From Sneathiella aquimaris (GTDB lineage Bacteria; Pseudomonadota; Alphaproteobacteria; Sneathiellales; Sneathiellaceae): 64,000 nucleotides of DNA. The stretch's first letter is position 1, and every line of letters begins with the position of its first letter. A program made the position numbers and the translations under genes. The notes beneath the pieces were generated by a model that worked only from the letters and a program-made list of their open reading frames with translations, was not told the DNA's origin and did not search any database. The stretch is from contig NZ_CP112881.1 of assembly GCF_026409565.1 (NCBI RefSeq), positions 744,001-808,000 of the forward strand, given 5' to 3'. Positions 1 through 64,000 of the stretch are shown here, in pieces.

Positions 1-999
1 CAGGTCTGGCCCGCGTGCGGCCCCGCCTTGAAGTGCTTCTTCAAAATTTAGGAGACAAAGATAGTTTTCCCGGCCCTTGCGAACGACGGCTTTAACCGCT
101 TTGACATCGGGTTCAGGATAGAGCCGGTCCAATTCATCATCGATCTGCCGTTGCAGGTTTTTGGTATAGGTTGAAAGCCAGACAGCCCCTCCATTTTTTT
201 CCGCCCAGACACTGGCCGGTGCAATATAGCCGAGGGTTTTCCCGGTTCCGGTTCCCGCTTCGGCGAGAACAACATGAGGCGCATCTTCCTGATCTCGGGG
301 AGTGAAGGCGTGGGAGGCTGCGGCACTGAAATCCGCCTGCTGAGGTCGCGGCTCGGCGCTGCTATGTAATAACTCTTTCAGGCGGTCCCGGGCTTCCTGT
401 TCGGAAATTGAAACATCGTCGGGAGGCGGTTCAGGTGCAAAATCGGGCCATTCTTTAACATGTTTCCAGACATCCAGCCCACCTAACGGCCCTGCGTTCT
501 CTGTTTGCCCAAGGGCTGAAAGAACGAAGGGGGCCCAGTTCCACCCCGCACGGCCCATGGTGGCCGCAATGCGAGAGGCCTGTTTATTTGCCTCGGGCCC
601 AAGTTTCATCAGATGATTGAGGAGAAAATTCACGGCTTCGTATAACGAAAGGGCTTGCTCCTCCAGCGTATCGCCCGTATGAATTTTTAGGGATTTTGCT
701 ATTCCCTTGGGGGTTGGCAAGGCCAACTTTGCTGGGAAGGTAAAAGCGAATAGTTCCAGAATATCAAAGGCGGTAAATGGATTAAGGCCCAGCCGACGGG
801 CCACCGCCAATCGGTGTACTAACAAAGGCGGACATTCTTCAATTCGAGCTTGTGCGGATGAAATCGATTCTTCCTCGATTTCCCCGTCAGCGGTCAGCCA
901 AACTGTTTTTTCACCGGATAACACCAGAACCGGGACATCGGGCAGCCTGATCTCTTGCTTTTTGTCTGAATTTCCCTGCTGTTGTTCAGTTTCTGACAT
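1..999 (-). CDS. DinG/XPD-type ATP-dependent DNA helicase, N-terminal part
   Basis: The frame is open from an ATG at 999 to the left edge (333 codons, no stop), so only the N-terminal part is present. About 240 residues of unassigned sequence come first. A Walker A motif, GTGTGKT, follows near residue 250, then the helicase segment STYTKNLQRQ and the basic RKGRENYLC stretch. In DinG/XPD-family superfamily 2 helicases a Cys in this region begins the iron-sulfur cluster ligand set. Such enzymes unwind DNA with 5'-3' polarity and act in repair and R-loop or fork processing. The gene diverges from lysK, 85 bp away. The helicase family is secure; the exact subfamily and the role of the long N-terminal region are not. 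Confidence 0.8.
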   Translation of the reverse strand, partial: MSETEQQQGNSDKKQEIRLPDVPVLVLSGEKTVWLTADGEIEEESISSAQARIEECPPLLVHRLAVARRLGLNPFTAFDILELFAFTFPAKLALPTPKGIAKSLKIHTGDTLEEQALSLYEAVNFLLNHLMKLGPEANKQASRIAATMGRAGWNWAPFVLSALGQTENAGPLGGLDVWKHVKEWPDFAPEPPPDDVSISEQEARDRLKELLHSSAEPRPQQADFSAAASHAFTPRDQEDAPHVVLAEAGTGTGKTLGYIAPASVWAEKNGGAVWLSTYTKNLQRQIDDELDRLYPEPDVKAVKAVVRKGRENYLCLLNFEEALQGGAARGPDL

Positions 1000-1084
1000 A
1001 TAGGCCTTGAAAATCATTTGCGGACGTTGACGTTATGACTTTGTACGCCTAAATTCCGCCGACCACAAATATGGAGATTAAAAA

Positions 1085-2674
1085 ATGTCATCGGATGCCG
1101 AAATCGCACTGTCTAGCAACTCCTGGGCGTTTGTCGAGGCAAAGAAACTTGCAGACCGTTATGCGAAGGAAGCACCCAAGAAGGGCTACGTGCTGTTTGA
1201 AACTGGCTACGGACCTTCAGGGCTGCCCCATCTGGGGACATTTGGAGAGGTTGCGCGTACGTCTTGGGTGCGTCATGCTTTCTCGCTTCTGTCCGATATT
1301 CCAACGCGTCTGATCGCCTTTTCAGATGATATGGATGGTTTGCGAAAAGTACCGGACAATGTGCCGAACAAAGAGATGCTAACGGATGCCCTTGATAAGC
1401 CTCTGACACAGGTGCCGGATCCATTTGGTACCCATAACAGTTTTGGCGAACATAATAATGCGCGGCTTCAAGCTTTTCTCGATCAGTTTGGCTTTGAGTA
1501 TGAGTTCCGCTCGTCCACTGAATGCTATAAATCCGGCGAATTTGATGAAACCCTGAAGCTGGTTCTGGAAAAGTATGACGATGTTATCAATGTCATTCTG
1601 CCGACACTCGGCCCTGAACGCCGGGCGACCTATTCACCGTTCCTGCCAATTTGTCCGCGGACTGGGAAAGTCCTGCAGGTTCCGATCATTGAACGGGATG
1701 TTGAGGCTGCAACGGTCACTTACAATGACCCTGAAACAGGTGACGCCGTAACGGTTCCTGTAACAGGTGGTCATTGCAAATTGCAGTGGAAAGTCGATTG
1801 GGCCATGCGCTGGCATGCCTTGGAAGTTGATTATGAAATGGCGGGCAAGGACTTGATCGATAGTGTTACGCTGTCGAGTAAAATTGTCCGTATTCTGGGT
1901 AAAAAACCACCAGAAGGGTTTAACTATGAACTCTTTCTCGACCAAGAGGGTAAGAAAATATCCAAGTCCAAGGGGAACGGGATTACCATTGAAGAATGGT
2001 TGACCTATGCGTCTCCTGAAAGCCTGGCTCTTTATATGTATCAAAATCCAAAAAAGGCGAAACGCCTGCATTTTGACGTCATTCCCAAAGCCGTCGATGA
2101 ATATTATACGTTTGTTGAAAAATTTGCGGGTCAGGAAGCCAAGCAACAATATGCCAACCCTGTTTGGCATATTCATGGTGGAAAACCACCGCAGGAAGCC
2201 ATGCCAATCACGTTTGGCATCCTGCTAAATCTTGCGGCTGTCGTAAATGCGGATGATCCTTCCGTTTTATGGGGCTTTATTACCCGTTATGCGGATGGGG
2301 CCACACCAGAAAACAATCCGGCGCTGGATAAGCTGGTGGGGTATGCCGTTTCTTATTACAAGGATTTCGTCAAGCCAGCTAAGAAGTATCGCCTGCCTGA
2401 TGAGCAGGAAGCGGCTGCGATGAAGGATCTGGTCGACGGATTGAAAAAACTGGAACCTGGCACAGAAGGCTCTGAAATCCAGAATATGGTTTTTCAGGTT
2501 GGAAAAGACAACGGTTTTGAAAATCTTCGGGCTTGGTTTCAGGCTTTGTACGAAACTCTGCTTGGCCAATCACAGGGCCCGCGTATGGGATCGTTCATTT
2601 CCTTATATGGCGTTGATGAAATGGTTACGCTGATTGAACGGGTTTTATCCGGTGAAGATCTGGGCGCTGCGTGA
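1085..2674 (+). CDS. lysK: Lysyl-tRNA synthetase, class I
   Basis: 529 aa, the normal length for class I LysRS, the archaeal-type enzyme that many alphaproteobacteria use in place of class II LysS. It charges tRNA-Lys with lysine in the cytoplasm. A HIGH-like signature ([10 protein letters not shown]) lies near residue 45 and the KMSKS-like motif KISKSKGNG near residue 290, in the order expected for a class I Rossmann catalytic core. The C-terminal third should be the alpha-helical anticodon-binding region. The ATG at 1085 follows a GGAG at 1073-1076. The gene stands alone and is followed by a strong hairpin terminator shared with the convergent aminotransferase. No class II lysS is visible in the window. 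Confidence 0.96.
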
Positions 2675-2693
2675 GGCGCGAAAGAGATTAAAG

Positions 2694-2721
2694 AAAAGGC
2701 CGCTGGAATGCGGCCTTTTTT
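2694..2721. terminator. Bidirectional intrinsic terminator between lysK and the aminotransferase
   Basis: AAAAGGCCGC, a 6-nt loop, then GCGGCCTTTT followed by further Ts. The arms are complementary and both ends are A/T-rich, so it can serve the two convergent genes. Confidence 0.85.
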
Positions 2722-2725
2722 GTGA

Positions 2726-3571
2726 TTAAAAAATCTGACTGGCTTTCGAGAAGTCCATATACATGTCACGAAGTTTGGCGGCGACTGGGCCGGGTTGCAA
2801 TTCCCGGTCTTCAATGCGGGTGACCGGCATGACCTTGCCAAAATTGCCGCTATTGAAAACTTCATCAGCAGACCGAATATCGTCTGGTGTCATATAGGTT
2901 TCCACGACCTCAATATCCGCGGCTTCAGCCAGCTTCTTAACGCGGGCGCGGGTGATGCCAGCAAGGAAACATCCCGTGGGCGCGGGTGTAAAAGCAACCC
3001 CGTCTTTCACCGTCCAGATGTTGGACGTTGCAAATTCTGCGACATTGTTGTTTGCATCCAGCATAATGGCGTTATCAAAACCAAGACTTCTGGCATGGGC
3101 CACAGCCCGTCCTGAATTTGGATACAGGCAGGAGGCTTTTGCATTGGTTGGCGCCATATTGCTTGCGGGCCGTTGATACGGTGAAAAATGCGCTGAAAAA
3201 CCGCTGAATTCGGGCATCGGCTGATCATAAACAGCAAGAATAAATTCTGCGCTATCCGGGTCTGGATCAATAAAACCACCGCGTGCGAAATACATCGGGC
3301 GAATATAGAGTTCTGATTCTTTTGGCAATTTGCGAATGGCAGTTTTGCAAAGCTCAATGACTTCCCCGGCTTCCAGAGTTGGTTTCATACCAAGCGCCTC
3401 TGCTGAACGGCCCAGTCGCTCGCAATGCAGATCCAGATCTGGGGCCATACCCTGAAAGGATCGTGCCCCATCAAACACAGAAGAAGACATCCAAAAAGCA
3501 TGATCCGCAGGACCAAGAACACGTGGATTCTCGTCGTGCCAGTCACCGTTGTAGAAATATACGCCTGCCAT
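2726..3571 (-). CDS. Class IV (branched-chain type) PLP aminotransferase
   Basis: 281 aa, fold-type IV PLP aminotransferase of the branched-chain aminotransferase group. These enzymes interconvert branched-chain amino acids and 2-oxo acids using glutamate/2-oxoglutarate. K145 in NAKASCLYPNS aligns with the PLP lysine of E. coli IlvE, and E179 (AEFATSN) is in the expected position. It is somewhat shorter than classical IlvE (about 308 aa), so another class IV substrate, such as aromatic or D-amino acids, remains possible and I give no symbol. It is monocistronic and convergent with lysK. The ATG at 3571 fits the usual family N-terminus. Confidence 0.85.
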   Translation of the reverse strand: MAGVYFYNGDWHDENPRVLGPADHAFWMSSSVFDGARSFQGMAPDLDLHCERLGRSAEALGMKPTLEAGEVIELCKTAIRKLPKESELYIRPMYFARGGFIDPDPDSAEFILAVYDQPMPEFSGFSAHFSPYQRPASNMAPTNAKASCLYPNSGRAVAHARSLGFDNAIMLDANNNVAEFATSNIWTVKDGVAFTPAPTGCFLAGITRARVKKLAEAADIEVVETYMTPDDIRSADEVFNSGNFGKVMPVTRIEDRELQPGPVAAKLRDMYMDFSKASQIF

Positions 3572-3736
3572 TATGCAAAATTCCTATTCGAAAAATATTG
3601 GGATATAAGGAGTCCCTTACCAGATATAACAGGTCCCACGCAAGGAAAGTCAGCAACGTTGACCAAAATGAGCGGCGACCTTCCTGTTCAAAGGAGATAA
3701 TATCGGTTAGATTGGGCAACCTTTCAAACAGACAGG

Positions 3737-4084
3737 ATGACCATGACTTTAATTTATCATATGGCAGATAGCAACGAATGGGAGGCTGCGCAAAATGCAG
3801 GCGTCTATTTGGGAACTGAAAATGACAAAAAAGACGGTTTTATTCACTTCTCGACGGCAGAAACAGTGGTGGAAAGCGCCGCCAAGCATAGAGCCGGTGA
3901 ACCAAATCTGTTGCTGATTACAGTCGAGTCAGATGCGTTGGGCATGGCACTTAAATGGGAGGAGGCCCGAGGCGGTGCCCTGTTTCCCCATTTATATGGT
4001 CCTTTAAAAATGTCCGATGTCATGAAAGTGGAAGACCTGCCACTTGGCCCGGACGGTCTTCACAAATTTCCTCCTGTTTACTAA
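3737..4084 (+). CDS. DUF952 family protein
   Basis: 115 aa, starting MTMTLIYHM. The sequence matches DUF952, a small conserved domain with no established reaction. Typical features are the N-terminal YHM segment, the GFIHFSTAE motif near residue 35 and the FPHLYGPL segment near residue 83. Short DUF952 genes sit just upstream of pyrD in many alphaproteobacteria, as here, where 9 bp separate its stop from the pyrD ATG, so the two are very likely cotranscribed. The linkage implies a shared transcript, not a proven role in pyrimidine synthesis. No signal peptide or membrane segment is present. Confidence 0.85.
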   Translation: MTMTLIYHMADSNEWEAAQNAGVYLGTENDKKDGFIHFSTAETVVESAAKHRAGEPNLLLITVESDALGMALKWEEARGGALFPHLYGPLKMSDVMKVEDLPLGPDGLHKFPPVY

Positions 4085-4093
4085 GGACGACCA

Positions 4094-5155
4094 ATGTCCC
4101 TCTACTCAGTTTTGTCGCCGCTTTTATTCACACTGGATGCAGAAAAAGCGCACAAGCTATCTATCATGGGCCTGAAAATGGGAGTGCTGAAAAGCGCTCC
4201 TTCGACCCACGATCCGGTATTGCAAACCAGTGTTTTTGGCCTTTCATTTCCCTCTCCGATCGGGCTGTCGGCAGGATATGACAAAAATGGTGATGTGCTG
4301 GATGCTTTGCTGGGGCTTGGCTTTGGTTTTGTCGAAGCAGGAAGCGTGACCCCGAAGCCTCAGCCTGGCAACCCGAAGCCCCGCGTTTTTCGGTTGCGAG
4401 AAGATAAGGCGGTCATCAATCGACTGGGTTTTAACAATGAAGGACTTGATGTCGCGGCCAGCAATTTTGCAGCACCAAGGCGTGCCGGTATCGTCGGGGC
4501 CAATTTGGGGGCGAATAAAGAGAGTGAAGACCGTATCGGTGATTACGTGACAGGGTTGAAGCGGTTGGCACCTCTTGCTGATTATGTGACAGTGAATATC
4601 TCATCCCCCAACACACCGGGGCTTCGGGCCTTGCAGGGCAAGGGGGAACTGGAAGATCTTTTGGGGCGCTTGATGCAGGCCCGTCAGGATATCCCGCCCG
4701 TGGGTAAGCCTGTCCCGTTGTTATTGAAAATTGCTCCGGATCTGACGGATGAGGATAAATCGGATATTGCAGAGGTTGCGCTGCAATCCAAATTGGACGG
4801 CCTGATTATCAGCAATACAACGATCACCCGTCCGGATGATCTGCGCAATCACCAACGAACAGAAGTAGGTGGACTGAGCGGAAGACCATTGAAGGCTCTT
4901 TCCCTCAATCTGTTGAAGGATATGCGTATTGCAACCGCGGGGGAAATACCGTTGGTGGGCGTCGGTGGTATTAGTAGTGCAGAAGATGCGTATGAGCGTA
5001 TTCTTGCCGGTGCTTCCCTTGTTCAGTTCTATTCAGCGATGGTGTATGAGGGGCCGTATCTGGCCGTTAAAATGGCTGAGGGACTTGCCGGGCTTTTACG
5101 GGCCGACGGTTATAAATCGGTTGCTGATGCGGTTGGGGCTGGCAACCCGCTTTAG
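4094..5155 (+). CDS. pyrD: Dihydroorotate dehydrogenase (quinone), class 2
   Basis: 353 aa. It oxidises dihydroorotate to orotate in de novo pyrimidine synthesis, passing electrons from FMN to membrane quinone. The class 2 assignment rests on the N-terminal extension of about 40 residues that precedes the barrel and on the catalytic Ser (S171) in NISSPNTPGLR; class 1 enzymes use Cys. FMN-contacting segments LSAGYDKNG and GVGGISSAEDA are present. It follows the DUF952 gene in an apparent operon. Its last four bases overlap the 3' end of the convergent regulator gene, so no terminator separates the two. Confidence 0.96.
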   Translation: MSLYSVLSPLLFTLDAEKAHKLSIMGLKMGVLKSAPSTHDPVLQTSVFGLSFPSPIGLSAGYDKNGDVLDALLGLGFGFVEAGSVTPKPQPGNPKPRVFRLREDKAVINRLGFNNEGLDVAASNFAAPRRAGIVGANLGANKESEDRIGDYVTGLKRLAPLADYVTVNISSPNTPGLRALQGKGELEDLLGRLMQARQDIPPVGKPVPLLLKIAPDLTDEDKSDIAEVALQSKLDGLIISNTTITRPDDLRNHQRTEVGGLSGRPLKALSLNLLKDMRIATAGEIPLVGVGGISSAEDAYERILAGASLVQFYSAMVYEGPYLAVKMAEGLAGLLRADGYKSVADAVGAGNPL

Positions 5156-5700
5156 AAGCTGGCCGGTGTACAGGCGCTGACCACAATCGCGGCTTCGTCA
5201 CCGATGCATTTGAACCGATGAGGGTGATGGCTTTCGAAATAAAAAGCATCCCCTGCCTTCAGGACCTTTCTTTCTGCGCCGACTGTGATTTCCAGTTTTC
5301 CCTTAATGATAACGCCGGCTTCTTCGCCCTGATGGCTGAGCATGTTGCGTCCTGTATCCGCACCGGGTGGATAGGTTTCATGCAAAACCTGCAGTGCTTT
5401 TCCCGTGAGGTCTCGGCCAACCTGTTTATATTCGATTTTGCCTTCAGAAATCCGCGTCAGTTCATCTTTTGAGTAAAAAATCTTCCGGCGAGAGGAAAAG
5501 TCGCTGGCAAAGAAATCTGACATTGGAATGGGGAACCCATCGAGGACCTTTTTCAATGAGCCAACCGATGGACTGGATCGGTTTTGTTCAATCATGGAAA
5601 TCGTACCATTTGTGACGCCCGCACGTTTCGCCAGTTCTCGCTGTGACAGGCCGTATTGAGCTCTTAAGGAGCGTAGCCGTGCGCCGATATCAATATCCAT
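5152..5700 (-). CDS. XRE-family regulator with C-terminal cupin domain (PuuR-like)
   Basis: 182 aa with a helix-turn-helix of the XRE type (residues about 8-60, LSQRELAKRAGVTNGTISMI) followed by a cupin sensor domain (about 110-180, with GEEAGVIIKG and SHHPHRF). This architecture is shared by PuuR and by regulators of amino acid or polyamine catabolism, which usually repress a neighbouring operon until a small ligand binds the cupin. The divergent neighbour is an omega-amino acid transaminase, the likely target. A 6-bp inverted repeat lies 26 bp upstream of the start (separate entry). Its stop overlaps that of pyrD by 4 bp. Confidence 0.88.
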   Translation of the reverse strand: MDIDIGARLRSLRAQYGLSQRELAKRAGVTNGTISMIEQNRSSPSVGSLKKVLDGFPIPMSDFFASDFSSRRKIFYSKDELTRISEGKIEYKQVGRDLTGKALQVLHETYPPGADTGRNMLSHQGEEAGVIIKGKLEITVGAERKVLKAGDAFYFESHHPHRFKCIGDEAAIVVSACTPASF

Positions 5701-5725
5701 CCAAAGGCTCCATGATTCTAAATAG

Positions 5726-5743
5726 TGTTTATTATTTTAAACA
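5726..5743. promoter_or_regulatory. Candidate operator TGTTTA-N6-TAAACA
   Basis: A perfect 6-bp inverted repeat with a 6-nt spacer, 26 bp upstream of the regulator start and 114 bp upstream of the transaminase start. Its place in the divergent intergenic region fits a site bound by the XRE-cupin protein. The function is inferred from position only. Confidence 0.4.
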
Positions 5744-5856
5744 TGGAAATCAGGATGAAAAGCGGAAAGTGGCTGTTTTCTTGGTTTTCATTTTTTTCTT
5801 GTGCTGTTTAAGGCAGTTGATACCGTTCGTTTCAATAACTTAACTGGGAGACTGCA

Positions 5857-7182
5857 ATGTCTAGTTCAAACGCTGTGCCAAACAATCTGGATGCTTTCTG
5901 GATGCCGTTCACTGCCAACCGGCAATTTAAATCCAACCCCCGTATGCTCGTTAGCGCAAAAGGGATGCATTATACGAATGCAGAAGGCGGTCAGGTGCTT
6001 GACGGCACTGCAGGCCTTTGGTGCTGCAATGCAGGTCACGCAGAGCCCCGTATTGTCGAGGCGGTCAGCAAACAGATTGCTGAAATGGACTATGCTCCAG
6101 CCTTTCAGATGGGGCACCCAAAAGTATTTGAACTTGCTGCTCGCGTTTCAGCAATGTTGCCCAACGGATTGGATCATATCTTTTTTACGAATTCAGGATC
6201 TGAATCAGTAGATACGGCCCTGAAAATCGCTTTGGCCTATCACCGGGCGCGCGGCGAAGGGACGCGGACACGGTTTATTGGTCGCGAACGTGGCTATCAT
6301 GGTGTTGGGTTCGGCGGAATAACCGTTGGTGGTATCGTTTCCAATCGCAAAACCTTTGGACCGTTGCTGGCCGGAGCCGATCATCTCCCACATACCCATA
6401 TTCCTGAAAAGAACGCCTATACACGGGGTTTGCCTGAATATGGAACGGAACTTGCTGATGAATTGGAAAAACTGGTTACATTGCATGACGCGTCTAATAT
6501 TGCGGCCGTCATTGTTGAGCCGGTAGCGGGTTCAACCGGCGTTATCATGCCACCAAAAGGCTATCTGGAGCGCTTGCGCAAGATATGTGATAAACACGGT
6601 ATACTGCTTATTTTTGATGAAGTGATTACTGGTTTCGGTCGCTTGGGATCCGCTTTTGCGACTGATTATTTCGGCGTTCAACCTGATTTAATCACGATGG
6701 CCAAGGGTCTGACAGGCGGGACTATTCCAATGGGTGCGGTCGCCTGCTCCAAAACCATCTATGACACCTTCATGGATGCGCCTGATAATATGATCGAACT
6801 GTTCCACGGCTATACTTATTCCGGTCATCCTGTGGCAGCGGCTGCGGGTCTTGCCGCGCTGGACTGTTATCAGGAAGAAGGATTGTTTGAGCGGGCGAAC
6901 GGGTTGGCACAATATTGGGAAGATGCGGTTCATTCTCTTAAAGGGTGCCCTCATGTGATTGACCTTCGGAATTTGGGCCTGATCGGTGCAATCGAATTAG
7001 AGCCAATTGAAGGGAAACCAACCGCGCGCGCATTTGAGGCTTTCTTGAAATGCTATGAAAAAGGCGTTCTAATTCGCACGACCGGTGACATTATCGCCCT
7101 GTCACCTCCGTTAATTATCGAAAAAGAGCATATCGATCAAATCTTTGACACAATCAGAACCGTTCTCAGCGAGATCGCCTAA
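5857..7182 (+). CDS. Omega-amino acid--pyruvate aminotransferase (class III)
   Basis: 441 aa, class III PLP aminotransferase. K283 in MAKGLTGG is the PLP lysine, D254 in IFDEVITGFGR is the pyridine-nitrogen Asp, and GSESVDTALK near residue 114 holds phosphate-binding residues. Overall it resembles the beta-alanine/omega-amino acid:pyruvate transaminase group, which moves the amino group of beta-alanine, taurine or related amines to pyruvate, giving alanine. Alanine dehydrogenase follows 28 bp downstream, so the pair could recycle alanine to pyruvate plus ammonium. The substrate cannot be fixed from sequence. Taurine is less likely because no xsc is nearby. The ATG at 5857 follows a GGGAG. Confidence 0.85.
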   Translation: MSSSNAVPNNLDAFWMPFTANRQFKSNPRMLVSAKGMHYTNAEGGQVLDGTAGLWCCNAGHAEPRIVEAVSKQIAEMDYAPAFQMGHPKVFELAARVSAMLPNGLDHIFFTNSGSESVDTALKIALAYHRARGEGTRTRFIGRERGYHGVGFGGITVGGIVSNRKTFGPLLAGADHLPHTHIPEKNAYTRGLPEYGTELADELEKLVTLHDASNIAAVIVEPVAGSTGVIMPPKGYLERLRKICDKHGILLIFDEVITGFGRLGSAFATDYFGVQPDLITMAKGLTGGTIPMGAVACSKTIYDTFMDAPDNMIELFHGYTYSGHPVAAAAGLAALDCYQEEGLFERANGLAQYWEDAVHSLKGCPHVIDLRNLGLIGAIELEPIEGKPTARAFEAFLKCYEKGVLIRTTGDIIALSPPLIIEKEHIDQIFDTIRTVLSEIA

Positions 7183-7210
7183 TTCAACTTTATTTTCAGG
7201 AGATGGTAAA

Positions 7211-8329
7211 ATGTTAATTGGTGTTCCCGCGGAGATTAAAACTCTGGAATCCCGCATTGGTATGACCCCCGGTGCGGTGCGTGAAGCTGTGTCATCGGGC
7301 CATGCGGTAATGGTTCAAAAGGATGGGGGGTTAAAGATTGGCCTGACCAATGAAGATTATTCAAAAGCTGGCGCCAAGATTGTCGAAACAGCGGAAGAGA
7401 TCTTTGCTAAGGCTGAAATGATTGTAAAAGTGAAAGAGCCGCAGCCAAATGAATGTGCCATGCTTCGTGAAGGGCAGTTGTTATTTACTTATCTGCACCT
7501 GGCGCCAGACCCGCAACAAACAGAAGCACTTCTGAAATCGGGCTGCGTGGCGATTGCCTATGAAACGGTGACAAGCCCACGCGGCGGCCTGCCTTTGCTG
7601 GCCCCGATGAGCGAAGTTGCTGGCCGTATGTCCATTCAGGCGGGTGCTCATTGTCTTGAGATGCGTCAAGGCGGAGAAGGAGTTCTGCTGGGCGGCGTTC
7701 CAGGTGTTCCTGCCGCTAATGTTGTTGTTCTGGGCGGCGGTGTTGTGGGGATCAACGCGGCAAGAATGGCAATGGGAATGGGCGCAAATGTGACTGTTCT
7801 GGACAATTCATTGGCCCGTCTTGGTGAATTGGATGGTCTGTATGGTCCGCAGTTGAAAACCATTTATTCCAGCGTGGATACAGTTGATGAATATGTAACG
7901 CAGGCGGATCTTGTGATCGGTGCGGTTCTAATTCCAGGAGCCGCGGCGCCCAAGCTGGTTAATACTGATCATTTGAAAAAAATGAAGAACGGTTCCGTCG
8001 TTGTAGATGTGGCGATCGATCAGGGTGGATGTTTTGAAACATCGCGGGCAACAACCCATCTTGAACCAACCTTCAATGTTGACGGTGTTGTTCACTATTG
8101 TGTCGCTAATATGCCGGGTGGTGTTGCCCGAACGTCCACTTTCGCCCTTAACAATGCAACAATGCCTTTTACCTTGGCGTTGGCAAATAAAGGTTATAAG
8201 CAGGCATTGAAAGACAACCCTTATCTTGCAGAAGGCCTCAACGTTCATTGCGGGAAACTGACCAATGAAGCTGTCGCTCGCGATTTGGGAAAAAGCTATG
8301 TGCCTGTAACAGAGGTACTGGCAGCGTAA
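7211..8329 (+). CDS. ald: Alanine dehydrogenase
   Basis: 372 aa from the ATG at 7211, the usual length of Ald (about 371). The start is set by AGGAGATGG just upstream and by the family N-terminus [10 protein letters not shown]; a longer open frame to 7145 overlaps the previous gene and is not needed. It interconverts L-alanine and pyruvate with NAD and ammonium. Substrate-site segments VKVKEPQ and TYLHLAPD are present, as is the Rossmann glycine motif [12 protein letters not shown]. It probably forms an operon with the upstream transaminase, regenerating the pyruvate acceptor and releasing ammonium. A strong terminator follows. Confidence 0.95.
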
Positions 8330-8350
8330 ACACGTCGGATTACTAAAGAC

Positions 8351-8386
8351 AAAAAAGGGGGTGGCACCACCGTCCCCTTTTTTTTT
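8351..8386 (+). terminator. Intrinsic terminator after ald
   Basis: AAAAAAGGGG, an inner GTGG/CCAC hairpin, then CCCC and a run of nine Ts. It closes the transaminase-ald unit. Confidence 0.85.
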
Positions 8387-8452
8387 ACGCCTTTAGTTGC
8401 GAACGATACTCATAATCAGTTGCTTTGGGAATGGGAAGATGTTAAGACGGGC

Positions 8453-8486
8453 TAGTAATTGATAATAATTCTTAATAGTAATTAAA
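8453..8486. promoter_or_regulatory. AT-rich iron-box-like region upstream of the iron-binding protein gene
   Basis: TAGTAATT occurs twice (8453 and 8476), flanking GATAATAATTCTTA. The stretch resembles the GATAAT-type elements bound by Fur-family regulators and sits 10 bp before the start codon. The match to any consensus is loose. Confidence 0.3.
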
Positions 8487-8495
8487 GGAACTCCA

Positions 8496-9518
8496 ATGCG
8501 CCTTTCAGCCTATTTTCTTGCGGCTTCTGCTGCTGTCGCCGGTCTGACGGCTTCTGCAACTGCGTATGCTAAGGAAGTAAATCTGTATTCCTACCGCCAG
8601 GAAAAATTGATTCGACCCATTCTGGATGAATTCGAGAAAGAAACCGGCATTAAAGTTAATGTTGTTTTTGCGAAAAAAGGAATGTTGGAACGGTTGAAAT
8701 CTGAAGGCATGAACAGTCCTGCAGATGCGATCCTGACAACAGACATCAGCCGCCTGAAAGCGCATAAAGATGCTGGTGTTCTACAGTCGGTTTCTTCTGA
8801 CAAGCTTGCACAGAATATACCAGCTCAATACAGGGATCCTGCAGGTGTTTGGTATGGCCTGACAGTTCGAAGCCGTGTCATTTACTATGCAACAGATCGG
8901 GTTAAGCCTTCAGAACTTTCAACCTATGAAGATCTTGCGGATTCAAAATGGAAAGGCCGTATTTGCGTTCGCTCTTCCAGCAATGTGTACAATCAGTCCA
9001 TGCTGGCGGCTATGATCGCCCATAAGGGATCGGCTGAAGCGGAAAAATGGGCCGCGGGCATCAAGGAAAATCTTGCACGGAAGCCTCAAGGGGGTGACCG
9101 GGATCAGATTAAAGCCGCGGCTGCCGGTGAGTGTGATGTTGCAATCGGCAATACTTATTATTACGGCAAAATGCAGAATGCCAAGGACAAGGTTCAGTTG
9201 GACGCTGTGAAAAAGGTCGCCATGTTCTGGCCTAACCAGGAAGATCGGGGGGCGCATGTGAATATTTCAGGTGCTGCGGTTACGAAATCTGCAAAAAATA
9301 AGGCTGAAGCCATAAAGTTGATTGAGTTTTTGTCTGATACAAAAGCACAGGAATTTTATGCATCGTCCAACTATGAATATCCAGTCAAACAAGGAGTAAA
9401 GCTGGATAAAACCGTCGCGGGCTGGGGGAACTTTAAGGCTGATGCGATTGGTTTGGATAAAGTCGCGGCTGAACAGGTCGAAGCTGTTAAAATCTTTGAC
9501 CGTGTTGGCTGGCGCTAG
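8496..9518 (+). CDS. Periplasmic ferric iron ABC transporter substrate-binding protein
   Basis: 340 aa with a signal peptide of about 25 residues ending ATAYA, then the type II periplasmic binding fold of the FutA/FbpA group. These proteins bind Fe3+ in the periplasm and deliver it to an FbpB/FbpC-type permease and ATPase. EVNLYSYRQE opens the mature protein, as in the FutA-like branch, and the tyrosine cluster NTYYYGK near residue 222 matches the iron-ligand tyrosines. No permease or ATPase gene is adjacent, so the transporter partners must be elsewhere. The AT-rich upstream element could mediate iron control. A strong terminator follows. Confidence 0.88.
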   Translation: MRLSAYFLAASAAVAGLTASATAYAKEVNLYSYRQEKLIRPILDEFEKETGIKVNVVFAKKGMLERLKSEGMNSPADAILTTDISRLKAHKDAGVLQSVSSDKLAQNIPAQYRDPAGVWYGLTVRSRVIYYATDRVKPSELSTYEDLADSKWKGRICVRSSSNVYNQSMLAAMIAHKGSAEAEKWAAGIKENLARKPQGGDRDQIKAAAAGECDVAIGNTYYYGKMQNAKDKVQLDAVKKVAMFWPNQEDRGAHVNISGAAVTKSAKNKAEAIKLIEFLSDTKAQEFYASSNYEYPVKQGVKLDKTVAGWGNFKADAIGLDKVAAEQVEAVKIFDRVGWR

Positions 9519-9541
9519 TTGTTGATCAATAGAGCCTGATC

Positions 9542-9576
9542 AAGGGCTGCAGGTGTTAGATCCTGCAGCCCTTTTT
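9542..9576. terminator. Intrinsic terminator after the iron-binding protein gene
   Basis: AAGGGCTGCAGG, an 8-nt loop, then CCTGCAGCCCTTTTT. The 12-bp arms are perfect. It lies between convergent genes and may serve both. Confidence 0.88.
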
Positions 9577-9630
9577 GTTCTGTATTCATTGTAACCACGG
9601 GGGAATTTTGCGGTAAAGCCGGGAGGACGC

Positions 9631-10134
9631 TTAGGAAAATGCTGAATGATAACTTACAGTTCCAGTGGGTACACAACGCCCAAAGGGACGCACCATGAAG
9701 TAGTCAGCGGGCACATCGGGAAGTGTCAGTTTGATCGACGTTGTGAACCCAAAACGACTGTAGAAGCCAGGTTCTCCCAACAGAACACATCCATTGGCCT
9801 TTGAGTCTTCGATGCGGCGCAGTCCATTTTTTATAAGACCAGAACCAATGCCTATATTCTGATAATCCGGGTCAACGGAGACTGGGCCAAGACCGACCCA
9901 ATCCAGCGAATCACCATTTATTGTTACTGGCGAAAATGCAATATGGCCAACGACCGTTCCGGATACTTCCGCAACGAGCGACAAGGTCAAGGCAGACTGA
10001 TCTCTTAGTCTTTGAACGATAAGATGCTCTTTTTGATCACTATGAGGGTGTTTTTCAAAGGCCCTTTTGATGATATCGGTAATCGTGGCGGCATCTTTAT
10101 GGGTTTCCTCACGGAAAATAACTTCTTCTCTCAT
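9631..10134 (-). CDS. GNAT family N-acetyltransferase
   Basis: 167 aa. The acetyl-CoA binding motif A is visible as VDPDYQNIGIGSGLI near residue 90 (Q-x-x-G-x-G type), preceded by the beta-strand segment GHIAFSP and followed by GEPGFYSRFGF. The latter pattern is shared with YhbS-like predicted acetyltransferases. Members transfer an acetyl group to small molecules or proteins; the substrate here is unknown. The gene is convergent with the iron-binding protein and 51 bp downstream of the hydrolase, so it could be the last gene of a minus-strand isomerase-hydrolase-acetyltransferase transcript. No signal peptide. Confidence 0.82.
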   Translation of the reverse strand: MREEVIFREETHKDAATITDIIKRAFEKHPHSDQKEHLIVQRLRDQSALTLSLVAEVSGTVVGHIAFSPVTINGDSLDWVGLGPVSVDPDYQNIGIGSGLIKNGLRRIEDSKANGCVLLGEPGFYSRFGFTTSIKLTLPDVPADYFMVRPFGRCVPTGTVSYHSAFS

Positions 10135-10185
10135 AAACTAAATCCGGTCCAACGGAATGAATTGCCAAATTCTGAGCGCGTGTCC

Positions 10186-11124
10186 TTAGCGTTTAAAAGC
10201 CCGCTGTAAATACGTTACCCCTTCATCAATGGCGACTTGAGCCGTATCGATGGCACCACCAAGATTAATGAAACCATGGATCATGCCGGGATAATCAGTA
10301 TAGGCCGCTTTACTGCCTTCTGCGCTCATTCTGTCGGCATAGGCCTTTCCTTCATCCTTCAAAGGGTCAAACCCGGCTGTCTGAATAAGCGCGGGCGGAA
10401 GGTTTGCAAGTGAGTCGGCTATTAAAGGGGAGGCACGCCAGTCGCTCCGATCGTCAGCCCTCCGTAAATAATGATTTTGAAACCAGGTCATAAGAGCATT
10501 TGTCAGAAAATATCCGTCAGCAAAATCCCGATGAGAAGCAGTTTGCATTTCCATGTTTGTCGCAGGGTAGATAAGCCATTGTGCGGTCGGGCTCTGTATT
10601 GAATTATCCCGCGCAAGCAGACTGATTACGGCACTTATGTTGCCGCCAGCACTGTCGCCGCCAACGGCAATGCGGGATGGGTCGCCACCATGGTCTTTGA
10701 TCGAGGCAATTGTCCATTGGTAGGCAGCATAGGCGTCTTCTATGGCCGCAGGAAATTTCGCTTCTGGCCCCATCCGATAGTCAACGGACAGAACGATAAA
10801 GGGACCCTGATTACTTATTATTCGGCAAAGCGCATCATGTGTATCGGGGCTTCCAACCACCCATCCGCCACCATGGTAGTAAACCAGAACCGGCAGTTTC
10901 TCAGAGGCGTCTACAGGGGTATACAGGCGGATCGGTATCGCGCCGTTCGGGCCGTCAATTGCAAGGTCGGTGATGCCTCCTGTGGGTACGTCTTTTTTCG
11001 TCAGCTTGACCGCCCTTTTTTCATAGGCGGCTTTGGCTTCGGTTGCTGTCATCTCTTCAAACGGGGGTGCGCCTATCTGCTCGGCGATATCCAGAACCCA
11101 TTTTGCCTGCGGGTCCAAATTCAT
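10186..11124 (-). CDS. Alpha/beta hydrolase of the hormone-sensitive lipase (HSL) group
   Basis: 312 aa esterase-type hydrolase. The oxyanion-hole motif HGGGW (residues 84-88) and the nucleophile elbow GDSAG (S158) define the HSL/family IV group. The acid and His follow as GFDPLKDEG near residue 250 and MIHGF near residue 282. Family members hydrolyse short acyl esters. The ATG at 11124 overlaps the stop of the upstream isomerase-like gene (ATGA), indicating translational coupling. The natural ester substrate is not evident. Cytoplasmic by absence of a signal peptide. Confidence 0.9.
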   Translation of the reverse strand: MNLDPQAKWVLDIAEQIGAPPFEEMTATEAKAAYEKRAVKLTKKDVPTGGITDLAIDGPNGAIPIRLYTPVDASEKLPVLVYYHGGGWVVGSPDTHDALCRIISNQGPFIVLSVDYRMGPEAKFPAAIEDAYAAYQWTIASIKDHGGDPSRIAVGGDSAGGNISAVISLLARDNSIQSPTAQWLIYPATNMEMQTASHRDFADGYFLTNALMTWFQNHYLRRADDRSDWRASPLIADSLANLPPALIQTAGFDPLKDEGKAYADRMSAEGSKAAYTDYPGMIHGFINLGGAIDTAQVAIDEGVTYLQRAFKR

Positions 11125-11729
11125 GGCTTGGTGACTTTCTCTAATTTTTTTTCAACAAAGACCAGCCTGTCCTGCCCCCAAAATATTTCATCATCAATGA
11201 CGTAACTTGGAGCGCCGAACACCCCTTTCTTTATCGCGTCCAGCGACAGTTGTTCATACTGAGACTGAATCTCTGCAGACTGTCCAGCCGAGAAAAGGGT
11301 CTGTCCATCAAGGCCTTGATCATTGGCCACCTGAATGACGGTTGCATCGTCTGTGATATCCTTCTCTTCCACCCAGACGGCCTTTAAATATGCGCTGGCA
11401 AGATCAAGGACATTCCCGCCCTCTGCTTTCAAGGCCATACAAACAAGAGCGGCCTTTGTATGTGGAACCGGAAAAAATTTAGGGTCAAGATTAAGAGGCA
11501 TATTCAGTTCCTCTCGCCACCGTTTGAGTTCCTGATATCGATAGGCCCGCCGTTCCGGTGACCGCTTTGGCAGAGGAAGCCCGCCTGTGGCACTGAAAAT
11601 TGTGGTAAACTCAGCCGGACAAAAATTGACTGTTGCGCCATGTTTTTTCGCGAGAGCACAAAAACGATCATGCCCGAAATAGGTCCAGGGGGAGGAAAGG
11701 CTCGCGTAATAATCAATAGTGATGGTCAT
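11121..11729 (-). CDS. 2-hydroxychromene-2-carboxylate isomerase-like (DsbA/GST-kappa fold)
   Basis: 202 aa from the ATG at 11729. The open frame reaches 11780, but MTITIDYYASLSSPWTYFG is the family N-terminus. The SSPWTYFG segment carries the active-site Ser of the glutathione-dependent HCCA isomerase/GST-kappa group, which lacks the CxxC of true DsbA. The classical enzyme isomerises hydroxychromene carboxylate in naphthalene breakdown. In genomes without that pathway such proteins are often of unknown substrate, so the name marks a family rather than a reaction. Four-base overlap with the downstream hydrolase suggests the pair acts on one compound. Confidence 0.82.
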   Translation of the reverse strand: MTITIDYYASLSSPWTYFGHDRFCALAKKHGATVNFCPAEFTTIFSATGGLPLPKRSPERRAYRYQELKRWREELNMPLNLDPKFFPVPHTKAALVCMALKAEGGNVLDLASAYLKAVWVEEKDITDDATVIQVANDQGLDGQTLFSAGQSAEIQSQYEQLSLDAIKKGVFGAPSYVIDDEIFWGQDRLVFVEKKLEKVTKP

Positions 11730-11827
11730 CAAATACCCTGCCGTTCTTGTTATTTGTTTGTGCGCCGATTTTGATATCAAAGCTATTCTGGCCTGCAGCT
11801 TGTCGTTTGTCTAGGCTCAGTTGCGTT

Positions 11828-12463
11828 TCATTTTTTGGACGGCTTTTCAGATGCGTGGCCCGCTAGCAACATGGCTTGGGTCCGGTTTTTTACACCGAGC
11901 GCTTTAAAAATTGCCGTAACATGGACTTTTACGGTTCCCTCTGACAAGCCAAGAATTTGGGCGATTTCACGATTTCTTTTGCCATCGGCAATCAGGTTGA
12001 GTACATCCGCTTGACGGTTTGTCAGCCCTTGCGTTTTCAAAAAACTGTTCGCGTTTTCTTTCAATGACAGTGGCTTTACATTCTGCGTTATTCGGGCTGG
12101 GCCGTGTAAAATAGGTTTCAAAATATCAACATAGGTTTGTTTGGACGCCGTGGTTGCGATAATTTTGTTAAAGGATGCAAGCCGTGCGTCTGTTGTTCCT
12201 TGATAGGAAGGGTCGCTGGTGAGGGCCAGAACCGTCGTTTCCGGATAGTCGGACCGAAAAGAATTGAGCGACTGGAACCCCTCTCCCTGAAGAATTTCAA
12301 CACTGACGATAATCAAGTCATATGAAAATGCCATCAGCAATTCCATCAGCTCTTTATAGCGGCTGCTTTCATCAATTGTTAGCGGTTGCGGACTGACTTC
12401 TTTCAGAACAGAAATAAGTCCGAAACGAAATAGGTCTTGTTTGTCAGCGACAAGCACACGCAA
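11828..12463 (-). CDS. LuxR-type (NarL) transcription regulator with degenerate receiver domain
   Basis: 211 aa: an N-terminal receiver-like domain (about 1-120) and a C-terminal LuxR/GerE DNA-binding domain (about 142-205; LTNRQADVLNLIADGKRNRE and EGTVKVHVTAIFKALGVKNR). The receiver lacks the phosphoacceptor. Where NarL-type proteins have a leucine-rich strand ending in Asp, this has DLIIVSVEI, with Ser at the Asp position. The acidic pair near the N-terminus is reduced to ADK, and the usual lysine in strand 5 is not conserved. It probably works without conventional phosphorylation. No histidine kinase is adjacent. Targets are unknown. Confidence 0.85.
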   Translation of the reverse strand: MRVLVADKQDLFRFGLISVLKEVSPQPLTIDESSRYKELMELLMAFSYDLIIVSVEILQGEGFQSLNSFRSDYPETTVLALTSDPSYQGTTDARLASFNKIIATTASKQTYVDILKPILHGPARITQNVKPLSLKENANSFLKTQGLTNRQADVLNLIADGKRNREIAQILGLSEGTVKVHVTAIFKALGVKNRTQAMLLAGHASEKPSKK

Positions 12464-12602
12464 TTTGTCTGTTCCTTCTCTTCATTGATTGTGGTTGGAC
12501 GTCAATTATGGACAATTTTCGGGAATTGATCATTGTTACTGACAGTGCCTTTAACGCCAGTTTTTACGTTATTGTAGTTCCAATAAATGTCTTGATGTTA
12601 GC

Positions 12603-12634
12603 AGCCTACCCTGTTGGGGCATTTCGGCTTTTTT
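12603..12634 (+). terminator. Possible terminator-like hairpin on the plus strand
   Basis: AGCC, a CCC/GGG inner stem and GGCT followed by TTTTTT. The stem is bulged. No plus-strand protein gene precedes it, so it may end a short untranslated RNA or be chance. Confidence 0.3.
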
Positions 12635-12646
12635 ATGGCAGGTCAT

Positions 12647-13777
12647 TTAAGGGCCCCCTCCAATAGTGATATTGGGATGAGGGAGGAGTTTTTCCAGCAG
12701 ATTCTCCATCGAAATCGTTTCGTCAAAATTGTAAGCACGGGCGATCTTCTGGATCATTGCTCCTTGTTTACTGCGGACATTGCTATGTGGGTGCTGGGAC
12801 TTCATTTTCGCACTTTCCTGTAATGCGGTCTTGTAAGCCAGATAAAGATAGGGGGGAAGCTCTGCTTTTTCGTAGAGACGTTTCAGGCCCAGAGGTCCTC
12901 TGTCAGAAACGAGGGCCGTTACCCGACGAATAGATATACCAGAGACGAGCGACAGGCCAATTGTGAAGAAGGTCAGGTCATTTTCCAGCAGGCTCCGCAG
13001 GATGAGGGTAGGCGATAAGCGTCCGTCCGCGAAGAGCTGCCTTCCGGCCTTTTGTTTGTCGATTAAGCTGTTCCGGCGTTTTATCTGGTCATATAGCGTT
13101 TTTTCCTGAGCATTTGTCATGATCCGTGTCGCGACTTCTTCAGGGATCGGATAGGTCTGAAACAGTTTTTCTTTTAGTTCTTCGGAAATAATGTGACTGA
13201 GTTGGTTGATTGTTTCCGTTGGCAGGTGGGGGCGTTTCACAATGAGTTCATGGATTTCATCGTCGTGGGTGAATCGAATAATGATATTGTTAAAACCATG
13301 GCGCCCGATTGTCGCCGTTTCATTATCCAGACATGTAACAATGGCATCGTAACAGCCAAATTCGGCTATTGCATCGGTCACTGTTTCACTTAACTCGGAG
13401 CGCGAGGCAATCGCCACTTGACGTATATCCTCTGCATATTTGAGGATTTGGATAAGAATGCGATCCTCTAGAACGGTAGAGTTTTTCAAAATTGGCAGGG
13501 AAACGCTATTTATATCCATTGCGAGTTGCATGGCGATTTCTTTGGGTAAATCAGGATAGCTTTGAACTTGTTCTGCAATAGCTTGCCGAACATCTTCTTC
13601 GATGTCATTGACGAGAAAAGCCAGCAGTTGTTCGGCCAGTTTGTAGTCATCTGCATCCATTGTCCCGGACGCGAAGTCATGCGCCACTGTTCTGGCCGTT
13701 GTCACGCGGGACGAAACGGTCATTGTGCTGAACAGATTTTCAATCCGCTCTCCAATATTGGGATCACGGTAATGCAT
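12647..13777 (-). CDS. DUF2336 domain protein
   Basis: 376 aa, largely helical and soluble. It matches the alphaproteobacterial DUF2336 family: repeated HEAT-like helices such as YDAIVTCLDNETATIG and HDDEIHELIVKRPHLP, alternating charge and leucine-rich segments. No catalytic motif is visible. The function of the family is not established; helical-repeat proteins commonly act as binding scaffolds. It lies between the degenerate LuxR-type regulator and dgt, all on the same strand but 118 bp or more apart, so no operon is claimed. The ATG at 13777 is preceded by AAAGGGGTGGTCC-type purines acting as ribosome binding site. Confidence 0.8.
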   Translation of the reverse strand: MHYRDPNIGERIENLFSTMTVSSRVTTARTVAHDFASGTMDADDYKLAEQLLAFLVNDIEEDVRQAIAEQVQSYPDLPKEIAMQLAMDINSVSLPILKNSTVLEDRILIQILKYAEDIRQVAIASRSELSETVTDAIAEFGCYDAIVTCLDNETATIGRHGFNNIIIRFTHDDEIHELIVKRPHLPTETINQLSHIISEELKEKLFQTYPIPEEVATRIMTNAQEKTLYDQIKRRNSLIDKQKAGRQLFADGRLSPTLILRSLLENDLTFFTIGLSLVSGISIRRVTALVSDRGPLGLKRLYEKAELPPYLYLAYKTALQESAKMKSQHPHSNVRSKQGAMIQKIARAYNFDETISMENLLEKLLPHPNITIGGGP

Positions 13778-13895
13778 TAAAGGACCACCCCTTCTGAAAG
13801 GAGAAAAGAAATTAAGCGTTACCTAAATTAACAAAAATGTATTAATGAATTCATAAGGGCCCGCGTTCAGGTAGTTCAAAAAAAATTAATTACTA

Positions 13896-15224
13896 CTAAA
13901 TGTAGCCTTTTAGGTCTTTGAACTGCCGAACGGCAAAAGAGTCTGTCATACCAGAGACAAAATCTGTCATCTCCAGAAGCCATTCATAACGTGGTTTCTT
14001 TTCCTTATCGGGAAAGAGGTTCAAAATCACATGGGAACGTGGTGAAAGCTTTGTTCCATTTGCGTCGAAGGCTTCCCATTCCAGATTGGCTGTAAACAGA
14101 GCGTCTAGAATAGAGGTGAGAATTTCAGACCCTCTCAATTCTGCCTGTATCCGTTCCTTATGATTAAAAATATGTCTTTTACATAGATTTTCAATCTCTG
14201 AAAAAATGGATGCATTTGATGAATGGTGGAGTAAATCCCCTTTGTAGTTTCCCTCCAGAATGACCTTTTCATTATCAGCAAAAATCTGCGAAACTTCGCC
14301 GATCAGATGGCCGATGCATTTTGCCCTCAGATAGGAAATTTTCTCAGACTTCTCAGTGAGCTCAGTATATCGATGCGGAGCATTCCCTAAAATACGGAGC
14401 ATAATGTCTTCTGTTTCGGCAAATTCGAGGCGGCCCAGTTTAAAACCATCCTCAATATCGACAACCGAATAGCAGATATCGTCAGCGGCTTCGACCAGAT
14501 AGGTCAGTGGATGCCGGCACCAGTAACTTTCATGGCCCCTTTGAATAAGGCCAAGATCAGATGCAATCTCTTTAAAGCTGTCCAGTTCGGATTGCATAAT
14601 TCCAAATTTTTTCCCCGCGTAATCATCTTCGATCAGGTTGCTGACACTTGAAATCCGGGGATATTTCATAAACGTGCCTAAGGTGGCATAGGTCAGGCGA
14701 AGCCCTCCATTATTCCGCCAGTTTTGCAGCTTGGTCAGGATGCGAAACCCTTGGGCATTGCCTTCAAATTCAAGGAAATCCCGTTGCTCGGCGTCTGTCA
14801 GTTCGTCCAGATGCCCCTGTTTCAAGGGACCGGTTTCAAACCAGTGGCGCATAGTATCCTCACCAAAGTGACCAAAAGGCGGGTTTCCAATGTCATGGGC
14901 AAGGCAGGCTGCAGAGACAATATGGCCAAATTCTGCAGGAGTGTAGTTTGTCCCCTTAAGATATCGGTCAATGATAACCTGTCCGGCGTTGGCTCCCAAA
15001 GATCGGCCGACCGATGCGACTTCCATCGAATGGGTAAGGCGGGTCCGGACATAATCGCTTTCAATGAGGGAATGAACCTGCGTTTTGTCCTGAAGCCTGC
15101 GGAACGCTGAGGAAAAAACGATTCGGTCCTGATCTTTATGAAAGGGACTGCGAGACGCCGAAATGGGATCTATAGTGTCCTGACTGAACCGTTTGGTTGA
15201 AAGGAGCTTGTTCCAATCCATCAT
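13896..15224 (-). CDS. dgt: Deoxyguanosine triphosphate triphosphohydrolase (dGTPase, HD family)
   Basis: 442 aa. It hydrolyses dGTP or other dNTPs to the nucleoside and triphosphate, controlling dNTP pools. The HD metal site is visible: RLTHSMEVA near residue 64, AHDIGNPPFGHFGE near residue 114, and the later AADDICYSVVDIEDG segment with the second Asp. An N-terminal SRSPFHKDQDRIVFSSAFRR stretch is typical of the dGTPase family. Two consecutive ATGs occur at the start; the first is used here. The upstream 100 bp separate it from a small unknown gene on the same strand. Confidence 0.93.
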   Translation of the reverse strand: MMDWNKLLSTKRFSQDTIDPISASRSPFHKDQDRIVFSSAFRRLQDKTQVHSLIESDYVRTRLTHSMEVASVGRSLGANAGQVIIDRYLKGTNYTPAEFGHIVSAACLAHDIGNPPFGHFGEDTMRHWFETGPLKQGHLDELTDAEQRDFLEFEGNAQGFRILTKLQNWRNNGGLRLTYATLGTFMKYPRISSVSNLIEDDYAGKKFGIMQSELDSFKEIASDLGLIQRGHESYWCRHPLTYLVEAADDICYSVVDIEDGFKLGRLEFAETEDIMLRILGNAPHRYTELTEKSEKISYLRAKCIGHLIGEVSQIFADNEKVILEGNYKGDLLHHSSNASIFSEIENLCKRHIFNHKERIQAELRGSEILTSILDALFTANLEWEAFDANGTKLSPRSHVILNLFPDKEKKPRYEWLLEMTDFVSGMTDSFAVRQFKDLKGYI

Positions 15225-15325
15225 CGTATATTTCTTTCTCGATTTCGTTGCCGGCCATCTAGTAAGGCACAGGTTATATGTAGGTTAGGTTCCATATTCT
15301 TAACAGGGGCTTATCTCGAATACGT

Positions 15326-15676
15326 TTATGAACCCCAGCCTGGGTAAGTCACAATCAAATCTGCAAAAAGCTCACGGTTTCCGCGATCCATTGAGTGAAT
15401 CATTTTACCAAGACTACCGATCCCTTCGTTGAAAATGTCATCTGCATACCGCCCATCCCAAAGTGCAACCAGCAAAATTAACATGCGACGTTGGGCGTGA
15501 GAGAGTTTCAAACCACCATCCGAAGCCTTGTCAGCGCGTATGCTTTCTAAATCCGGTGTCAGATCAAAATGATCTTTTGCCGTGTCTATCTTGCCGGTTT
15601 TTGATAAAAAATACCGGTTTAGTTGATTATAATTAATTGCTTCTTTAACAATTATGGTGAATTCTTCTTCAGACAT
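15326..15676 (-). CDS. Small soluble protein of unknown function
   Basis: 116 aa from the ATG at 15676, chosen because GGGAG lies 7 nt upstream; a longer open frame to 15769 runs into the divergent gene. I do not recognise it. The protein is acidic to neutral and mainly helical, with the segments LSHAQRRMLILLVALWDGRY and GIGSLGKMIHSMDRGNREL. No signal peptide or membrane helix. It diverges from a single-domain response regulator with only 67 bp between the two start codons, so the pair may be co-regulated. A partner or output role for that receiver is possible but unsupported beyond position. Confidence 0.6.
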   Translation of the reverse strand: MSEEEFTIIVKEAINYNQLNRYFLSKTGKIDTAKDHFDLTPDLESIRADKASDGGLKLSHAQRRMLILLVALWDGRYADDIFNEGIGSLGKMIHSMDRGNRELFADLIVTYPGWGS

Positions 15677-15720
15677 TGAAGACTCCCATCCGCGTAACGT
15701 AATGTATCGTGGGAGAAGGT

Positions 15721-15747
15721 ATGGAAAGACAGTCAGTAAAGCAATGA
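15721..15747 (+). CDS. Possible 8-codon leader ORF coupled to the receiver gene
   Basis: ATG GAA AGA CAG TCA GTA AAG CAA TGA. It has a much better ribosome binding site (GGAGAAGG immediately upstream) than the receiver gene itself, and its stop overlaps the receiver ATG as ATGA. This looks like translational coupling, but expression of the peptide is not shown. Confidence 0.35.
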   Translation: MERQSVKQ

Positions 15748-16109
15748 GTGAAAAACGTGCGTTAATCATTGATGATGAGAAGATGTTTGCCGATTTTGTC
15801 CGTCAGGTTGCTGAAGGCTTGGGCTATGAAGTCAGTGTGACAGATCAGGCGGATGTGTTTAAAGAATCGTATCTTAGCTTCAAGCCGACCGTAATTATTC
15901 TGGATATGGTTATGCCGGGTGTCGAGGGGATTGAACTGGTAAACTGGCTCGCGGAGCAGGGCTGTGACGCCAAGATCATGGTCGTTACGGGATATAATCC
16001 TCACTATGTTGACTTCGCTAAAACCATTGGAAGCGCTAAAGGGCTGGTCTCCGTTCAAAGTTATACCAAACCTATCAGTCTTGCTGATCTGCGAGCCGCT
16101 CTTTCTTAA
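15744..16109 (+). CDS. Single-domain response regulator (CheY-like)
   Basis: 121 aa, only a receiver domain. The acid pocket is DDE (residues 10-12), the phosphoacceptor is D54 in IILDMVMPG, the switch Thr is in MVVTGYN, and the conserved Lys-Pro is in SYTKPIS, so it should be phosphorylatable. Such stand-alone receivers work as phosphorelay intermediates or bind a partner protein. No kinase is encoded nearby. The ATG at 15744 has a weak ribosome binding site of its own and overlaps the stop of an 8-codon ORF; alternative upstream starts would overlap the divergent gene. Confidence 0.88.
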   Translation: MSEKRALIIDDEKMFADFVRQVAEGLGYEVSVTDQADVFKESYLSFKPTVIILDMVMPGVEGIELVNWLAEQGCDAKIMVVTGYNPHYVDFAKTIGSAKGLVSVQSYTKPISLADLRAALS

Positions 16110-16194
16110 GCCATTGCAGCATTTTTGCTCTCTTGATAATTCCTCCTTTATATGGAAAGATATAGTCAATATTACCTCTCGATGAGGGTGTAAT

Positions 16195-16328
16195 GTTCTC
16201 AGGGCAGGGTGAAAGTCCCTACCGGCGGTAATGGTCTTCGGATCAAAGCCCGCGAGCGCCTGTTATGCAGGGTCAGCAGATCTGGTGTGAATCCAGAGCC
16301 GACGGTTATAGTCCGGATGGAAGAGAAC
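16195..16328 (+). ncRNA. FMN riboswitch (RFN element)
   Basis: All core blocks of the FMN aptamer are present in order: AGGGCAGGGTGAAAGTCCC, TACCGGCGGTAATGG, AGCCCGCGAGCG, a GATCTGGTGTGAATCCAGAG hairpin, GCCGACGGTTATAGTC and CCGGATGGAAGAGAA. Helix P1 forms between GTTCTC (16195-16200) and GAGAAC (16323-16328). It precedes ribH by 91 nt, so it senses flavin mononucleotide and lowers lumazine synthase expression when FMN is plentiful. Confidence 0.96.
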
Positions 16329-16378
16329 AGACTAATGAAGGCTAGCAGGCTTGTATCTGCGGCAGCGTTCATGGTTTC

Positions 16379-16415
16379 TTGCCTTGAGTTTTTGATAGTC
16401 ACTAACACAAGGCAA
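16379..16415 (+). promoter_or_regulatory. Expression platform hairpin sequestering the ribH ribosome binding site
   Basis: TTGCCTTG (16379-16386) is perfectly complementary to CAAGGCAA (16408-16415), with a 21-nt loop. The downstream arm contains the AAGG that serves as Shine-Dalgarno sequence for the ATG at 16420. There is no T-run, so control at translation initiation is more likely than attenuation. Confidence 0.6.
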
Positions 16416-16419
16416 AAAA

Positions 16420-16935
16420 ATGATCCAAGATAATAAAAAATCGTCTGGTGTCCTGTCTCAGGTCAAAAGCTCATCCCGAAAAATAGCGATAATTCAGGCA
16501 AACTGGCATATCGATATTGTTTCAAAAGCGAGCCAGTCTTTCACTGATGATATGGTGAAAGGCGGAATAGACGCGCAGGACATCACAGTATTTGATGTGC
16601 CGGGAAGTTTGGAAATCCCTCTGATGGCACAAAAAATTATAGCAACCGGACAATATGACCTGGTTATGGCCACTGGCTTGATCGTGGATGGTGGCATTTA
16701 CCGTCATGATTTTGTTGCGGCGACTGTTCTGGAAGGCATGATGCGGGTCCAGCTTGATAGCGGCGTTCCTGTTCTTTCTGTCGTTTTGACACCGCATAAT
16801 TTTCAGGAAGTTCCGGCGCATATGGACTTTTACCGAGACCACTTTGTCCTTAAAGGCCAAGAAGCCGCTAACGCAGCCCTTCAGACGTTGAAGAATATGG
16901 CCATATTCGATGACACCGCCCGGTTGGCCTCCTAA
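16420..16935 (+). CDS. ribH: 6,7-dimethyl-8-ribityllumazine synthase, type II (RibH2-like)
   Basis: 171 aa. It condenses 5-amino-6-ribitylaminouracil with dihydroxybutanone phosphate to form lumazine, the riboflavin precursor. Motifs include IIQANWHIDIV at the N-terminus, DVPGSLEIPLMAQ near residue 60 and GLIVDGGIYRHDFVA near residue 88, with the catalytic His in YRHDF. The sequence resembles the RibH2 group described in Brucella and rhizobia, which is also riboswitch-controlled and unlinked from other rib genes, as here. A second, housekeeping ribH may lie elsewhere. The ATG at 16420 is 4 nt after the sequestered AAGGCAA element. Confidence 0.92.
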   Translation: MIQDNKKSSGVLSQVKSSSRKIAIIQANWHIDIVSKASQSFTDDMVKGGIDAQDITVFDVPGSLEIPLMAQKIIATGQYDLVMATGLIVDGGIYRHDFVAATVLEGMMRVQLDSGVPVLSVVLTPHNFQEVPAHMDFYRDHFVLKGQEAANAALQTLKNMAIFDDTARLAS

Positions 16936-16970
16936 CCGTTCCTGAGCAATGCCCGGCGGGCGCGAACGGT
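16935..16970. terminator. GC-rich hairpin between ribH and the acyl-CoA ligase
   Basis: ACCGTTC pairs with GAACGGT, and an inner GCCC/GGGC stem sits in the loop. No T-run follows on either strand, so termination is only a guess from its position between convergent genes. Confidence 0.4.
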
Positions 16971-16980
16971 GCTCAATGTA

Positions 16981-18519
16981 TCAGGCCGGTACGACGCCTT
17001 TCTGCCAGTATCGATCTTTTAAAAGTCGTTTATAGAGTTTCCCCGTTGGATGACGGGGAAGCTCTTTCTCGAAATCGATGGATCTCGGACATTTGACGTG
17101 ACTTATTTTACTCCGGCAGAATTCGGTCAGCTCTGCGGCAAGGTCCGGTGTTGCTTCTGACCATTCAACTGGTTGGATGACAGCTTTGACTTCTTCACCA
17201 AAATCTTCATTCGGTACGCCAAATACGGCCGCATCATAGACTTTTGGGTGCGTAATCAGAAGATCTTCAATTTCTTGAGGATATATATTCACGCCCCCTG
17301 AAATAATCATGTAACTCTTTCGGTCGGTCAAAAAGAGAAAACCATCATCGTCAATATATCCAACGTCTCCTAACGTGCTCCACCCTTTGCTATTGTAGTT
17401 CTCGGCGGTCCGTTCCGGATCATTGTGATAGGAAAAATCCTTTCCGTCAGAAAAATAGATTGTTCCGGTTTCGCCGTTTGGCAATTCTTCGCCATCCTCA
17501 CCAACAATATGAAGTGTGCCAATAACAGCCCGGCCCACCGTACCGGGATGCGCAAGCCATTCTTGTGGGTTGACGGTACAGTACCCATTGCCTTCGGTTC
17601 CCCCGTAATATTCGTGAATAATAGGGCCCCACCAGTCCATCATCTTTTGTTTGACGGCTTGTGGGCATGGGGCGGCAGCGTGAATTGCGACCTCGAGGCT
17701 GCTAACATCATATTTAAGGCGTATTTCTTCGGGCAACTTGAGCATTCTGACAAACATGGTAGGGACAAGTTGGCCATGGGTGATTTTGTACTGCTCTACC
17801 AGTTTAAGATATTCTTCCGCATCGAAATTTTCCATAATGATACAGGTTGCCCCAAAACGCTGTACCCGCATGTTGTATCGCAGTGGTGCCGCATGATATA
17901 GCGGTGCCGGCGACAGGTAGCGTACGTCCTGATGAAAGCCGTAGAGCCCTTTCAGTACATTGTAGAGGTTATCTTCCGAGCCGATCGGATTTCCAATTTC
18001 GGCGGGCTTAATCCCCTTGGGTTTGCCTGTTGTCCCCGATGAATACAGCATATCAGCGCCTTCACATTCATCAGCAAGCGGCGTGTTGGGGAAATTGGAA
18101 ATTTCGGTTTCATACGATAAGTAGCCCGGCCGTGTATCATCCAGCATTAGCCAGGTGTCGACGGAATTGACGGAGTTTATCAACGCGTCTGCCAAATCAG
18201 CTTTGGCTGCTGAGGTGATGAAAAGCCGTGCGCCACAATCTTTAACAATGTAACTGGCTTCATCTGCTGAAAGCCGCGAAGAAATCGCTGTGTAATATAG
18301 GCCCGCCCGCTGTGCCGCCCAGCAAATTTCAAGAAACCGGCTATGGTTTTCCATTAAGAAGGCAATATGGCTTCCGATCTCAAGTCCTAACGACCGAAAA
18401 TATTGGGCCGTACGGTTGGACCGCTCGTCCAACTCCTTGTAAGTGATTGTCTCTCCTGAACCTGCCATAATGATGGCGGGCTTGTTGGGTGTGCGATGTG
18501 CAAAGTCCCGGATATGCAT
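16981..18519 (-). CDS. AMP-dependent acyl-CoA synthetase (ligase)
   Basis: 512 aa from the ATG at 18519, which has GGAGAAAG just upstream; the open frame extends 11 codons further. It belongs to the ANL adenylating superfamily and should activate a carboxylic acid with ATP and CoA. Motifs: YSSGTTGKPKG near residue 165, YGGTEGNG near residue 308, GDVGYIDDDGF near residue 400 and the C-terminal PTGKLYKR lysine. It starts 10 bp after the acyl-CoA dehydrogenase stop, so the two are cotranscribed, and a TRAP carboxylate transporter lies upstream on the same strand. The acid is unknown. Confidence 0.9.
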   Translation of the reverse strand: MHIRDFAHRTPNKPAIIMAGSGETITYKELDERSNRTAQYFRSLGLEIGSHIAFLMENHSRFLEICWAAQRAGLYYTAISSRLSADEASYIVKDCGARLFITSAAKADLADALINSVNSVDTWLMLDDTRPGYLSYETEISNFPNTPLADECEGADMLYSSGTTGKPKGIKPAEIGNPIGSEDNLYNVLKGLYGFHQDVRYLSPAPLYHAAPLRYNMRVQRFGATCIIMENFDAEEYLKLVEQYKITHGQLVPTMFVRMLKLPEEIRLKYDVSSLEVAIHAAAPCPQAVKQKMMDWWGPIIHEYYGGTEGNGYCTVNPQEWLAHPGTVGRAVIGTLHIVGEDGEELPNGETGTIYFSDGKDFSYHNDPERTAENYNSKGWSTLGDVGYIDDDGFLFLTDRKSYMIISGGVNIYPQEIEDLLITHPKVYDAAVFGVPNEDFGEEVKAVIQPVEWSEATPDLAAELTEFCRSKISHVKCPRSIDFEKELPRHPTGKLYKRLLKDRYWQKGVVPA

Positions 18520-18529
18520 ACGCTTTCTC

Positions 18530-19696
18530 CTAGTAAGACTTCGGTAAACCAAGGGCCTTTTCGGCGATGTAGCATAAAATCAACTGAGGACTCACCGGAG
18601 CGATCCGGCAAATCATGACTTCGCGCATCAGCCTTTCAACCGTAAATTCTTTTGCATATCCAACACCGCCATGGGTCATGACCGCCTGTGTGCACGCTTT
18701 GAAACCAGCCTCACCTCCTAAATATTTAGCCGCATTGGCATAGGTGCCGGATTCTTCGCCATTGTCATACAGGTAAGCGGCTTTCATCGCCATGAGCAGG
18801 GCCGCTTCCAGTTCCATCCAATTTTCGGCGAGAGGATGTTGAATACCCTGATTTTGACCAATCGGGCGACCGAATACTTCCCGTTCAGCTGCGTAAGAGG
18901 CGGCCCGTTTCAGCGCGTTCATGCCAAGACCGACCCCTTCAACGCCCACCAGCACTCTTTCCGGATTTAAGCTGTGCAGGAGGTAATAAAAGCCTTTGCC
19001 TTCTTCCCCGATCAAGTCCTCTTCCGGAATGGGCAGGTCGTTAATGAAAACCTCATTGGAATCAACTGATTTTCGGCCCATCTTTTCGATAACGCGGACA
19101 TCACAATATTCACGGTTCAGATCCGTAAAAAACAATGAGAGACCATCCGTTGATTTTTTACAGTCCTCTTTCGGGGTTGTTCGGGCAAGCAGCATGATCT
19201 TGTCGGCTTCCTGACCGGTTGTTGTCCACATTTTCTGGCCATTGGCGATATAATGATTACCGTTTTTCACTGCGCGGGTTTGCAGGCTGGTCGTGTTCAG
19301 ACCGGCATTGGGTTCGGTGACGCCAAAACAGGATTTGATTTCCCCTTTGATCAGGGGTGGCAAAAACCGGTTTTTCTGTTCTTCGTTGCCAAAGACAACG
19401 ATGGGGTGAGGGCCGAATATATTGATGTGAATGGAGGACGCCGCCGACATACCCCCTGATGATTTGGCAACTTCGTGCATCATTATGGCCGCTTCTGTCA
19501 CGCCTAATCCCGCACCGCCATATTCTTCCGGCATTGTGATACCAAGCCATCCAGCATCAGCCATTGCTTTGTGAAAATCGTTGGGAAACTCGCCGGTTCT
19601 ATCCCTGTCTCGCCAATAGGCATCGTCAAAACGGCTGCATAAGGCCGCTACATTGTCGCGGATGGCTTCTTGTTCTTCAGACAACGAAAAATCCAT
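18530..19696 (-). CDS. Acyl-CoA dehydrogenase
   Basis: 388 aa FAD-dependent dehydrogenase that introduces the 2,3-double bond into an acyl-CoA. N-terminal helical domain MDFSLSEEQEAIRD, the FAD/acyl-binding CFGVTEPNAGLNTT near residue 125 and the C-terminal AEREVFGRPIGQNQGIQH are standard. The segment that normally ends YEGT with the catalytic Glu reads CRIAPVSPQLIL, so the base must come from elsewhere or the sequence belongs to a divergent branch. It heads a two-gene unit with the acyl-CoA ligase, 141 bp downstream of the TRAP permease and separated from it by a terminator. Confidence 0.9.
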   Translation of the reverse strand: MDFSLSEEQEAIRDNVAALCSRFDDAYWRDRDRTGEFPNDFHKAMADAGWLGITMPEEYGGAGLGVTEAAIMMHEVAKSSGGMSAASSIHINIFGPHPIVVFGNEEQKNRFLPPLIKGEIKSCFGVTEPNAGLNTTSLQTRAVKNGNHYIANGQKMWTTTGQEADKIMLLARTTPKEDCKKSTDGLSLFFTDLNREYCDVRVIEKMGRKSVDSNEVFINDLPIPEEDLIGEEGKGFYYLLHSLNPERVLVGVEGVGLGMNALKRAASYAAEREVFGRPIGQNQGIQHPLAENWMELEAALLMAMKAAYLYDNGEESGTYANAAKYLGGEAGFKACTQAVMTHGGVGYAKEFTVERLMREVMICRIAPVSPQLILCYIAEKALGLPKSY

Positions 19697-19784
19697 TGGA
19701 AAGTCTCCATTTTTTATTATTTTTTGATTGTTTTCAGACTGCCTGAATTCTTGTGGTTTCGCAAGGGTATCTAACAGGACAAAA

Positions 19785-19815
19785 AAAACGCCCGACAGGG
19801 AATGCCGGGCGTTTT
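19785..19815. terminator. Intrinsic terminator after the TRAP transporter operon
   Basis: AAAACGCCCG, an 11-nt loop, then CGGGCGTTTT; on the minus strand it follows the permease gene stop by 23 bp. Both orientations end in T-rich sequence. Confidence 0.8.
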
Positions 19816-19837
19816 ATGTCTCTGGATCAATCTATGG

Positions 19838-21145
19838 CTAATTCAGCATTTGCTGCGGCAGCCAAAGGATGAGAGATGGGAAGGCGATAAACAGCGCGAC
19901 CGTCAGAACGTCCGCGACAAAGAACGGCCCGATCCCGCGGAACACGTCCGCTAAGGGGATATCCGGTCGAACCCCATTAACGACATAACAGTTCAATCCG
20001 ATCGGTGGTGTAATCAAGCAGATTTCAACCATCTTAACGACGATGATACCAAACCAGATTGGATCATAACCCAGTCCAATAACCGCCGGATATACAACTG
20101 GCAATGTTAAAAGAAGCATACCGATTGCATCCATAAACATACCCAGAATTGCATACCCACACAGGATCATGACAATGATCATGGTTGGCGGCAGGGGAAG
20201 CCCTAAAATCCACTCGGCAAACGCTTCAGGCAGGCCGGAAAAGCCCAGGAAGCGAACGAACACTAAAACGCCCCAAATAATCGAAAAGATCATTACGGAC
20301 AGTTTTGCTGTTTCAAACAAAGCATCCTTGAGCGCTTTGGTGCGCATACCGTGTATCAGGGCCAGAATGAAGACCACAAACGCACCAAGTGCACCTGCTT
20401 CCGTCGGTGTTGCCCAACCGCCATAAATGGCACTGAAGATAATCGCAATAACCGCGACGATCGGCAATGTACCCGGCAGAGATTTCATTCGGTCAGAGAA
20501 GGTATATCCCCGGACAGGTGGGCCCAATTTTGGGTTCACGGTCGCCCGGCCCATGATGATCACGGCGTAGATTAACGCCGATACGATGCCGGGAATGAAA
20601 CCGGCCAGCAAAAGGGCGCCAACGGATTGTTCCACGATAATGGCGTAAATCACCAGAATGGCGCTGGGAGGGATCAGGGATGCAAGCGTTCCGCCCGCGG
20701 CAACGACGCCGGCTGCAAGCCGTCTATCATATCCGGCTTTCAGCATCTCCGGGATGGCAACCCGGCTGAACACAGCCGCTGTTGCCGTACTTGCGCCCGA
20801 GACGGCAGCAAAACCACCAGCGGCGAAGACAGTCGCTACAGCCAGTCCGCCCGGAACCCAGCCAAACCATTTTTTGGCGGCATCAAAAGCAGACGTTGTA
20901 ATGCCTGCGTGAAATGCCAAATACCCGATCAGGATGAACATTGGCAAAACACTAAGGGAATAGAGCGTCGATTTCGAATGGGGAATGGTTCCAACAATAC
21001 CGGTTCCGGCGTCCCAGCCAATGATTGAAACAATGCCCAGCATGCCGACCATGGTGGCTGCGATATAGACGCGAACACCCAAGAACACCATCAACATAAG
21101 GGCGCCCATACCAATGACGCCAGTTGTGAGTGGATCAAGTTCCAT
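19838..21145 (-). CDS. TRAP transporter large permease subunit (DctM family)
   Basis: 435 aa, about 11-12 hydrophobic segments. DctM subunits form the channel of tripartite ATP-independent periplasmic transporters, which import organic acids using a sodium gradient. Typical features are GGTLASLIPPSAILVIYAI near residue 150, WATPTEAGALGAF near residue 248 and the C-terminal MVEICLITPPIGLNCYVVNG. Its ATG shares one base with the stop of the small permease (TAATG), so translation is coupled. The operon order is binding protein, small permease, large permease. Confidence 0.95.
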   Translation of the reverse strand: MELDPLTTGVIGMGALMLMVFLGVRVYIAATMVGMLGIVSIIGWDAGTGIVGTIPHSKSTLYSLSVLPMFILIGYLAFHAGITTSAFDAAKKWFGWVPGGLAVATVFAAGGFAAVSGASTATAAVFSRVAIPEMLKAGYDRRLAAGVVAAGGTLASLIPPSAILVIYAIIVEQSVGALLLAGFIPGIVSALIYAVIIMGRATVNPKLGPPVRGYTFSDRMKSLPGTLPIVAVIAIIFSAIYGGWATPTEAGALGAFVVFILALIHGMRTKALKDALFETAKLSVMIFSIIWGVLVFVRFLGFSGLPEAFAEWILGLPLPPTMIIVMILCGYAILGMFMDAIGMLLLTLPVVYPAVIGLGYDPIWFGIIVVKMVEICLITPPIGLNCYVVNGVRPDIPLADVFRGIGPFFVADVLTVALFIAFPSLILWLPQQMLN

Positions 21146-21831
21146 TATTCTTCTCCTCCACTCTTATTTTTGTTTTTTCGTCTGTAATTTTCATCAAACC
21201 GAGCTTTTGCAGCGGCTTCTTCACCCAAAGCATCCGCAATTTCATGGCGGGCCTGTTCTTCCACATCTTCAATAACGGGAACAGCAATAATCTGGGCATA
21301 GGGGAAGATGAACAGTCTTATGAACCCGACAGTTTGAACGGCAAACCGAACCCACAAGACACAGAATGAAAGTGGAATGATTAATTTCGCTGGCCAGATT
21401 GGGAGCCCGATATCCATTGTGGAATCGCCAAACTCATAAGCGCGCATAAAATGCAGCCAGCTGTTTTCGATCAGGATCGTAATCACGAAAAGACCCACAA
21501 TTGTGGCAAAAGCTTCAAAGAAATAAAGCATTCTTCCTTTGAATTTGGCCATGAACAAGTCCATACGAACGTGCCCGCCCAGACGCTGGCAGTAAGCGAT
21601 GCCAAAAAAGGCAAAAACAACCATGCTCTGCTCAATGAAATCAATGTAACCCGGAATGGGCAAACTGAAGAATTTACGGCCAAATACCTGAGTTACACCA
21701 AGAAGCATAACGCCAAAGATGGCAATTGCCGAAAAAGCGTTGAGGATATTTTCGAACCTTGAAAACAAGCGATCAAAAGCAGCCAACGCCCCTGTCGGAG
21801 GCGGGCCCGAACTAGCATTTTGTGTGATCAT
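21145..21831 (-). CDS. TRAP transporter small permease subunit (DctQ family)
   Basis: 228 aa with four predicted membrane helices (about 30-55, 65-85, 110-130, 150-170) and a charged C-terminal tail. It is the DctQ partner of the large permease that follows with a one-base overlap. RKFFSLPIPGYIDFIEQ and YCQRLGGHVRMDLF match the DctQ pattern. The C-terminal extension rich in Glu, Ala and Lys is longer than in the shortest family members. A hairpin lies between the binding-protein gene and this one. Confidence 0.9.
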   Translation of the reverse strand: MITQNASSGPPPTGALAAFDRLFSRFENILNAFSAIAIFGVMLLGVTQVFGRKFFSLPIPGYIDFIEQSMVVFAFFGIAYCQRLGGHVRMDLFMAKFKGRMLYFFEAFATIVGLFVITILIENSWLHFMRAYEFGDSTMDIGLPIWPAKLIIPLSFCVLWVRFAVQTVGFIRLFIFPYAQIIAVPVIEDVEEQARHEIADALGEEAAAKARFDENYRRKNKNKSGGEE

Positions 21832-21850
21832 GATGATATTTCAATAAAAG

Positions 21851-21876
21851 AAGGGGCCTGAAAAATCAGACCCCTT
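21851..21876. terminator. Hairpin between TRAP binding-protein and permease genes
   Basis: AAGGGG-C-CTGA, AAAA loop, TCAG-A-CCCCTT. Placed between dctP-like and dctQ-like genes, it probably reduces read-through so that binding protein is made in excess, a common arrangement. Confidence 0.6.
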
Positions 21877-21890
21877 GATTGGATACAGTC

Positions 21891-22934
21891 TTACTTAGAC
21901 GCGTTCGCGGCAGTTGTCATGATGAGATCCAGAAGTTCCTCACCAGGAAGTCCTTTTTCTTTCATGCTTGCAAGCCAATCGTCCCAAACTGGTTTTGCGC
22001 CCGCTTTGCGGAATGCAGCCAGCTCTTCGTCTGAGTATGTGATAGCCTCAAGGCCTTTTTCCTTCATCATTGGAAGGTTTTTCGCATCTGCGGCTTCATA
22101 GGCAGAAATCAACGCATCATAAGCAGGCGCTTTGGCCTCCAAAAGGAGTTTCTGGTACTGTTCTGGCAAAGCTTTCCATGCGGGAACGTTTACAACAACC
22201 GGGCAGTTTACTGCGCCTGGTGAGAGGTTCGCTGTATACCATTTACCAACATCCGTCAGTTTGTACGCAACGTGGGCGTATGTGAACGGAAAGGATGCTG
22301 CTTCAACAGTACCGCGTTCCAGTGATGTATAGGTTTCTGAAGCTGTCACTGTTGTTGGGACAGCGCCGAGTTTTGTCATTGCTTTACCAATGCCGCCCAA
22401 TGCGCGAACCCGCTTTCCTTTCCAGTCCTCCAAAGTCCGTGGTGGTTTGCCAACGCCAGTGAACTCGTACTGAGGCAGAAGAGAGCTCATCAGGAGGTAA
22501 GCATCCCAGCGTGCCAGATCTTTGGCTACTTCTGGGTGCTGGTAGTATGCATCATGCACAGCGGCCTGAACCCGTAAGTTAGGGAATGGGAGGAACGGAA
22601 GATCCAGACCCGTCAGTGTTGGGTTTTTGTCTGGGTGGTAAGGAGAACAGAACATTGCCATCTGAAAGGCACCAAGCTTGATACCGTCAAGGTTTTCTCT
22701 GGATTTTGAGAGGGCCTCACCATAATGGATCTTGATTTTGAATTTGCCGCCAGTGCGTTCATCGGCCATGTCGCGGAGGGTTTCAATACCCTTGGTAAAT
22801 GCCCGCTGCTTACCCCAAACGGAAAGGTTCCATTTTACTTTTGGTCCGTCCACCATATCGGCGGCACTTGCACCAAATGCGAAGCCTGCAACGGTCGTTA
22901 CAGCAGCTACAGACAATAATGTCTTTTTAATCAT
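21891..22934 (-). CDS. TRAP transporter periplasmic binding protein (DctP family)
   Basis: 347 aa with a signal peptide of about 24 residues ending ASAAD, then a DctP-type binding fold (about 35-320). It captures the organic acid in the periplasm for the Q-M permease. The conserved arginine region VRALGGIGKAMTKLGAVPTT near residue 175 would contact a substrate carboxylate. The ligand cannot be read from sequence. The downstream acyl-CoA ligase and dehydrogenase on the same strand make a carboxylic acid that is then CoA-activated an attractive but unproven idea. An ATTGTT-N9-AACAAT inverted repeat lies 33 bp upstream. Confidence 0.92.
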   Translation of the reverse strand: MIKKTLLSVAAVTTVAGFAFGASAADMVDGPKVKWNLSVWGKQRAFTKGIETLRDMADERTGGKFKIKIHYGEALSKSRENLDGIKLGAFQMAMFCSPYHPDKNPTLTGLDLPFLPFPNLRVQAAVHDAYYQHPEVAKDLARWDAYLLMSSLLPQYEFTGVGKPPRTLEDWKGKRVRALGGIGKAMTKLGAVPTTVTASETYTSLERGTVEAASFPFTYAHVAYKLTDVGKWYTANLSPGAVNCPVVVNVPAWKALPEQYQKLLLEAKAPAYDALISAYEAADAKNLPMMKEKGLEAITYSDEELAAFRKAGAKPVWDDWLASMKEKGLPGEELLDLIMTTAANASK

Positions 22935-22966
22935 AATAGTAGGTCTCCCTTACCCTGTGGATGTCT

Positions 22967-22987
22967 ATTGTTTTCTTTAGGAACAAT
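22967..22987. promoter_or_regulatory. Inverted repeat upstream of the TRAP operon
   Basis: ATTGTT, 9-nt spacer, AACAAT, located 33 bp upstream of the binding-protein start. Position suits an operator; no regulator gene is adjacent. Confidence 0.3.
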
Positions 22988-23248
22988 TGAGGTAACTTAA
23001 GCACGGATTATTAGTGATTTCAACACGATGTTCAGACTTGATGAAACAAAACAGTGTTATTTCCAATGTGCTAATCGGATTTTGGTGGAAACGTCGGGTC
23101 TATTTGCCCAAATGCCCGCTAAGTGAGAGTAGTCTTCCTGTTACACATCACATAATTCTGCCGTAGTGTTCCACGATGCAGAATCATTATCCGGGAAGTG
23201 AACGGAATTACACGAAACTCGCTTTTCTTTTGATCTTAAGGAGGTGTC

Positions 23249-23299
23249 TTGAAGATCGGAAAAGGTTCATCATATGGAAGGGCAGGCACCAGACTGTAG
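23249..23299 (+). CDS. Possible 16-codon leader ORF upstream of the chelatase
   Basis: TTG start 4 nt after AAGGAGG (23238-23244), 16 codons, ending TAG whose G is the first base of the GTG at 23299 (TAGTG). The arrangement suggests translational coupling to the CbiX-like gene. Expression of the peptide is speculative. Confidence 0.3.
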   Translation: MKIGKGSSYGRAGTRL

Positions 23300-24063
23300 T
23301 GAGAGAAAAAATTAAAAAATTGCCCTCCTTATTGCTTGTTGGCCACGGGTCCAACGAAACTGATCAGGCGAAAAAAGCCATGACCGATCACGCTGAAATA
23401 TTGCGCGAAAAAGGTCATTTTTTAGATGTCATGACCTATTTTCTTTCCGATGGTGCCCCGCTTCCACAGAGACCAAAAGGCGATTTCTTTATCGTTCCTT
23501 TTTTCATGAGTGATGGCTATTTTTCAGGACCGAAAATTCGGCAACTTTTCGGAATGAAACACAATCAGGTGCAGGATGAACGGGGGCAGGTCATGATATG
23601 TCCCCCGGTTGGTGTTTTGCCGCAAATGAGTGGTCTGCTGCTGAAGGTTGTGCGGGAAGCCTGTGAAAAGCATGGCATTCAAGAAGCCCAGGCCGATATT
23701 GTTATAGCGGCTCATGGATCATCGAAGTCGTCAGCGTCTCGAAATGCGACCCTTTTTCATGCGAATGCTCTGCGCGATACGGATCGGTTCGCTAATGTGA
23801 GAGAAGTATTTCTGGAAGAAGAACCTTTTGTCCGTGATTGGGCTAAAAAGAGATCTGATCCAAGCCGTATGACAATCGTGCTGGGCCTGTTTTCTGCTGA
23901 GGGGCCACATTCCATGGAGGATGTTCCGAAGGCGCTTAAAGAAGGGGCGATTGCCCGGGATGTTGATGAGAGTGAGTGGATTTATACCGGACCGGTTGGT
24001 CTGCAGGCTGACATGGTAAGGCTTGTTGAGACAGCGATTGCCCAATATAATGTGGGTCAATAA
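23299..24063 (+). CDS. CbiX/SirB-like sirohydrochlorin chelatase
   Basis: 254 aa from a GTG at 23299; the same frame is open to an ATG at 23176 but that start has no ribosome binding site and adds 41 residues unlike the family. Two related halves each begin with a chelatase strand: SLLLVGHGSN (metal-site His) and DIVIAAHGSSK near residue 135. The fold inserts Co2+ or Fe2+ into sirohydrochlorin for cobalamin or siroheme. Siroheme is needed by the CysI encoded at 40 kb. The usual second His of the first half is not evident in VPFFMSDGYFSG, so family membership is firmer than the metal or activity. Confidence 0.7.
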   Translation: MREKIKKLPSLLLVGHGSNETDQAKKAMTDHAEILREKGHFLDVMTYFLSDGAPLPQRPKGDFFIVPFFMSDGYFSGPKIRQLFGMKHNQVQDERGQVMICPPVGVLPQMSGLLLKVVREACEKHGIQEAQADIVIAAHGSSKSSASRNATLFHANALRDTDRFANVREVFLEEEPFVRDWAKKRSDPSRMTIVLGLFSAEGPHSMEDVPKALKEGAIARDVDESEWIYTGPVGLQADMVRLVETAIAQYNVGQ

Positions 24064-24088
24064 GGCTTCGGTTTATGCATAAAAGTAA

Positions 24089-24126
24089 CGTTTCTGTTCA
24101 ATTACTGGATTAATTGAACAGAAACG
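24089..24126. repeat. Perfect 16-bp inverted repeat
   Basis: CGTTTCTGTTCAATTA, CTGGAT loop, TAATTGAACAGAAACG. It begins 26 bp after the chelatase stop and ends 64 bp before the cold-shock gene. There is no T-run. It could be a Rho-independent-like end, an RNA stability element or an operator for the cold-shock gene. Confidence 0.75.
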
Positions 24127-24189
24127 ATTGAGCTTTGCCCTGTTTTTCTGTATTGCAGGGGAATATTTAATGAATGAGGTCCGTAACGG

Positions 24190-24678
24190 ATGAGTGATCG
24201 CAAATCTTCTAGGGTTGTTCGCAAGAAAATTGCAGCAACTGTCAAATTCTTCGACGAAGCCAAAGGGTTTGGTTTTGTCTCGCCATCAGATGGCTCCCCA
24301 GATGCCTTTATCCATATTTCGGTTTTACAGGACACGTCCTATACCGAATTTGTAGAAGGTATGCGGATCATCTGTGATCTGGCTGAAGGAGATAGAGGCC
24401 CGCAGGTTGCCGCCATTCACGAGCCTGAAGAAGGCGCTGGTGCAAGTCCCGTGGGGCAAGCGGTCGAAATCGAAGGTGTTGTCACGACTTTTGTTCCTGA
24501 ACATAAATACGGTTTTGTTACACCGGATAGTGGCGGCGCTGATGTTTTTATTCACACCAATATGCTGGAACGTTCTGAAGTTGAAATGGAAAATTTCGGC
24601 GTCGATACCAAAGTAAAATGTGTAATCCGTCAGGGTCTGAAAGGCCCTATTGCGGATAGCCTTGAAGTTCTGCAATAG
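24190..24678 (+). CDS. Cold-shock protein with two CSD domains
   Basis: 162 aa with tandem cold-shock domains, the arrangement common in alphaproteobacteria. Domain 1 (about 14-78) has KGFGFVSP (RNP1) and DAFIHISVL (RNP2); domain 2 (about 93-160) has KYGFVTP and DVFIHTNML. Each binds single-stranded RNA or DNA, acting as an RNA chaperone or anti-terminator. Domain 2 has HKYGFVTP where RNP1 usually has KGFGFV, so its affinity may be lower. The start codon overlaps the stop-like TGA context (ACGGATGAG). DUF3126 follows after 13 bp, so they are probably cotranscribed. Confidence 0.93.
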   Translation: MSDRKSSRVVRKKIAATVKFFDEAKGFGFVSPSDGSPDAFIHISVLQDTSYTEFVEGMRIICDLAEGDRGPQVAAIHEPEEGAGASPVGQAVEIEGVVTTFVPEHKYGFVTPDSGGADVFIHTNMLERSEVEMENFGVDTKVKCVIRQGLKGPIADSLEVLQ

Positions 24679-24691
24679 GCTGGAGCGGACC

Positions 24692-24910
24692 ATGACACGT
24701 ACAGAATCATTGCGCGTACAACGTTACTTGCGCGAAAAATTCGGAAACGAAAACTTTGTTGTTAAAGAACGTCGTCCGTCTGACGGGACTGCGGAAGTGA
24801 TGCTTGGGGATGAATTCATAGGCGTTGTGTATCGCGACGAAGATGAAGGCGAAATTTCTTTCGCGTTTCACATGACGATCCTGGATATCGATCTGCCCGA
24901 AACATCCTAG
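24692..24910 (+). CDS. DUF3126 family protein
   Basis: 72 aa from the ATG at 24692, which follows GGAGCGG; the open frame extends upstream inside the cold-shock gene. The sequence matches the small alphaproteobacterial family DUF3126: RVQRYLREKFGN, then GDEFIGVVYRDEDEGEISF and a MTILDIDL end. It is acidic and soluble and has no known function. It sits 13 bp behind the double cold-shock gene and is closed by a strong terminator. Confidence 0.88.
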   Translation: MTRTESLRVQRYLREKFGNENFVVKERRPSDGTAEVMLGDEFIGVVYRDEDEGEISFAFHMTILDIDLPETS

Positions 24911-24946
24911 GTTCCGGTTAGGATCCTTTAACAATCAGGAGAAAAT

Positions 24947-24977
24947 GGCCAGCTTGACGCTGGCCTTTCTTTTTTTT
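24947..24977 (+). terminator. Intrinsic terminator after DUF3126
   Basis: GGCCAGC, TTGAC loop, GCTGGCC, then TTTCTTTTTTTT. Confidence 0.9.
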
Positions 24978-25004
24978 GCCATTAATCTGTTATAATTTCC
25001 CCGA

Positions 25005-25418
25005 ATGAACAGAAATTATACAAAAACTGGCGTCTTAAGTGTGCTTTTGGGACTTCTGGTCCTTTTTGGTGCGTCGCAGGCCTTTGCGATCGACGGTATG
25101 ATCGAGCTTTCTGTCAACGGAGATGCTGGTCAGGTATTTTCAGGGGATTGCTACCTGAAGAAAAAACGGGGGACGGAGGCACGGCATCGTATTCAGGGGC
25201 AGGTGCCGACATCCATCTGGCTTCCCGCTGATGCCGTCAGATGCAACCTTCAAAAAAGTTCGGTAAAGGGACAGCTGATCGTTTCCCTGAAGCGCGGGGA
25301 GCACGTCGAAATCACTCAAAAAAGTCGATACCCTCTTAAGTGGGTTGTCATTTCAAGCCGGGGTCCTTGGGGGCAGCCTACAGGGGGCGCATACGCCGCA
25401 CGCCCGGTGTTAAAATAA
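25005..25418 (+). CDS. Secreted protein of unknown function
   Basis: 137 aa with an N-terminal signal peptide: basic MNRNYTKTG, a hydrophobic stretch VLLGLLVLFG and a likely cleavage after QAFA near residue 28. The mature part of about 110 residues is basic and has two cysteines (GDCYL near 49, VRCNL near 80) that could form a disulfide. I do not recognise the family. The predicted location is periplasmic. It begins 27 bp after the DUF3126 terminator and is followed by about 300 bp without a gene. Confidence 0.6.
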   Translation: MNRNYTKTGVLSVLLGLLVLFGASQAFAIDGMIELSVNGDAGQVFSGDCYLKKKRGTEARHRIQGQVPTSIWLPADAVRCNLQKSSVKGQLIVSLKRGEHVEITQKSRYPLKWVVISSRGPWGQPTGGAYAARPVLK

Positions 25419-25725
25419 AAATGCGGGATACTATTTGTAATCAGTGGATTTTAATGAACCGAGTAACAAGTTTATAAAAATAGCGGCTTTTTCTTGCTCA
25501 GGTTTTACAAAAGTATGAAAACTGGTTCATTTTTGTCACTCTTTGTTGATTATTGTTTTCAGTTTCTTATTTTCATCTAAGGAAAGACATAGTAGCTTTT
25601 TATTAATGGCGGAGAGATTCATTTGAGTATTTGTTGAATAATCTAATTATTCGCTTTCAACATTGAAGAACAAGCTCATACAGTATTAATTTTTGACCAG
25701 TCCTATACAAATTTAGGGGAGAGAT
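25419..25725. other. AT-rich intergenic region before the OmpA-like gene
   Basis: 307 bp with no plausible ORF on either strand and no clear hairpin. It presumably holds the promoter and 5' leader of the OmpA-family lipoprotein gene. I see nothing else in it. Confidence 0.5.
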
Positions 25726-26592
25726 ATGAAAAACGTAATTACCCTTGCTGTTCTTGGAGCAGCATCTATGGCCCTCGCAGCCTGTGGTGGTAAACTTGGT
25801 GAAGCCGAGCACCTGGATGCAACTGGATCGGCCTTCAACAAGGCACTTTATGCCGATTATATTACTCTCTCAAAAGGGGAATATGGAGAGGGCGATTATA
25901 CAGACTCGGATCGCTTCGCTGAAAAAGCGATGGTCGCAGCTTCTGGTGCAGCGGTGGCGCCTTACGATCCACGGAACTGGAGTATCCCAAAAGATCGTCA
26001 GTCTGTGATGAACGGCGCTCATGGTCGCCTCCTGCAAGCTTTGAGCACAACAGCTCCGCAGAAAGCAACAGCACAGCTTGCGCGCGCTCAAACCAGCTTC
26101 GATTGCTGGGTTCAGGAACAGGAAGAAAATTTCCAGCCTGACCATATCGCCGCGTGTCGCGATGCCTTCATTGCTGCAATGGCTGAAGTTGATAAAGCAA
26201 TGATGGTTGCAAAACCAGCAGCGCCAGCCCCTGCACCGAAGCCAGCAATGGCTGAAGCAAAAAGCTGGGAAATCCTGTTCCAGTTTGACAGCACTAAAAT
26301 GCTTCCTGGATCAGACAGCAAAATTAAAGAGGCTGTTGGATATGTCAGCAACTTTAAACGCCCTCGCGTAACAATTGCAGGTTATACGGATACTTCTGGT
26401 TCCGCAGCCTACAACAAAGAGCTTTCAACCCGTCGTTCAGAAGCCCTGGCAGTCATGGCGATGGACATGGGACTTGATCCGAAAAATGTGATCATGCGGA
26501 GCTACGGTGAAGACCGTCTTGGCGTGCCAACAGCGGATGGCGTTAAGAACCAGAAAAACCGTCGTGCGGTTATTACAATCGAAAGCAAATAA
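25726..26592 (+). CDS. OmpA-family lipoprotein
   Basis: 288 aa. The lipobox LAAC places the acylated Cys at residue 20, so the mature protein is an outer-membrane lipoprotein. Residues about 25-165 are an alphaproteobacterial N-terminal region. A proline/alanine linker follows (PAAPAPAPKPA), then a C-terminal OmpA-like domain (about 185-288; FQFDSTKMLPGS, GYTDTSGS, LSTRRSEAL, NRRAVITIE) that binds peptidoglycan non-covalently. It should tether the outer membrane to the wall. The ATG at 25726 follows GGGGAGAG. A terminator separates it from the DUF3012 gene. Confidence 0.9.
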   Translation: MKNVITLAVLGAASMALAACGGKLGEAEHLDATGSAFNKALYADYITLSKGEYGEGDYTDSDRFAEKAMVAASGAAVAPYDPRNWSIPKDRQSVMNGAHGRLLQALSTTAPQKATAQLARAQTSFDCWVQEQEENFQPDHIAACRDAFIAAMAEVDKAMMVAKPAAPAPAPKPAMAEAKSWEILFQFDSTKMLPGSDSKIKEAVGYVSNFKRPRVTIAGYTDTSGSAAYNKELSTRRSEALAVMAMDMGLDPKNVIMRSYGEDRLGVPTADGVKNQKNRRAVITIESK

Positions 26593-26604
26593 TCCATCTA
26601 ATCA

Positions 26605-26633
26605 GGCGTGAGTTTTACACTCACGCCTTTTTT
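26605..26633 (+). terminator. Intrinsic terminator after the OmpA-like gene
   Basis: GGCGTGAG, 7-nt loop, CTCACGCC, then TTTTTT. Confidence 0.9.
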
Positions 26634-26649
26634 AACTGAGGAGGCAGTA

Positions 26650-26829
26650 ATGCCGTCTGTTATCAAATCTTTGGTAAGCGTTTTTGCTTTAATTGCTTTT
26701 TCTGTTCTTGTATCTGCTTGCTCGCCCGAAGTTGGCAGTAAAGAATGGTGCGACGCGATGAAAGAAAAGCCAAAAGGTGACTGGTCAACAAATGAGTTGG
26801 CTGAGTTCACAAAGAACTGCGTCCTTTAA
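26650..26829 (+). CDS. Small DUF3012 lipoprotein
   Basis: 59 aa from the ATG at 26650, preceded by GAGGAGG. The signal peptide ends at a lipobox LVSAC (Cys24). The mature 36 residues, CSPEVGSKEWC...KGDWSTNELAEF, match DUF3012, a tiny conserved lipoprotein of unknown role. Three Cys remain in the mature protein (24, 34 and near the C-terminus). Its last ten codons are the left boundary of the tandem duplication: a decayed copy of them reappears at 28447. Confidence 0.85.
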   Translation: MPSVIKSLVSVFALIAFSVLVSACSPEVGSKEWCDAMKEKPKGDWSTNELAEFTKNCVL

Positions 26830-26877
26830 GAGGCTTCGCGGAATTCCAGCAGGTCGGTCACCATGTTTCAATAGAGA

Positions 26878-26954
26878 TGGTGACCCCGACAGGACTCGAA
26901 CCTGTTACCCCCAGATTAGGAATCTGATGCTCTATCCTGATGAGCTACGGGGCC
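26878..26954 (-). tRNA. tRNA-Arg(CCT)
   Basis: A full cloverleaf reads on the minus strand: acceptor GGCCCCG/CGGGGTC, D stem GCTC/GAGC, anticodon loop TTCCTAA between TCAGA and TCTGG (anticodon CCT, reading AGG), T arm ACAGG-TTCGAGT-CCTGT, and an encoded CCA. It is 77 nt. A degenerate copy lies 1642 bp downstream. Confidence 0.97.
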
Positions 26955-27290
26955 ACTGCCTATACATATTTGGAACGGCCCTGAAAACGCAAGCGCTTTT
27001 ATTCGCCGCGTATATGAAATGTAGCGTTGACCTAATAAACGGCTGAGCTGCGGACCTTTTGGAGTCCATTTGGCGACCAAAATGTACAGATTTGTAATGT
27101 TGCCGAAAAGGCACATCCGAAAGTTCAGATTATTTGCTGCTTGGTACGTGAGTTCATCAACACTTTTATTTGATGCCGGATCGGAAGTAAAAGTAGGAAA
27201 AGCACGTTCTTCTTGATGCGCGATACGGGTCTCTTGGCCTTTCCTTGAACACACTCAGCGTCTGCTGTGTCGGTGGAGATAAAGATAAAG
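26955..27290. other. Leader and promoter region of porin 1
   Basis: 336 bp without a supported gene. It aligns along its whole length with the region before porin 2 but with many substitutions. Two blocks stand out as conserved: around 27101-27144 and the 27-nt block at 27167-27193. Promoter and 5' untranslated leader are the likely content. Confidence 0.6.
27167..27193 (+). promoter_or_regulatory. Conserved 27-nt block upstream of porin 1
   Basis: TATTTGATGCCGGATCGGAAG followed by TAAAAG is identical at 28806-28832 upstream of porin 2, while the flanking sequence differs at many positions. It ends about 97 nt before the start codon (95 nt in copy 2). It could be a regulator site, promoter or leader RNA element. 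Confidence 0.5.
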
Positions 27291-28343
27291 ATGAAAAAAA
27301 TCGTATTGGGTACGACAGCCTTGCTTGCTGCGACAGCCCTGACTACAGGTTCCGCGAATGCGGCAGACAAAATCAAACTAAGCCTGGGTGGTTACCTCCA
27401 GACGTCTTTCATAGCGGCAGACTATGATACAGACACAAACCAGCTTCCAACTGACATTCGTCACGAAGGTGAAGTGCACTTCACTGGTTCGACAGTTCTG
27501 GACAACGGTTTGAAGTTTGGTGTGAACATTCAGCTTGAAGCGCGCGCAACAGGCGATCAGGTTGACGAAACTTTCATGTTTGTTGAAGGCGCCTTCGGTC
27601 GCGTCAATATCGGTTCAGAAAACAGCGCGGCATATTTGATGCACTTTGCATCTCCAGAACCAGTTGTAGCATGGGGGCTTAACGATCCAACTGCGGAAGC
27701 CGGCGGATTTACAACACTATCAACAGCCCCCACTGAAGTTAGTGACGCGGATAAAATCACTTATTTCACACCTCGTTTCTCTGGTTTCCAGATCGGTGCG
27801 TCATACACACCTGATGGGGACGAAGAAACGGGGACATCGGGCGGTAACAGCCCGTACACACCAATTCAGGATGAAGGCGTTGAAGACGAAGCCTATTCTG
27901 TTGGCGTAAACTACATCAACACTTTCAACAGTGTTTCTGTTAAGGCGTCTCTTGGTTATGACATCATTACATCTTCAACAATTGATGATCTGGAAGAGAT
28001 TTCAGCGGGTGTTCAGGTTGGTTTCGCAGGCTTTAAAGTCGGTGGTGCTTACAAATTCACAGACAATGACGCAGACACACAAGACCGTGAACGTCATGAC
28101 TGGAACCTGGGTGTGACTTATGGTCAGGGCCCTTGGACAGTTGGTGTTCAGTATGCACGCGTAGAGCTTGATAACGCAGCAGACGGTGAGCTTGATGCGG
28201 TTGTCGTCGGTGGTAAATACATCCTCGGCCCAGGTATCACAGCGTTCGGTGGTGTTCAGTATTTCAAAGGCGAAGACGCTCTTGTTGGTACAGAAGGCGA
28301 CGAAGCTACGATCTTCTTCGTAGGGACAGCACTGTCCTTCTAA
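27291..28343 (+). CDS. Porin, copy 1
   Basis: 350 aa from the ATG at 27291 (MKKIVLGTT), with a signal peptide cleaved after ANA near residue 23. The mature protein starts ADKIKLSLGGYLQTSF and ends FVGTALSF with a C-terminal Phe, the outer-membrane beta-barrel signature. It belongs to the Rhodobacter-type trimeric porins and allows diffusion of small solutes. Loop regions are acidic. It is nearly identical to porin 2, with three amino acid differences seen: Thr/Asn and Leu/Pro near residues 130-143 and Gly/Ala in TPDGDEE. A duplicated ATAAAG hexamer puts the GGAG ribosome binding site 12 nt from the ATG, against 6 nt in copy 2. Confidence 0.93.
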   Translation: MKKIVLGTTALLAATALTTGSANAADKIKLSLGGYLQTSFIAADYDTDTNQLPTDIRHEGEVHFTGSTVLDNGLKFGVNIQLEARATGDQVDETFMFVEGAFGRVNIGSENSAAYLMHFASPEPVVAWGLNDPTAEAGGFTTLSTAPTEVSDADKITYFTPRFSGFQIGASYTPDGDEETGTSGGNSPYTPIQDEGVEDEAYSVGVNYINTFNSVSVKASLGYDIITSSTIDDLEEISAGVQVGFAGFKVGGAYKFTDNDADTQDRERHDWNLGVTYGQGPWTVGVQYARVELDNAADGELDAVVVGGKYILGPGITAFGGVQYFKGEDALVGTEGDEATIFFVGTALSF

Positions 28344-28362
28344 TATCGCTTGGTATAACGAT

Positions 28363-28395
28363 GAAAGGGGTGGAGTTAAGTCTACCCCTTTTTTG
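28363..28395 (+). terminator. Intrinsic terminator after porin 1
   Basis: AAAGGGGT, loop, ACCCC followed by TTTTTT. The same structure follows porin 2. Confidence 0.85.
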
Positions 28396-28409
28396 TGACT
28401 ACTGGGTTT

Positions 28410-28446
28410 CTAGAATTTTTTAGCCTGGACCAAATAGGCGTTGATG
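28410..28446 (-). pseudogene. 3' remnant of the ParB-like gene
   Basis: On the minus strand it encodes INAYLVQAKKF and a stop (TAG here, TAA in the intact gene at 30047). Only the last 12 codons exist; the similarity ends abruptly at the duplication junction. Confidence 0.8.
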
Positions 28447-28476
28447 TCTGAAGTCTCAAAGAACAGCATCCTTTCA
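28447..28476 (+). pseudogene. 3' remnant of the DUF3012 gene
   Basis: Reads SEVSKNSILS in the frame aligned to the intact AEFTKNCVL-stop at 26800-26829. The stop codon has been lost, and only the tail is present. Confidence 0.65.
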
Positions 28477-28519
28477 GGGAAGGTTCGATCAGGTTGGTAC
28501 TCATGTTTGTTAAAAGAGA

Positions 28520-28595
28520 TGGTGACCTTGGCAGGACGCGTACCTGCTACCCCCAAATTAGGTTCTGATGCTCTATCCTGATGAACGAAGGGTCA
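28520..28595 (-). pseudogene. tRNA-Arg pseudogene
   Basis: Aligns along its whole length with tRNA-Arg(CCT) at 26878. The acceptor stem has several mismatches (TGACCCT against CAAGGTC), the anticodon loop is one base short (ACCTAA), and the T loop reads TACGCGT in place of TTCGAGT, losing the T54-A58 pair. It is unlikely to yield a working tRNA, although CCT and CCA remain. Confidence 0.88.
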
Positions 28596-28805
28596 CAATC
28601 CATACATTTTTGGAGCCGCCTTAGAAACGCAACTGCTGTTCTTTACGGGTCGCATGAAATGCTCCGTTGACCCAAAAATGGCTGAGTTCGGCGCTTGTTG
28701 GCGTCTATTTGAGCGACTGGAATGTCTGAATTTGTACTGTTGCTGAAAAGGCACATCTGAAAGATCAGATTTTTGCTGCTTAGCACGTGTGACCATCATC
28801 ACTTC

Positions 28806-28832
28806 TATTTGATGCCGGATCGGAAGTAAAAG
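28806..28832 (+). promoter_or_regulatory. Conserved 27-nt block upstream of porin 2
   Basis: Identical to 27167-27193, within an otherwise diverged upstream region, ending 95 nt before the porin 2 start codon. Confidence 0.5.
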
Positions 28833-28927
28833 AAGGAGCAGCATGATTCTTCTCGTCGTGCCGTAAGGGCCTCTGTGGCCTTCCCTCAAACACAGTTTAG
28901 CTCCCGCAGGTGGGAGTGGAGATAAAG

Positions 28928-29980
28928 ATGAAAAAAATCGTATTGGGTACGACAGCCTTGCTTGCTGCGACAGCCCTGACTACAGGTTCCGCGAATGCGG
29001 CAGACAAAATCAAACTAAGCCTGGGTGGTTACCTCCAGACGTCTTTCATAGCGGCAGACTATGATACAGACACAAACCAGCTTCCAACTGACATTCGTCA
29101 CGAAGGTGAAGTGCACTTCACTGGTTCGACAGTTCTGGACAACGGTTTGAAGTTTGGTGTGAACATTCAGCTTGAAGCGCGCGCAACAGGCGATCAGGTT
29201 GACGAAACTTTCATGTTTGTTGAAGGCGCCTTCGGTCGCGTCAATATCGGTTCAGAAAACAGCGCGGCATATTTGATGCACTTTGCATCTCCAGAACCAG
29301 TTGTAGCATGGGGTCTTAACGATCCAAATGCGGAAGCCGGCGGATTTACAACACCATCAACAGCCCCAACTGAAGTTAGTGACGCGGATAAAATCACTTA
29401 TTTCACACCTCGTTTCTCTGGTTTCCAGATCGGTGCGTCATATACACCTGATGCGGACGAAGAAACGGGTACATCTGGCGGTAACAGCCCGTACACACCA
29501 ATTCAGGATGAAGGCGTTGAAGACGAAGCCTATTCTGTTGGCGTAAACTACATCAACACTTTCAACAGTGTTTCTGTTAAGGCGTCTCTTGGTTATGACA
29601 TCATCACATCTTCAACAATTGATGATCTGGAAGAGATTTCAGCGGGTGTTCAGGTTGGTTTCGCAGGCTTTAAAGTCGGTGGTGCTTACAAATTCACAGA
29701 CAATGACGCAGACACACAAGACCGTGAACGTCATGACTGGAACCTGGGTGTGACTTATGGTCAGGGCCCTTGGACAGTTGGTGTTCAGTATGCACGCGTA
29801 GAACTTGATAACGCAGCAGACGGTGAGCTTGATGCGGTTGTCGTCGGTGGTAAATACATCCTCGGCCCAGGTATCACAGCGTTCGGTGGTGTTCAGTATT
29901 TCAAAGGCGAAGACGCTCTTGTTGGTACAGAAGGCGACGAAGCTACGATCTTCTTCGTAGGGACAGCACTGTCCTTCTAA
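28928..29980 (+). CDS. Porin, copy 2
   Basis: 350 aa from the ATG at 28928, with GGAG six nucleotides upstream, a better spacing than in copy 1. Signal peptide, barrel start and the terminal Phe are as in porin 1, and the proteins differ at three positions. By eye the two coding sequences differ at about ten bases, eight of them between positions equivalent to 27677 and 27839 of copy 1. The gene ends with the same style of terminator. Same family and role as porin 1: passive uptake across the outer membrane. The short divergence in one extracellular-loop-like stretch could alter permeability slightly. Confidence 0.93.
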   Translation: MKKIVLGTTALLAATALTTGSANAADKIKLSLGGYLQTSFIAADYDTDTNQLPTDIRHEGEVHFTGSTVLDNGLKFGVNIQLEARATGDQVDETFMFVEGAFGRVNIGSENSAAYLMHFASPEPVVAWGLNDPNAEAGGFTTPSTAPTEVSDADKITYFTPRFSGFQIGASYTPDADEETGTSGGNSPYTPIQDEGVEDEAYSVGVNYINTFNSVSVKASLGYDIITSSTIDDLEEISAGVQVGFAGFKVGGAYKFTDNDADTQDRERHDWNLGVTYGQGPWTVGVQYARVELDNAADGELDAVVVGGKYILGPGITAFGGVQYFKGEDALVGTEGDEATIFFVGTALSF

Positions 29981-29999
29981 TACCACTTGGTATAACGAT

Positions 30000-30031
30000 G
30001 AAAGGGGTGGACGTAAGTCTACCCCTTTTTT
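30000..30031 (+). terminator. Intrinsic terminator after porin 2
   Basis: AAAGGGGT, loop, ACCCCTTTTTT; counterpart of the porin 1 terminator. Confidence 0.85.
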
Positions 30032-30046
30032 GTGACTACTGGGTTT

Positions 30047-30292
30047 TTAGAATTTTTTAGCCTGGACCAAATAGGCGTTGATGGTTTCTTCCCCTAATAA
30101 ATGGCAGGCCTGCAGTCGATGATATCCCTCGACAAGGACATACCGGTCTTTGCCTTGCCGAACCTGAATAGGTGTTTTCTGGCCATTTTCAAGAATGTCT
30201 TCCGCCAAGACTTCCACTTTGCTTTCATCGAGCAATTTTTTTCGAGCTGTCGGCACATATATTTTTTCGATGGGGAGGGTATGAAATTTCAC
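30047..30292 (-). CDS. Stand-alone ParB/Srx-like nuclease-fold protein
   Basis: 81 aa from a GTG at 30292, selected because AAAGGA lies 8 nt upstream; a TTG at 30313 would add 7 residues. The sequence follows the ParB N-terminal domain pattern: LPIEKIYVP, LAEDILENGQKTPIQVRQ and the core VEGYHRLQACHLLGEETI. It lacks the helix-turn-helix and the dimer domain of chromosome-partition ParB, so it is a single-domain member. Such proteins have been linked to CTP binding or regulation, but no role is known here. Its 3' end is the right boundary of the tandem duplication. Confidence 0.75.
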   Translation of the reverse strand: MKFHTLPIEKIYVPTARKKLLDESKVEVLAEDILENGQKTPIQVRQGKDRYVLVEGYHRLQACHLLGEETINAYLVQAKKF

Positions 30293-30384
30293 TGGCGTGA
30301 TCCTTTGATGCAAAATGCATTATCAGGATACTAGCGGAAGCGGTCGAAATCACCCACGCATTTTTGATGTTCTTACGGCAAAGA

Positions 30385-30412
30385 AAAACCCGGCTGGTAA
30401 AGCCGGGTTTTT
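30385..30412. terminator. Intrinsic terminator after the thiolase gene
   Basis: AAAACCCGGCT, GGTAA loop, AGCCGGGTTTT. On the minus strand it follows the thiolase stop by 22 bp. Confidence 0.85.
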
Positions 30413-30434
30413 TGTCTTTTGCTGAATGAATATG

Positions 30435-31640
30435 TCAGGCGCCTTCTTTGCCGACAATCGTCAAAGAGCAGATATTCTGATGCGGGAAGCCCCCCAGATT
30501 ATGGGTCATGCCGAAAACCGGTTCGTCCTGACGCTGTCTTTCACCAGCACGGCCGTTCATCTGCAGATACATTTCGTAAATCATGCGAAGGCCGGATGCA
30601 CCGATCGGGTGACCAAAACATTTGAGGCCACCGTCAATCTGGCAGGGAATTTTCCCGTCAGCATCATAGAATCCGTCCATGATATCAAATACCGCGCGGC
30701 CTTCATCCGAAATGAAAAGATCTTCCATCGTGACCAATTCGGTAATCGAAAAGCAGTCATGCACCTCAAAGAGACTGATCTGATCCCTGGGCTTTGTGAT
30801 ACCCGCTTCTTTATAGGCGCGTTTGGCCGCGGCGCGGGTGGTGACGAAATGACTTCCATCCCATGAATTATGCTGAGCTTCACGTCCGTTTGACGCTGAA
30901 AGTTGCATGGCTTTCACTGTCACCAGGTCTTTTTTACCCAAAGATTTGGCAATTTCTGGTGTCGTTACAATGGCGACGGCAGAGCCATCACTAACACCAC
31001 AGCAATCGAACAACCCAAGGGGCTCTGCGATCATCGGGGCGTTCATAACCTTGTCTTCGTCAATCTTGTTGCGCAGATGCGCTTTGGGATTACGAGATCC
31101 GTTGTCGTGGCTTTTGACGGAGATATGCGCCATCGCCCGTTTGAGGTCACTGGCACCAATATCATGTTTCGCCCGATAGGCAGTTGCCAGTTGTGCGAAC
31201 GAGCCCGGCGCGGAGGCATTGGCCCAGAACATGTCATTGACCGACCCACGGCCCCGTTGGGGCAGGCCGCCATAGCCTGTGTCCTTCAGTTTTTCTACAC
31301 CAACCGCCATTGCAATATCTGCGGCGCCAGAGGCAACAGCATACACAGCGCCCCGGAACGCTTCCGAGCCACTCGCACAATAATTTTCAACGCGAGTGAC
31401 AGGAATATTGGGAAGGCGAAGGGCCATGGAAAGAGGAACGGCTGACTTTCCAACATGCTGTTCTTCAATGCCCGTCCCAAACCAGGCGGCGTCAATCCGA
31501 CTTTTATCGATACCCGCATCTTCAATCGCTTCGATAAACGCTTCAACAATCAGGTCTTCAGCATTATCGTTCCAACGTTCTCCAAACGCCGAACAACCCA
31601 TACCGAGAATTGCAACTTTGTCTTTGATACCAGTAGCCAT
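30435..31640 (-). CDS. Thiolase family acyl-CoA acetyltransferase (SCP-x-like)
   Basis: 401 aa, thiolase fold. The nucleophile is C88 in VENYCASGSEAF; the later motifs FEVHDCFSITE and LKCFGHPIGASG supply the His/Cys active-site elements, as in the SCP-x thiolase branch that shortens branched or sterol-like acyl-CoA. It starts 3 bp after the stop of the ketosynthase-OB gene, so they are cotranscribed. In archaea and some bacteria a thiolase, a ketosynthase-like HMG-CoA synthase and a DUF35/OB protein form a complex. The arrangement here resembles it, with the OB part fused. The substrate is unknown. Confidence 0.88.
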   Translation of the reverse strand: MATGIKDKVAILGMGCSAFGERWNDNAEDLIVEAFIEAIEDAGIDKSRIDAAWFGTGIEEQHVGKSAVPLSMALRLPNIPVTRVENYCASGSEAFRGAVYAVASGAADIAMAVGVEKLKDTGYGGLPQRGRGSVNDMFWANASAPGSFAQLATAYRAKHDIGASDLKRAMAHISVKSHDNGSRNPKAHLRNKIDEDKVMNAPMIAEPLGLFDCCGVSDGSAVAIVTTPEIAKSLGKKDLVTVKAMQLSASNGREAQHNSWDGSHFVTTRAAAKRAYKEAGITKPRDQISLFEVHDCFSITELVTMEDLFISDEGRAVFDIMDGFYDADGKIPCQIDGGLKCFGHPIGASGLRMIYEMYLQMNGRAGERQRQDEPVFGMTHNLGGFPHQNICSLTIVGKEGA

Positions 31641-31643
31641 GGG

Positions 31644-33113
31644 TTATTCTCCTTTAGTTGTGGCGTCGAGTGGGGTCGCCTTCCAGAAGTAGCGACGGAA
31701 ACCGCGTTTGTGATCGTAATCCTTGATACGAAACACCATTTTCATTTTCAGGCCAACCGTGAGCTCATCCTTTGGGTCAATATCGGTGAAATCACTCATC
31801 AGGCGACCGCCTTCTTCAAACTGTATCATACCATAGTAAGCAGGTGGATCAGGCGAGAAAGTCAATCGATCCGCGGTGTATGAGTTCATAGTCGCGATTT
31901 TGTCAGCAAAAGCGTACTCTTCCTGACTGTCAATTTCACCGCAGTTTTCATTGACGCACATTCTGGCTTTCGGGAATTGCGCAGTGCCGCATTTTGTACA
32001 TTTTCCGCCCAGCATGCGCTGTGCCATCTTACGGTTCCGGTACAAAGTACTTAAGCCCGTATTCTTGTCCACTTCAGCCCGGATCCCCAATTCCATTGTG
32101 ATAAGATTGTTGAAGGCGAGGAAGCGGTTATAGTTGTTCTCTTCTTTTCTGCGCGCCAGTGATCCGGTTATACCAGTACGGGCAGGCAAGGATGAGATAG
32201 CATCAGTTACCTCAAATATGAGGGCGTCACTTCCCTGACCAAAGCTGGCGACAAGAATTTTATCGCCCGGCTTTGCTGTTTCCAACTCTTTGACCAACAT
32301 GACGAGGGCATGGGCTGTTCCTGTTTCACCGCAGTTGGCCTGCATGTTGTCGGCAACACACTCGGGGGCGATGCCAACTTTCTTTGCTATTCCGGCGGAG
32401 ACGTTCCGGGCGGCGGCAGGAAAGCAGAAGGTTGTGATGTCCTGAGCGCGAACGCCCGATTTTTCCAGAACGCCGTTGATCGCGGCAGGGACAATTTTGA
32501 AATATCCCTCGTCCCGGACCCAGCGTTCTTCCCAGCTATAATCAAAACTTTCATCTTCGCCGCGGAAATGGTCCACGAAATCAACGGTCTCTGAGTGTTG
32601 GCCAAGACAAGTTGCAATGACATCACCTTCGCCGATCAACAAGGCGGCGGCTCCGTCACCGGACGTGAATTCCAAGGGGCTTGCCGCCTTTGTCCTGCGT
32701 TTTTCGGAAGCGGTCACCAATATGGGGGCATCGGCACCGTTCGCCGCTTTTAATGCTGTGCAAAGCGCAGAACTTCCGGCCCGCTGCGAGGACGCAAAGT
32801 CCAGTGTCTGCAGGCCGGTTTTCAAATTAAGGGCGTCGGCGACAACACCAGCATTCTGGCGATCCATAAACGGAAAGGTTGTCGAGGCAAGATAAACGGC
32901 AGAGAGATCGTCCCGATCGAGGGCGGTAAGGCAGTCGCGTCCAGCCTCAACAGCCATAGTAATGCTATCTTCATCCCAGTTGGCAGAAGATCGTTCCCCT
33001 TTTGAAAGTCCTTTCAAACCCGGGTTGACCCAGGCATGGGCTTTGAAGATTTCACTCCGCTGTAATCGGCTTTTGGGGATATACCCGCCGTAGGCTAATA
33101 TTCCGGCTGCCAC
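31644..33113 (-). CDS. Ketosynthase-like (HMG-CoA synthase-type) protein fused to Zn-ribbon/OB domain (DUF35)
   Basis: 489 aa in two parts. Residues about 1-345 have the thiolase-superfamily fold of HMG-CoA synthase/KAS III (NWDEDSITMAVEAGRDCL at the N-terminus, NCGETGTAHALVML near 275). Residues about 355-485 are a DUF35-type module with a zinc ribbon (CTKCGTAQFPKARMC, then CGE) and an OB fold. The catalytic Cys position of HMG-CoA synthase (ACYGG) aligns with SQRAG, so Q110 replaces it. The enzyme may be a decarboxylase or a non-catalytic partner of the thiolase. It is the first gene of the pair, downstream of a region with two inverted repeats. Confidence 0.82.
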   Translation of the reverse strand: MAAGILAYGGYIPKSRLQRSEIFKAHAWVNPGLKGLSKGERSSANWDEDSITMAVEAGRDCLTALDRDDLSAVYLASTTFPFMDRQNAGVVADALNLKTGLQTLDFASSQRAGSSALCTALKAANGADAPILVTASEKRRTKAASPLEFTSGDGAAALLIGEGDVIATCLGQHSETVDFVDHFRGEDESFDYSWEERWVRDEGYFKIVPAAINGVLEKSGVRAQDITTFCFPAAARNVSAGIAKKVGIAPECVADNMQANCGETGTAHALVMLVKELETAKPGDKILVASFGQGSDALIFEVTDAISSLPARTGITGSLARRKEENNYNRFLAFNNLITMELGIRAEVDKNTGLSTLYRNRKMAQRMLGGKCTKCGTAQFPKARMCVNENCGEIDSQEEYAFADKIATMNSYTADRLTFSPDPPAYYGMIQFEEGGRLMSDFTDIDPKDELTVGLKMKMVFRIKDYDHKRGFRRYFWKATPLDATTKGE

Positions 33114-33270
33114 ATTTTTCTCCTTACCATCAAAGTATTTTTATTTTTCTTGCCAATCTTGACCTGTAAAAATATTCATTCTTCTGAACCAGCTTGTCTC
33201 AGGGGGATGTTGTTTGCAAAAGAAAATCAATGATGCAAAGTTATCAACACTTCTGAGATTCACGCTTGGC

Positions 33271-33305
33271 TACTTGCCCTGTTCGTTTTTATTTTGAGGC
33301 AAGTA
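33271..33305. promoter_or_regulatory. Inverted repeat TACTTGCC...GGCAAGTA
   Basis: Perfect 8-bp arms at 33271-33278 and 33298-33305 separated by 19 bp. It could be a hairpin in a leader RNA or paired regulator half-sites. Confidence 0.35.
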
Positions 33306-33344
33306 ACGGTGAATGAAGTGGTGATAAATTAGCGGCCGAAAAAT

Positions 33345-33362
33345 TAATAAGCAAGCTTATTA
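33345..33362. promoter_or_regulatory. MarR-type operator candidate TAATAAGC-AA-GCTTATTA
   Basis: Perfect 8-bp palindrome arms with a 2-bp centre, 83 bp upstream of the MarR gene at 33446. The form resembles operators of MarR proteins that respond to aromatic or acyl-CoA ligands. Autoregulation and control of the divergent ketosynthase/thiolase pair is an inference. Confidence 0.5.
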
Positions 33363-33445
33363 TTTTCCGGTTTGGCTTCTGGTTGGTTGATTTTGCAATG
33401 TGCGGAATTGGTAGCGAGGGCGTGAATGCGCCAAAAGGACAGGGC

Positions 33446-33940
33446 ATGGATTACAAGGATCACAGAGCAGGGTTTGTTTTTAGCGATATTGCACGGTTCC
33501 GCGCCCGGTTATTTGACCGTTTAATGTCTCCCCATGGGCTGACTACGTCTCAGGCTTGGGTTCTGGCGCAATTGTTTGTTGAAGATAATCTGCCGCAAAA
33601 CGAAATTGCGCGGCGAATGGGGGTTGGAACTGTTACTGTTGGTGGGTTGGTCGAACGCCTGGAAGCGCGCGGGCTGGTGGAGCGCTGTGTGGATGCGGAA
33701 GACCGCCGGGTAAAACGGGTGTTGCTAAAAGAGGCGGCAATCCCAATTGGGCGGATACTGGCTGCCTGTGGTGTCGAGGTGAACAAGTTGGCCTTTGCCG
33801 GGATGTCCGATGACGTGGCTCAGCAGGCCATGGATGCGTTGGTGGAGGTGCGCCAAAATCTGCTGGATGCATTGGAAGATGATCAGGATCTGAAAAATGC
33901 AACTGATATTCTGTTGGCCAAACAAGACGAGATCGATTGA
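33446..33940 (+). CDS. MarR family transcriptional regulator
   Basis: 164 aa from the ATG at 33446, chosen because AAGGACAGGG lies just upstream; the open frame extends to a GTG/ATG at 33383 with no good ribosome binding site. The winged helix covers about residues 30-110: TTSQAWVLAQLFVEDNLPQN, the recognition helix MGVGTVTVGGLVERLEARGL and the wing DAEDRRVKRVLL. MarR proteins bind palindromes as dimers and release DNA upon small-ligand binding. A palindrome of fitting type lies upstream, and the divergent operon encodes acyl-CoA enzymes. Ligand unknown. Confidence 0.88.
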   Translation: MDYKDHRAGFVFSDIARFRARLFDRLMSPHGLTTSQAWVLAQLFVEDNLPQNEIARRMGVGTVTVGGLVERLEARGLVERCVDAEDRRVKRVLLKEAAIPIGRILAACGVEVNKLAFAGMSDDVAQQAMDALVEVRQNLLDALEDDQDLKNATDILLAKQDEID

Positions 33941-34077
33941 TTTTTAGGCGTTGCCCCAACGCGTTTATTGCCGTCAGCGATTGATATGAAATAAAAGCCG
34001 GGACTTGACTGAAGTCAATGTACGTTTCTCTCATATAGGGCAAATCTGGTAACCAGACTGCTGCAGGGGAGGGAGAA

Positions 34078-34626
34078 ATGGTGCCGATAAGTCAGCCTTT
34101 AAGGGATGTATGCCAGCCCTTACCCGTTGAGGAACTGGAATTTCCGCTTACATACTTACAGCAGGAACATAAGCGACATATCGACATCTGCCACTATTTT
34201 CTGAGACCCGATATTTTTCAGACCATGTGTTCCCCGCAAGGGCAGGAATTAGCCGCTCGGCTCTACATGTTTCTGACCAGTCAGCTTCCCCTTCTTATTA
34301 AAGATGAGCAGCAGGAGCTTTTCCCGCGCCTGCTTCAATCAGCTGGCGGGAGGGAATTACAAAAGAATATCGAATTTGCCAGTAGAGAGCACAAATTTGA
34401 TATTGATTTGATCGAGTTTGTTTTGGCCGACCTGAAGCCCCTTTGCAAGGGTCATATTCTTGTAAACCCACTGCGGCTGGAGTTGAATCTAACAACGCTG
34501 TTGGAAGGCGTGGCGCGGCACGCAAAATGGGAAAGTGAGACGTTGATTTCTTATGCTCAGGACACTTTGTCCAATGCGGACCTTCAATCACTGTCTAAAA
34601 AAATGAAAGAACACCATCTTTCGTGA
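34078..34626 (+). CDS. Hemerythrin-like (HHE) domain protein, ligand set incomplete
   Basis: 182 aa, four-helix bundle pattern of the alphaproteobacterial hemerythrin-HHE family: FPLTYLQQEHKRHIDICHYF, LPLLIKDEQQELFPRLL, ASREHKFDID and GVARHAKWESETL. Hemerythrins bind a di-iron centre for oxygen or redox sensing. In close relatives the second helix reads LPLHI-x-DEE, and here the His is L73 with DEQQE in place of DEEED. The site is therefore probably altered or lost. It lies between two MarR genes; the downstream one is convergent, with 3 bp between the stops. The ATG is preceded by GGGAGGGAGAA. Confidence 0.72.
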   Translation: MVPISQPLRDVCQPLPVEELEFPLTYLQQEHKRHIDICHYFLRPDIFQTMCSPQGQELAARLYMFLTSQLPLLIKDEQQELFPRLLQSAGGRELQKNIEFASREHKFDIDLIEFVLADLKPLCKGHILVNPLRLELNLTTLLEGVARHAKWESETLISYAQDTLSNADLQSLSKKMKEHHLS

Positions 34627-34629
34627 ATG

Positions 34630-35088
34630 TTAGGCGTTCTGTTCGTTATCCAGACGCTTCATGTTTTGCAGAAGTTTGTTCATATAGTGAACGCAGGCGA
34701 TACGGTCGTCAAAAGACATCCCCTGTAGGGAGTGGTCGTAGAAGTCATTGATCAGCGGTTTAATAACATCCCACAATTCCTCTCCCTTATTCGTCAGGCT
34801 GATGCGTCGGGACCTGTTATCCGAGGGGTCGATGGTTCGGGTTAGGAGTTGACGTTCTTCCAGGCGGCTCAGTAAGCCGGTCATATTCTGCCGGCTGACC
34901 ATCAGATAATCACACAGTTCAGAGACTGTCATGCCTGAACAAGCCGTCTCTCGCGACAAGGCGCCAATAATTGACCATTGCTGCGTGGTTATCTGTTCAG
35001 ACTCAAGTGCCCGACTTCCCACTTTGTTCAACATGTTCGCTGTTTGATATAAGCGAAAGAACAACTTATTGCTTAATTCATCTATCAT
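34630..35088 (-). CDS. MarR family regulator, BadR-like by context
   Basis: 152 aa from the ATG at 35088; a TTG at 35124 would add 12 residues. The winged helix spans about 30-115 (TTQQWSIIGALSRE, LCDYLMVSRQNMTGLLSRLEERQL, and DPSDNRSRRISLT). It is divergent from the acyl-CoA dehydrogenase of the aliB-badH-badI-like operon. In Rhodopseudomonas palustris the MarR protein BadR represses the cyclohexanecarboxylate genes and is released by a pathway CoA ester. The same role is likely here by position, not by a demonstrated orthology. A 12-bp palindrome lies between the two genes. Confidence 0.85.
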   Translation of the reverse strand: MIDELSNKLFFRLYQTANMLNKVGSRALESEQITTQQWSIIGALSRETACSGMTVSELCDYLMVSRQNMTGLLSRLEERQLLTRTIDPSDNRSRRISLTNKGEELWDVIKPLINDFYDHSLQGMSFDDRIACVHYMNKLLQNMKRLDNEQNA

Positions 35089-35124
35089 GGTGAGGTAGAA
35101 TAAAGGATTGTGGATTAAAAACAA

Positions 35125-35136
35125 TCAATATATTGA
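35125..35136. promoter_or_regulatory. Candidate MarR operator TCAATATATTGA
   Basis: Perfect 12-bp palindrome in the 105-bp divergent region between the MarR gene and the acyl-CoA dehydrogenase. It overlaps a TTGACA (35133-35138) that could be a -35 element for the catabolic operon, which would fit repression. Confidence 0.45.
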
Positions 35137-35193
35137 CATAATAAATTTTTCAAACAACACTTGGGCCAGTAAATAAAAAGGTGGAGAACACCC

Positions 35194-36339
35194 ATGGACT
35201 TTTCATTAAGTGAAGATCAGCAATCTATTCTGGAGGCTGCTCGGCAATTCTCAGTGAATGAGGTTGCCCCCGGTTATCAAGCGCGTGACAAGTCGGGACA
35301 ATTTTCAAGAGACCTGACCCGAAAGATGGGCGCATTGGGATTGATTGCGTCGGAACAACCCGAAGAGCTGGGAGGGTCAGGCGTTGATCATCTTACGACC
35401 GGCCTCATCATCGAAGCCATTGCAGCCAATGATTTCAATATGGCCTATGTCCAGTTGCTGGGATCATTGAACAGTCAGATTCTAGCAGGCTATGCGTCCC
35501 CAGAGCTGGCCCAAAAATGGATCCCGCGGATCTGTGCAGGTGAGGCCATTCTTGGGGTCGCCCTGACTGAACCGGGGGGCGGTTCAGATGCGGCCAATCT
35601 ACAGCTTAAGGCGCGCAAAACGGACGGCGGGTTCTTATTAAACGGAGAGAAAACCTCAATTTCGATGGCCGATCAGGCTGACATCATGATTGTGTTTGCC
35701 CGGACAGGGGCCACAGACAGCCGTGCCCGTGGTGTTAGCGCATTTTTGGTTGAAATGAATTGGGATGGCATTGAGGTGGGCCGTTTTGATGATCTGGGAC
35801 AGCGGTGTATCGGCCGGGGGTCGATTTTCTTTGACGATTGTTTTGTTCCCGCTGACCATCAATTGGGTGAAGAAAACAAAGCTTTCTCGCAGGTTATGGA
35901 AGGGTTCGATTTCAGTCGCGCTCTTATAGGATTGCAATGTCTGGCAGTGGCGTCGCAGTCTCTTGACGAAACCTGGTCCTATGTTCAGCAAAGAGAAGCC
36001 TTTGGGAGGCCAATCAGTGTCAATCAGGGCGTAACCTTCCCCTTGGCGGAAGCGCAGACGTATCTTGATGCGGCCCGCCTTCTTTGTCAGAAAACGCTGT
36101 GGTTGAAGGACCAGGGGCTACCCCATACCAAAGAAGCGGCCATGTGCAAATGGTGGCCGCCAAAGTTGGCCTTTGAGATCGTTCATCAATGCCTGTTGTT
36201 ACATGGGCATGGCGGATACGGGAAAGACTACCTGTTCGAACAGAGATTGCGGGATGTTCTTGGATTGCAGATCGGGGATGGAACCGCGCAGATAATGAAA
36301 ATGATAATTGCGAGAGAAAAACTGGGAGAAAATCAATGA
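35194..36339 (+). CDS. aliB: Acyl-CoA dehydrogenase, probable cyclohexanecarboxyl-CoA dehydrogenase
   Basis: 381 aa FAD enzyme of the acyl-CoA dehydrogenase superfamily: MDFSLSEDQQSILEA, ALTEPGGGSDAANLQ near residue 130, QREAFGRPISVNQGVTFPLA near 268 and LHGHGGYGKDYLFEQRLRD near 335. Its place before badH- and badI-like genes and behind a MarR gene suggests the step that converts cyclohexanecarboxyl-CoA to the cyclohexene. The canonical YEGT catalytic Glu position is QIGDGT, with Asp in place of Glu. Its ATGA overlaps the next start. The symbol is by context; a general acyl-CoA dehydrogenase remains possible. Confidence 0.72.
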   Translation: MDFSLSEDQQSILEAARQFSVNEVAPGYQARDKSGQFSRDLTRKMGALGLIASEQPEELGGSGVDHLTTGLIIEAIAANDFNMAYVQLLGSLNSQILAGYASPELAQKWIPRICAGEAILGVALTEPGGGSDAANLQLKARKTDGGFLLNGEKTSISMADQADIMIVFARTGATDSRARGVSAFLVEMNWDGIEVGRFDDLGQRCIGRGSIFFDDCFVPADHQLGEENKAFSQVMEGFDFSRALIGLQCLAVASQSLDETWSYVQQREAFGRPISVNQGVTFPLAEAQTYLDAARLLCQKTLWLKDQGLPHTKEAAMCKWWPPKLAFEIVHQCLLLHGHGGYGKDYLFEQRLRDVLGLQIGDGTAQIMKMIIAREKLGENQ

Positions 36340-37094
36340 AGGGCTTAACAGGTAAAACGGCAATCGTCACAGGCGGCGGTGGCGGTCTGGGGAGTGCTAT
36401 TTGTGCCCGCTTGGCTGAAGAAGACGTGACCGTCGGGGTGTTTGATCTGAACCTTGATGCGGCCAGCAAGGTGGCGAAAAAAATCGGCAAGAACGCCAAA
36501 GCCTATGCTGTGGATATATCAGACCAGCAGGCTGTTATTAATGCGGTTGCCGCCTTTGAAAAGGCTCATGGTCAGACTGATATTCTTGTCAACAACGCGG
36601 GCTGGGATCAGGTCGGGAATTTTCTGCAAACAGACAAAGCCTTGTGGGAGAAAATTGTAGGGATTAATTTGTGGGGGCCGTTACATATGACCCATGCCGT
36701 TGCCAGCGGTATGGCAGAACGCGGATCTGGAAAAATTATAACAATTGCATCTGATGCTGCGCGTGTGGGATCCAGTGGAGAGGGTGTATATTCTGCTTGT
36801 AAGGGCGGAATGGTTGCCTTTTCCAAAACGCTTGCCCGCGAGCTTGCTCGTAAGAATGTTAATGTGAACGTTGTTTGTCCGGGCCCCTCAGATACCGCAA
36901 TCCTTAATGATTTTATTGGGGAAGGCGAGATGGGGCAAAAAATTTATGAAGGACTGAAACGTGCCATTCCTTTTAAAAGGCTGGGGCAGCCAGAGGATTT
37001 TGGCGGTATCGTTACTTTTCTAGCAAGTGAAGAAGCAAGTTACATTACGGGGCAGGTCATCAGTGTTTCTGGTGGCCTGACAATGGCAGGATAA
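36336..37094 (+). CDS. badH: SDR dehydrogenase, probable 2-hydroxycyclohexanecarboxyl-CoA dehydrogenase
   Basis: 252 aa short-chain dehydrogenase/reductase. The start is the ATG at 36336, overlapping the previous stop by 4 bp. Cofactor motif TGGGGGLGSAIC at the N-terminus, NNAG near residue 88, catalytic Ser in IASDAARVGS and YSACKGG. In R. palustris BadH oxidises 2-hydroxycyclohexanecarboxyl-CoA to the 2-keto compound with NAD, directly before ring opening by BadI. Length (BadH is 255 aa) and position support this. Many SDRs look similar, so identity rests mainly on the badI neighbour 14 bp downstream. Confidence 0.78.
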   Translation: MKGLTGKTAIVTGGGGGLGSAICARLAEEDVTVGVFDLNLDAASKVAKKIGKNAKAYAVDISDQQAVINAVAAFEKAHGQTDILVNNAGWDQVGNFLQTDKALWEKIVGINLWGPLHMTHAVASGMAERGSGKIITIASDAARVGSSGEGVYSACKGGMVAFSKTLARELARKNVNVNVVCPGPSDTAILNDFIGEGEMGQKIYEGLKRAIPFKRLGQPEDFGGIVTFLASEEASYITGQVISVSGGLTMAG

Positions 37095-37108
37095 GAAGGA
37101 ACAAGAAA

Positions 37109-37891
37109 ATGTCTTTTGAAGATATCATTTACGAAGAAAAAAATGGCGCTGCGTGGATTACCATTAACCGGCCAGAAAAATACAACGCGTTTCGGGCACA
37201 AACTGTTGAGGAACTTATCCAGGCTTTTCATAAAGCCGCCTGGAACAAAGAGATTGGCGTTATTGTTCTAACCGGCGCCGGTGAAAAGGCCTTTTGTACA
37301 GGCGGCGACCAGTCTGCCCATGATGGGCAATATGACGGCCGCGGAACGATTGGCCTGCCGGTTGAGGAATTGCAAAGTCTGATCCGGGATATCCCTCAAC
37401 CGGTTATCGCCCGTGTTCAAGGGTTTGCAATCGGTGGAGGCAATGTTCTGGCGACGATTTGTGATTTGACTATTGCTTCTGAAAAAGCCCAGTTCGGCCA
37501 GGTTGGCCCAAAAGTTGGTTCGGTTGATCCGGGATTTGGAACAGCCTATCTGGCGCGGGTTGTCGGTGAAAAAAAAGCCCGGGAAATCTGGTATTTGAAC
37601 CGTCGTTATACTGCTCATGAGGCCGAAAAAATGGGCTTGGTGAATACGGTTGTCCCTCATGACAGGCTGGATGCTGAAGTAGAGCAATGGTGCGCCGAGA
37701 TTTTGGATAAAAGTCCGACAGCGATTTCGATTGCTAAAAAATCCTTCAATCTGGATAGCGAGAATATCCGTGCGATATCGGGTATGGGCATGCAAGCGCT
37801 CAAGCTCTATTATGAAACAGATGAATCCCGTGAAGGGGTAAATGCGTTCAATGAAAAGCGTAAACCCGATTTCAGAAGTAAAATGAAGTAA
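37109..37891 (+). CDS. badI: 2-ketocyclohexanecarboxyl-CoA hydrolase
   Basis: 260 aa crotonase-fold enzyme that cleaves the ring of 2-ketocyclohexanecarboxyl-CoA to pimelyl-CoA. The sequence resembles BadI of R. palustris closely as I recall it: same length, CTGGDQSAHDGQYDGRGT near residue 65, VQGFAIGGGNVLATICDLTI near 105, GQVGPKVGSVDPGFGTA near 130, and the C-terminal YYETDESREGVNAF. These are much closer than to general enoyl-CoA hydratases. The operon thus appears to encode the dehydrogenation, hydroxyl oxidation and ring cleavage steps. The ligase AliA and hydratase BadK are not seen in the window. Confidence 0.88.
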   Translation: MSFEDIIYEEKNGAAWITINRPEKYNAFRAQTVEELIQAFHKAAWNKEIGVIVLTGAGEKAFCTGGDQSAHDGQYDGRGTIGLPVEELQSLIRDIPQPVIARVQGFAIGGGNVLATICDLTIASEKAQFGQVGPKVGSVDPGFGTAYLARVVGEKKAREIWYLNRRYTAHEAEKMGLVNTVVPHDRLDAEVEQWCAEILDKSPTAISIAKKSFNLDSENIRAISGMGMQALKLYYETDESREGVNAFNEKRKPDFRSKMK

Positions 37892-37993
37892 CAGCGCTGG
37901 AAGAATACTTTGCTTCATCGTTGAAGTTTTATCTTTCGGTGAATAGGTTAGGGGCAGTGACAGAGATTCCCCTATTGTACCAGCGAGGACGCA

Positions 37994-38647
37994 GTGGAAG
38001 AAAATGAAGAGAAGGCGTTTAATGCGCCGCCCGCCAGTTTGTATACAGCTGCGTCCCTGATTATTTTACATATTATGCTGACGGTCGCCGATCAGGCGAC
38101 AGTTGAATGGCTGTATGGAACAATGGCTTTTAGCACGGATCGGTTCGCCGGTTTTCTGGCGGATCCATCCCTGAACGGTTCCATTAAGACGCTGTTGAAT
38201 TTAAGCAGTCATCTTTTTCTACATGCGGACTTCATGCATTTGCTGACAAATGCATTCATGTTGCTGGCATTCGGTGCATTGGTAGAGCGTGCGAAGGGGA
38301 AAATCGCCTTTTTCGTCGTTTTTTTTCTATGTGGCTGGCTGGGGGCTGTCGGGGAATATTTGACGACGGCGGCTGATACAAGCGCTTACCTAATCGGTGC
38401 ATCAGGCGCTGTTTTTGGAATGATGGGGGCTTCCGTCTGGCTTCTGCTTCCCAGATTTGGCCTGAAAAAAATAGTCGCGTTCATTGGCGTGATGATGGGT
38501 CTTAATCTTGTGATCGGATTGACGCCCCTTGGAGCCTTGCTGGCCGGTGAGGGGAACAGTATCTCGTGGGCGGCCCATCTGGCAGGTTTTGTCGGTGGAT
38601 TTCTTATATTCCCATTGCTGGGCCGAGCATCCGAAAAGCAAGAATAG
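37994..38647 (+). CDS. Rhomboid family intramembrane serine protease
   Basis: 217 aa, six membrane helices. The catalytic dyad is present: S137 in IGASGAVFG and H195 in AAHLAGFVGG; the HADFMHLLTNAFML helix 2 with N86 completes the oxyanion region. Rhomboids cleave membrane-embedded substrates. The GTG at 37994 is preceded by GAGGACGCA; no upstream ATG is possible because the frame closes. Substrates are unknown. It is 102 bp behind badI, probably a separate unit. Confidence 0.9.
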   Translation: MEENEEKAFNAPPASLYTAASLIILHIMLTVADQATVEWLYGTMAFSTDRFAGFLADPSLNGSIKTLLNLSSHLFLHADFMHLLTNAFMLLAFGALVERAKGKIAFFVVFFLCGWLGAVGEYLTTAADTSAYLIGASGAVFGMMGASVWLLLPRFGLKKIVAFIGVMMGLNLVIGLTPLGALLAGEGNSISWAAHLAGFVGGFLIFPLLGRASEKQE

Positions 38648-38736
38648 TCTCGATTTTCACAATAATGTCAAAAGCCTTTTCAGATGGTTTGCGTTACTTT
38701 TACGTCTTCTAATGAAATTGGAAGGGCAATTGACAG

Positions 38737-39198
38737 ATGTTCACTAAAGCGCTTTTAAAATATTCTGCACTCTTCTTTTTGATATTTTATGCGGGGAGTC
38801 TATCGGCGGGAGAAGAACAACCTTATCGGACGACTGTTTTCGGTTGGGCAGCTGAAGGATATGACGTCGTCGCGTATTTCACGGAAAGTCGCCCGGTTGA
38901 GGGACTAAGCGCGTTCAAGCATAAGTGGCAGGGGGTAAACTGGCGATTTTCCAGTGCGGCAAATCGGGATCTGTTTGCCAAAGACCCGTCCCAATATGCA
39001 CCTCAATTTGGGGGATATTGTGCCTATGCGGTGTCGCAGGGATATACAGCCAGTGTGATCCCCGAAGCCTGGTCGATCGTGGAAGGTAAACTCTACCTGA
39101 ATTATTCAAAAGGGGTTCAGGAAATCTGGGAAAAGGACATTCCCGGATATATTAGTGCCGGGACTGAAAACTGGCCCAAAATCAAGAAAGATTTGTGA
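38737..39198 (+). CDS. Secreted YHS domain protein
   Basis: 153 aa with a signal peptide (hydrophobic FFLIFYAGSL, cleavage near SAG at residue 25). The mature protein contains a YHS-type domain: VFGWAAEGYDVVAYFTE, FKHKWQGVNWRFSSAANRDLF and YAPQFGGYCAYAVSQGY. YHS domains are small metal-associated modules, and secreted single-domain members like this are common in proteobacteria without a known reaction. It is followed by a strong terminator shared with the convergent cys block. Confidence 0.85.
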   Translation: MFTKALLKYSALFFLIFYAGSLSAGEEQPYRTTVFGWAAEGYDVVAYFTESRPVEGLSAFKHKWQGVNWRFSSAANRDLFAKDPSQYAPQFGGYCAYAVSQGYTASVIPEAWSIVEGKLYLNYSKGVQEIWEKDIPGYISAGTENWPKIKKDL

Positions 39199-39207
39199 GA
39201 GAATAGA

Positions 39208-39248
39208 AAAGCACCTGGCCATAAGCGGGGGAGGTTGCCAGGTGCTTT
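39208..39248. terminator. Bidirectional intrinsic terminator between YHS and DUF934 genes
   Basis: AAAGCACCTGGC, 17-nt loop, GCCAGGTGCTTT. The 12-bp arms are perfect and lie between convergent genes. Confidence 0.85.
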
Positions 39249-39294
39249 CTAGAATGAAATATCGGGAAAGAAACGATATTTCATAGGTCAACGA

Positions 39295-39783
39295 TCAGCG
39301 CCGCCAGATCGGCAGATCTTCGTCGGCGGCCGGTTGATAGGTTACGGTTATTTCATCAAAGGCTTTGAGGACAGAATTGACATCTTGATCATCGCGTAAC
39401 TCAAACGCATTGAAGCCACATCTTTGCATGTAAAAAACGTCGTCCCTTAGAACATCGCCAACCGCTCGGATTTCGCCTTTGTAGCCCAATCGCTCTCTTA
39501 ACAATCGGGCCTGGGTGTAGGCGCGTCCGTCAGACATTTTCGGAAATTGTAAAACCACAAGATCCAGTCTTTCCAAATCCTCGGCAATGTCGTTTACATC
39601 GTCAGTATTTTCCAGAATGACACCTAGCCTGCTGTTTCGCTTCAGCAGCTCGTCGCGCCGTTCTTTCCATTCAGACAGAGGGATGTAGATATCACCGGAA
39701 GGAAGCGTATCCAGTTCTTCCAGACCTGTGAACGGCGTCCAGTTGTCGTCAGCCGGTTTCCGGTCAAGGATATACTTACCCAT
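39295..39783 (-). CDS. DUF934 family protein of the sulfite reductase block
   Basis: 162 aa from the ATG at 39783; the open frame extends far upstream within cysI but MGKYILDRKPADDNW is the natural start. It matches DUF934, found next to alphaproteobacterial and other cysI genes: LDTLPSGDIYIPLSEWKER, LVVLQFPKMSDGRAYTQARL and GDVLRDDVFYMQRCGFNAFE. Its role is not established; assisting sulfite reduction or electron delivery is plausible because no CysJ flavoprotein gene is seen. It overlaps the end of cysI by 8 bp. Confidence 0.88.
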   Translation of the reverse strand: MGKYILDRKPADDNWTPFTGLEELDTLPSGDIYIPLSEWKERRDELLKRNSRLGVILENTDDVNDIAEDLERLDLVVLQFPKMSDGRAYTQARLLRERLGYKGEIRAVGDVLRDDVFYMQRCGFNAFELRDDQDVNSVLKAFDEITVTYQPAADEDLPIWRR

Positions 39784-41428
39784 ATAGCTTCTCCTTAAAC
39801 GGATCCTGACCAATGCGCCGGTAGGTTTCCAGGAAGGTTTCAGAGGCATCATCGCGTTGTTCAAGATACACATCGAGCAAGGTGCTGACAGCGTCCACAA
39901 TCTCGTCCGCTGTAAAGGCAGGGCCAATAATTTTGCCGATTGATGCATCTTCGCGGGCACTGCCGCCCAAGGTGATCTGATAGACTTCAACGCCTTTTTT
40001 GTTGACGCCAAGAATACCGATATTTGCCACGTGATGGTGACCGCAGGCATTAATGCAGCCAGAAATATTCAGGCTCACATCCCCAAGGTCATTAATAAAA
40101 TCATAGGCATCGAACCGTTCGGTCAGTGCTTGGGAAATCGGGATGGAGCGGGCGGTAGCGAGTGCACAATAGTCCATACCGGGACATGTAATGATGTCCG
40201 TCAGATGATTGTAGTTTGGGGTCGCCAGATCCAGGGCTTTTAATTCCTGCCAAAGATCATGCAGTTCGCTAAGTTTAACATCCGTCAGAACCAGATTTTG
40301 ACGATGCGTGGATCTGATTTGACCCAAACTATACCGGTCAGCCAGATCTGCAATTGCATCCATCTGATCGGCCGTTACATCACCCGGAGGTTGGTTCCTG
40401 GATTTCAGGGACAGGTAAACAACGCGATATCCAGACTTTTTATGAAGTTCCAGATTTTTTTCCGCCCATTTGGCGAACTCAGGGTCCGTGATGACTTCTT
40501 TGTCGAAAGCATCGTCAAAATCACTTAATTCTTCGTAGTCAGGATCTTTGAAATGCGCTTTTATGCCTTCAATGTCCTGATTGCGAAGGGCAAGACCAGA
40601 TTTCTTAATCCGCTCCCATTCTGCTTCTACTTTTTCCCGGAACGCCTCTTCGCCTGTTTCGTGAACCAGGATTTTAATCCGTGCCTTATACAGGTTGTCG
40701 CGACGGCCTTCCATATTGTACACACGCAAAATGGCTTCCAGATAGGTCAGCATGTCATGGACAGGGAGAAACGGACGGATAAGTTTTCCGATCATTGGTG
40801 TCCGGCCCAGACCACCACCAACATAGACCTCCAGCCCCAGTTCGTCGGCGTCATTTTTTACCAACCGCAAACCGACATCATGAACAGCAACCGCTGCGCG
40901 GTCCTGCGTTGAGCCACTCACGGCAATTTTAAACTTTCTGGGCAGGAAATTCAGTTCAGGGTGAAAGGTTGACCACTGACGGATCAATTCACAGTAAGGC
41001 CGTGGATCTTCGATCTCGTCTCTTGCGACGCCAGCCAGCGGATCGGAAGTTGTGTTCCTGATGCAATTGCCACTTGTCTGGATAGCGTGCATTTCGACGG
41101 CAGCAAGGTCATCCAGAATGGCCGGAACATCTTCAAGTTTAGGCCAATTATACTGAATATTTTGCCGAGTACTGAAATGGCCATAGCCTTTATCGTACTT
41201 TCTGGCGATGTGGGCGAGGGTGCGCATCTGGTCTGACGAAATCAGCCCATATGGAACCGCAACACGCAACATGTAAGCATGAAGCTGCAAATAGAGGCCA
41301 TTACGAAGACGGTGCTGTTTGAATTCATCTTCTGAAAGCTCGCCTTTGAGCCGTCGCTGAACCTGATCGCGAAACTGCGATACCCGTTCCAGCAGCAGCT
41401 GGTGATCCTGCTGTGAATATTGATACAT
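39776..41428 (-). CDS. cysI: Sulfite reductase hemoprotein (siroheme and 4Fe-4S)
   Basis: 550 aa. It reduces sulfite to sulfide with six electrons for cysteine synthesis. The cluster/siroheme cysteines are in CPGMDYC near residue 416 and SGCINACGHHH near 458, the standard nitrite/sulfite reductase signature; TSGNCIRNTTSDPLAG near 125 lies in the siroheme pocket. Assimilatory nitrite reductases share the fold, but the cysH and DUF2849/DUF934 neighbours indicate sulfite. The preceding DUF2849 gene ends 26 bp upstream. Electrons may come from ferredoxin, as no flavoprotein subunit is present. Confidence 0.93.
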   Translation of the reverse strand: MYQYSQQDHQLLLERVSQFRDQVQRRLKGELSEDEFKQHRLRNGLYLQLHAYMLRVAVPYGLISSDQMRTLAHIARKYDKGYGHFSTRQNIQYNWPKLEDVPAILDDLAAVEMHAIQTSGNCIRNTTSDPLAGVARDEIEDPRPYCELIRQWSTFHPELNFLPRKFKIAVSGSTQDRAAVAVHDVGLRLVKNDADELGLEVYVGGGLGRTPMIGKLIRPFLPVHDMLTYLEAILRVYNMEGRRDNLYKARIKILVHETGEEAFREKVEAEWERIKKSGLALRNQDIEGIKAHFKDPDYEELSDFDDAFDKEVITDPEFAKWAEKNLELHKKSGYRVVYLSLKSRNQPPGDVTADQMDAIADLADRYSLGQIRSTHRQNLVLTDVKLSELHDLWQELKALDLATPNYNHLTDIITCPGMDYCALATARSIPISQALTERFDAYDFINDLGDVSLNISGCINACGHHHVANIGILGVNKKGVEVYQITLGGSAREDASIGKIIGPAFTADEIVDAVSTLLDVYLEQRDDASETFLETYRRIGQDPFKEKLYG

Positions 41429-41454
41429 TGTTTTTGCTCAGACTTATTAGGGCG

Positions 41455-41781
41455 TCAGGCCGCGTGTTGGCCTTCGGTAATTTCAATGGCGCGGGCGGAT
41501 TGTGGCAGACGGAAAGTTGGTCCTTCAGCCCTGATCTGTTCGCGTTTACTGGCAGCAGAAATGCCTGTTTCGGTTACGATTACATCGATTGCATAAGGTG
41601 CAATGATGATATTCTCTTTTTCGCTCCGATCGGCGGCTGCCTGAAGGCTTTCAAGGGATGCCTCGTCCGCAACAGTTGCCTTGTTCAAGTCAGTTGACCA
41701 AAAGCAGCTCTCGCCTTCCATGCAAAGATAAGCAACCAGTCCCTCTTTAAGCAAGGATGCCGTGAAAACTTGTAAAGCCAT
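41455..41781 (-). CDS. DUF2849 family protein
   Basis: 108 aa, matching DUF2849, a small protein conserved directly upstream of alphaproteobacterial cysI. Starts MALQVFTASLLKEGLVAYL; a central DLNKATVADEASLESLQAA segment follows. No cofactor motif or signal peptide is apparent. Operon position before cysI and DUF934 points to sulfite reduction or its control, but no activity is known. The start follows AGGAGACGAACC. A 127-bp AT-rich gap separates it from cysH, so cysH may be transcribed separately. Confidence 0.85.
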   Translation of the reverse strand: MALQVFTASLLKEGLVAYLCMEGESCFWSTDLNKATVADEASLESLQAAADRSEKENIIIAPYAIDVIVTETGISAASKREQIRAEGPTFRLPQSARAIEITEGQHAA

Positions 41782-41908
41782 TGGTTCGTCTCCTGATCTA
41801 ATCGGCCAAACTGCCGCAATCGATGTTTCCTGTAGATAGATATAGGAAAATATATAAATAACGCAAGAAAAATGTAGTTTAAATTATAAATACAGTATTT
41901 TTATGTAT

Positions 41909-42652
41909 TTAATTTAACGGTGATATGGTGCGGCTTACATGGATACCGCACTCCGTTTTACCTTTTCCGGCCCATCGGCCAGACCGGGCATCCCCCCCAG
42001 CGGCCACCCGTTCCGTGCAGGGCATGCATCCAATTGAAAGAAAGCCGTCTGCCACCAGTGGGTGGGGCGGTAGGTTCTTTTCAAGGACGATCGTCTTAAC
42101 ATCATCATCGGTCCAGTGTGCGAGAGGGTTAATCTTCAGGAAGCCGTCAGAAGCCTCAATGGTTTCAAGGGCTCCGCGGGTATTTGCCTGAAACCGTTTG
42201 CGGCCTGTAATCCATGCTGTAAAGCCAGCTTTCTGTAATTCCGTAAGGGCATTATCCAACGGTTTTACCTTACGAATTTCACAGCATTTATCCGGGTCAG
42301 ATGCAAAAAGCATATCATCCGGATCAATCCGCTCAAGCTGGCCACTGTCCGGACGGATAATCCGAACATCTTCCAAGCCTAACAATTCAGTGATGTCCCT
42401 TTGATACCGCAATGTTTCGCCAAAAAGGCGCCGGGTATCGAGGAAAATGACGGGAATGGTCGAATCAACTTGGGCCACAAGATCCAGGAGGGCAATCGCT
42501 TCGGCACCAAAGGAAGACGTCATCATGATTTTTCCGGCAAGGCCATTTTCAAGAAGCGCTTCCAACAAGGGAGCGCCCTCCAGATGACCAAAAAGCCCAC
42601 GCAACCGGGCGGCTTCTGCTTCGATGCTCGTAAAATCAGGAGTCTGGAACAT
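41909..42652 (-). CDS. cysH: Assimilatory adenylyl-sulfate (APS) reductase
   Basis: 247 aa. Reduces adenylyl sulfate to sulfite. The CC pair in DKCCEIRK near residue 123 and the CMPC near residue 208 provide the four cluster cysteines that mark APS-type (4Fe-4S) enzymes rather than PAPS-type CysH. The catalytic Cys lies near the C-terminus in ECGIH. The P-loop-like segment MTSSFGAEA and FLDTRRLFGET follow the family pattern. Its product feeds CysI downstream on the same strand. The region before the start is very AT-rich and may carry a Cys-regulator site. Confidence 0.93.
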   Translation of the reverse strand: MFQTPDFTSIEAEAARLRGLFGHLEGAPLLEALLENGLAGKIMMTSSFGAEAIALLDLVAQVDSTIPVIFLDTRRLFGETLRYQRDITELLGLEDVRIIRPDSGQLERIDPDDMLFASDPDKCCEIRKVKPLDNALTELQKAGFTAWITGRKRFQANTRGALETIEASDGFLKINPLAHWTDDDVKTIVLEKNLPPHPLVADGFLSIGCMPCTERVAAGGDARSGRWAGKGKTECGIHVSRTISPLN

Positions 42653-42829
42653 GAGATGTACTTCCGAATGAATTGTAATTTCCTTAAAGGTATTGGTTTA
42701 TTTTTAAATATCAATTAGAAAATGTAAAAAAAAATAATTACACAATAATAGTGTTAAATTAAAACAGAAAATCCTATGCTTATATCACTCTAAGGTTGTA
42801 TGGTTCCTTCACAAGGGGAGGTGGATAGT

Positions 42830-43579
42830 TTGGGGTTCGTACATCAGGTCAGCATTGGCGTTGCCATCTGGATTGCCGGGGTAAGCGTTTCATGCGCAGG
42901 CGAGGCTTTACAGGAAGGGAAGATTTCAGAGGTATCAACTTTTTCGCTGCAGACAGAAAAAAGCGGAAGGATTTCTTTGGAAGAAATGTATTGGCCAGAG
43001 AACGCGTCTCCATTGAAGGTTTTGAAGGGAAAAGCCTTCCAGCTGGAGCAGGAAAATTTTGTCGAAAAAGGCGCCGCCACAAACAAGTACGGTGATCAGC
43101 GCGGAAAACTGTTTGTCCATCCTTTTGGTTGGGTGCAGGCCTATTGGGCTCAGCAAGGGCTTGCGTTATATAATGGACTGGGTCCCTACCCACGTTCAGT
43201 GAGAGAGGCATTATTATCTGCTGAACGGGAGGCCCGCGAGAGCCGGCGGGGGCTTTGGTTTCGCTTCCAGGTGTTGCAGGCGGCAGACCTTGACGCTCGG
43301 CAGGGAGTGGACGGTTTTCAGGTTGTCGAAGGGCGGATACTTTCTGTTAAAAAATCGGGCTCTCGACTTTATCTCAATTTCGGGAAGAACTGGCGCACAG
43401 ACTTTACTGCCTCGATTTCGACAGAAAATAAGCGTAGGTTCAGGGAAATGGGCTGGAACTTTGATGCGCTCGTCAATACATGGGTTAGAGTGCGGGGAAA
43501 CATGCGGTTCTATAACGGACCTTTTATGGAGTTGAACTTCCCGGAGCAGGTCGAGTTTCTGGATGTGAAAAGTAAATAG
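42830..43579 (+). CDS. Secreted staphylococcal nuclease-like (SNase) protein
   Basis: 249 aa from a TTG at 42830, preceded at 6-7 nt by AGGGGAGGTG; an ATG at 42800 would add 10 residues but has a poor binding site. The N-terminus is a signal peptide (VSIGVAIWIAGVSVSC). The mature protein has an SNase-type segment (NKYGDQRGKLFV, AYWAQQGLALYNG, ALLSAEREARESRRGLWF) and a C-terminal OB-like part (GRILSVKKSGSRLYLNFG, VRVRGNMRFYNGPFMELNFP). Nuclease residues of SNase are incompletely visible, so catalysis is uncertain. It precedes the M48 protease by 13 bp, likely an operon. Confidence 0.72.
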   Translation: MGFVHQVSIGVAIWIAGVSVSCAGEALQEGKISEVSTFSLQTEKSGRISLEEMYWPENASPLKVLKGKAFQLEQENFVEKGAATNKYGDQRGKLFVHPFGWVQAYWAQQGLALYNGLGPYPRSVREALLSAEREARESRRGLWFRFQVLQAADLDARQGVDGFQVVEGRILSVKKSGSRLYLNFGKNWRTDFTASISTENKRRFREMGWNFDALVNTWVRVRGNMRFYNGPFMELNFPEQVEFLDVKSK

Positions 43580-43592
43580 GCTGGAGAGAAGA

Positions 43593-45107
43593 ATGTCTAC
43601 CAAACCAGTATTAGTTAAGATGAAGCGGCTCGGATTAAATACGCTTGTCTCGATGATGAGTGCCGGCATGGTTTTCGGTTTGGTTCCAGGAGCGTCAGCT
43701 GAAGCGACGCGGGTAGCGGATCTGTTTTCAATTTTTGAACCTCAGGATGAAAGTAAAGTCGGTGAACAACAGCATCCGCGTATTGTTGCCCAGTATGGTG
43801 GGGAATATATCCGCGAAGGATTGAACGAATATGTGCTCGATATCGTTCTCCGTATTATTGCTGTGACCGACAAGGCAGATCAGCCGTGGCGTGTCACTAT
43901 CCTGAATAGTCCGGTTGTTAATGCCTTTGCCCTGCCAGGCGGGTATGTTTATGTGACCCGTGGCTTGTTGGCGCTGGCAAATAACGAAGCGGAGGTTGCC
44001 GGTGTTCTGGCGCACGAAGTCGGGCATGTCATTGCTCGTCACGGTGCGCAGCGGCAGGGCAGGGCAACCGGTATCGGGATATTAGGCGCCATTGCTGGTA
44101 TCCTCACCCAAAGCGGAGAGGTTGCGCGGCTTGGGCAAACTCTTGGTGGTGCGTATATCGCTGGATATTCCCGGGATCAGGAATATGAAGCCGATCAGCT
44201 TGGCGTCAAGTATTTGGGTCTTGCAGGCTATCCACGCGAAGCAATGGGGGATTTTCTGGCCCGTTTGGAAGCCCATTCCCAATATTCAAAGAAACTGGCT
44301 GGCAAGGACGGTGGGTCCGGGCAGTTTGATTTCTTCTCCTCGCATCCGCAAACAGAAGATCGAATTGAAAAGGCGATGGAGATTGCCAATCGCGCAAAGG
44401 ACGAATTGGATCGCAAATATGGCCGTCAGACTTACCTCAACGCAATTGATGGCATGTTGTATGGCGACGATGTGAAAGAGGGCGTTATTCAGGGGCGATG
44501 GTTTCTTCACCCTGATCTGCGTTTTAAATTTATGGTCCCGCGTGGTTATCAGTTGATCAATTCTTCTCGTGCTGTGTTTGCGACCGATGGCAAAGGCGGG
44601 CAAATGCGGTTTGATATGGATATGAAAGGATTGCGCGATCTTTCAATGGAGCAGTATATGCGCAGGATCTGGCTTAAGAATGTTCAGGTCGATCAGATCG
44701 AGAATATTCAGGTCGGTGGCGCACTGGCTGCGAAAACCCGGTTCGTTGCAAAAAAAGGAAACCGCCGGGTTCATGTAACCGCTGTGCTGATAAATTTTGG
44801 TTATGATCGTGTTGTGCGGTTTATTTACGAAAACACCAAATTCAGTGATGATTTTGATCAGGCTTATAGTGAAAGCTATCGTAGCTTTGCGCCCCTTCAA
44901 TATGCCGAAGCGGCAAAGATCAAGCCCGTTATGATGTCGGTTGCGACGGTTAAATGGGGGCAATCCCTTGAGGATCTATACCAGCCGATGGCAGAGGTTG
45001 GACCGAAGAAAGATCTGTTCCTGCTGCTCAATCCACAATTTTTGAAAGAAGAGCCCAAACGGGGTCAACTATACAAGCGCTTGGTTTATGGAGCGGGGCT
45101 TCAATAA
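43593..45107 (+). CDS. M48 family metalloprotease (BepA-like)
   Basis: 504 aa. Signal peptide to about residue 37 (ends GASAEA), then a zinc protease domain with HEVGH (H141, E142, H145) and the downstream EYEADQLG third ligand near residue 200. The C-terminal 250 residues are a conserved extension. BepA-like proteins act on the assembly or quality control of outer-membrane proteins in the periplasm, which fits a genome with abundant porin. The ATG at 43593 follows GGAGAGAAG; an ATG at 43620 is an alternative. Operon with the SNase-like gene. Confidence 0.9.
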   Translation: MSTKPVLVKMKRLGLNTLVSMMSAGMVFGLVPGASAEATRVADLFSIFEPQDESKVGEQQHPRIVAQYGGEYIREGLNEYVLDIVLRIIAVTDKADQPWRVTILNSPVVNAFALPGGYVYVTRGLLALANNEAEVAGVLAHEVGHVIARHGAQRQGRATGIGILGAIAGILTQSGEVARLGQTLGGAYIAGYSRDQEYEADQLGVKYLGLAGYPREAMGDFLARLEAHSQYSKKLAGKDGGSGQFDFFSSHPQTEDRIEKAMEIANRAKDELDRKYGRQTYLNAIDGMLYGDDVKEGVIQGRWFLHPDLRFKFMVPRGYQLINSSRAVFATDGKGGQMRFDMDMKGLRDLSMEQYMRRIWLKNVQVDQIENIQVGGALAAKTRFVAKKGNRRVHVTAVLINFGYDRVVRFIYENTKFSDDFDQAYSESYRSFAPLQYAEAAKIKPVMMSVATVKWGQSLEDLYQPMAEVGPKKDLFLLLNPQFLKEEPKRGQLYKRLVYGAGLQ

Positions 45108-45114
45108 TCGCGGC

Positions 45115-45927
45115 TCAGTCTGAACTGATCAGATCGTCGATTTCACCGTCTAGAGTAAAACAGGCGGAGGTGAGCGGTCCATCAAAGCCACAGCCGCTGT
45201 CTAACGATACCGTATGCTCCGTTTCGGTAACCCCTTCATGGGTTCGGTCAAAGCCGCGAATTACTTTTTTGAAACCCGAATAGGGCTCTGCAATTTTATC
45301 AAAATATCCGCTACCCCACCAAAAAGTGTCAGACTGTTCGGTTACAGGGCGGCTGGGGTCAATTCCGGCATGCACAAACAGTAGTTCACCGTTCATGGTA
45401 TAGGCCGCCCGGCGCAGAGAGATCAGGATATCATTATGGCCCGGATAGCTTTGGATTTTTTCTCTTAAGCGGCCAGTCCAACGGGTGGTCGCCAATATTC
45501 CCTCGCGGAAATAGGCGCGCGCTTCAGCCTCGCTTTCGCCGTATGCTTCCAGCGTTCCGGCAATACCGTGTTCAATCATCCAGTCAAAAACCTGGCTGGG
45601 TTCAGTCGCAAGCTGAATTTGAAGTAACTTGCGCCACATTTCCTCTTGGGCGCCCCGCAGGTAAACAATGTCTTCCGGCATCATGCCCGGCAAACAAAGT
45701 CGATCAACTCTAAAGCGGAGCATTTCGTTTAAGACGCCGATGATATTATCGCCACGGCCCAGATAATTACCCAGATAGACGATGCGATCACCTTGCTGCC
45801 AGCGATTGGCCATAATTTCATGGAGCTGGCGGAGCTTATCGGCTTCGCCATGGACGCAGGAAATGGCCCACACACGCTTTGCGTAGGAAAGGCCCCCAAA
45901 TTTTTCGCTGTGTTGATTCGCTTTCAT
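45115..45927 (-). CDS. Degenerate metallophosphoesterase-like protein
   Basis: 270 aa with the calcineurin-like phosphoesterase scaffold, close in layout to bacterial Ser/Thr phosphatase PrpE/ApaH types. Three of the usual metal motifs are changed: GDIHG reads SCVHG, GDYVDRG reads GNYLGRG and GNHE reads GAQE. The FVHAGI His survives. Four ligand residues are lost, so the protein probably does not hydrolyse phosphoesters and may bind a ligand or partner. It sits 124 bp downstream of carD with a terminator between. The ATG at 45927 fits the domain start. Confidence 0.78.
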   Translation of the reverse strand: MKANQHSEKFGGLSYAKRVWAISCVHGEADKLRQLHEIMANRWQQGDRIVYLGNYLGRGDNIIGVLNEMLRFRVDRLCLPGMMPEDIVYLRGAQEEMWRKLLQIQLATEPSQVFDWMIEHGIAGTLEAYGESEAEARAYFREGILATTRWTGRLREKIQSYPGHNDILISLRRAAYTMNGELLFVHAGIDPSRPVTEQSDTFWWGSGYFDKIAEPYSGFKKVIRGFDRTHEGVTETEHTVSLDSGCGFDGPLTSACFTLDGEIDDLISSD

Positions 45928-45994
45928 CGAGAAACAGAATGAATCGTCTGATTCGATTTAGCAAGCCCCAGAATGAAATAATATTAAAATTTAG

Positions 45995-46025
45995 TAAAAA
46001 AGCCCGAAAAAAATCGGGCTTTTTG
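45995..46025. terminator. Intrinsic terminator after carD
   Basis: AAAAAAGCCCGA, 5-6 nt A-rich loop, TCGGGCTTTTT; on the minus strand it follows the carD stop by 26 bp. Confidence 0.85.
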
Positions 46026-46050
46026 GTATTCATTTGTCAGATCATGATCT

Positions 46051-46548
46051 TCAGGCGGCTTGTAAGACCTTTTGGACCTTCTCTGTCGCTACGTCGGCTT
46101 CAATTTTTTCGACAACAGCAAGTTCCCGTGAAAGACGCTCGAGGGCGGCTTCGTAAATTTGACGCTCACTGTAGGATTGGTCCGGCTGATCGTCATTCCG
46201 GTGCAGGTCGCGAACGACTTCTGCAATTTGAATTGGATCCCCTGAATTGATCTTTGCTTCATATTCTTGAGCGCGGCGGCTCCACATGGTGCGTTTGATA
46301 CGGGCACGCCCTTTTAGGGTGTCCAGGGCATTTTTCATTTTCTTTGGCGAAGAAAGAGCCCGCATACCAACATTTTTCGCTTTGGCAATTGGAACGCGAA
46401 GAGTCATTTTTTCATGAGAAAAATCAACGACATACAATGTCAAAGTCATGCCAGAGATTTCTTGTTCTTCAATGCTGACTACCTGCCCTACGCCATGGGT
46501 CGGATACACGATATGGTCTAGTGGTGCGAATTCCAACTCTTTAGTCAT
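46051..46548 (-). CDS. carD: CarD/CdnL family transcription factor
   Basis: 165 aa. The N-terminal RNA polymerase interaction domain (about 8-65: IVYPTHGVGQVVSIEEQEI, YVVDFSHEKMTLRVPI) is followed by the helical DNA-binding part containing GRARIKRTMWSRRAQEYEAK. CdnL-type factors stabilise open promoter complexes at rRNA and other promoters. The protein is of standard length. Upstream on the same strand is fdxA, at 265 bp distance, the usual alphaproteobacterial fdxA-carD order. Confidence 0.93.
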   Translation of the reverse strand: MTKELEFAPLDHIVYPTHGVGQVVSIEEQEISGMTLTLYVVDFSHEKMTLRVPIAKAKNVGMRALSSPKKMKNALDTLKGRARIKRTMWSRRAQEYEAKINSGDPIQIAEVVRDLHRNDDQPDQSYSERQIYEAALERLSRELAVVEKIEADVATEKVQKVLQAA

Positions 46549-46639
46549 TCAAATCCTTCTTTCGTTCATGGAACTGTCTAAACCGGGACAAAAAAAGAGC
46601 AGCGCCTATGTGCTGCAAATGTCCTAAGTTCCATCAAGA

Positions 46640-46653
46640 GGCGGCGCGCCGCC
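46640..46653. repeat. GC-rich 14-bp palindrome between fdxA and carD
   Basis: GGCGGCGCGCCGCC is fully self-complementary within a moderate-GC intergenic stretch. No T-run follows. Confidence 0.6.
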
Positions 46654-46813
46654 GGTTCTTCCATCATAAAATTACAACGGACAAAGGGCCAAGAGAACGA
46701 ATTCTCTCAGCCGTTACCGGATGATATCACAAATTTCACTAAATTGCTAATACTGTTCGAGGGCGCGCCATAAGAGGCGAGCTTCGACATTAGCAGAGCG
46801 GAAGGAGGAGAGG

Positions 46814-47146
46814 TCAGCCTTCGCCTGGATTGGTGCTCAGCATCTCCAGCTTGCCTTCTTTGCCGTTCCATTCTTCGGCATCTGCAGGCTGTTCGCCTTT
46901 TTCCGTAATGTTCGGCCATTTTTCCGAATATTCACGGTTCAGCTCAAGGAACTTTTCGGCGCCATCTTCGGTGTCAGGCAAAATGGCTTCTGCGGGACAT
47001 TCCGGCTCGCAGACACCGCAATCAATACATTCGTCAGGATGAATAACCAGCATGTTCTCACCCTCGTAGAAACAATCTACTGGGCAGACTTCCACGCAGT
47101 CCATGAACTTACATTTGATGCAGTTTTCGGTAACGACGTAGGTCAT
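46814..47146 (-). CDS. fdxA: Ferredoxin FdxA (3Fe-4S/4Fe-4S)
   Basis: 110 aa, typical seven-iron ferredoxin. Cluster cysteines are in [14 protein letters not shown] at the N-terminus and [12 protein letters not shown] near residue 40. The acidic C-terminal tail ([11 protein letters not shown]) matches the family. It carries electrons for undetermined partners; CysI, which lacks a flavoprotein subunit here, is one possible acceptor but is not linked. carD follows 265 bp downstream on the same strand. Confidence 0.94.
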
Positions 47147-47259
47147 CTCTCTCTCCGGCTCTTGGAATTCTATTATTTGTTAAGACTATTAATTAGGGAG
47201 TAACTTCAATGCTGCTTGAAAACAAGTCCTTTATTGTCAATCACACAAAGAAGTTGTTA

Positions 47260-47715
47260 TTAACTCGTAATGCCAAGCGTTTGCATAACCCGTTTTTTTG
47301 CAAGCCCGCTCTCGCGATCATCCACATAGATCAGCCCACAAATTCGACGGATCAGGTTCGCTTCATAGTCACTGACAGTGCCGTCTGCATAGGCAATTTC
47401 CCAAAGCATTTCAATAATTTGAATTCGATCATCTACAGGAAAATTTTCTTTGATGGCGCGGGTGAAATACAGGATTTGGTCGGAATTTTTATGCAATTCC
47501 CGGGCTTCATCTATCAGGGCCTCAGCTTCATCTCCCGACAGGGAAAAATGCCGTTTCAACAGGCGAGAAATCGCATTTTCTTCGCTGTCTGAAAAATCTT
47601 CATCCGCCAGCGCTGCTTCAATAAGAAGGGCAGCAGTTGCTGTCTGTTTGTCGTCTGGGCTATTTTGCAGGGATGTTTCGTCACCTGCAAAAATAGCTTT
47701 CAGTTTCGCTATCAT
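47260..47715 (-). CDS. TerB family protein
   Basis: 151 aa, all-helical TerB/DjlA-N type domain: TAALLIEAALADEDFSDSEE near residue 27, then YFTRAIKENFPVDDRIQIIE and MLWEIAYADGTVSDYEANLI. The acidic metal-binding type helices and the AYADG segment are characteristic. TerB-like domains occur in tellurite resistance systems and in co-chaperone or membrane-linked proteins; a stand-alone copy has no assigned role, and no tellurite cluster is nearby. It lies 38 bp after secA on the same strand, possibly read through from it. Confidence 0.85.
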   Translation of the reverse strand: MIAKLKAIFAGDETSLQNSPDDKQTATAALLIEAALADEDFSDSEENAISRLLKRHFSLSGDEAEALIDEARELHKNSDQILYFTRAIKENFPVDDRIQIIEMLWEIAYADGTVSDYEANLIRRICGLIYVDDRESGLAKKRVMQTLGITS

Positions 47716-47753
47716 ATGTCACTCCTGGGGTTCGAGGGGGACAAAGGGGTTGA

Positions 47754-50447
47754 TTAGGCCTGTCCGTGGCAATGTTTGAATTTCCGGCCTGAACCACAAG
47801 GGCAAGCGTCGTTGCGGCGAACTTTCCCCCATGTTGAAGGATCCTGTTCATTGAACGCCCGGGCCATTTCATTCTCACCAGTGGTTGGGTCAATATGGGT
47901 GGCCTGCAGCTCTTCTTCCGGGACTTCTTCCCGTTGAACAACGCGAGAGGGATCCTGCAGCTCGACATGAGACAGATAGGTCGTCACAGTCACGCGCAAT
48001 TGATCGAGCATCATCTCGAACATGTTAAAAGCTTCCGTTTTATATTCGTTCAACGGATCTTTCTGGGCATAGGCCCGTAAAGAGACGCCCTGGCGCAACT
48101 GATCAAGTTGCAACAAGTGTTCTTTCCACGCTTGGTCAAGAATTTGCAGAAGAAGGCTTTTTTCGACCATTCGCATTACATCAGGCCCGTAATTAGCCGC
48201 TTTTTCGGCCATTTTACGCCCCGCATGATCTTTCAGGCGCTCGCGAATTTCCTCGTCTGCAATTCCTTCTTCCTGAGCCCATTCTTCAATTGGAAGATCA
48301 AGGGCGAGAACTTCGGTTACTTCTTCCTTCAGTTCCTGAACACGCCATTGTTCCGGATATGCTTTGGGTGGGATATGGGTGTCGACCATTACATCAATGG
48401 CTTCGTTCCGCATGCCTACGATGGTTTCAGAAACGTCTTCTTCTTCCATCAACTGGATGCGTTGCTCGTAAATGACCTTCCGCTGATCGTTCATAACGTC
48501 ATCAAACTTCAACAGGTTTTTCCGAATATCATAGTTTCGGGCTTCAACCTTCTGCTGAGCTTTTTCGAGCGCTTTGTTAATCCATGGATGAACAATCGCT
48601 TCTCCATCTTCAAGGCCCAGTTTGCGCAACATGCCGTCCATGCGTTCGGAACCGAAGATGCGCATCAGATCATCTTGCAGTGACAGATAGAAACGCGATG
48701 TTCCCGGATCACCCTGACGTCCGGCACGGCCACGAAGCTGGTTATCAATCCTTCTGGACTCGTGGCGTTCAGTCGCGATAACGAACAGCCCCCCCAGTTC
48801 CAGCACTTTTTTCTTCTCTTCAGCGATTTGAGCCGCGGATTCTTTTTTGATCTCTTCGATTTTTTCCGGATCGTCGATATCCGTGGTCCTTGAGGCGATC
48901 AGCATCTCAAGGTTACCGCCCAGCTTGATGTCGGTACCACGGCCCGCCATATTTGTGGCGATCGTCACGGCACCCAACCGACCGGCCTGTCCGATGATTT
49001 CCGCTTCCTGCTCGTGATAACGGGCATTCAGAACGCTGTGTTTTATGTTGCGTTCGTTCAGGACCCTGGACAGCATTTCAGATTTCTCAATAGACGCTGT
49101 ACCAACCAGAATAGGCTGTCCTTTGGACTGGCATTCTTCGACGGTCTTGATCACCGCATCGATTTTTTCTTTTTCTGTCCGATAGACTTCATCATCAGCG
49201 TCGACACGCTGGACGGGAACGTTGGTCGGCATTTCCAGAACGTTCAGACCGTAAATTTCAGCAAATTCGTCGGCTTCCGTGGACGCCGTGCCCGTCATAC
49301 CGGATAGTTTTTTGTAAAGACGGAAGTAGTTTTGGAAGGTGATGGAGGCCAAAGTTTGGTTTTCTGGCTGAATATCTGCGCCTTCCTTGGCTTCCAGGGC
49401 CTGGTGAAGACCGTCAGAATAGCGGCGCCCGTCCATCATACGACCGGTGAATTCATCAATGATGATAACCTTGCGATCCTTGACGATATAGTCTTTGTCT
49501 TTTTCAAAAAGTTTGTGCGCTCTCAGTGCCTGATTGGCGTGATGCACAATGGAAATATTGTCAACATCATAGAGGCTCTCACTTTTCAACAAATCAGCAT
49601 CCCGCAGGATCTGTTCGATATTCTCCGTACCTTCTTCGGTAAAGCTAACGGACTTCGCCTTCTCATCAACTTCGAAATCACTGTCCTGTAGCTTGGGGAT
49701 CAGTGCATTGATGGCAAGATAGAGCTCTGATGAGTCTTCTGCGGGACCGGAAATGATCAATGGCGTCCGCGCTTCGTCAATCAGGATACTGTCAACTTCG
49801 TCGACGATGGCATAATTGAAGTCGCGCTGAACCATCGCGGACCGTTCAAATTTCATATTGTCGCGCAAGTAATCGAAACCGTATTCGTTATTGGTGCCGT
49901 ATGTGATGTCGGCGGCATAGGCTTCACGGCGCTCGTCATCAGACATTCCGCTTAGGATACATCCAACGGTCAAGCCCAGTTTTTCATAGACCTGCCCCAT
50001 CCAGGCGCTGTCGCGGCTTGCCAGATAATCGTTCACGGTTACGATATGAACACCTTTTCCTTCGAGGGCATTCAGATAAGCGGCTAAAGTAGAAACAAGC
50101 GTTTTACCCTCACCTGTTTTCATTTCGGTAATGTTGCCTTGATGCAAAACGATACCGCCCATCAGCTGAACATCATAATGTCGTTCACCAAGGGCGCGCC
50201 GGGCCGCTTCGCGAACGCAGGCAAAAGCCTCTGGAAGCAGGTCATCCAATGTCTTTCCATCAGCAAGTGCTTGCCTGAACTCTACTGTTTTGGCCATCAA
50301 GGCTTCGTCGGAAAGCGGTTTAATCTGATCTTCCAGGCCGTTGATCTTGTCAACAAGGGTAAGAATAGGTTTCAGGGCGCGATCATTTGAAGAGCCAAAT
50401 ATTGCCTTGGCAATTGTACCAAACATTTCCGATATTACTCCGGTCAC
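47754..50447 (-). CDS. secA: Preprotein translocase ATPase SecA
   Basis: 897 aa, full length. It drives Sec-dependent export through SecYEG using ATP. Walker A is [10 protein letters not shown] near residue 104, the Walker B/DEAD-like segment is [20 protein letters not shown] near 210, and helicase motif [10 protein letters not shown] lies near 580. The C-terminal zinc motif [14 protein letters not shown], which binds SecB, closes the protein. It diverges from the parvulin gene across a 319-bp region. Confidence 0.97.
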
Positions 50448-50766
50448 GTACGCTTCTTGAACACGGTATTCAATTAACGCACAGGATAGTTATTGTGTGG
50501 GCGACAAACCGAATGGGTCCGGTTGATCGTCATAAGCCTAGGTGACAGATAAGCGGGAACTGTCCGTCTGTCAATCTATCCGGAACGATCACTTCAATTT
50601 GAGGCTGATAATGCGCTTCTTTGACGGGAATTGGACTGCTTTTTGCAACAATACTTGTGTGCTCTAACAAATGACCTATATTCGCAATCAAGCCACGATG
50701 ACTTAAACAGGCCAAGGGCCTATGGTATCGATGGATAAAGACTTACAAATCTGGGATTAATAGATC
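50448..50766. other. Divergent region between secA and the parvulin gene
   Basis: 319 bp without a supported gene. It includes a perfect 7-bp inverted repeat TGACAGA/TCTGTCA (50543-50549 and 50567-50573). It should hold both promoters. I do not see an SecM- or leader-type ORF that I could defend. Confidence 0.55.
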
Positions 50767-51693
50767 ATGAAAATCGCTAATTTCCTCGCCTTTTTGATTG
50801 TGGCGGGAGTGTCGTTGGGTATCGGTTACTATGTCGGTTCCGATATGCAAAATCCACTGCAGCAGTTTACCGGCGATAAAACTGCGCCAGCTGACAAAGC
50901 CCCTGACGCTTCTGATATGGTCGTTGCCACGGTTAATGGCACGGAAATCAGAGAATCAGAAGTTCTTGCGATGTATGAAACATTGCCGGAACAATATCGT
51001 CAGGCACCCTATCCTTTTGTGAAGCCACAGCTCGTTGAACAAATGGTCAATATGAAGCTCGTTCTTGATGCCGCGCTGGCTGAAGAGTTTCAAAAGCAGC
51101 CTGAATTCATGAGTGAACTGAGCTCAACACGGGATCAAATTCTTCAGGGATATTATATCCGCAAGAAAATCGAAGAAATGGTAACGGATGAGGCTGTTAA
51201 AGCCGAATATGAAAAAGTGACCCAGGATTTTGTGCCTGAACAGGAAGTTCATGCCCGTCACATCCTCCTTAAAGAAGAGGAGGAGGCCAAAGCGGTTATT
51301 GAAAAACTGGATGCGGGTGGTAACTTTGTTGAATTGGCAAAAGAGTTCTCAACGGGACCGTCAAAAACAACAGGCGGTGATCTTGGCTATTTTGTAAAAG
51401 AACGAATGGTTCCTGAATTCGCGACAGCGGCGTTTGCGCTTGAAAAAGGGGCATATACAAAAGAGCCGGTCCAGACACAGTTTGGCTGGCATGTTATTCT
51501 GCTGGAAGACCGCAGAGATACACAGCCACCTGCATTCTCTGAAATGGAACCTCAGCTGAGAAATACCCTGACCAATAATTCAGTCACGGGAATGCTGGAT
51601 AAAATGAAAGAAGGGGCCACAATTTCGATTGTAAAGCCGGAAGGCGAAACCTCGGAAGATGAGAAAAAAGCGGAGCCTGAAAAAGAAGGCTAA
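50767..51693 (+). CDS. Membrane-anchored peptidyl-prolyl isomerase (parvulin, PpiC-like)
   Basis: 308 aa. An N-terminal membrane anchor or signal segment (FLAFLIVAGVSLGIGYYVG) is followed by a SurA-N-like helical part and a parvulin domain (about 158-250: EVHARHILLKEEEEA, FVELAKEFSTGPSKTTGGDL, FALEKGAYTKEPVQTQFGWH). It should assist folding of exported proteins in the periplasm. Divergence from secA fits a secretion role. The highly charged Glu/Lys C-terminal tail is unstructured. A bidirectional terminator follows. Confidence 0.92.
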   Translation: MKIANFLAFLIVAGVSLGIGYYVGSDMQNPLQQFTGDKTAPADKAPDASDMVVATVNGTEIRESEVLAMYETLPEQYRQAPYPFVKPQLVEQMVNMKLVLDAALAEEFQKQPEFMSELSSTRDQILQGYYIRKKIEEMVTDEAVKAEYEKVTQDFVPEQEVHARHILLKEEEEAKAVIEKLDAGGNFVELAKEFSTGPSKTTGGDLGYFVKERMVPEFATAAFALEKGAYTKEPVQTQFGWHVILLEDRRDTQPPAFSEMEPQLRNTLTNNSVTGMLDKMKEGATISIVKPEGETSEDEKKAEPEKEG

Positions 51694-51702
51694 CGGATTA
51701 AG

Positions 51703-51733
51703 AAAAAAGCCCGGTTTTGACCGGGCTTTTTTT
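51703..51733. terminator. Bidirectional intrinsic terminator after the parvulin gene
   Basis: AAAAAAGCCCGGT, TTTG loop, ACCGGGCTTTTTTT. It reaches the last bases of the convergent DUF1178 gene. Confidence 0.88.
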
Positions 51734-52169
51734 ATGCATCATTGGTTGGAACCCAGGGGATCGTTGCAAGTTCTACCCCTTCGTCTTCCAGTTCCTGTTT
51801 TTCTTCCAAAGTTGTTTGTCCGTAAATGCCGCGTTCTTCTGTTTCCCCGTAGTGAATTTTTCGGGCTTCTTCTGCAAATTTGTCTCCGACATAATCACAG
51901 TTTTCTTCTACGGCTTTTCGAATTTCCCGAAGAGTATTCATGGCGGTCGCGACCTGCAAGTGTTCGCTCTCCATCTCTGTGTCAGATTTTTTTGGCGCGC
52001 TTCCTTTTTTCGGGACGGACGGCGCCATGGGGGCTTTGGTTACGGAGACGCTCCCGCATAATGTACAGGTGATTATGTTGCGCTCGCTTTGTTCGTCATA
52101 TGCGGCGCTGTTTTTGAACCACGCTTCAAAAACGTGACTATTTTCACATTTTAGATTGTACTTGATCAT
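51732..52169 (-). CDS. DUF1178 family protein
   Basis: 145 aa. The DUF1178 pattern is clear: MIKYNLKCENSHVFEAWF at the start, then a CxxC-type pair with the upstream Cys (CENSH and CTLCGS, a probable zinc ribbon), then HYGETEERGIYGQTT near residue 107. It is conserved in alpha- and betaproteobacteria and has no known activity. The start at 52169 has a GTACAATCTA-type leader with a weak ribosome binding site. Convergent with the parvulin gene. Confidence 0.87.
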   Translation of the reverse strand: MIKYNLKCENSHVFEAWFKNSAAYDEQSERNIITCTLCGSVSVTKAPMAPSVPKKGSAPKKSDTEMESEHLQVATAMNTLREIRKAVEENCDYVGDKFAEEARKIHYGETEERGIYGQTTLEEKQELEDEGVELATIPWVPTNDA

Positions 52170-52319
52170 TCAATTCTGCATCTATCATTGATTAAAAGCC
52201 AACCGGTCGATGACGAGCGGCCTAAGTGAAAAATAGGTATTTTTCTGGTGTAGTGCAAGTATTGCAATGGCACTGCCGGTAAAGCGCAGATTTGATTTTG
52301 ATCTGATAAAGGAAAAAAT

Positions 52320-52820
52320 GTGAGTGATATCGAAAGCTGGATCGAAAAACAGGCACATTTAGTGGACAGCAATCACACGGTTCTGGATCTCGCCTGTGGT
52401 GGCGGTCGTCACGCCCGGTACTTTGCTGAAAAAGGGTGTCATGTGACCGCTGTTGACCGAGACTTGACCAAGATCAGGGCACTGGGCAGTGAGAAAATAA
52501 CGGTGCTTGAGGCCGATCTTGAAAGCAATGGCTGGCCTTTTTCTGGCGCCAGTTTCGATTGTATTGTCGTTGTAAACTATCTTTGGCGTCCGCTATTTCC
52601 GATGCTGAAGGCGGCAATAAAACCAAAAGGCCACCTGATTTATTCAACCTTCGCCATCGGGAATGAAGCCCACGGCAGACCAAGCAACCCCGATTTTCTG
52701 CTGAAAACAGGGGAATTGAAGACTGCCTTTGGCGATCTTGATATTCTGGATTTCGAAGAGGGATATCGGGCTTCTCCGAAACCCGCGGTAAGGCAATCTA
52801 TCGTCGCTTGTAAGGCCTGA
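52320..52820 (+). CDS. Class I SAM-dependent methyltransferase
   Basis: 166 aa, a short Rossmann-fold methyltransferase. Motif I is VLDLACGGGRHARYFAEKG near residue 22; the acidic loop VTAVDRD and the motif IV region FDCIVVVNYLW follow. The length is near the lower limit for the fold and the N-terminus is abbreviated. The start is a GTG at 52320 preceded by AAAGGAAAAAAT. The substrate is unknown. It is convergent with the MerR gene, 13 bp between stops. Confidence 0.85.
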   Translation: MSDIESWIEKQAHLVDSNHTVLDLACGGGRHARYFAEKGCHVTAVDRDLTKIRALGSEKITVLEADLESNGWPFSGASFDCIVVVNYLWRPLFPMLKAAIKPKGHLIYSTFAIGNEAHGRPSNPDFLLKTGELKTAFGDLDILDFEEGYRASPKPAVRQSIVACKA

Positions 52821-52833
52821 CCGTATTCTGTGG

Positions 52834-53355
52834 TTAAATGTTGAGGTCAGGGTATTCCGGCGCGTCTTTGGAGGCGTCCGTTTGTCTAAGATTGACATCT
52901 AGTATCTTCTTGTATGCGCTTTGCATTTTCGTGGTGATCGTGCCTAGCTGCTTTAACGGGACTTGTTCTGATTGTCCAAGAACGGCCAGAAGAAAAATCC
53001 AGTCTTTTTGGGGAAGGGTGCGAAGAGCGTTGCCCGGTGCCAGCATGGTTTGTAAAAGGATTTTCTGCTGGGTTAAAACGTCAATTTTGTCCGACAGTAT
53101 CGATATTTGATCCCGCAGAATAGTTTCGCGGCTTGGCATCGGGTGGCCCTGAAGCCGCTCCTTGATCTGTTCGATTGTTAATCCTGATTTGCGCAGTAAT
53201 TTTATACAGGCCAACGTCTCGCAGTCCTGATTGCTATAGAGACGATATCGGTTCCCTTTTTGCCTTTTTGGAACAAGCAGACCCTTTTTCTCATAAAAAA
53301 GGAGGGTAGTTCTGGACAGGTCAAATTTATGAACCATGGTGCCAATGCTATACAT
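52834..53355 (-). CDS. MerR family transcriptional regulator
   Basis: 173 aa from the ATG at 53355 (a TTG at 53373 would add 6 residues). The MerR winged helix is visible: MYSIGTMVHKFDLSRTTLLFYEKKGLLVPKRQ, here shown in part, with NRYRLYSNQDCETLACIKLL. A coiled-coil helix (ILRDQISILSDKIDVLTQQ) forms the dimer. No metal-binding Cys set is seen at the C-terminus, so a metal sensor is unlikely. No adjacent gene is an obvious target; the methyltransferase gene is convergent. Confidence 0.87.
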   Translation of the reverse strand: MYSIGTMVHKFDLSRTTLLFYEKKGLLVPKRQKGNRYRLYSNQDCETLACIKLLRKSGLTIEQIKERLQGHPMPSRETILRDQISILSDKIDVLTQQKILLQTMLAPGNALRTLPQKDWIFLLAVLGQSEQVPLKQLGTITTKMQSAYKKILDVNLRQTDASKDAPEYPDLNI

Positions 53356-53547
53356 TTTCAAAATTGCTTCCAACGATTGTGATTGCTGTATTCGTTAGTC
53401 GAAGCAAAAAAGAAAAGGTTCAAAATCAACCTGAACCCCGTTACCTGTTGCAGACAGATGATAACCCCTCAGACAGGATGCTTGAGTTGTGCAACTATTG
53501 GTCTATCGGGTTAAGGTGTCCCTTCGCCGCAGCGGTAGAATAAAACG

Positions 53548-54405
53548 TTATTCAGCCGCGGTCTGCTGGTCGTTTCCGAGAGATAGGCTATAGGGCCGAG
53601 AATTCTTCAGATTTGGAACCTGTTGGCGGCGTTTCTGCGTCTCGGCGACGTCAATTTCGGCCAGTATGACACCGATATCATCTCCACCGTCAGCCAGAAC
53701 TTCACCCCAAGGGTCAATGATCAACGAGTGGCCATATGTATGTCGCTTCTTGGAATGATGCCCGCACTGCGCAGGGGCAATTACAAATGCGCCATTTTCA
53801 ATTGCTCTTGCGCGCTGCAACACGTGCCAGTGCGCTTTCCCGGTTGTGTGTGTGAACGCGGCTGGTGTTGTGAAAATAGTGGCCCCGCCTTTTTGGGCGA
53901 GATCCTGAAACAGATGAGAGAAACGAACGTCATAGCAAATTGTCATACCGATTGTTGCCCAATCAGTCTGGACTGTAACGGCCTTCTCTCCTGGTGCGTA
54001 TGCATTGGATTCTTTATGGCTTTCACCATTTTCCAACGCCACGTCGAACATATGGATTTTGTCGTATTTACCTGCAATTGATCCATCTGGTGCAATCAGA
54101 AAGGAACGATTGGCGAGTCGATCGTCGTCCGGCTTCTTGATCACCAGGGATCCCGCCATAACCCACTTCTTGTGATCCATAGCAAGAGCACGAAACGCTT
54201 TCAGAGTTATATCGTCTTCTTCATATTGAGCAATATCCCGTGCCGCGGCCTTGTTCGGCTCCATTAAATTTGTCACTTCGGGCGTCGCAATAAAATCGGC
54301 CCCTTCCGAAATGCTTTGTCTAATCAGATCCGACGAAACTTGAAGATTTTCAATCGGATCAGTGCCAGAGGTCATCTGAACACAGGCAGCGGTGAATTTT
54401 GACAT
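53548..54405 (-). CDS. Carbon-nitrogen hydrolase (nitrilase superfamily)
   Basis: 285 aa. The catalytic triad is in place: E43 (ATPEVTN), K116 (GKYDKIHMFD) and C157 (MTICYDVRFS). The sequence falls in the Nit1/Nit2-like branch, whose members remove the amide from deaminated glutathione or omega-amides such as 2-oxoglutaramate. Which of these applies is not decided by sequence alone. It lies 18 bp downstream of grxC and probably shares its transcript, suggesting a link to glutathione metabolism. A short non-coding gap of about 175 bp separates it from the MerR gene. Confidence 0.88.
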   Translation of the reverse strand: MSKFTAACVQMTSGTDPIENLQVSSDLIRQSISEGADFIATPEVTNLMEPNKAAARDIAQYEEDDITLKAFRALAMDHKKWVMAGSLVIKKPDDDRLANRSFLIAPDGSIAGKYDKIHMFDVALENGESHKESNAYAPGEKAVTVQTDWATIGMTICYDVRFSHLFQDLAQKGGATIFTTPAAFTHTTGKAHWHVLQRARAIENGAFVIAPAQCGHHSKKRHTYGHSLIIDPWGEVLADGGDDIGVILAEIDVAETQKRRQQVPNLKNSRPYSLSLGNDQQTAAE

Positions 54406-54423
54406 AAGGTTACTTTCCTTATT

Positions 54424-54687
54424 TTAGGATTTTACGCCTAGAATTTGATCCAGATTGCCCGAAGCGTCAAGGCGATGAATGAAATCACAATCGCCGATAT
54501 GTTCGCCATCGACAAAAATCTGAGGAACCGACGTCGCGCCTTCAGAGCGTTTGCTCATTTCTTTTCTGCGCGGGGCATCAACAGTAACGTCAATTTCTTC
54601 AAACGATATCCCTTTTTTCTTTAGCAGGGACTTGGCCCGTGAACAAAAAGGGCAAAACATGGTTGTGTAAATTTCGATACGCTTCAT
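54424..54687 (-). CDS. grxC: Glutaredoxin 3
   Basis: 87 aa from the ATG at 54687; the longer open frame is not part of the protein. Dithiol active site C12-P-F-C15 and the TSVPQIFVDGEHIGDCD segment with the cis-Pro and glutathione-binding GD are standard. It reduces disulfides and glutathione mixed disulfides in the cytoplasm. It stands between comF upstream and the nitrilase-type hydrolase downstream on the same strand. In alphaproteobacteria this order comF-grxC-nitrilase is common. Confidence 0.94.
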   Translation of the reverse strand: MKRIEIYTTMFCPFCSRAKSLLKKKGISFEEIDVTVDAPRRKEMSKRSEGATSVPQIFVDGEHIGDCDFIHRLDASGNLDQILGVKS

Positions 54688-54718
54688 TTTAAATACCTGA
54701 CTGGGTGAACGATTAGTC

Positions 54719-55486
54719 TTATATAGACAAGTTGGCGGGCCGAACAACCCGACATAAAGTGAGAATGTCAACTTGAGCCGCCCCTGCATTCAGCAGGCAA
54801 TCGGCGCAGGCGCTTAGTGTAGCACCGGTTGTGTAAACATCGTCAATCAAAAGGATCCTCTGGCCGATCAACTTTTCTTGCATTGTCGGTCGCACGGCAA
54901 ACGCACCTTTTACATTCAGCCAGCGCCCTTTAAAGGTTTTACTGCCTTGGCTTGGTGTCGCCTTTTTACGGAGCAGTAAGGTTGGCGCGACAGGCTGGTT
55001 CGTCAGTCTACCAATTTGATTGGCGAGAAGCGCGGACTGGTTATATCGCCTTTTCAAAAGTCGATTAGGGTGAAGCGGGACAGGGACGATCAAACAGGGG
55101 GCGGCCAGAAGATCCGGCGCTGAGCGGACCATCCACTGTGCGAAGGCAGGTGTCTGATCGGTCCGATCAGCATGTTTAAAGGACAGAACCATGTCTCTGC
55201 TGGCCTCGTCATATTTCAAAACGGATCGGCCACTTGAAAAGGGAGGCGGTTTTGCGATGCAAGACCCACAAAGAGGTGTCTCTCCGACATTGTAATCAAA
55301 AGGATAGCCGCATTGAACGCAATAGGGAGCACTGATAAAGGTGATGTCTGGCCAGCAACCGGCGCACAGGCTGCTTGCAGTGTCTACGGGCTCACTGCAC
55401 CGGGCACATTGGGCTGGAAAGAGTATATCAAGGGTGCCCTTTCCCAGTATCGTAATGGCCTTTTGTATGGAGTGACGGTCAAACAT
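54719..55486 (-). CDS. ComF-family phosphoribosyltransferase-like protein
   Basis: 255 aa from the ATG at 55486; two further in-frame ATGs at 55561 and 55594 would add a hydrophobic extension that is not typical. Paired cysteines near the N-terminus (CARC, CAGC, CVQCGYPFD, CGSC) form a double zinc ribbon. The PRPP-binding loop is ILLIDDVYTTGATLSAC near residue 210, preceded by RYNQSALLA. ComF was named for DNA uptake, but in most proteobacteria its role is undefined. It is divergent from a methyltransferase gene. Confidence 0.85.
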   Translation of the reverse strand: MFDRHSIQKAITILGKGTLDILFPAQCARCSEPVDTASSLCAGCWPDITFISAPYCVQCGYPFDYNVGETPLCGSCIAKPPPFSSGRSVLKYDEASRDMVLSFKHADRTDQTPAFAQWMVRSAPDLLAAPCLIVPVPLHPNRLLKRRYNQSALLANQIGRLTNQPVAPTLLLRKKATPSQGSKTFKGRWLNVKGAFAVRPTMQEKLIGQRILLIDDVYTTGATLSACADCLLNAGAAQVDILTLCRVVRPANLSI

Positions 55487-55595
55487 TCCTAATCTTAGTT
55501 GAATAAAAATAAAATAGAACGCCAAAATAGATATTTTTGGAATTTTCCATTTTTCCGACATTGAGTTCCGATAGCGTGCATGCCATAAGGGCACA

Positions 55596-56498
55596 ATGAC
55601 AGACAGCTTTTCTTCTCAGCCCCTTCTATTCGACCGATCAAGTGTCCGTCGGCATCGGGATCGTGCGGCAAATGGAGACTGGCCCACCCATGGCTTCCTG
55701 TTCGAAGAAGTTGCCGACCGATTGGCTGAGCGGTCGCTGGATATTACCCGAACCCACGATCTGGTACTGGATTTAGGCTGCCACGGCGGTGCCTTTGGAC
55801 AGGCTATGGAGGCAATGGGAAAGGCGCAGACCGTAGTATCAGTGGACATCAGTACGGGAATGGTCGAAAAAACACCCAATAATTTGAAAATTGTCGCCAG
55901 CGAAGAATTCCTGCCGTTTGCATCTGAAAGCTTTGATTTGATTGGCAGTGTTCTGAGTTTGCATTGGACCAATGACTTACCGGGTGCGCTCATTCAGATC
56001 AACCGGGCCTTAAAGGCCGATGGTATTTTTTTAGGGGCCTTATTCGGGATCGAAACTCTTCAGGAGTTAAAGGAATGTCTGACACAGGCCGAGCTTGAAA
56101 TCCGGAGTGGTTTAAGCCCGCGAGTCTCCCCTTTTACTGAAGTTCGGGATGCGGGCGCGCTTTTGCAACGCGCGGGATTTGCTTTGCCGGTTTCAGACGT
56201 TGAAACCATTACGCTTAAATACAAGACACCTTTTGATCTGTTGAAAGAGTTGCGCGGCATGGGGGAGGCAAATGCTTTGCTCGATCGCCAGAAAAGCTTC
56301 ACTGGCCGAAAGGTCTTGATGCGTATGGCAGAGCTGTATTTTGAAAAATATGCCGATGAAGAAGGCCTTATTCCGGCGACGTTCCAAATCATCTATCTTA
56401 CCGGATGGTCGCCCCATGAGAGTCAGCAGGTTCCTCTGAAACGAGGAAGCGCAACAACAAGCCTGACAGATATTCTCGACCAGAAGAAACCTGAGTAA
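55596..56498 (+). CDS. SAM-dependent methyltransferase (NDUFAF5/BioC-like)
   Basis: 300 aa. The Rossmann methyltransferase core covers about 55-150 (LVLDLGCHGGAFGQAM, VVSVDIS, FDLIGSVLSLHWTNDLPG). The N-terminal LFDRSSVRRHRDRAA and the C-terminal YFEKYADEEGLIPATFQIIYLTGW pattern match the NDUFAF5-like group, whose mitochondrial member modifies a complex I subunit. In alphaproteobacteria this gene next to comF/grxC is common. Substrate not proven here. The ATG lies close to the divergent comF gene. Confidence 0.85.
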   Translation: MTDSFSSQPLLFDRSSVRRHRDRAANGDWPTHGFLFEEVADRLAERSLDITRTHDLVLDLGCHGGAFGQAMEAMGKAQTVVSVDISTGMVEKTPNNLKIVASEEFLPFASESFDLIGSVLSLHWTNDLPGALIQINRALKADGIFLGALFGIETLQELKECLTQAELEIRSGLSPRVSPFTEVRDAGALLQRAGFALPVSDVETITLKYKTPFDLLKELRGMGEANALLDRQKSFTGRKVLMRMAELYFEKYADEEGLIPATFQIIYLTGWSPHESQQVPLKRGSATTSLTDILDQKKPE

Positions 56499-56560
56499 AC
56501 AGACCTATTTTGGAAGACAGCTTGCTTGCCTGAATGAACGTTGGCTAGAAAACACGTGGG

Positions 56561-56968
56561 TTACAGCAAGTCCCGCAACATCGCCACCAGCGGAATATCT
56601 GCAGGGGGCATCGGGAAGTCTTTCATTTGATTGGCCCGAACCCATTTGAGGGTTTGTCGCTCCACAGGCTTGGGGGTGCCCGCCCAACGTCGGCAGACGT
56701 AAAGGGGCATTAACAAATGGAACGCTTCGTAGGTATGACTGGCAAATGTAAAGGGTGCGAGGCAGGCGGCAGTTACATCAATTGACAGCTCTTCTTTTAA
56801 TTCGCGGATAAGCGCGTTTTCAGGCGTTTCCCCTGTTTCCACTTTGCCACCAGGAAATTCCCACAAGCCTGCCATGCTTTTGCCTTCGGGGCGCTGGGCA
56901 ATCAGAACACGGTTATCGTCATCCACCAGGGCGACGGCAACAACTAAAACAGTTGGCAAGGATGACAT
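56561..56968 (-). CDS. mutT: Nudix (deoxy)nucleoside triphosphate pyrophosphohydrolase MutT
   Basis: 135 aa. The Nudix box GKVETGETPENALIRELKEE fits Gx5Ex7REUxEExGU. The preceding GLWEFPGG is typical of MutT. It hydrolyses 8-oxo-dGTP and so prevents A:T to C:G mutations. It starts 7 bp after the argJ stop, so the two are cotranscribed, the common alphaproteobacterial argJ-mutT arrangement. Confidence 0.92.
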   Translation of the reverse strand: MSSLPTVLVVAVALVDDDNRVLIAQRPEGKSMAGLWEFPGGKVETGETPENALIRELKEELSIDVTAACLAPFTFASHTYEAFHLLMPLYVCRRWAGTPKPVERQTLKWVRANQMKDFPMPPADIPLVAMLRDLL

Positions 56969-56975
56969 GGGTTTG

Positions 56976-58208
56976 TCAGCTCCGATAATCTGCGTTGATT
57001 TCGATATATCCGTGTGTCAGGTCGCAGGTCCATGCATGTGCCTGGCCATGCCCTACGGCAACGTCGACATCGATTGTAATATCCTTGCCTTTCATGAGCG
57101 GCACGATTTCCTCTTCCCGGTATGACGGATCAGGTGCCCCGTTTGCCGCAATTTGAAGGCCACATATTTTCAGGGCAATGTTATCCCGGTCGGCCTTCTC
57201 GCCGGATTTGCCAACGGCCATGATAACCCGTCCCCAATTCGCGTCTTCGCCTGCAATCGCTGTTTTTACCAACGGTGAGTTGGCAATCGCCAAAGCAATG
57301 GTTTTGGCAGATGCATCACTGGTTGCACCGGTCACTGAAACGGTAATGAATTTGGTCGCGCCCTCTCCATCTTTGGCAACTTGTTTGGCAAGGTCGGCCA
57401 TAACATCGAACAATGCTTGCTTGAAGCCATTCAGCGATGGATCGGTTTTGCTGTCAGGTGCCTTATTCGTCGCTGTCCCTGTTGCAAAAAGAAGGACGCT
57501 GTCACTGGTCGACGTATCACTGTCAACAGTGACACAATTAAAGGTCTTCTCGTTCACCTCTGCCAGCAGGGCTTGCAGGATGTCTGAGGGAATGTCTGCG
57601 TCGGTAAACAGGAAAGCCAGCATGGTCGCCATATCCGGCGCGATCATCCCAGAGCCTTTTGCAAAGCCGGTGATCGTTACGGTTTTGCCGTTCAAGTCGC
57701 AAGTTGCATGGGCGCCTTTGGGAAAAGTATCCGTGGTCAGGATCGCATCAGCTGCGTTTTCTGATTTGTTTTCGGACAAATCGTCCATCATGCCTGGCAA
57801 TGTTTGGGTGATGGCTTCGGTTGGAACTGGTTCGCCAATAACTCCCGTTGAGGCGATATAAATCTCTTCGACTTTCCCGCCAACAAGTTCTGCCGTTTTT
57901 TTCGCAGTTTCCTCGACGGTCCTGATGCCCGCAGAGCCTGTAAATACGTTGGCGATACCAGCATTAACGACAAGCGCACGGGCCTTGCCGTGTGGCAGGA
58001 TTTTTCTGCCCCAGTCGACAGGCGCACCCGGCATGGAGTTTTTTGTAAAAACGCCAGCGACGGTCGTGCCCGGATCGAAAACCGCAAGCAGGAGATCGTC
58101 TCTTCCTTTGTATCGCATGCCGGAATTCGTCGTTGCAAAACGAACTCCCTTAACCACAGGAAGATCAGGAAACCGGGCGGGTGCCAAGGGTGAAATAGGC
58201 AGCGACAT
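56976..58208 (-). CDS. argJ: Bifunctional ornithine acetyltransferase/N-acetylglutamate synthase
   Basis: 410 aa. It transfers the acetyl group from N-acetylornithine to glutamate in the cyclic arginine pathway and can use acetyl-CoA. The autocleavage site precedes the nucleophilic Thr in KGSGMIAPDMATMLAF near residue 187, so the protein matures into alpha and beta chains. Standard segments SGMRYKGRDDLLLA and TGVIGEPVP are present, and the C-terminus has YIEINADYRS. First gene of an argJ-mutT unit. Confidence 0.95.
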   Translation of the reverse strand: MSLPISPLAPARFPDLPVVKGVRFATTNSGMRYKGRDDLLLAVFDPGTTVAGVFTKNSMPGAPVDWGRKILPHGKARALVVNAGIANVFTGSAGIRTVEETAKKTAELVGGKVEEIYIASTGVIGEPVPTEAITQTLPGMMDDLSENKSENAADAILTTDTFPKGAHATCDLNGKTVTITGFAKGSGMIAPDMATMLAFLFTDADIPSDILQALLAEVNEKTFNCVTVDSDTSTSDSVLLFATGTATNKAPDSKTDPSLNGFKQALFDVMADLAKQVAKDGEGATKFITVSVTGATSDASAKTIALAIANSPLVKTAIAGEDANWGRVIMAVGKSGEKADRDNIALKICGLQIAANGAPDPSYREEEIVPLMKGKDITIDVDVAVGHGQAHAWTCDLTHGYIEINADYRS

Positions 58209-58281
58209 AGTATCTATCCAAAAAGAGTGACAGCCCCTGATTAGTCATTTTCAAAGGAGAGGTCAAATGGGGGTATGGAAT

Positions 58282-59043
58282 TTATGAGGGTTTATGGGCG
58301 GCGATCATATAATTGACGCTGAAATCCTGACTTAATCGCCAGTTATCATTAATCGGGTTATAGGTTGCTCCAGACATGTCTTTTATTAACAGGCCACGAT
58401 TGCGCACCATCTTAATCACCTCAGACGGCCGCAGAAACTTTTTCCAGTTATGGGTCCCGCGCGGTAGCCACCTCAAGATATATTCAGCACCGACAATTGC
58501 CAGCGCATAGCTTTTCATTGTTCTGTTGAGGGTTGCCACAAACAGAATGCCGCCGGGCTTCAGCATTTCACAGCAAGACGCGTTGAAACCGTCTACATCC
58601 GCTACATGCTCTATGACTTCCATATTCAGAATAATGTCAAATTTTTCGCCTGCCGCGGCAAGTTCTTCAGCTGTAGTATGCCGATAGTCAATTGACAGTC
58701 CCATTTTTTCAGCGTGCAACGAGGCTACACGGATATTGGTTTCCGAGGCATCGGCTGCAACCACTTCGGCGCCCAACCGCGCCATGGGTTCACTCAGTAG
58801 TCCGCCGCCACAGCCAATATCAAGCAATCGCAAGCCCTTTAAAGGCTTGAGCTGTCCGGCTCCTTCAGTCGGCTGCAAACCGAAATGATGAATGACCTGA
58901 TCCCGGATATACCCAATTCGGATCGGGTTGAACTTGTGAAGAGGTTTAAACTTACCTTTTTCATCCCACCATTCATCCGCCATTGCGGCGAAATTCGAGA
59001 TTTCCTTCGGGTCAACTGACTTAGAATTTGCCGCGTCACTCAT
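58282..59043 (-). CDS. ubiG: Ubiquinone biosynthesis O-methyltransferase
   Basis: 253 aa. Both O-methylation steps of ubiquinone synthesis are catalysed by this SAM enzyme. Motif I LLDIGCGGGLLSEPMARLG lies near residue 74; upstream WWDEKGKFKPLHKFNPIRIGYIRD, quoted in part, is a UbiG hallmark (WWD and LHxxNPxR). The C-terminus ends DFSVNYMIAAHKP, typical of the alphaproteobacterial enzyme. It is divergent from lysC across about 170 bp. Confidence 0.95.
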   Translation of the reverse strand: MSDAANSKSVDPKEISNFAAMADEWWDEKGKFKPLHKFNPIRIGYIRDQVIHHFGLQPTEGAGQLKPLKGLRLLDIGCGGGLLSEPMARLGAEVVAADASETNIRVASLHAEKMGLSIDYRHTTAEELAAAGEKFDIILNMEVIEHVADVDGFNASCCEMLKPGGILFVATLNRTMKSYALAIVGAEYILRWLPRGTHNWKKFLRPSEVIKMVRNRGLLIKDMSGATYNPINDNWRLSQDFSVNYMIAAHKPS

Positions 59044-59172
59044 GGCTTGTCGTCCAAAAATAGTCCAAATAACTAATAAAATTGATCGCTGCGCTTGCCC
59101 AGCATGCTGTGTTAAGTATATGTATACGCTCCTTCAAAAGGAAAAGGTACCCGTTCCTTAAATTTTAAGTAT

Positions 59173-59189
59173 GCCTTTATAAAAAAGGC
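59173..59189. promoter_or_regulatory. Short hairpin before lysC
   Basis: GCCTTT, ATAAA loop, AAAGGC, ending 24 bp before the lysC ATG. It could influence lysC translation; no known riboswitch is recognised in the region. Confidence 0.3.
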
Positions 59190-59212
59190 GAGGTCGAAAG
59201 GTTACAGCAGTC

Positions 59213-60433
59213 ATGGCACGGCTGGTTATGAAATTTGGTGGCACATCTGTGGGGTCTGTTGAACGGATCAAGAATGTGGCCAAACGCGTCAAAAAAGAAG
59301 TGGACGCCGGCAACGAAGTAGCGGTTGTTGTCTCGGCAATGTCCGGAGAGACCAATCGTCTGGTTGGCTTGGCGTCTGATGTCGCCGCGCTGCATGATGC
59401 GCGCGAATATGATGTGGTTGTTTCCAGTGGTGAACAGGTGACAGTCGGACTGTTATCCATGGCGCTACAGGATCTTGGAGTGAACGCCCGTTCCTGGCTT
59501 GGATGGCAAATTCCCGTAAAAACCAGTGATGTCCATGGTGCTGCACGGATCGAGGATATCGACTGTTCAGATCTTGTTGAACGGTTTAAGGATGGTCAGG
59601 TTGCTGTTTGCGCTGGTTTTCAGGGGATCGCCTCAAGCCGCCGCATTACCACGTTAGGACGGGGGGGGTCTGACACATCAGCGGTTGCCCTTGCTGCCGC
59701 GATGGAAGCGGATCAGTGTGATATCTATACGGATGTGGACGGAATTTATACAGCAGATCCCCGCATCGCGACAAAAGCATCAAAACTTGATAGAATTACT
59801 TATGAAGAGATGCTTGAATTGGCATCACTTGGCGCAAAGGTATTGCAAACCCGCTCAGTCGAAATGGCGATGAAGCACCGGGTTAAGTTGCAAGTACTGT
59901 CCAGTTTTGAAGAATTACCAGGAACACTGGTTGTTGATGAGGATGACATAGTGGAACATCAAGTAGTAAGTGGCGTCACCTATACACGGGATGAAGCAAA
60001 GGTAACATTGCAACAGGTGAACGATCAGCCTGGCGTTGCAGCGCTGGTTTTTGGGGCGCTTGCAGATGCCCATGTCAATGTGGACATGATTGTTCAAAAC
60101 GTGTCTGAAGACGGTAAAGCCACGGACCTGACCTTTACAGTTGGTCGCAATGAACTTGATCCTGCCCTGAAAGTTCTTGAGAACCTCAAAGGGGAAGTGA
60201 ACTGCAAGGCGATTGTTCCCGACCCGAATGTTGTAAAAGTCTCCATCGTCGGTATGGGCATGCGCAGCCATGCAGGGGTTGCGCAGACAATGTTCAGCGC
60301 CCTGGCAGAAAAAGGGATCAATATTCAGGTGATTTCAACCTCAGAAATCAAGGTTAGTGTTCTCCTCGCAGAAGAATATACAGAACTTGCAGTACGCACG
60401 TTACATTCCGCCTTTAATCTGGATGCAGCCTGA
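59213..60433 (+). CDS. lysC: Aspartate kinase
   Basis: 406 aa, typical of monofunctional class aspartokinases. It phosphorylates aspartate for lysine, threonine and methionine synthesis. The N-terminal KFGGTSVGSVERIKN, then GRGGSDTSAVALAA near residue 150 and YTADPRI near 180, form the kinase core. Two ACT domains follow (about 265-335, 345-405), which give feedback control by lysine or threonine. The next gene begins 4 bp after its stop. Confidence 0.96.
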   Translation: MARLVMKFGGTSVGSVERIKNVAKRVKKEVDAGNEVAVVVSAMSGETNRLVGLASDVAALHDAREYDVVVSSGEQVTVGLLSMALQDLGVNARSWLGWQIPVKTSDVHGAARIEDIDCSDLVERFKDGQVAVCAGFQGIASSRRITTLGRGGSDTSAVALAAAMEADQCDIYTDVDGIYTADPRIATKASKLDRITYEEMLELASLGAKVLQTRSVEMAMKHRVKLQVLSSFEELPGTLVVDEDDIVEHQVVSGVTYTRDEAKVTLQQVNDQPGVAALVFGALADAHVNVDMIVQNVSEDGKATDLTFTVGRNELDPALKVLENLKGEVNCKAIVPDPNVVKVSIVGMGMRSHAGVAQTMFSALAEKGINIQVISTSEIKVSVLLAEEYTELAVRTLHSAFNLDAA

Positions 60434-60437
60434 TATA

Positions 60438-61457
60438 ATGACAGATACAATGACACATGAAGGCCTTCAGAAGCTGAAGGTAGCCTGGGATCGCGGGTGT
60501 GAATTCCTGGGAACAGAATATGCAATTCTGGGCGGGGCGATGTCCTGGGTTTCAGAACGTCATCTCGTTGCCGCTATTTCAAATGCTGGCGGATTTGGTG
60601 TTATCGCCTGTGGCGCCATGACACCGGATCTGCTGGATACAGAAATCAAGGCAACGCAGGCAATGACATCAAAGCCTTTCGGGGTCAATTTGATTACCAT
60701 GCATCCAGAGTTGGATAAGCTTGTCGATGTTTGCCTTGAAAACAATGTGGGGCATGTCGTCCTGGCAGGTGGTTTGCCAGCCCGGGATACCATCACCAAG
60801 ATAAAAGACGGGGGTGCCAAAACTATTTGTTTTGCTCCCATCCTTGCGCTTGCAAAGAAGCTTATTCGATCAGGGGCGGATGCCCTTGTCATTGAAGGCA
60901 TGGAAGCAGGGGGGCATATCGGCCCTGTCTCCACAAGTGTTTTGGCGCAGGAAATTCTGCCCCATATTACAGATGTTCCGGTTTTTGTTGCCGGGGGGAT
61001 TGCCCGAGGTGAAGCTATTGCCAATTATCTGCGAATGGGCGCATCAGGTGTGCAACTGGGAACGCGGTTTGTCTGCGCTACGGAATGTATCGCCCACGCC
61101 GATTTCAAGAAGGCATTCATTCGTGCCAGTGCAAGGGATGCTGTAACAACTGTGCAGGTGGACCCTCAATTCCCTGTTATTCCGGTCCGGGCATTGAATA
61201 ACGAAGGCGGCCGTAAGTTTATTGAAACTCAGCATGAAGTCATCGCCAAATATAAAGCTGGCGAACTTGATCTGGAAAGTGCACAACTGGAAATTGAGCA
61301 TTTTTGGGCCGGTGCTTTGCGGCGCGCCGTGATTGACGGTGATGTTGAATATGGTTCGGTTATGGCCGGTCAAAGTGTTGGTATGGTCAAAAAAGAGCAA
61401 TCAACACAAGATATTTTGCAGGAACTGGTTGATGAGGCGGCGAATAGTTTTGCCTAA
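60438..61457 (+). CDS. Nitronate monooxygenase-like FMN protein
   Basis: 339 aa from the ATG at 60438 (other in-frame ATGs at 60423 and 60450 are possible; none has a strong ribosome binding site, consistent with coupling to lysC 4 bp upstream). TIM-barrel NMO/2-nitropropane dioxygenase family: PILALAKKLIRSGAD and VIEGMEAGGHIGPVS near residue 150 bind FMN, and GGIARGEAIANYLRMGASGV near 195 holds the phosphate. FabK-type enoyl-ACP reductases share the fold; the sequence cannot exclude this. Function in the lysC-ptsP context is unknown. Confidence 0.82.
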   Translation: MTDTMTHEGLQKLKVAWDRGCEFLGTEYAILGGAMSWVSERHLVAAISNAGGFGVIACGAMTPDLLDTEIKATQAMTSKPFGVNLITMHPELDKLVDVCLENNVGHVVLAGGLPARDTITKIKDGGAKTICFAPILALAKKLIRSGADALVIEGMEAGGHIGPVSTSVLAQEILPHITDVPVFVAGGIARGEAIANYLRMGASGVQLGTRFVCATECIAHADFKKAFIRASARDAVTTVQVDPQFPVIPVRALNNEGGRKFIETQHEVIAKYKAGELDLESAQLEIEHFWAGALRRAVIDGDVEYGSVMAGQSVGMVKKEQSTQDILQELVDEAANSFA

Positions 61458-61485
61458 CCTTGTTGGCAGGAAGGCATTTGGATAG

Positions 61486-63747
61486 ATGAGCAACGCGGCA
61501 GTCAGCGGCCCGAGAATATTATTCCGTCAACTCCGGAGGGTGATGGCGGGACAAGGGGATGCTGAGCTCCGCTTGCAGACAATTGTTGGCCTGATTGCCT
61601 CCAATATGATTGCGGAAGTCTGCTCATGCTACTTGATGCGGGCTGGAGATGTCCTGGAGCTTTTCGCGACCCAGGGACTGAATAAAGAAGCCGTCCACAG
61701 AACCCGTCTTCGGGTTGGTGAAGGACTGGTCGGTGATATCGCCGCCCATGCCCGCCCGCTAAATCTATCCGATGCGCAAAGTCATCCTCAATTTGCTTAT
61801 CGCCCTGAAACGGGTGAGGAAGCTTACCATTCTCTTCTAGGGGCTCCGATCTTACGCGGGGGCCGTGTTATTGGTGTTCTGGTGGTTCAGAACCGGACCA
61901 TGCGCCATTATACGGAAGAAGAAGTAGAGGCTATTCAAACCGTCGCCATGGTTGTTGCTGAACTGGTCAGTTCAGAAGAAATGATCAGTTCGACAGAACT
62001 GTTGGATACGGCCGGCAATGCCACGTTGCCACACCGTCTTGCGGGGCGTGTTCTGGCCGAAGGGCTGGCAGCAGGTTATGCAATTCTTCATGAGCCCCGC
62101 ATCGAAGTGCGGCAGACCATCGCCGATAACATGGCCGATGAATTGGTGCGTCTTGAAGTCGCTGTGAGCGGGTTGCAAAGTTCAGTTGACGATATGCTGA
62201 ATACCACAGATGCGCTGGCCAGCGAAGAATCCAAGGATATCTTCGAAGCCTATAAAATGTTCGCCCATGACAAAAGCTGGTTGAAGCGGCTGGAAACTGC
62301 GGTGCGGGCTGGGTTGACGGCGGAAGCGGCGATCAAGCGTGTTCAGGATGATACCCGCAATCGGATGAAAGAAATTGTGGACCCGTATATTCGGGAGCGT
62401 TTGTCGGATTTGGATGATCTGGCAAACCGGCTTTATCTGCATCTTGAGGGGAATCAGGGCATTGATCGCCACCATCTGCCTCAGGAGACGGTGGTTGTTG
62501 CCCGCAATATGAGCGCTGCTGAGCTTTTGGATTACGACCAGTCAAACTTGCGGGCTGTTGTGTTGGTCGAGGGAACAAGAAGCAGCCATGTTGCGATTGT
62601 CGCACGGGCACTGGGCGTCCCGGTCATTGGTCAATGCGAGGAAATCTACGATTCTGTCGAGCAGGGTGATTATGTTCTTGTCGACGGGGAACACGGGCAG
62701 GTGTTCCTGCGTCCGGGCGACGATGTTACGCAGGCGTTCGATCGTAGTGTTCGTCACCGGGAAGAACGGCAGGCGAAATTTGCAGCTTTAAGGGATAAAG
62801 AAGCAATTTCCAAGGATGGTCAACTGGTGGATCTGCATATGAATGCGGGTCTGCTAATCGATCTGGACCATTTTGATTCCGCTGGCGCCGATGGTATTGG
62901 GCTCTTTCGGACAGAATTACAGTTTATGGTTCGCTCCAAGATGCCGAAAGTGGATGAACAGACTGAATTATATTCCACTGTTCTGGATAAAGCCGGTGAT
63001 CGGCCGGTTATTTTCAGAACTCTGGATGTTGGTGGTGACAAAGTTCTTCCTTACCTTCAGATGAAGGAAGAAGAAAATCCTGCCTTGGGGTGGCGGGCCA
63101 TTCGAATTGGGTTGGATCGTCCAGCGCTTTTGAAAGCGCAATTACGGGCGATGGTGCGCGCCGCCGCCGGTCGAAATCTGAGTCTGATGTTCCCGATGAT
63201 TGCCGAGGTTTCCGAATTTCTTGAAGCCAAATCTCTTCTGACCCGCGAAATAGAGCGGGAAAAAGAAAAGGGAAGAGGTCCTAAACAGGTGAAAGTTGGA
63301 ACGATGATTGAGGTGCCCTCCATCATCTGGCAAATGCCTCATCTGTTAAGAGAGGTCGATTTTGTATCTGTCGGCTCGAACGATCTATTACAGTTTTTCT
63401 ATGCCGTTGATCGCGGAAACGCGATGGTGACAGATCGATACGATGTCTTGAGCTCAAGCTTTTTATCGATGCTGCAATATATTGCGCGGGAATGCGACAA
63501 GGCGGGCGTTCCCGTTTCGATTTGTGGGGATGTGGCCGGTAAACCTTTGGAAGCGATGACGTTGATCGGGCTTGGTTATCGGTCTCTGTCGATGTCGGTT
63601 GAAGCCATTGGCCCTGTCAAGCAAATGGTGCGCAGCGCTGATATTGCTAAAATTAACGAATTCACCAAACGTCTATGCAACTCGAAAGTTATTTCAGCCC
63701 GTGAACAGCTTCGTGCATTTGCGAAAGATCATTCGATTATCGTGTGA
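61486..63747 (+). CDS. ptsP: Phosphoenolpyruvate-protein phosphotransferase, nitrogen PTS enzyme I
   Basis: 753 aa. An N-terminal GAF domain (about 20-165) precedes the EI module: the HPr-binding helical part (about 185-335), phosphohistidine H368 in GTRSSHVAIVARALG, and the PEP-binding barrel (TLDVGGDKVLPYL near 510, GTMIEVPSIIWQMP near 605, CGDVAGKP near 680). PtsP starts the PTS-Ntr chain (NPr, EIIA-Ntr), which regulates nitrogen and potassium functions instead of importing sugar. The GAF may sense glutamine. It follows the NMO-like gene at 28 bp. Confidence 0.95.
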   Translation: MSNAAVSGPRILFRQLRRVMAGQGDAELRLQTIVGLIASNMIAEVCSCYLMRAGDVLELFATQGLNKEAVHRTRLRVGEGLVGDIAAHARPLNLSDAQSHPQFAYRPETGEEAYHSLLGAPILRGGRVIGVLVVQNRTMRHYTEEEVEAIQTVAMVVAELVSSEEMISSTELLDTAGNATLPHRLAGRVLAEGLAAGYAILHEPRIEVRQTIADNMADELVRLEVAVSGLQSSVDDMLNTTDALASEESKDIFEAYKMFAHDKSWLKRLETAVRAGLTAEAAIKRVQDDTRNRMKEIVDPYIRERLSDLDDLANRLYLHLEGNQGIDRHHLPQETVVVARNMSAAELLDYDQSNLRAVVLVEGTRSSHVAIVARALGVPVIGQCEEIYDSVEQGDYVLVDGEHGQVFLRPGDDVTQAFDRSVRHREERQAKFAALRDKEAISKDGQLVDLHMNAGLLIDLDHFDSAGADGIGLFRTELQFMVRSKMPKVDEQTELYSTVLDKAGDRPVIFRTLDVGGDKVLPYLQMKEEENPALGWRAIRIGLDRPALLKAQLRAMVRAAAGRNLSLMFPMIAEVSEFLEAKSLLTREIEREKEKGRGPKQVKVGTMIEVPSIIWQMPHLLREVDFVSVGSNDLLQFFYAVDRGNAMVTDRYDVLSSSFLSMLQYIARECDKAGVPVSICGDVAGKPLEAMTLIGLGYRSLSMSVEAIGPVKQMVRSADIAKINEFTKRLCNSKVISAREQLRAFAKDHSIIV

Positions 63748-63892
63748 TTTTTTTAAGAGTGAAACGACCTTAACTGTTTGAGCTTTAATCTTTTTTGCGG
63801 ACAACACTCAAAAAATAAATTATCGTTCAAGTGCTTTTCCTGGGAAGCGGGAAAGGCAACTGAATTGAAATGTAATTTAACGGTACCCTGAA

Positions 63893-64000
63893 ATGGCGAA
63901 ACAAAAAGAATTGCCATTGGAGGATGAGGCGCAAAAACGTCTCAATCTGACAATTTCGGATGACGAAAAGTCTGACCCGGATAAGGGCGGCCAATCGGCT
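63893..64000 (+). CDS. Start of a protein truncated by the right edge
   Basis: ATG at 63893 with 36 open codons to the window end: MAKQKELPLEDEA at the start, then a charged, low-complexity stretch rich in Asp, Lys and Gln. There is not enough for a family call. In several alphaproteobacteria a helix-turn-helix RodZ-like gene followed by ispG comes after ptsP, which would fit, but the visible residues neither show nor exclude it. Confidence 0.5.
   Translation, partial: MAKQKELPLEDEAQKRLNLTISDDEKSDPDKGGQSA

Follow-up and report, generated by a model that had tools for sequence, protein, structure and literature searches.

Coordinates are positions in the window, the whole stretch of 64,000 nucleotides that was analysed (Sneathiella aquimaris GCF_026409565.1, NZ_CP112881.1, 744,001-808,000). 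Two porin genes are found in a tandem duplication, the units of which are about 1.64 kb long and form direct repeats 1.64 kb apart. The unit limits were set by eye from a pairwise alignment. The features are given below with their strand.

26806..28447, + strand: unit 1 of the tandem duplication; it holds, in this order, the 3′ end of a small upstream gene, a tRNA-Arg, an intergenic stretch, porin copy 1, a hairpin and a tail.
26878..26954, − strand: intact tRNA-Arg(CCT) (ARAGORN; Rfam, 62.1 bits).
27149..27164, + strand: copy 1 counterpart of the putative dyad, 3 of 10 half-site bases changed (compared by eye).
27291..28343, + strand: porin copy 1 (PF13609 Porin_4, 350 aa), whose leader and ribosome binding site are unlike those of copy 2 and of relatives.
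27677..27839, + strand: patch holding 8 of the 10 base differences between the coding sequences (codons 129-183; loops L3 and L4).
28344..28447, + strand: downstream flank of copy 1, in which a hairpin of terminator type (28367-28388; fold -18.6 kcal/mol) precedes a T run.
28448..30084, + strand: second unit, order as in the first, tRNA decayed.
28520..28596, − strand: decayed tRNA-Arg remnant; 12 of 76 aligned sites differ, plus gaps.
28788..28803, + strand: intact putative dyad TGTGACCATCATCACT, 140 bp before the start of copy 2; the genome has no other exact match to TGTGAYNNNNRTCACT.
28928..29980, + strand: porin copy 2 (PF13609, 350 aa), whose leader and ribosome binding site resemble those of relatives.
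29981..30084, + strand: downstream flank of copy 2; hairpin (30004-30025), fold -21.8 kcal/mol.
30047..30313, − strand: small gene with a ParB_N domain, its 3′ end inside the duplicated unit.

Both copies belong to the Pfam family Porin_4 (PF13609): 185.3 and 186.0 bits, curated cut-off 27. The AlphaFold2 model of copy 2 (mean pLDDT 87) has 16 strands between residues 29 and 349 and a long inter-strand segment at 111-152, as in a 16-stranded barrel with a long loop L3. Loops L3 and L4 are numbered according to strand order in this predicted model. Its best PDB match is Omp32 (2fgq, E 1.4e-15). Folding gives a hairpin before a T run 3′ of each porin gene. A promoter/terminator pattern scan reported nothing, despite these two hairpins, and is not relied on.

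The upstream parts of the two units are strongly diverged. Between 26805-27270 and 28448-28907, 109 of 451 aligned sites differ (24.2%; K2P 0.298; 11 gap events). Identity per 100-bp window is 0.63-0.84 when gaps are counted and 0.76-0.86 when they are ignored; the 70-75% estimated in the first-pass annotation is a fair middle value. The change had been placed at the ribosome binding site, and identity steps up there and at the start codon. The downstream 100 bp or so had been described as still similar: only 6 of 104 sites differ (5.8%; P 7e-6 against the upstream part). The intact tRNA-Arg(CCT) before copy 1, which the first-pass annotation had missed together with its remnant, shares its anticodon with no other tRNA found in the genome (anticodons read for 38 of 39 matches; the weakest match gave no ARAGORN gene). 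Neither ARAGORN nor Rfam (E limit 1) detects the remnant before copy 2. Besides the intact tRNA, the Rfam search gave six weak matches, all below gathering scores.

The dyad TGTGAY-N4-RTCACT has a single occurrence in the genome (3.94 Mb) and is seen again upstream of orthologous porins. In the region upstream of copy 1, the best dyad score does not exceed that of shuffled sequences. Judged by sequence, copy 2 retains an ancestral-looking control region (putative dyad, leader, ribosome binding site); in copy 1, the putative dyad is apparently lost and the ribosome binding site altered. On average, the folds of 40 leaders barely exceed shuffled sequences in stability (mean z -0.6; 13 of 40 below -1), and no structured 5′ leader is claimed.

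The coding sequences are nearly identical. The alignment gives 10 mismatches in 1053 bases and no gaps (27677, 27691, 27718, 27731, 27806, 27817, 27833, 27839, 27968 and 28166), where about ten had been counted by eye; the eight reported in 27677-27839 are also found. At least 8 of 10 fall in some 163-bp window in 90 of 200,000 random placements. The differences by segment are 0/386, 8/163 and 2/504 coding bases, then 6/104 downstream. Of the eight changes in the patch, five leave the protein unaltered, several of these leading to rare codons, and three replace an amino acid (positions 134, 143 and 176, in loops L3 and L4). The copy 1 states GGG, CCC, TCG and CTA are rare codons in these porins, in which codon bias is strong (GGT 86, GGG 5; three porins summed). 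When the nearest relative serves as reference, the base it has in common with one of the copies is that of copy 2 at 7 of 8 informative sites (small counts; two-sided P 0.07, calculated by hand). Within the patch this is the case at 6 of 6 informative sites, two of which become uncertain once more distant relatives are counted. The patch thus seems changed on the copy 1 side and does not look like symmetrical old divergence. It had been proposed as a possibly loop-coding region that escaped conversion: the loops are confirmed; the escape stands only in part, given this one-sided change. At the 8 patch sites, the third paralogue agrees with copy 2 five times and with copy 1 twice, and differs from both once; since it shares only two bases with copy 1, it was rejected as the source of the patch by conversion.

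As proposed in the first-pass annotation, synonymous divergence was compared with that of the flanks. The values are not similar: dS is 0.028 (7 differences in 253 synonymous sites), about one tenth of the upstream divergence (0.30). At the flank rate, 61 synonymous differences are expected and 7 are seen (Poisson P about 1e-18). The statement that one duplication age cannot give both values is thereby supported. Relatives provide a calibration. Porin pS to the nearest relative is 0.71, and that of neighbour genes is 0.71-0.87. Five porin comparisons in three species pairs give dS of 1.10, 0.87, 0.48, 0.96 and 0.61, with neighbours from 0.32 upward. Other comparisons count against conversion. 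In G013/G015 (G followed by a number: a genome), porin dS is 0.138, the upstream flank 0.375 and the neighbours 0.68-1.15; porin coding sequence can therefore lag well behind its flanks without a tandem copy. The second porins of G017/G021 and G017/G003 (dS 0.48 and 0.61) are also below their own neighbours.

The comparison set comprises 24 genomes of the genus, one per species. The upstream region of unit 2 is matched twice in the S. aquimaris genome only (1 of 24), and no second genome that carries the duplication, and could display conversion directly, was found in this set. In a tree of 41 porins, the tandem copies cluster by genome, which for a duplication seen in a single genome is uninformative about conversion of this pair. 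A clade with support 100 unites the first copies of G003, G017, G021 and G008; the second copies of G003, G017 and G021 fall outside it and are themselves only weakly joined (23). The old porin pairs of G003, G017 and G021 are, from their sequences, not homogenised. Porin copies also cluster by genome in G012 (96), G020 (100), G024 (100) and G057; dispersed pairs do so in G014 (97) and weakly in G023 (60). Synonymous divergence of such pairs is 1.51 (G020), 0.61 (G014) and 0.58 (G023); since it is high wherever it was computed, recent whole-gene copying is not indicated in them.

One porin adjoins a thiolase gene in seven genomes: G004 (one ORF away), G005, G009, G011, G014, G018 and G023. Sliding windows between thiolase-linked (A) and other (B) porins flag an own-genome excess in G014 and G023, and single windows in G000 and G011. 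General conversion between A and B loci is not upheld: a run test on 329 polymorphic third positions and 105 porin pairs, whose columns did not include the G014 tract of 140 bp, found no excess among pairs from one genome (lowest P for such a pair, 0.11). This tract is a loop tract of two G014 porin genes 459 kb apart, identical over 140 of 140 bases with flanks at 81% and 76% identity. For the longest identical stretch, 15 other within-genome pairs were compared with a between-genome control (largest 41, in 120 of 802 pairs): only G014 is far above it, and the next is 55. The sole literature co-mention of 'Sneathiella' and 'porin' concerns another genus, going by its title and the start of its abstract.

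The best explanation, and a probable one, is that the porin coding sequence was copied between the two genes after the duplication (gene conversion) while the upstream regions drifted apart. The silent-site likeness of the paralogues is greater than the age of the duplication permits, as in concerted evolution by gene conversion; G013/G015 is cautionary. The 1.64-kb duplication of tRNA-Arg and porin would have arisen in the S. aquimaris lineage, after its split from the nearest relative among the genomes searched. The upstream halves then diverged to K 0.30 and one tRNA decayed, and the coding halves are 99% identical, synonymous sites included. Homologous recombination (RecA-type) would have overwritten the porin sequence of one copy with that of the other, at least once recently. 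At least two rounds are probable, because the patch and the flank downstream seem to have been diverging for longer than the other segments; few sites bear on this history. The donor may have been mainly copy 2, where a dyad, a leader and a ribosome binding site of ancestral appearance survive along with most of the bases shared with the nearest relative; the direction rests on few sites. Copy 1, with the only intact tRNA-Arg(CCT) found and a changed control region, would drift between rounds. Conversion tracts could end near the start codon because homology falls off there.

Gene conversion or strong purifying selection had been offered as alternatives; conversion is retained, and selection as sole cause is very unlikely. 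A single old duplication, its coding part held back by selection on protein and codon usage, would fit the strong codon bias (GGT over GGG), the lag in G013/G015 and the two further porin comparisons below their neighbours. Even this most conservative calibration pair predicts 26 synonymous differences where 7 are seen (P 9e-6), the remaining porin comparisons reach dS 0.48-1.10 with neighbours from 0.32 upward, and the downstream flank, though untranslated, is likewise more alike than this reading allows (6/104 versus 109/451). Purifying selection alone is insufficient because porin synonymous sites change readily in most species pairs tested, with one exception. Direct repeats are prone to unequal crossing over. 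Homogenisation by expansion to three units and then contraction could give an identical end product from repeats so spaced; it is unlikely, as it needs two crossovers, placed so as to keep the order of the old upstream regions, where conversion needs one event per tract.

For the patch only, acquisition by copy 1 from another strain by recombination, or positive selection in L3 and L4, is a possibility of some weight, though the less probable one, compared with a stretch missed by the latest conversion. The copy 1 side of all six informative changes and the position of all three amino-acid differences in these loops agree with it. No donor is seen, the third paralogue included, and the synonymous changes, several to rare codons, are more in keeping with relaxed drift than with a new loop being selected. 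Rather doubtful is a wider view: selection would keep one pore protein under two control regions, conversion uniting the coding parts while promoters specialise; the L3/L4 differences would make copy 1 a slightly different pore for other conditions, and the porin paralogues of the genus would be a pool exchanging loop segments, as in the G014 tract.

Under gene conversion, the unit has a built-in clock: the flanks and the dying tRNA copy date the duplication, and synonymous sites date the last copying. The putative dyad indicates which copy kept the old control. The unit is a clean test case for conversion ending at gene borders, with control regions diverging and the protein constant. Porin trees in the genus can mislead because coding sequence gets copied between paralogues.

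The locus, with its probable gene conversion, offers a clear case in nature of a process that has been described in other bacteria. The tuf copies of Salmonella are far apart. The S. aquimaris porins are a tandem pair in one genome only, with unequal control regions; they resemble tufA/tufB in conversion between duplicate genes (PMC5485169). In E. coli rRNA operons, intragenomic conversion keeps repeats alike (8.6e-6 per operon per donor per generation; PMC8022953), with seven operons of RNA genes there and two protein genes here. Long-lasting concerted evolution in prokaryotes includes recurrent cases lasting hundreds of millions of years (PMC6053082); the greater likeness of paralogues within a species than of orthologues is shared, but among the genomes searched only one carries the S. 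aquimaris pair. Brucella omp2a/omp2b are likewise two linked porin genes of an alphaproteobacterium, with variation mainly via conversion, loop-coding segments affected, complete homogenisation in some genotypes and expression shown for omp2b only (PMC7050475). They lie in opposite directions, about 830 bp apart (PMC7050475), whereas the S. aquimaris genes, both on the + strand, are direct copies with a duplicated tRNA.

The window's genome is a single contig of 3.94 Mb (window at 744001-808000). It carries two porin genes in a tandem duplication, listed here in window positions.

26806-28447 and 28448-30084: tandem duplication, about 1.64 kb per unit (units 1 and 2)
27291-28343: porin copy 1, 350 codons
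28928-29980: porin copy 2, 350 codons

Both copies score well above the Pfam cut-off for Porin_4; copy 2 is modelled as a 16-stranded porin, with PDB matches. The duplicated unit begins close to where a small upstream gene ends and runs into the final codons of a ParB_N-domain gene. It includes a minus-strand tRNA-Arg(CCT) gene, intact in unit 1; none was detected in unit 2 by ARAGORN or Rfam (E up to 1). Among 39 tRNA matches genome-wide (anticodon assigned for 38), Arg(CCT) occurs once, as the unit 1 gene; an Arg(TCT) gene is also present. The small ParB_N-domain gene adjoining the porins (30047-30313) may have been relocated to this neighbourhood: of 14 other genus genomes that contain a relative, 13 have it on a different contig from the porin matches or at a distance of roughly 400 kb or more (G019 lacks any porin match).

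The coding regions differ at 10 of 1053 bases, eight of them in 27677-27839 (the patch), as the first-pass annotation had counted by eye; such clustering arose in 90 of 200,000 random placements. dS is 0.028 (7/253 sites) and dN 0.0038 (3/797). The upstream regions, described there as diverged, show 109 differences over 451 aligned sites (K2P 0.298; 0.314 between the tRNA and the ribosome binding site), and the downstream flanks, described as alike, show 6 over 104. Synonymous divergence is hence unlike that of the upstream flank, and identity jumps at the ribosome binding site, over some 20 bases.

The same thiolase gene lies directly beside one porin in six other genus genomes (G005, G009, G011, G014, G018, G023) and one ORF away in G004, the nearest relative among the genomes searched. 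G004, G009 and G011 have, as in the window, an OmpA-like gene and tRNA-Arg(CCT) on the porin's other side (in G009 an additional ORF separates tRNA from porin). Near its thiolase gene G006 carries a pair of porins, mutually diverged, differently spaced and located at a contig start. The unit 2 upstream region was searched for in 24 genus genomes (17 at least 90% complete): two matches were found, in the window's own genome only, while 20 other genomes matched the tRNA plus little more and 3 gave no match. Aligned upstream regions of the two units are much closer to each other than either is to G004, which indicates a duplication that is young relative to that split, yet has had time to accumulate 30% change.

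Porin synonymous sites are not frozen, as divergences across species pairs show: porin pS is 0.71 against G004 (neighbouring genes 0.71-0.87), and porin dS is 1.10 for G003/G008 (neighbours 0.32-0.83), 0.87 and 0.48 for G017/G021 (0.80-2.5), and 0.96 and 0.61 for G017/G003 (0.88 and up). The second porins of the last two pairs are slower than their neighbours, and G013/G015 is a cautionary pair (L078:7040-8128, L076:1292-2380): porin dS is 0.138, below 0.375 in the upstream flank and 0.68-1.15 in the three neighbours compared, a pattern that may reflect between-species exchange or strong codon selection. Even by this yardstick, however, 26 synonymous differences would be expected between copies 1 and 2 (61 by the plain flank rate) and 7 are seen; the untranslated downstream flank is likewise too similar (P 7e-6). 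Selection alone does not explain the likeness. Conversion or strong purifying selection had been proposed at first pass; conversion stands as the best reading and selection falls as a sufficient cause. Gene conversion between the tandem copies after duplication is probably the explanation, with the rival readings and the slower second porins weighing somewhat against it. The divergences, the single-copy relatives and the control-region differences are direct observations; the direction of copying, the number of rounds, the recombination pathway and expression are deduced.

As to pathway, homologous recombination would have transferred porin coding sequence from one tandem copy to the other, chiefly copy 2 into copy 1, and would have halted at the start codon, where homology drops. 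Coding differences by segment are 0/386, 8/163 (patch) and 2/504, and the downstream 6/104 is a higher rate than at the synonymous sites lying beyond the patch (an estimated 215 or so; P 0.016). This unevenness suits at least two rounds of copying, the earlier covering the gene together with its downstream flank and the recent one skipping both patch and flank. When G004 is taken as the reference, the shared base is found in copy 2 at 7 of the 8 informative sites (two-sided binomial 0.07, by hand), including all 6 informative sites of the patch, and two sites are uninformative; polarity at 27806 and 27817 is uncertain because there many of the remoter relatives agree with copy 1. At six sites copy 1 has switched to a codon that these porins seldom use (GGG three times, CCC, TCG, CTA). 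The amino-acid differences (copy 1/copy 2) are T/N134 and L/P143, which the model places in the long L3 loop, and G/A176, where L4 begins; N134 is nearly invariant across 31 aligned porins.

In its leader and ribosome binding site copy 2 is similar to G004 and G011; in copy 1 part of the GGGAG stretch is gone and six additional bases precede the start. A dyad, TGTGAY-N4-RTCACT, precedes porins of several species.

28788-28803; L054:10193-10208; L056:6194-6209; L060:7388-7403; L063:7294-7309: dyad before porins
L071:7684-7699; L085:7761-7776; L073:7495-7510: dyad before porins, further sites

Its distance to the start codon is 121-145 bp for copy 2 and for the thiolase-linked porins of G004, G009, G011, G014 and G023, and it occurs in the corresponding upstream contig of G018 (7 of 10 thiolase-linked regions examined); it is absent upstream of copy 1 and of the thiolase-linked porins of G005 and G006. 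In the G021 pair and the G057 array, too, it precedes the first porin, and it was found in none of seven stretches from other porin loci (L053, L055, L057, L059, L061, L064, L070); a looser score gave one good dyad before such a porin in G023. The window's whole genome has one exact match, before copy 2 (28788-28803; 0.03 chance matches expected in the window). As the pattern was derived from these same regions, the evidence is limited to how rare it is elsewhere and to its loss from copy 1, where 3 of 10 half-site bases are changed. Its form is reminiscent of CRP/FNR-type sites, and it is possibly the operator of a porin-specific regulator. An intact tRNA in unit 1 only, and a dyad and leader kept in unit 2, point to complementary decay, unit 1 having kept the tRNA and unit 2 the porin control region. 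Leaders of the other porin loci (e.g. L053, L059) have, just before the start codon, a strongly conserved TTCTCTAGCTT...GAGCAGAGGGGAGACAAAATG in many species, with a possible hairpin ahead of the ribosome binding site; folding the sequences singly showed no clear excess of stability.

Exchange of a segment is also seen in G014.

L070:7676-8875 and L071:7816-9024: G014 porin pair sharing a tract

The thiolase-linked porin and one 459 kb away are identical at 140 of 140 bases (codons 230-275, probably loop L5 by alignment with the structure model), between flanks of 81% and 76% identity; the longest identical stretch in a between-genome control (120 of 802 pairs) is 41 bases. The tract is thus an independent case of segmental conversion, and porin paralogues in the genus have exchanged segments across distance at least once. 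A general run test across porin pairs gave no wider exchange pattern. The G018 draft contigs break inside both porin genes (C17/C37, C20/C29; L085, L067, L068, L052), which would not be surprising if paralogues have sequence in common.

No paper on this porin locus was found among the matches listed in a literature search of titles and abstract starts. The pair is a well-dated new example of an already known process. Conversion bounded by gene ends is described for Salmonella tuf (PMC5485169). Brucella omp2a/omp2b (PMC7050475) are linked porins with conversion between them and loop changes.
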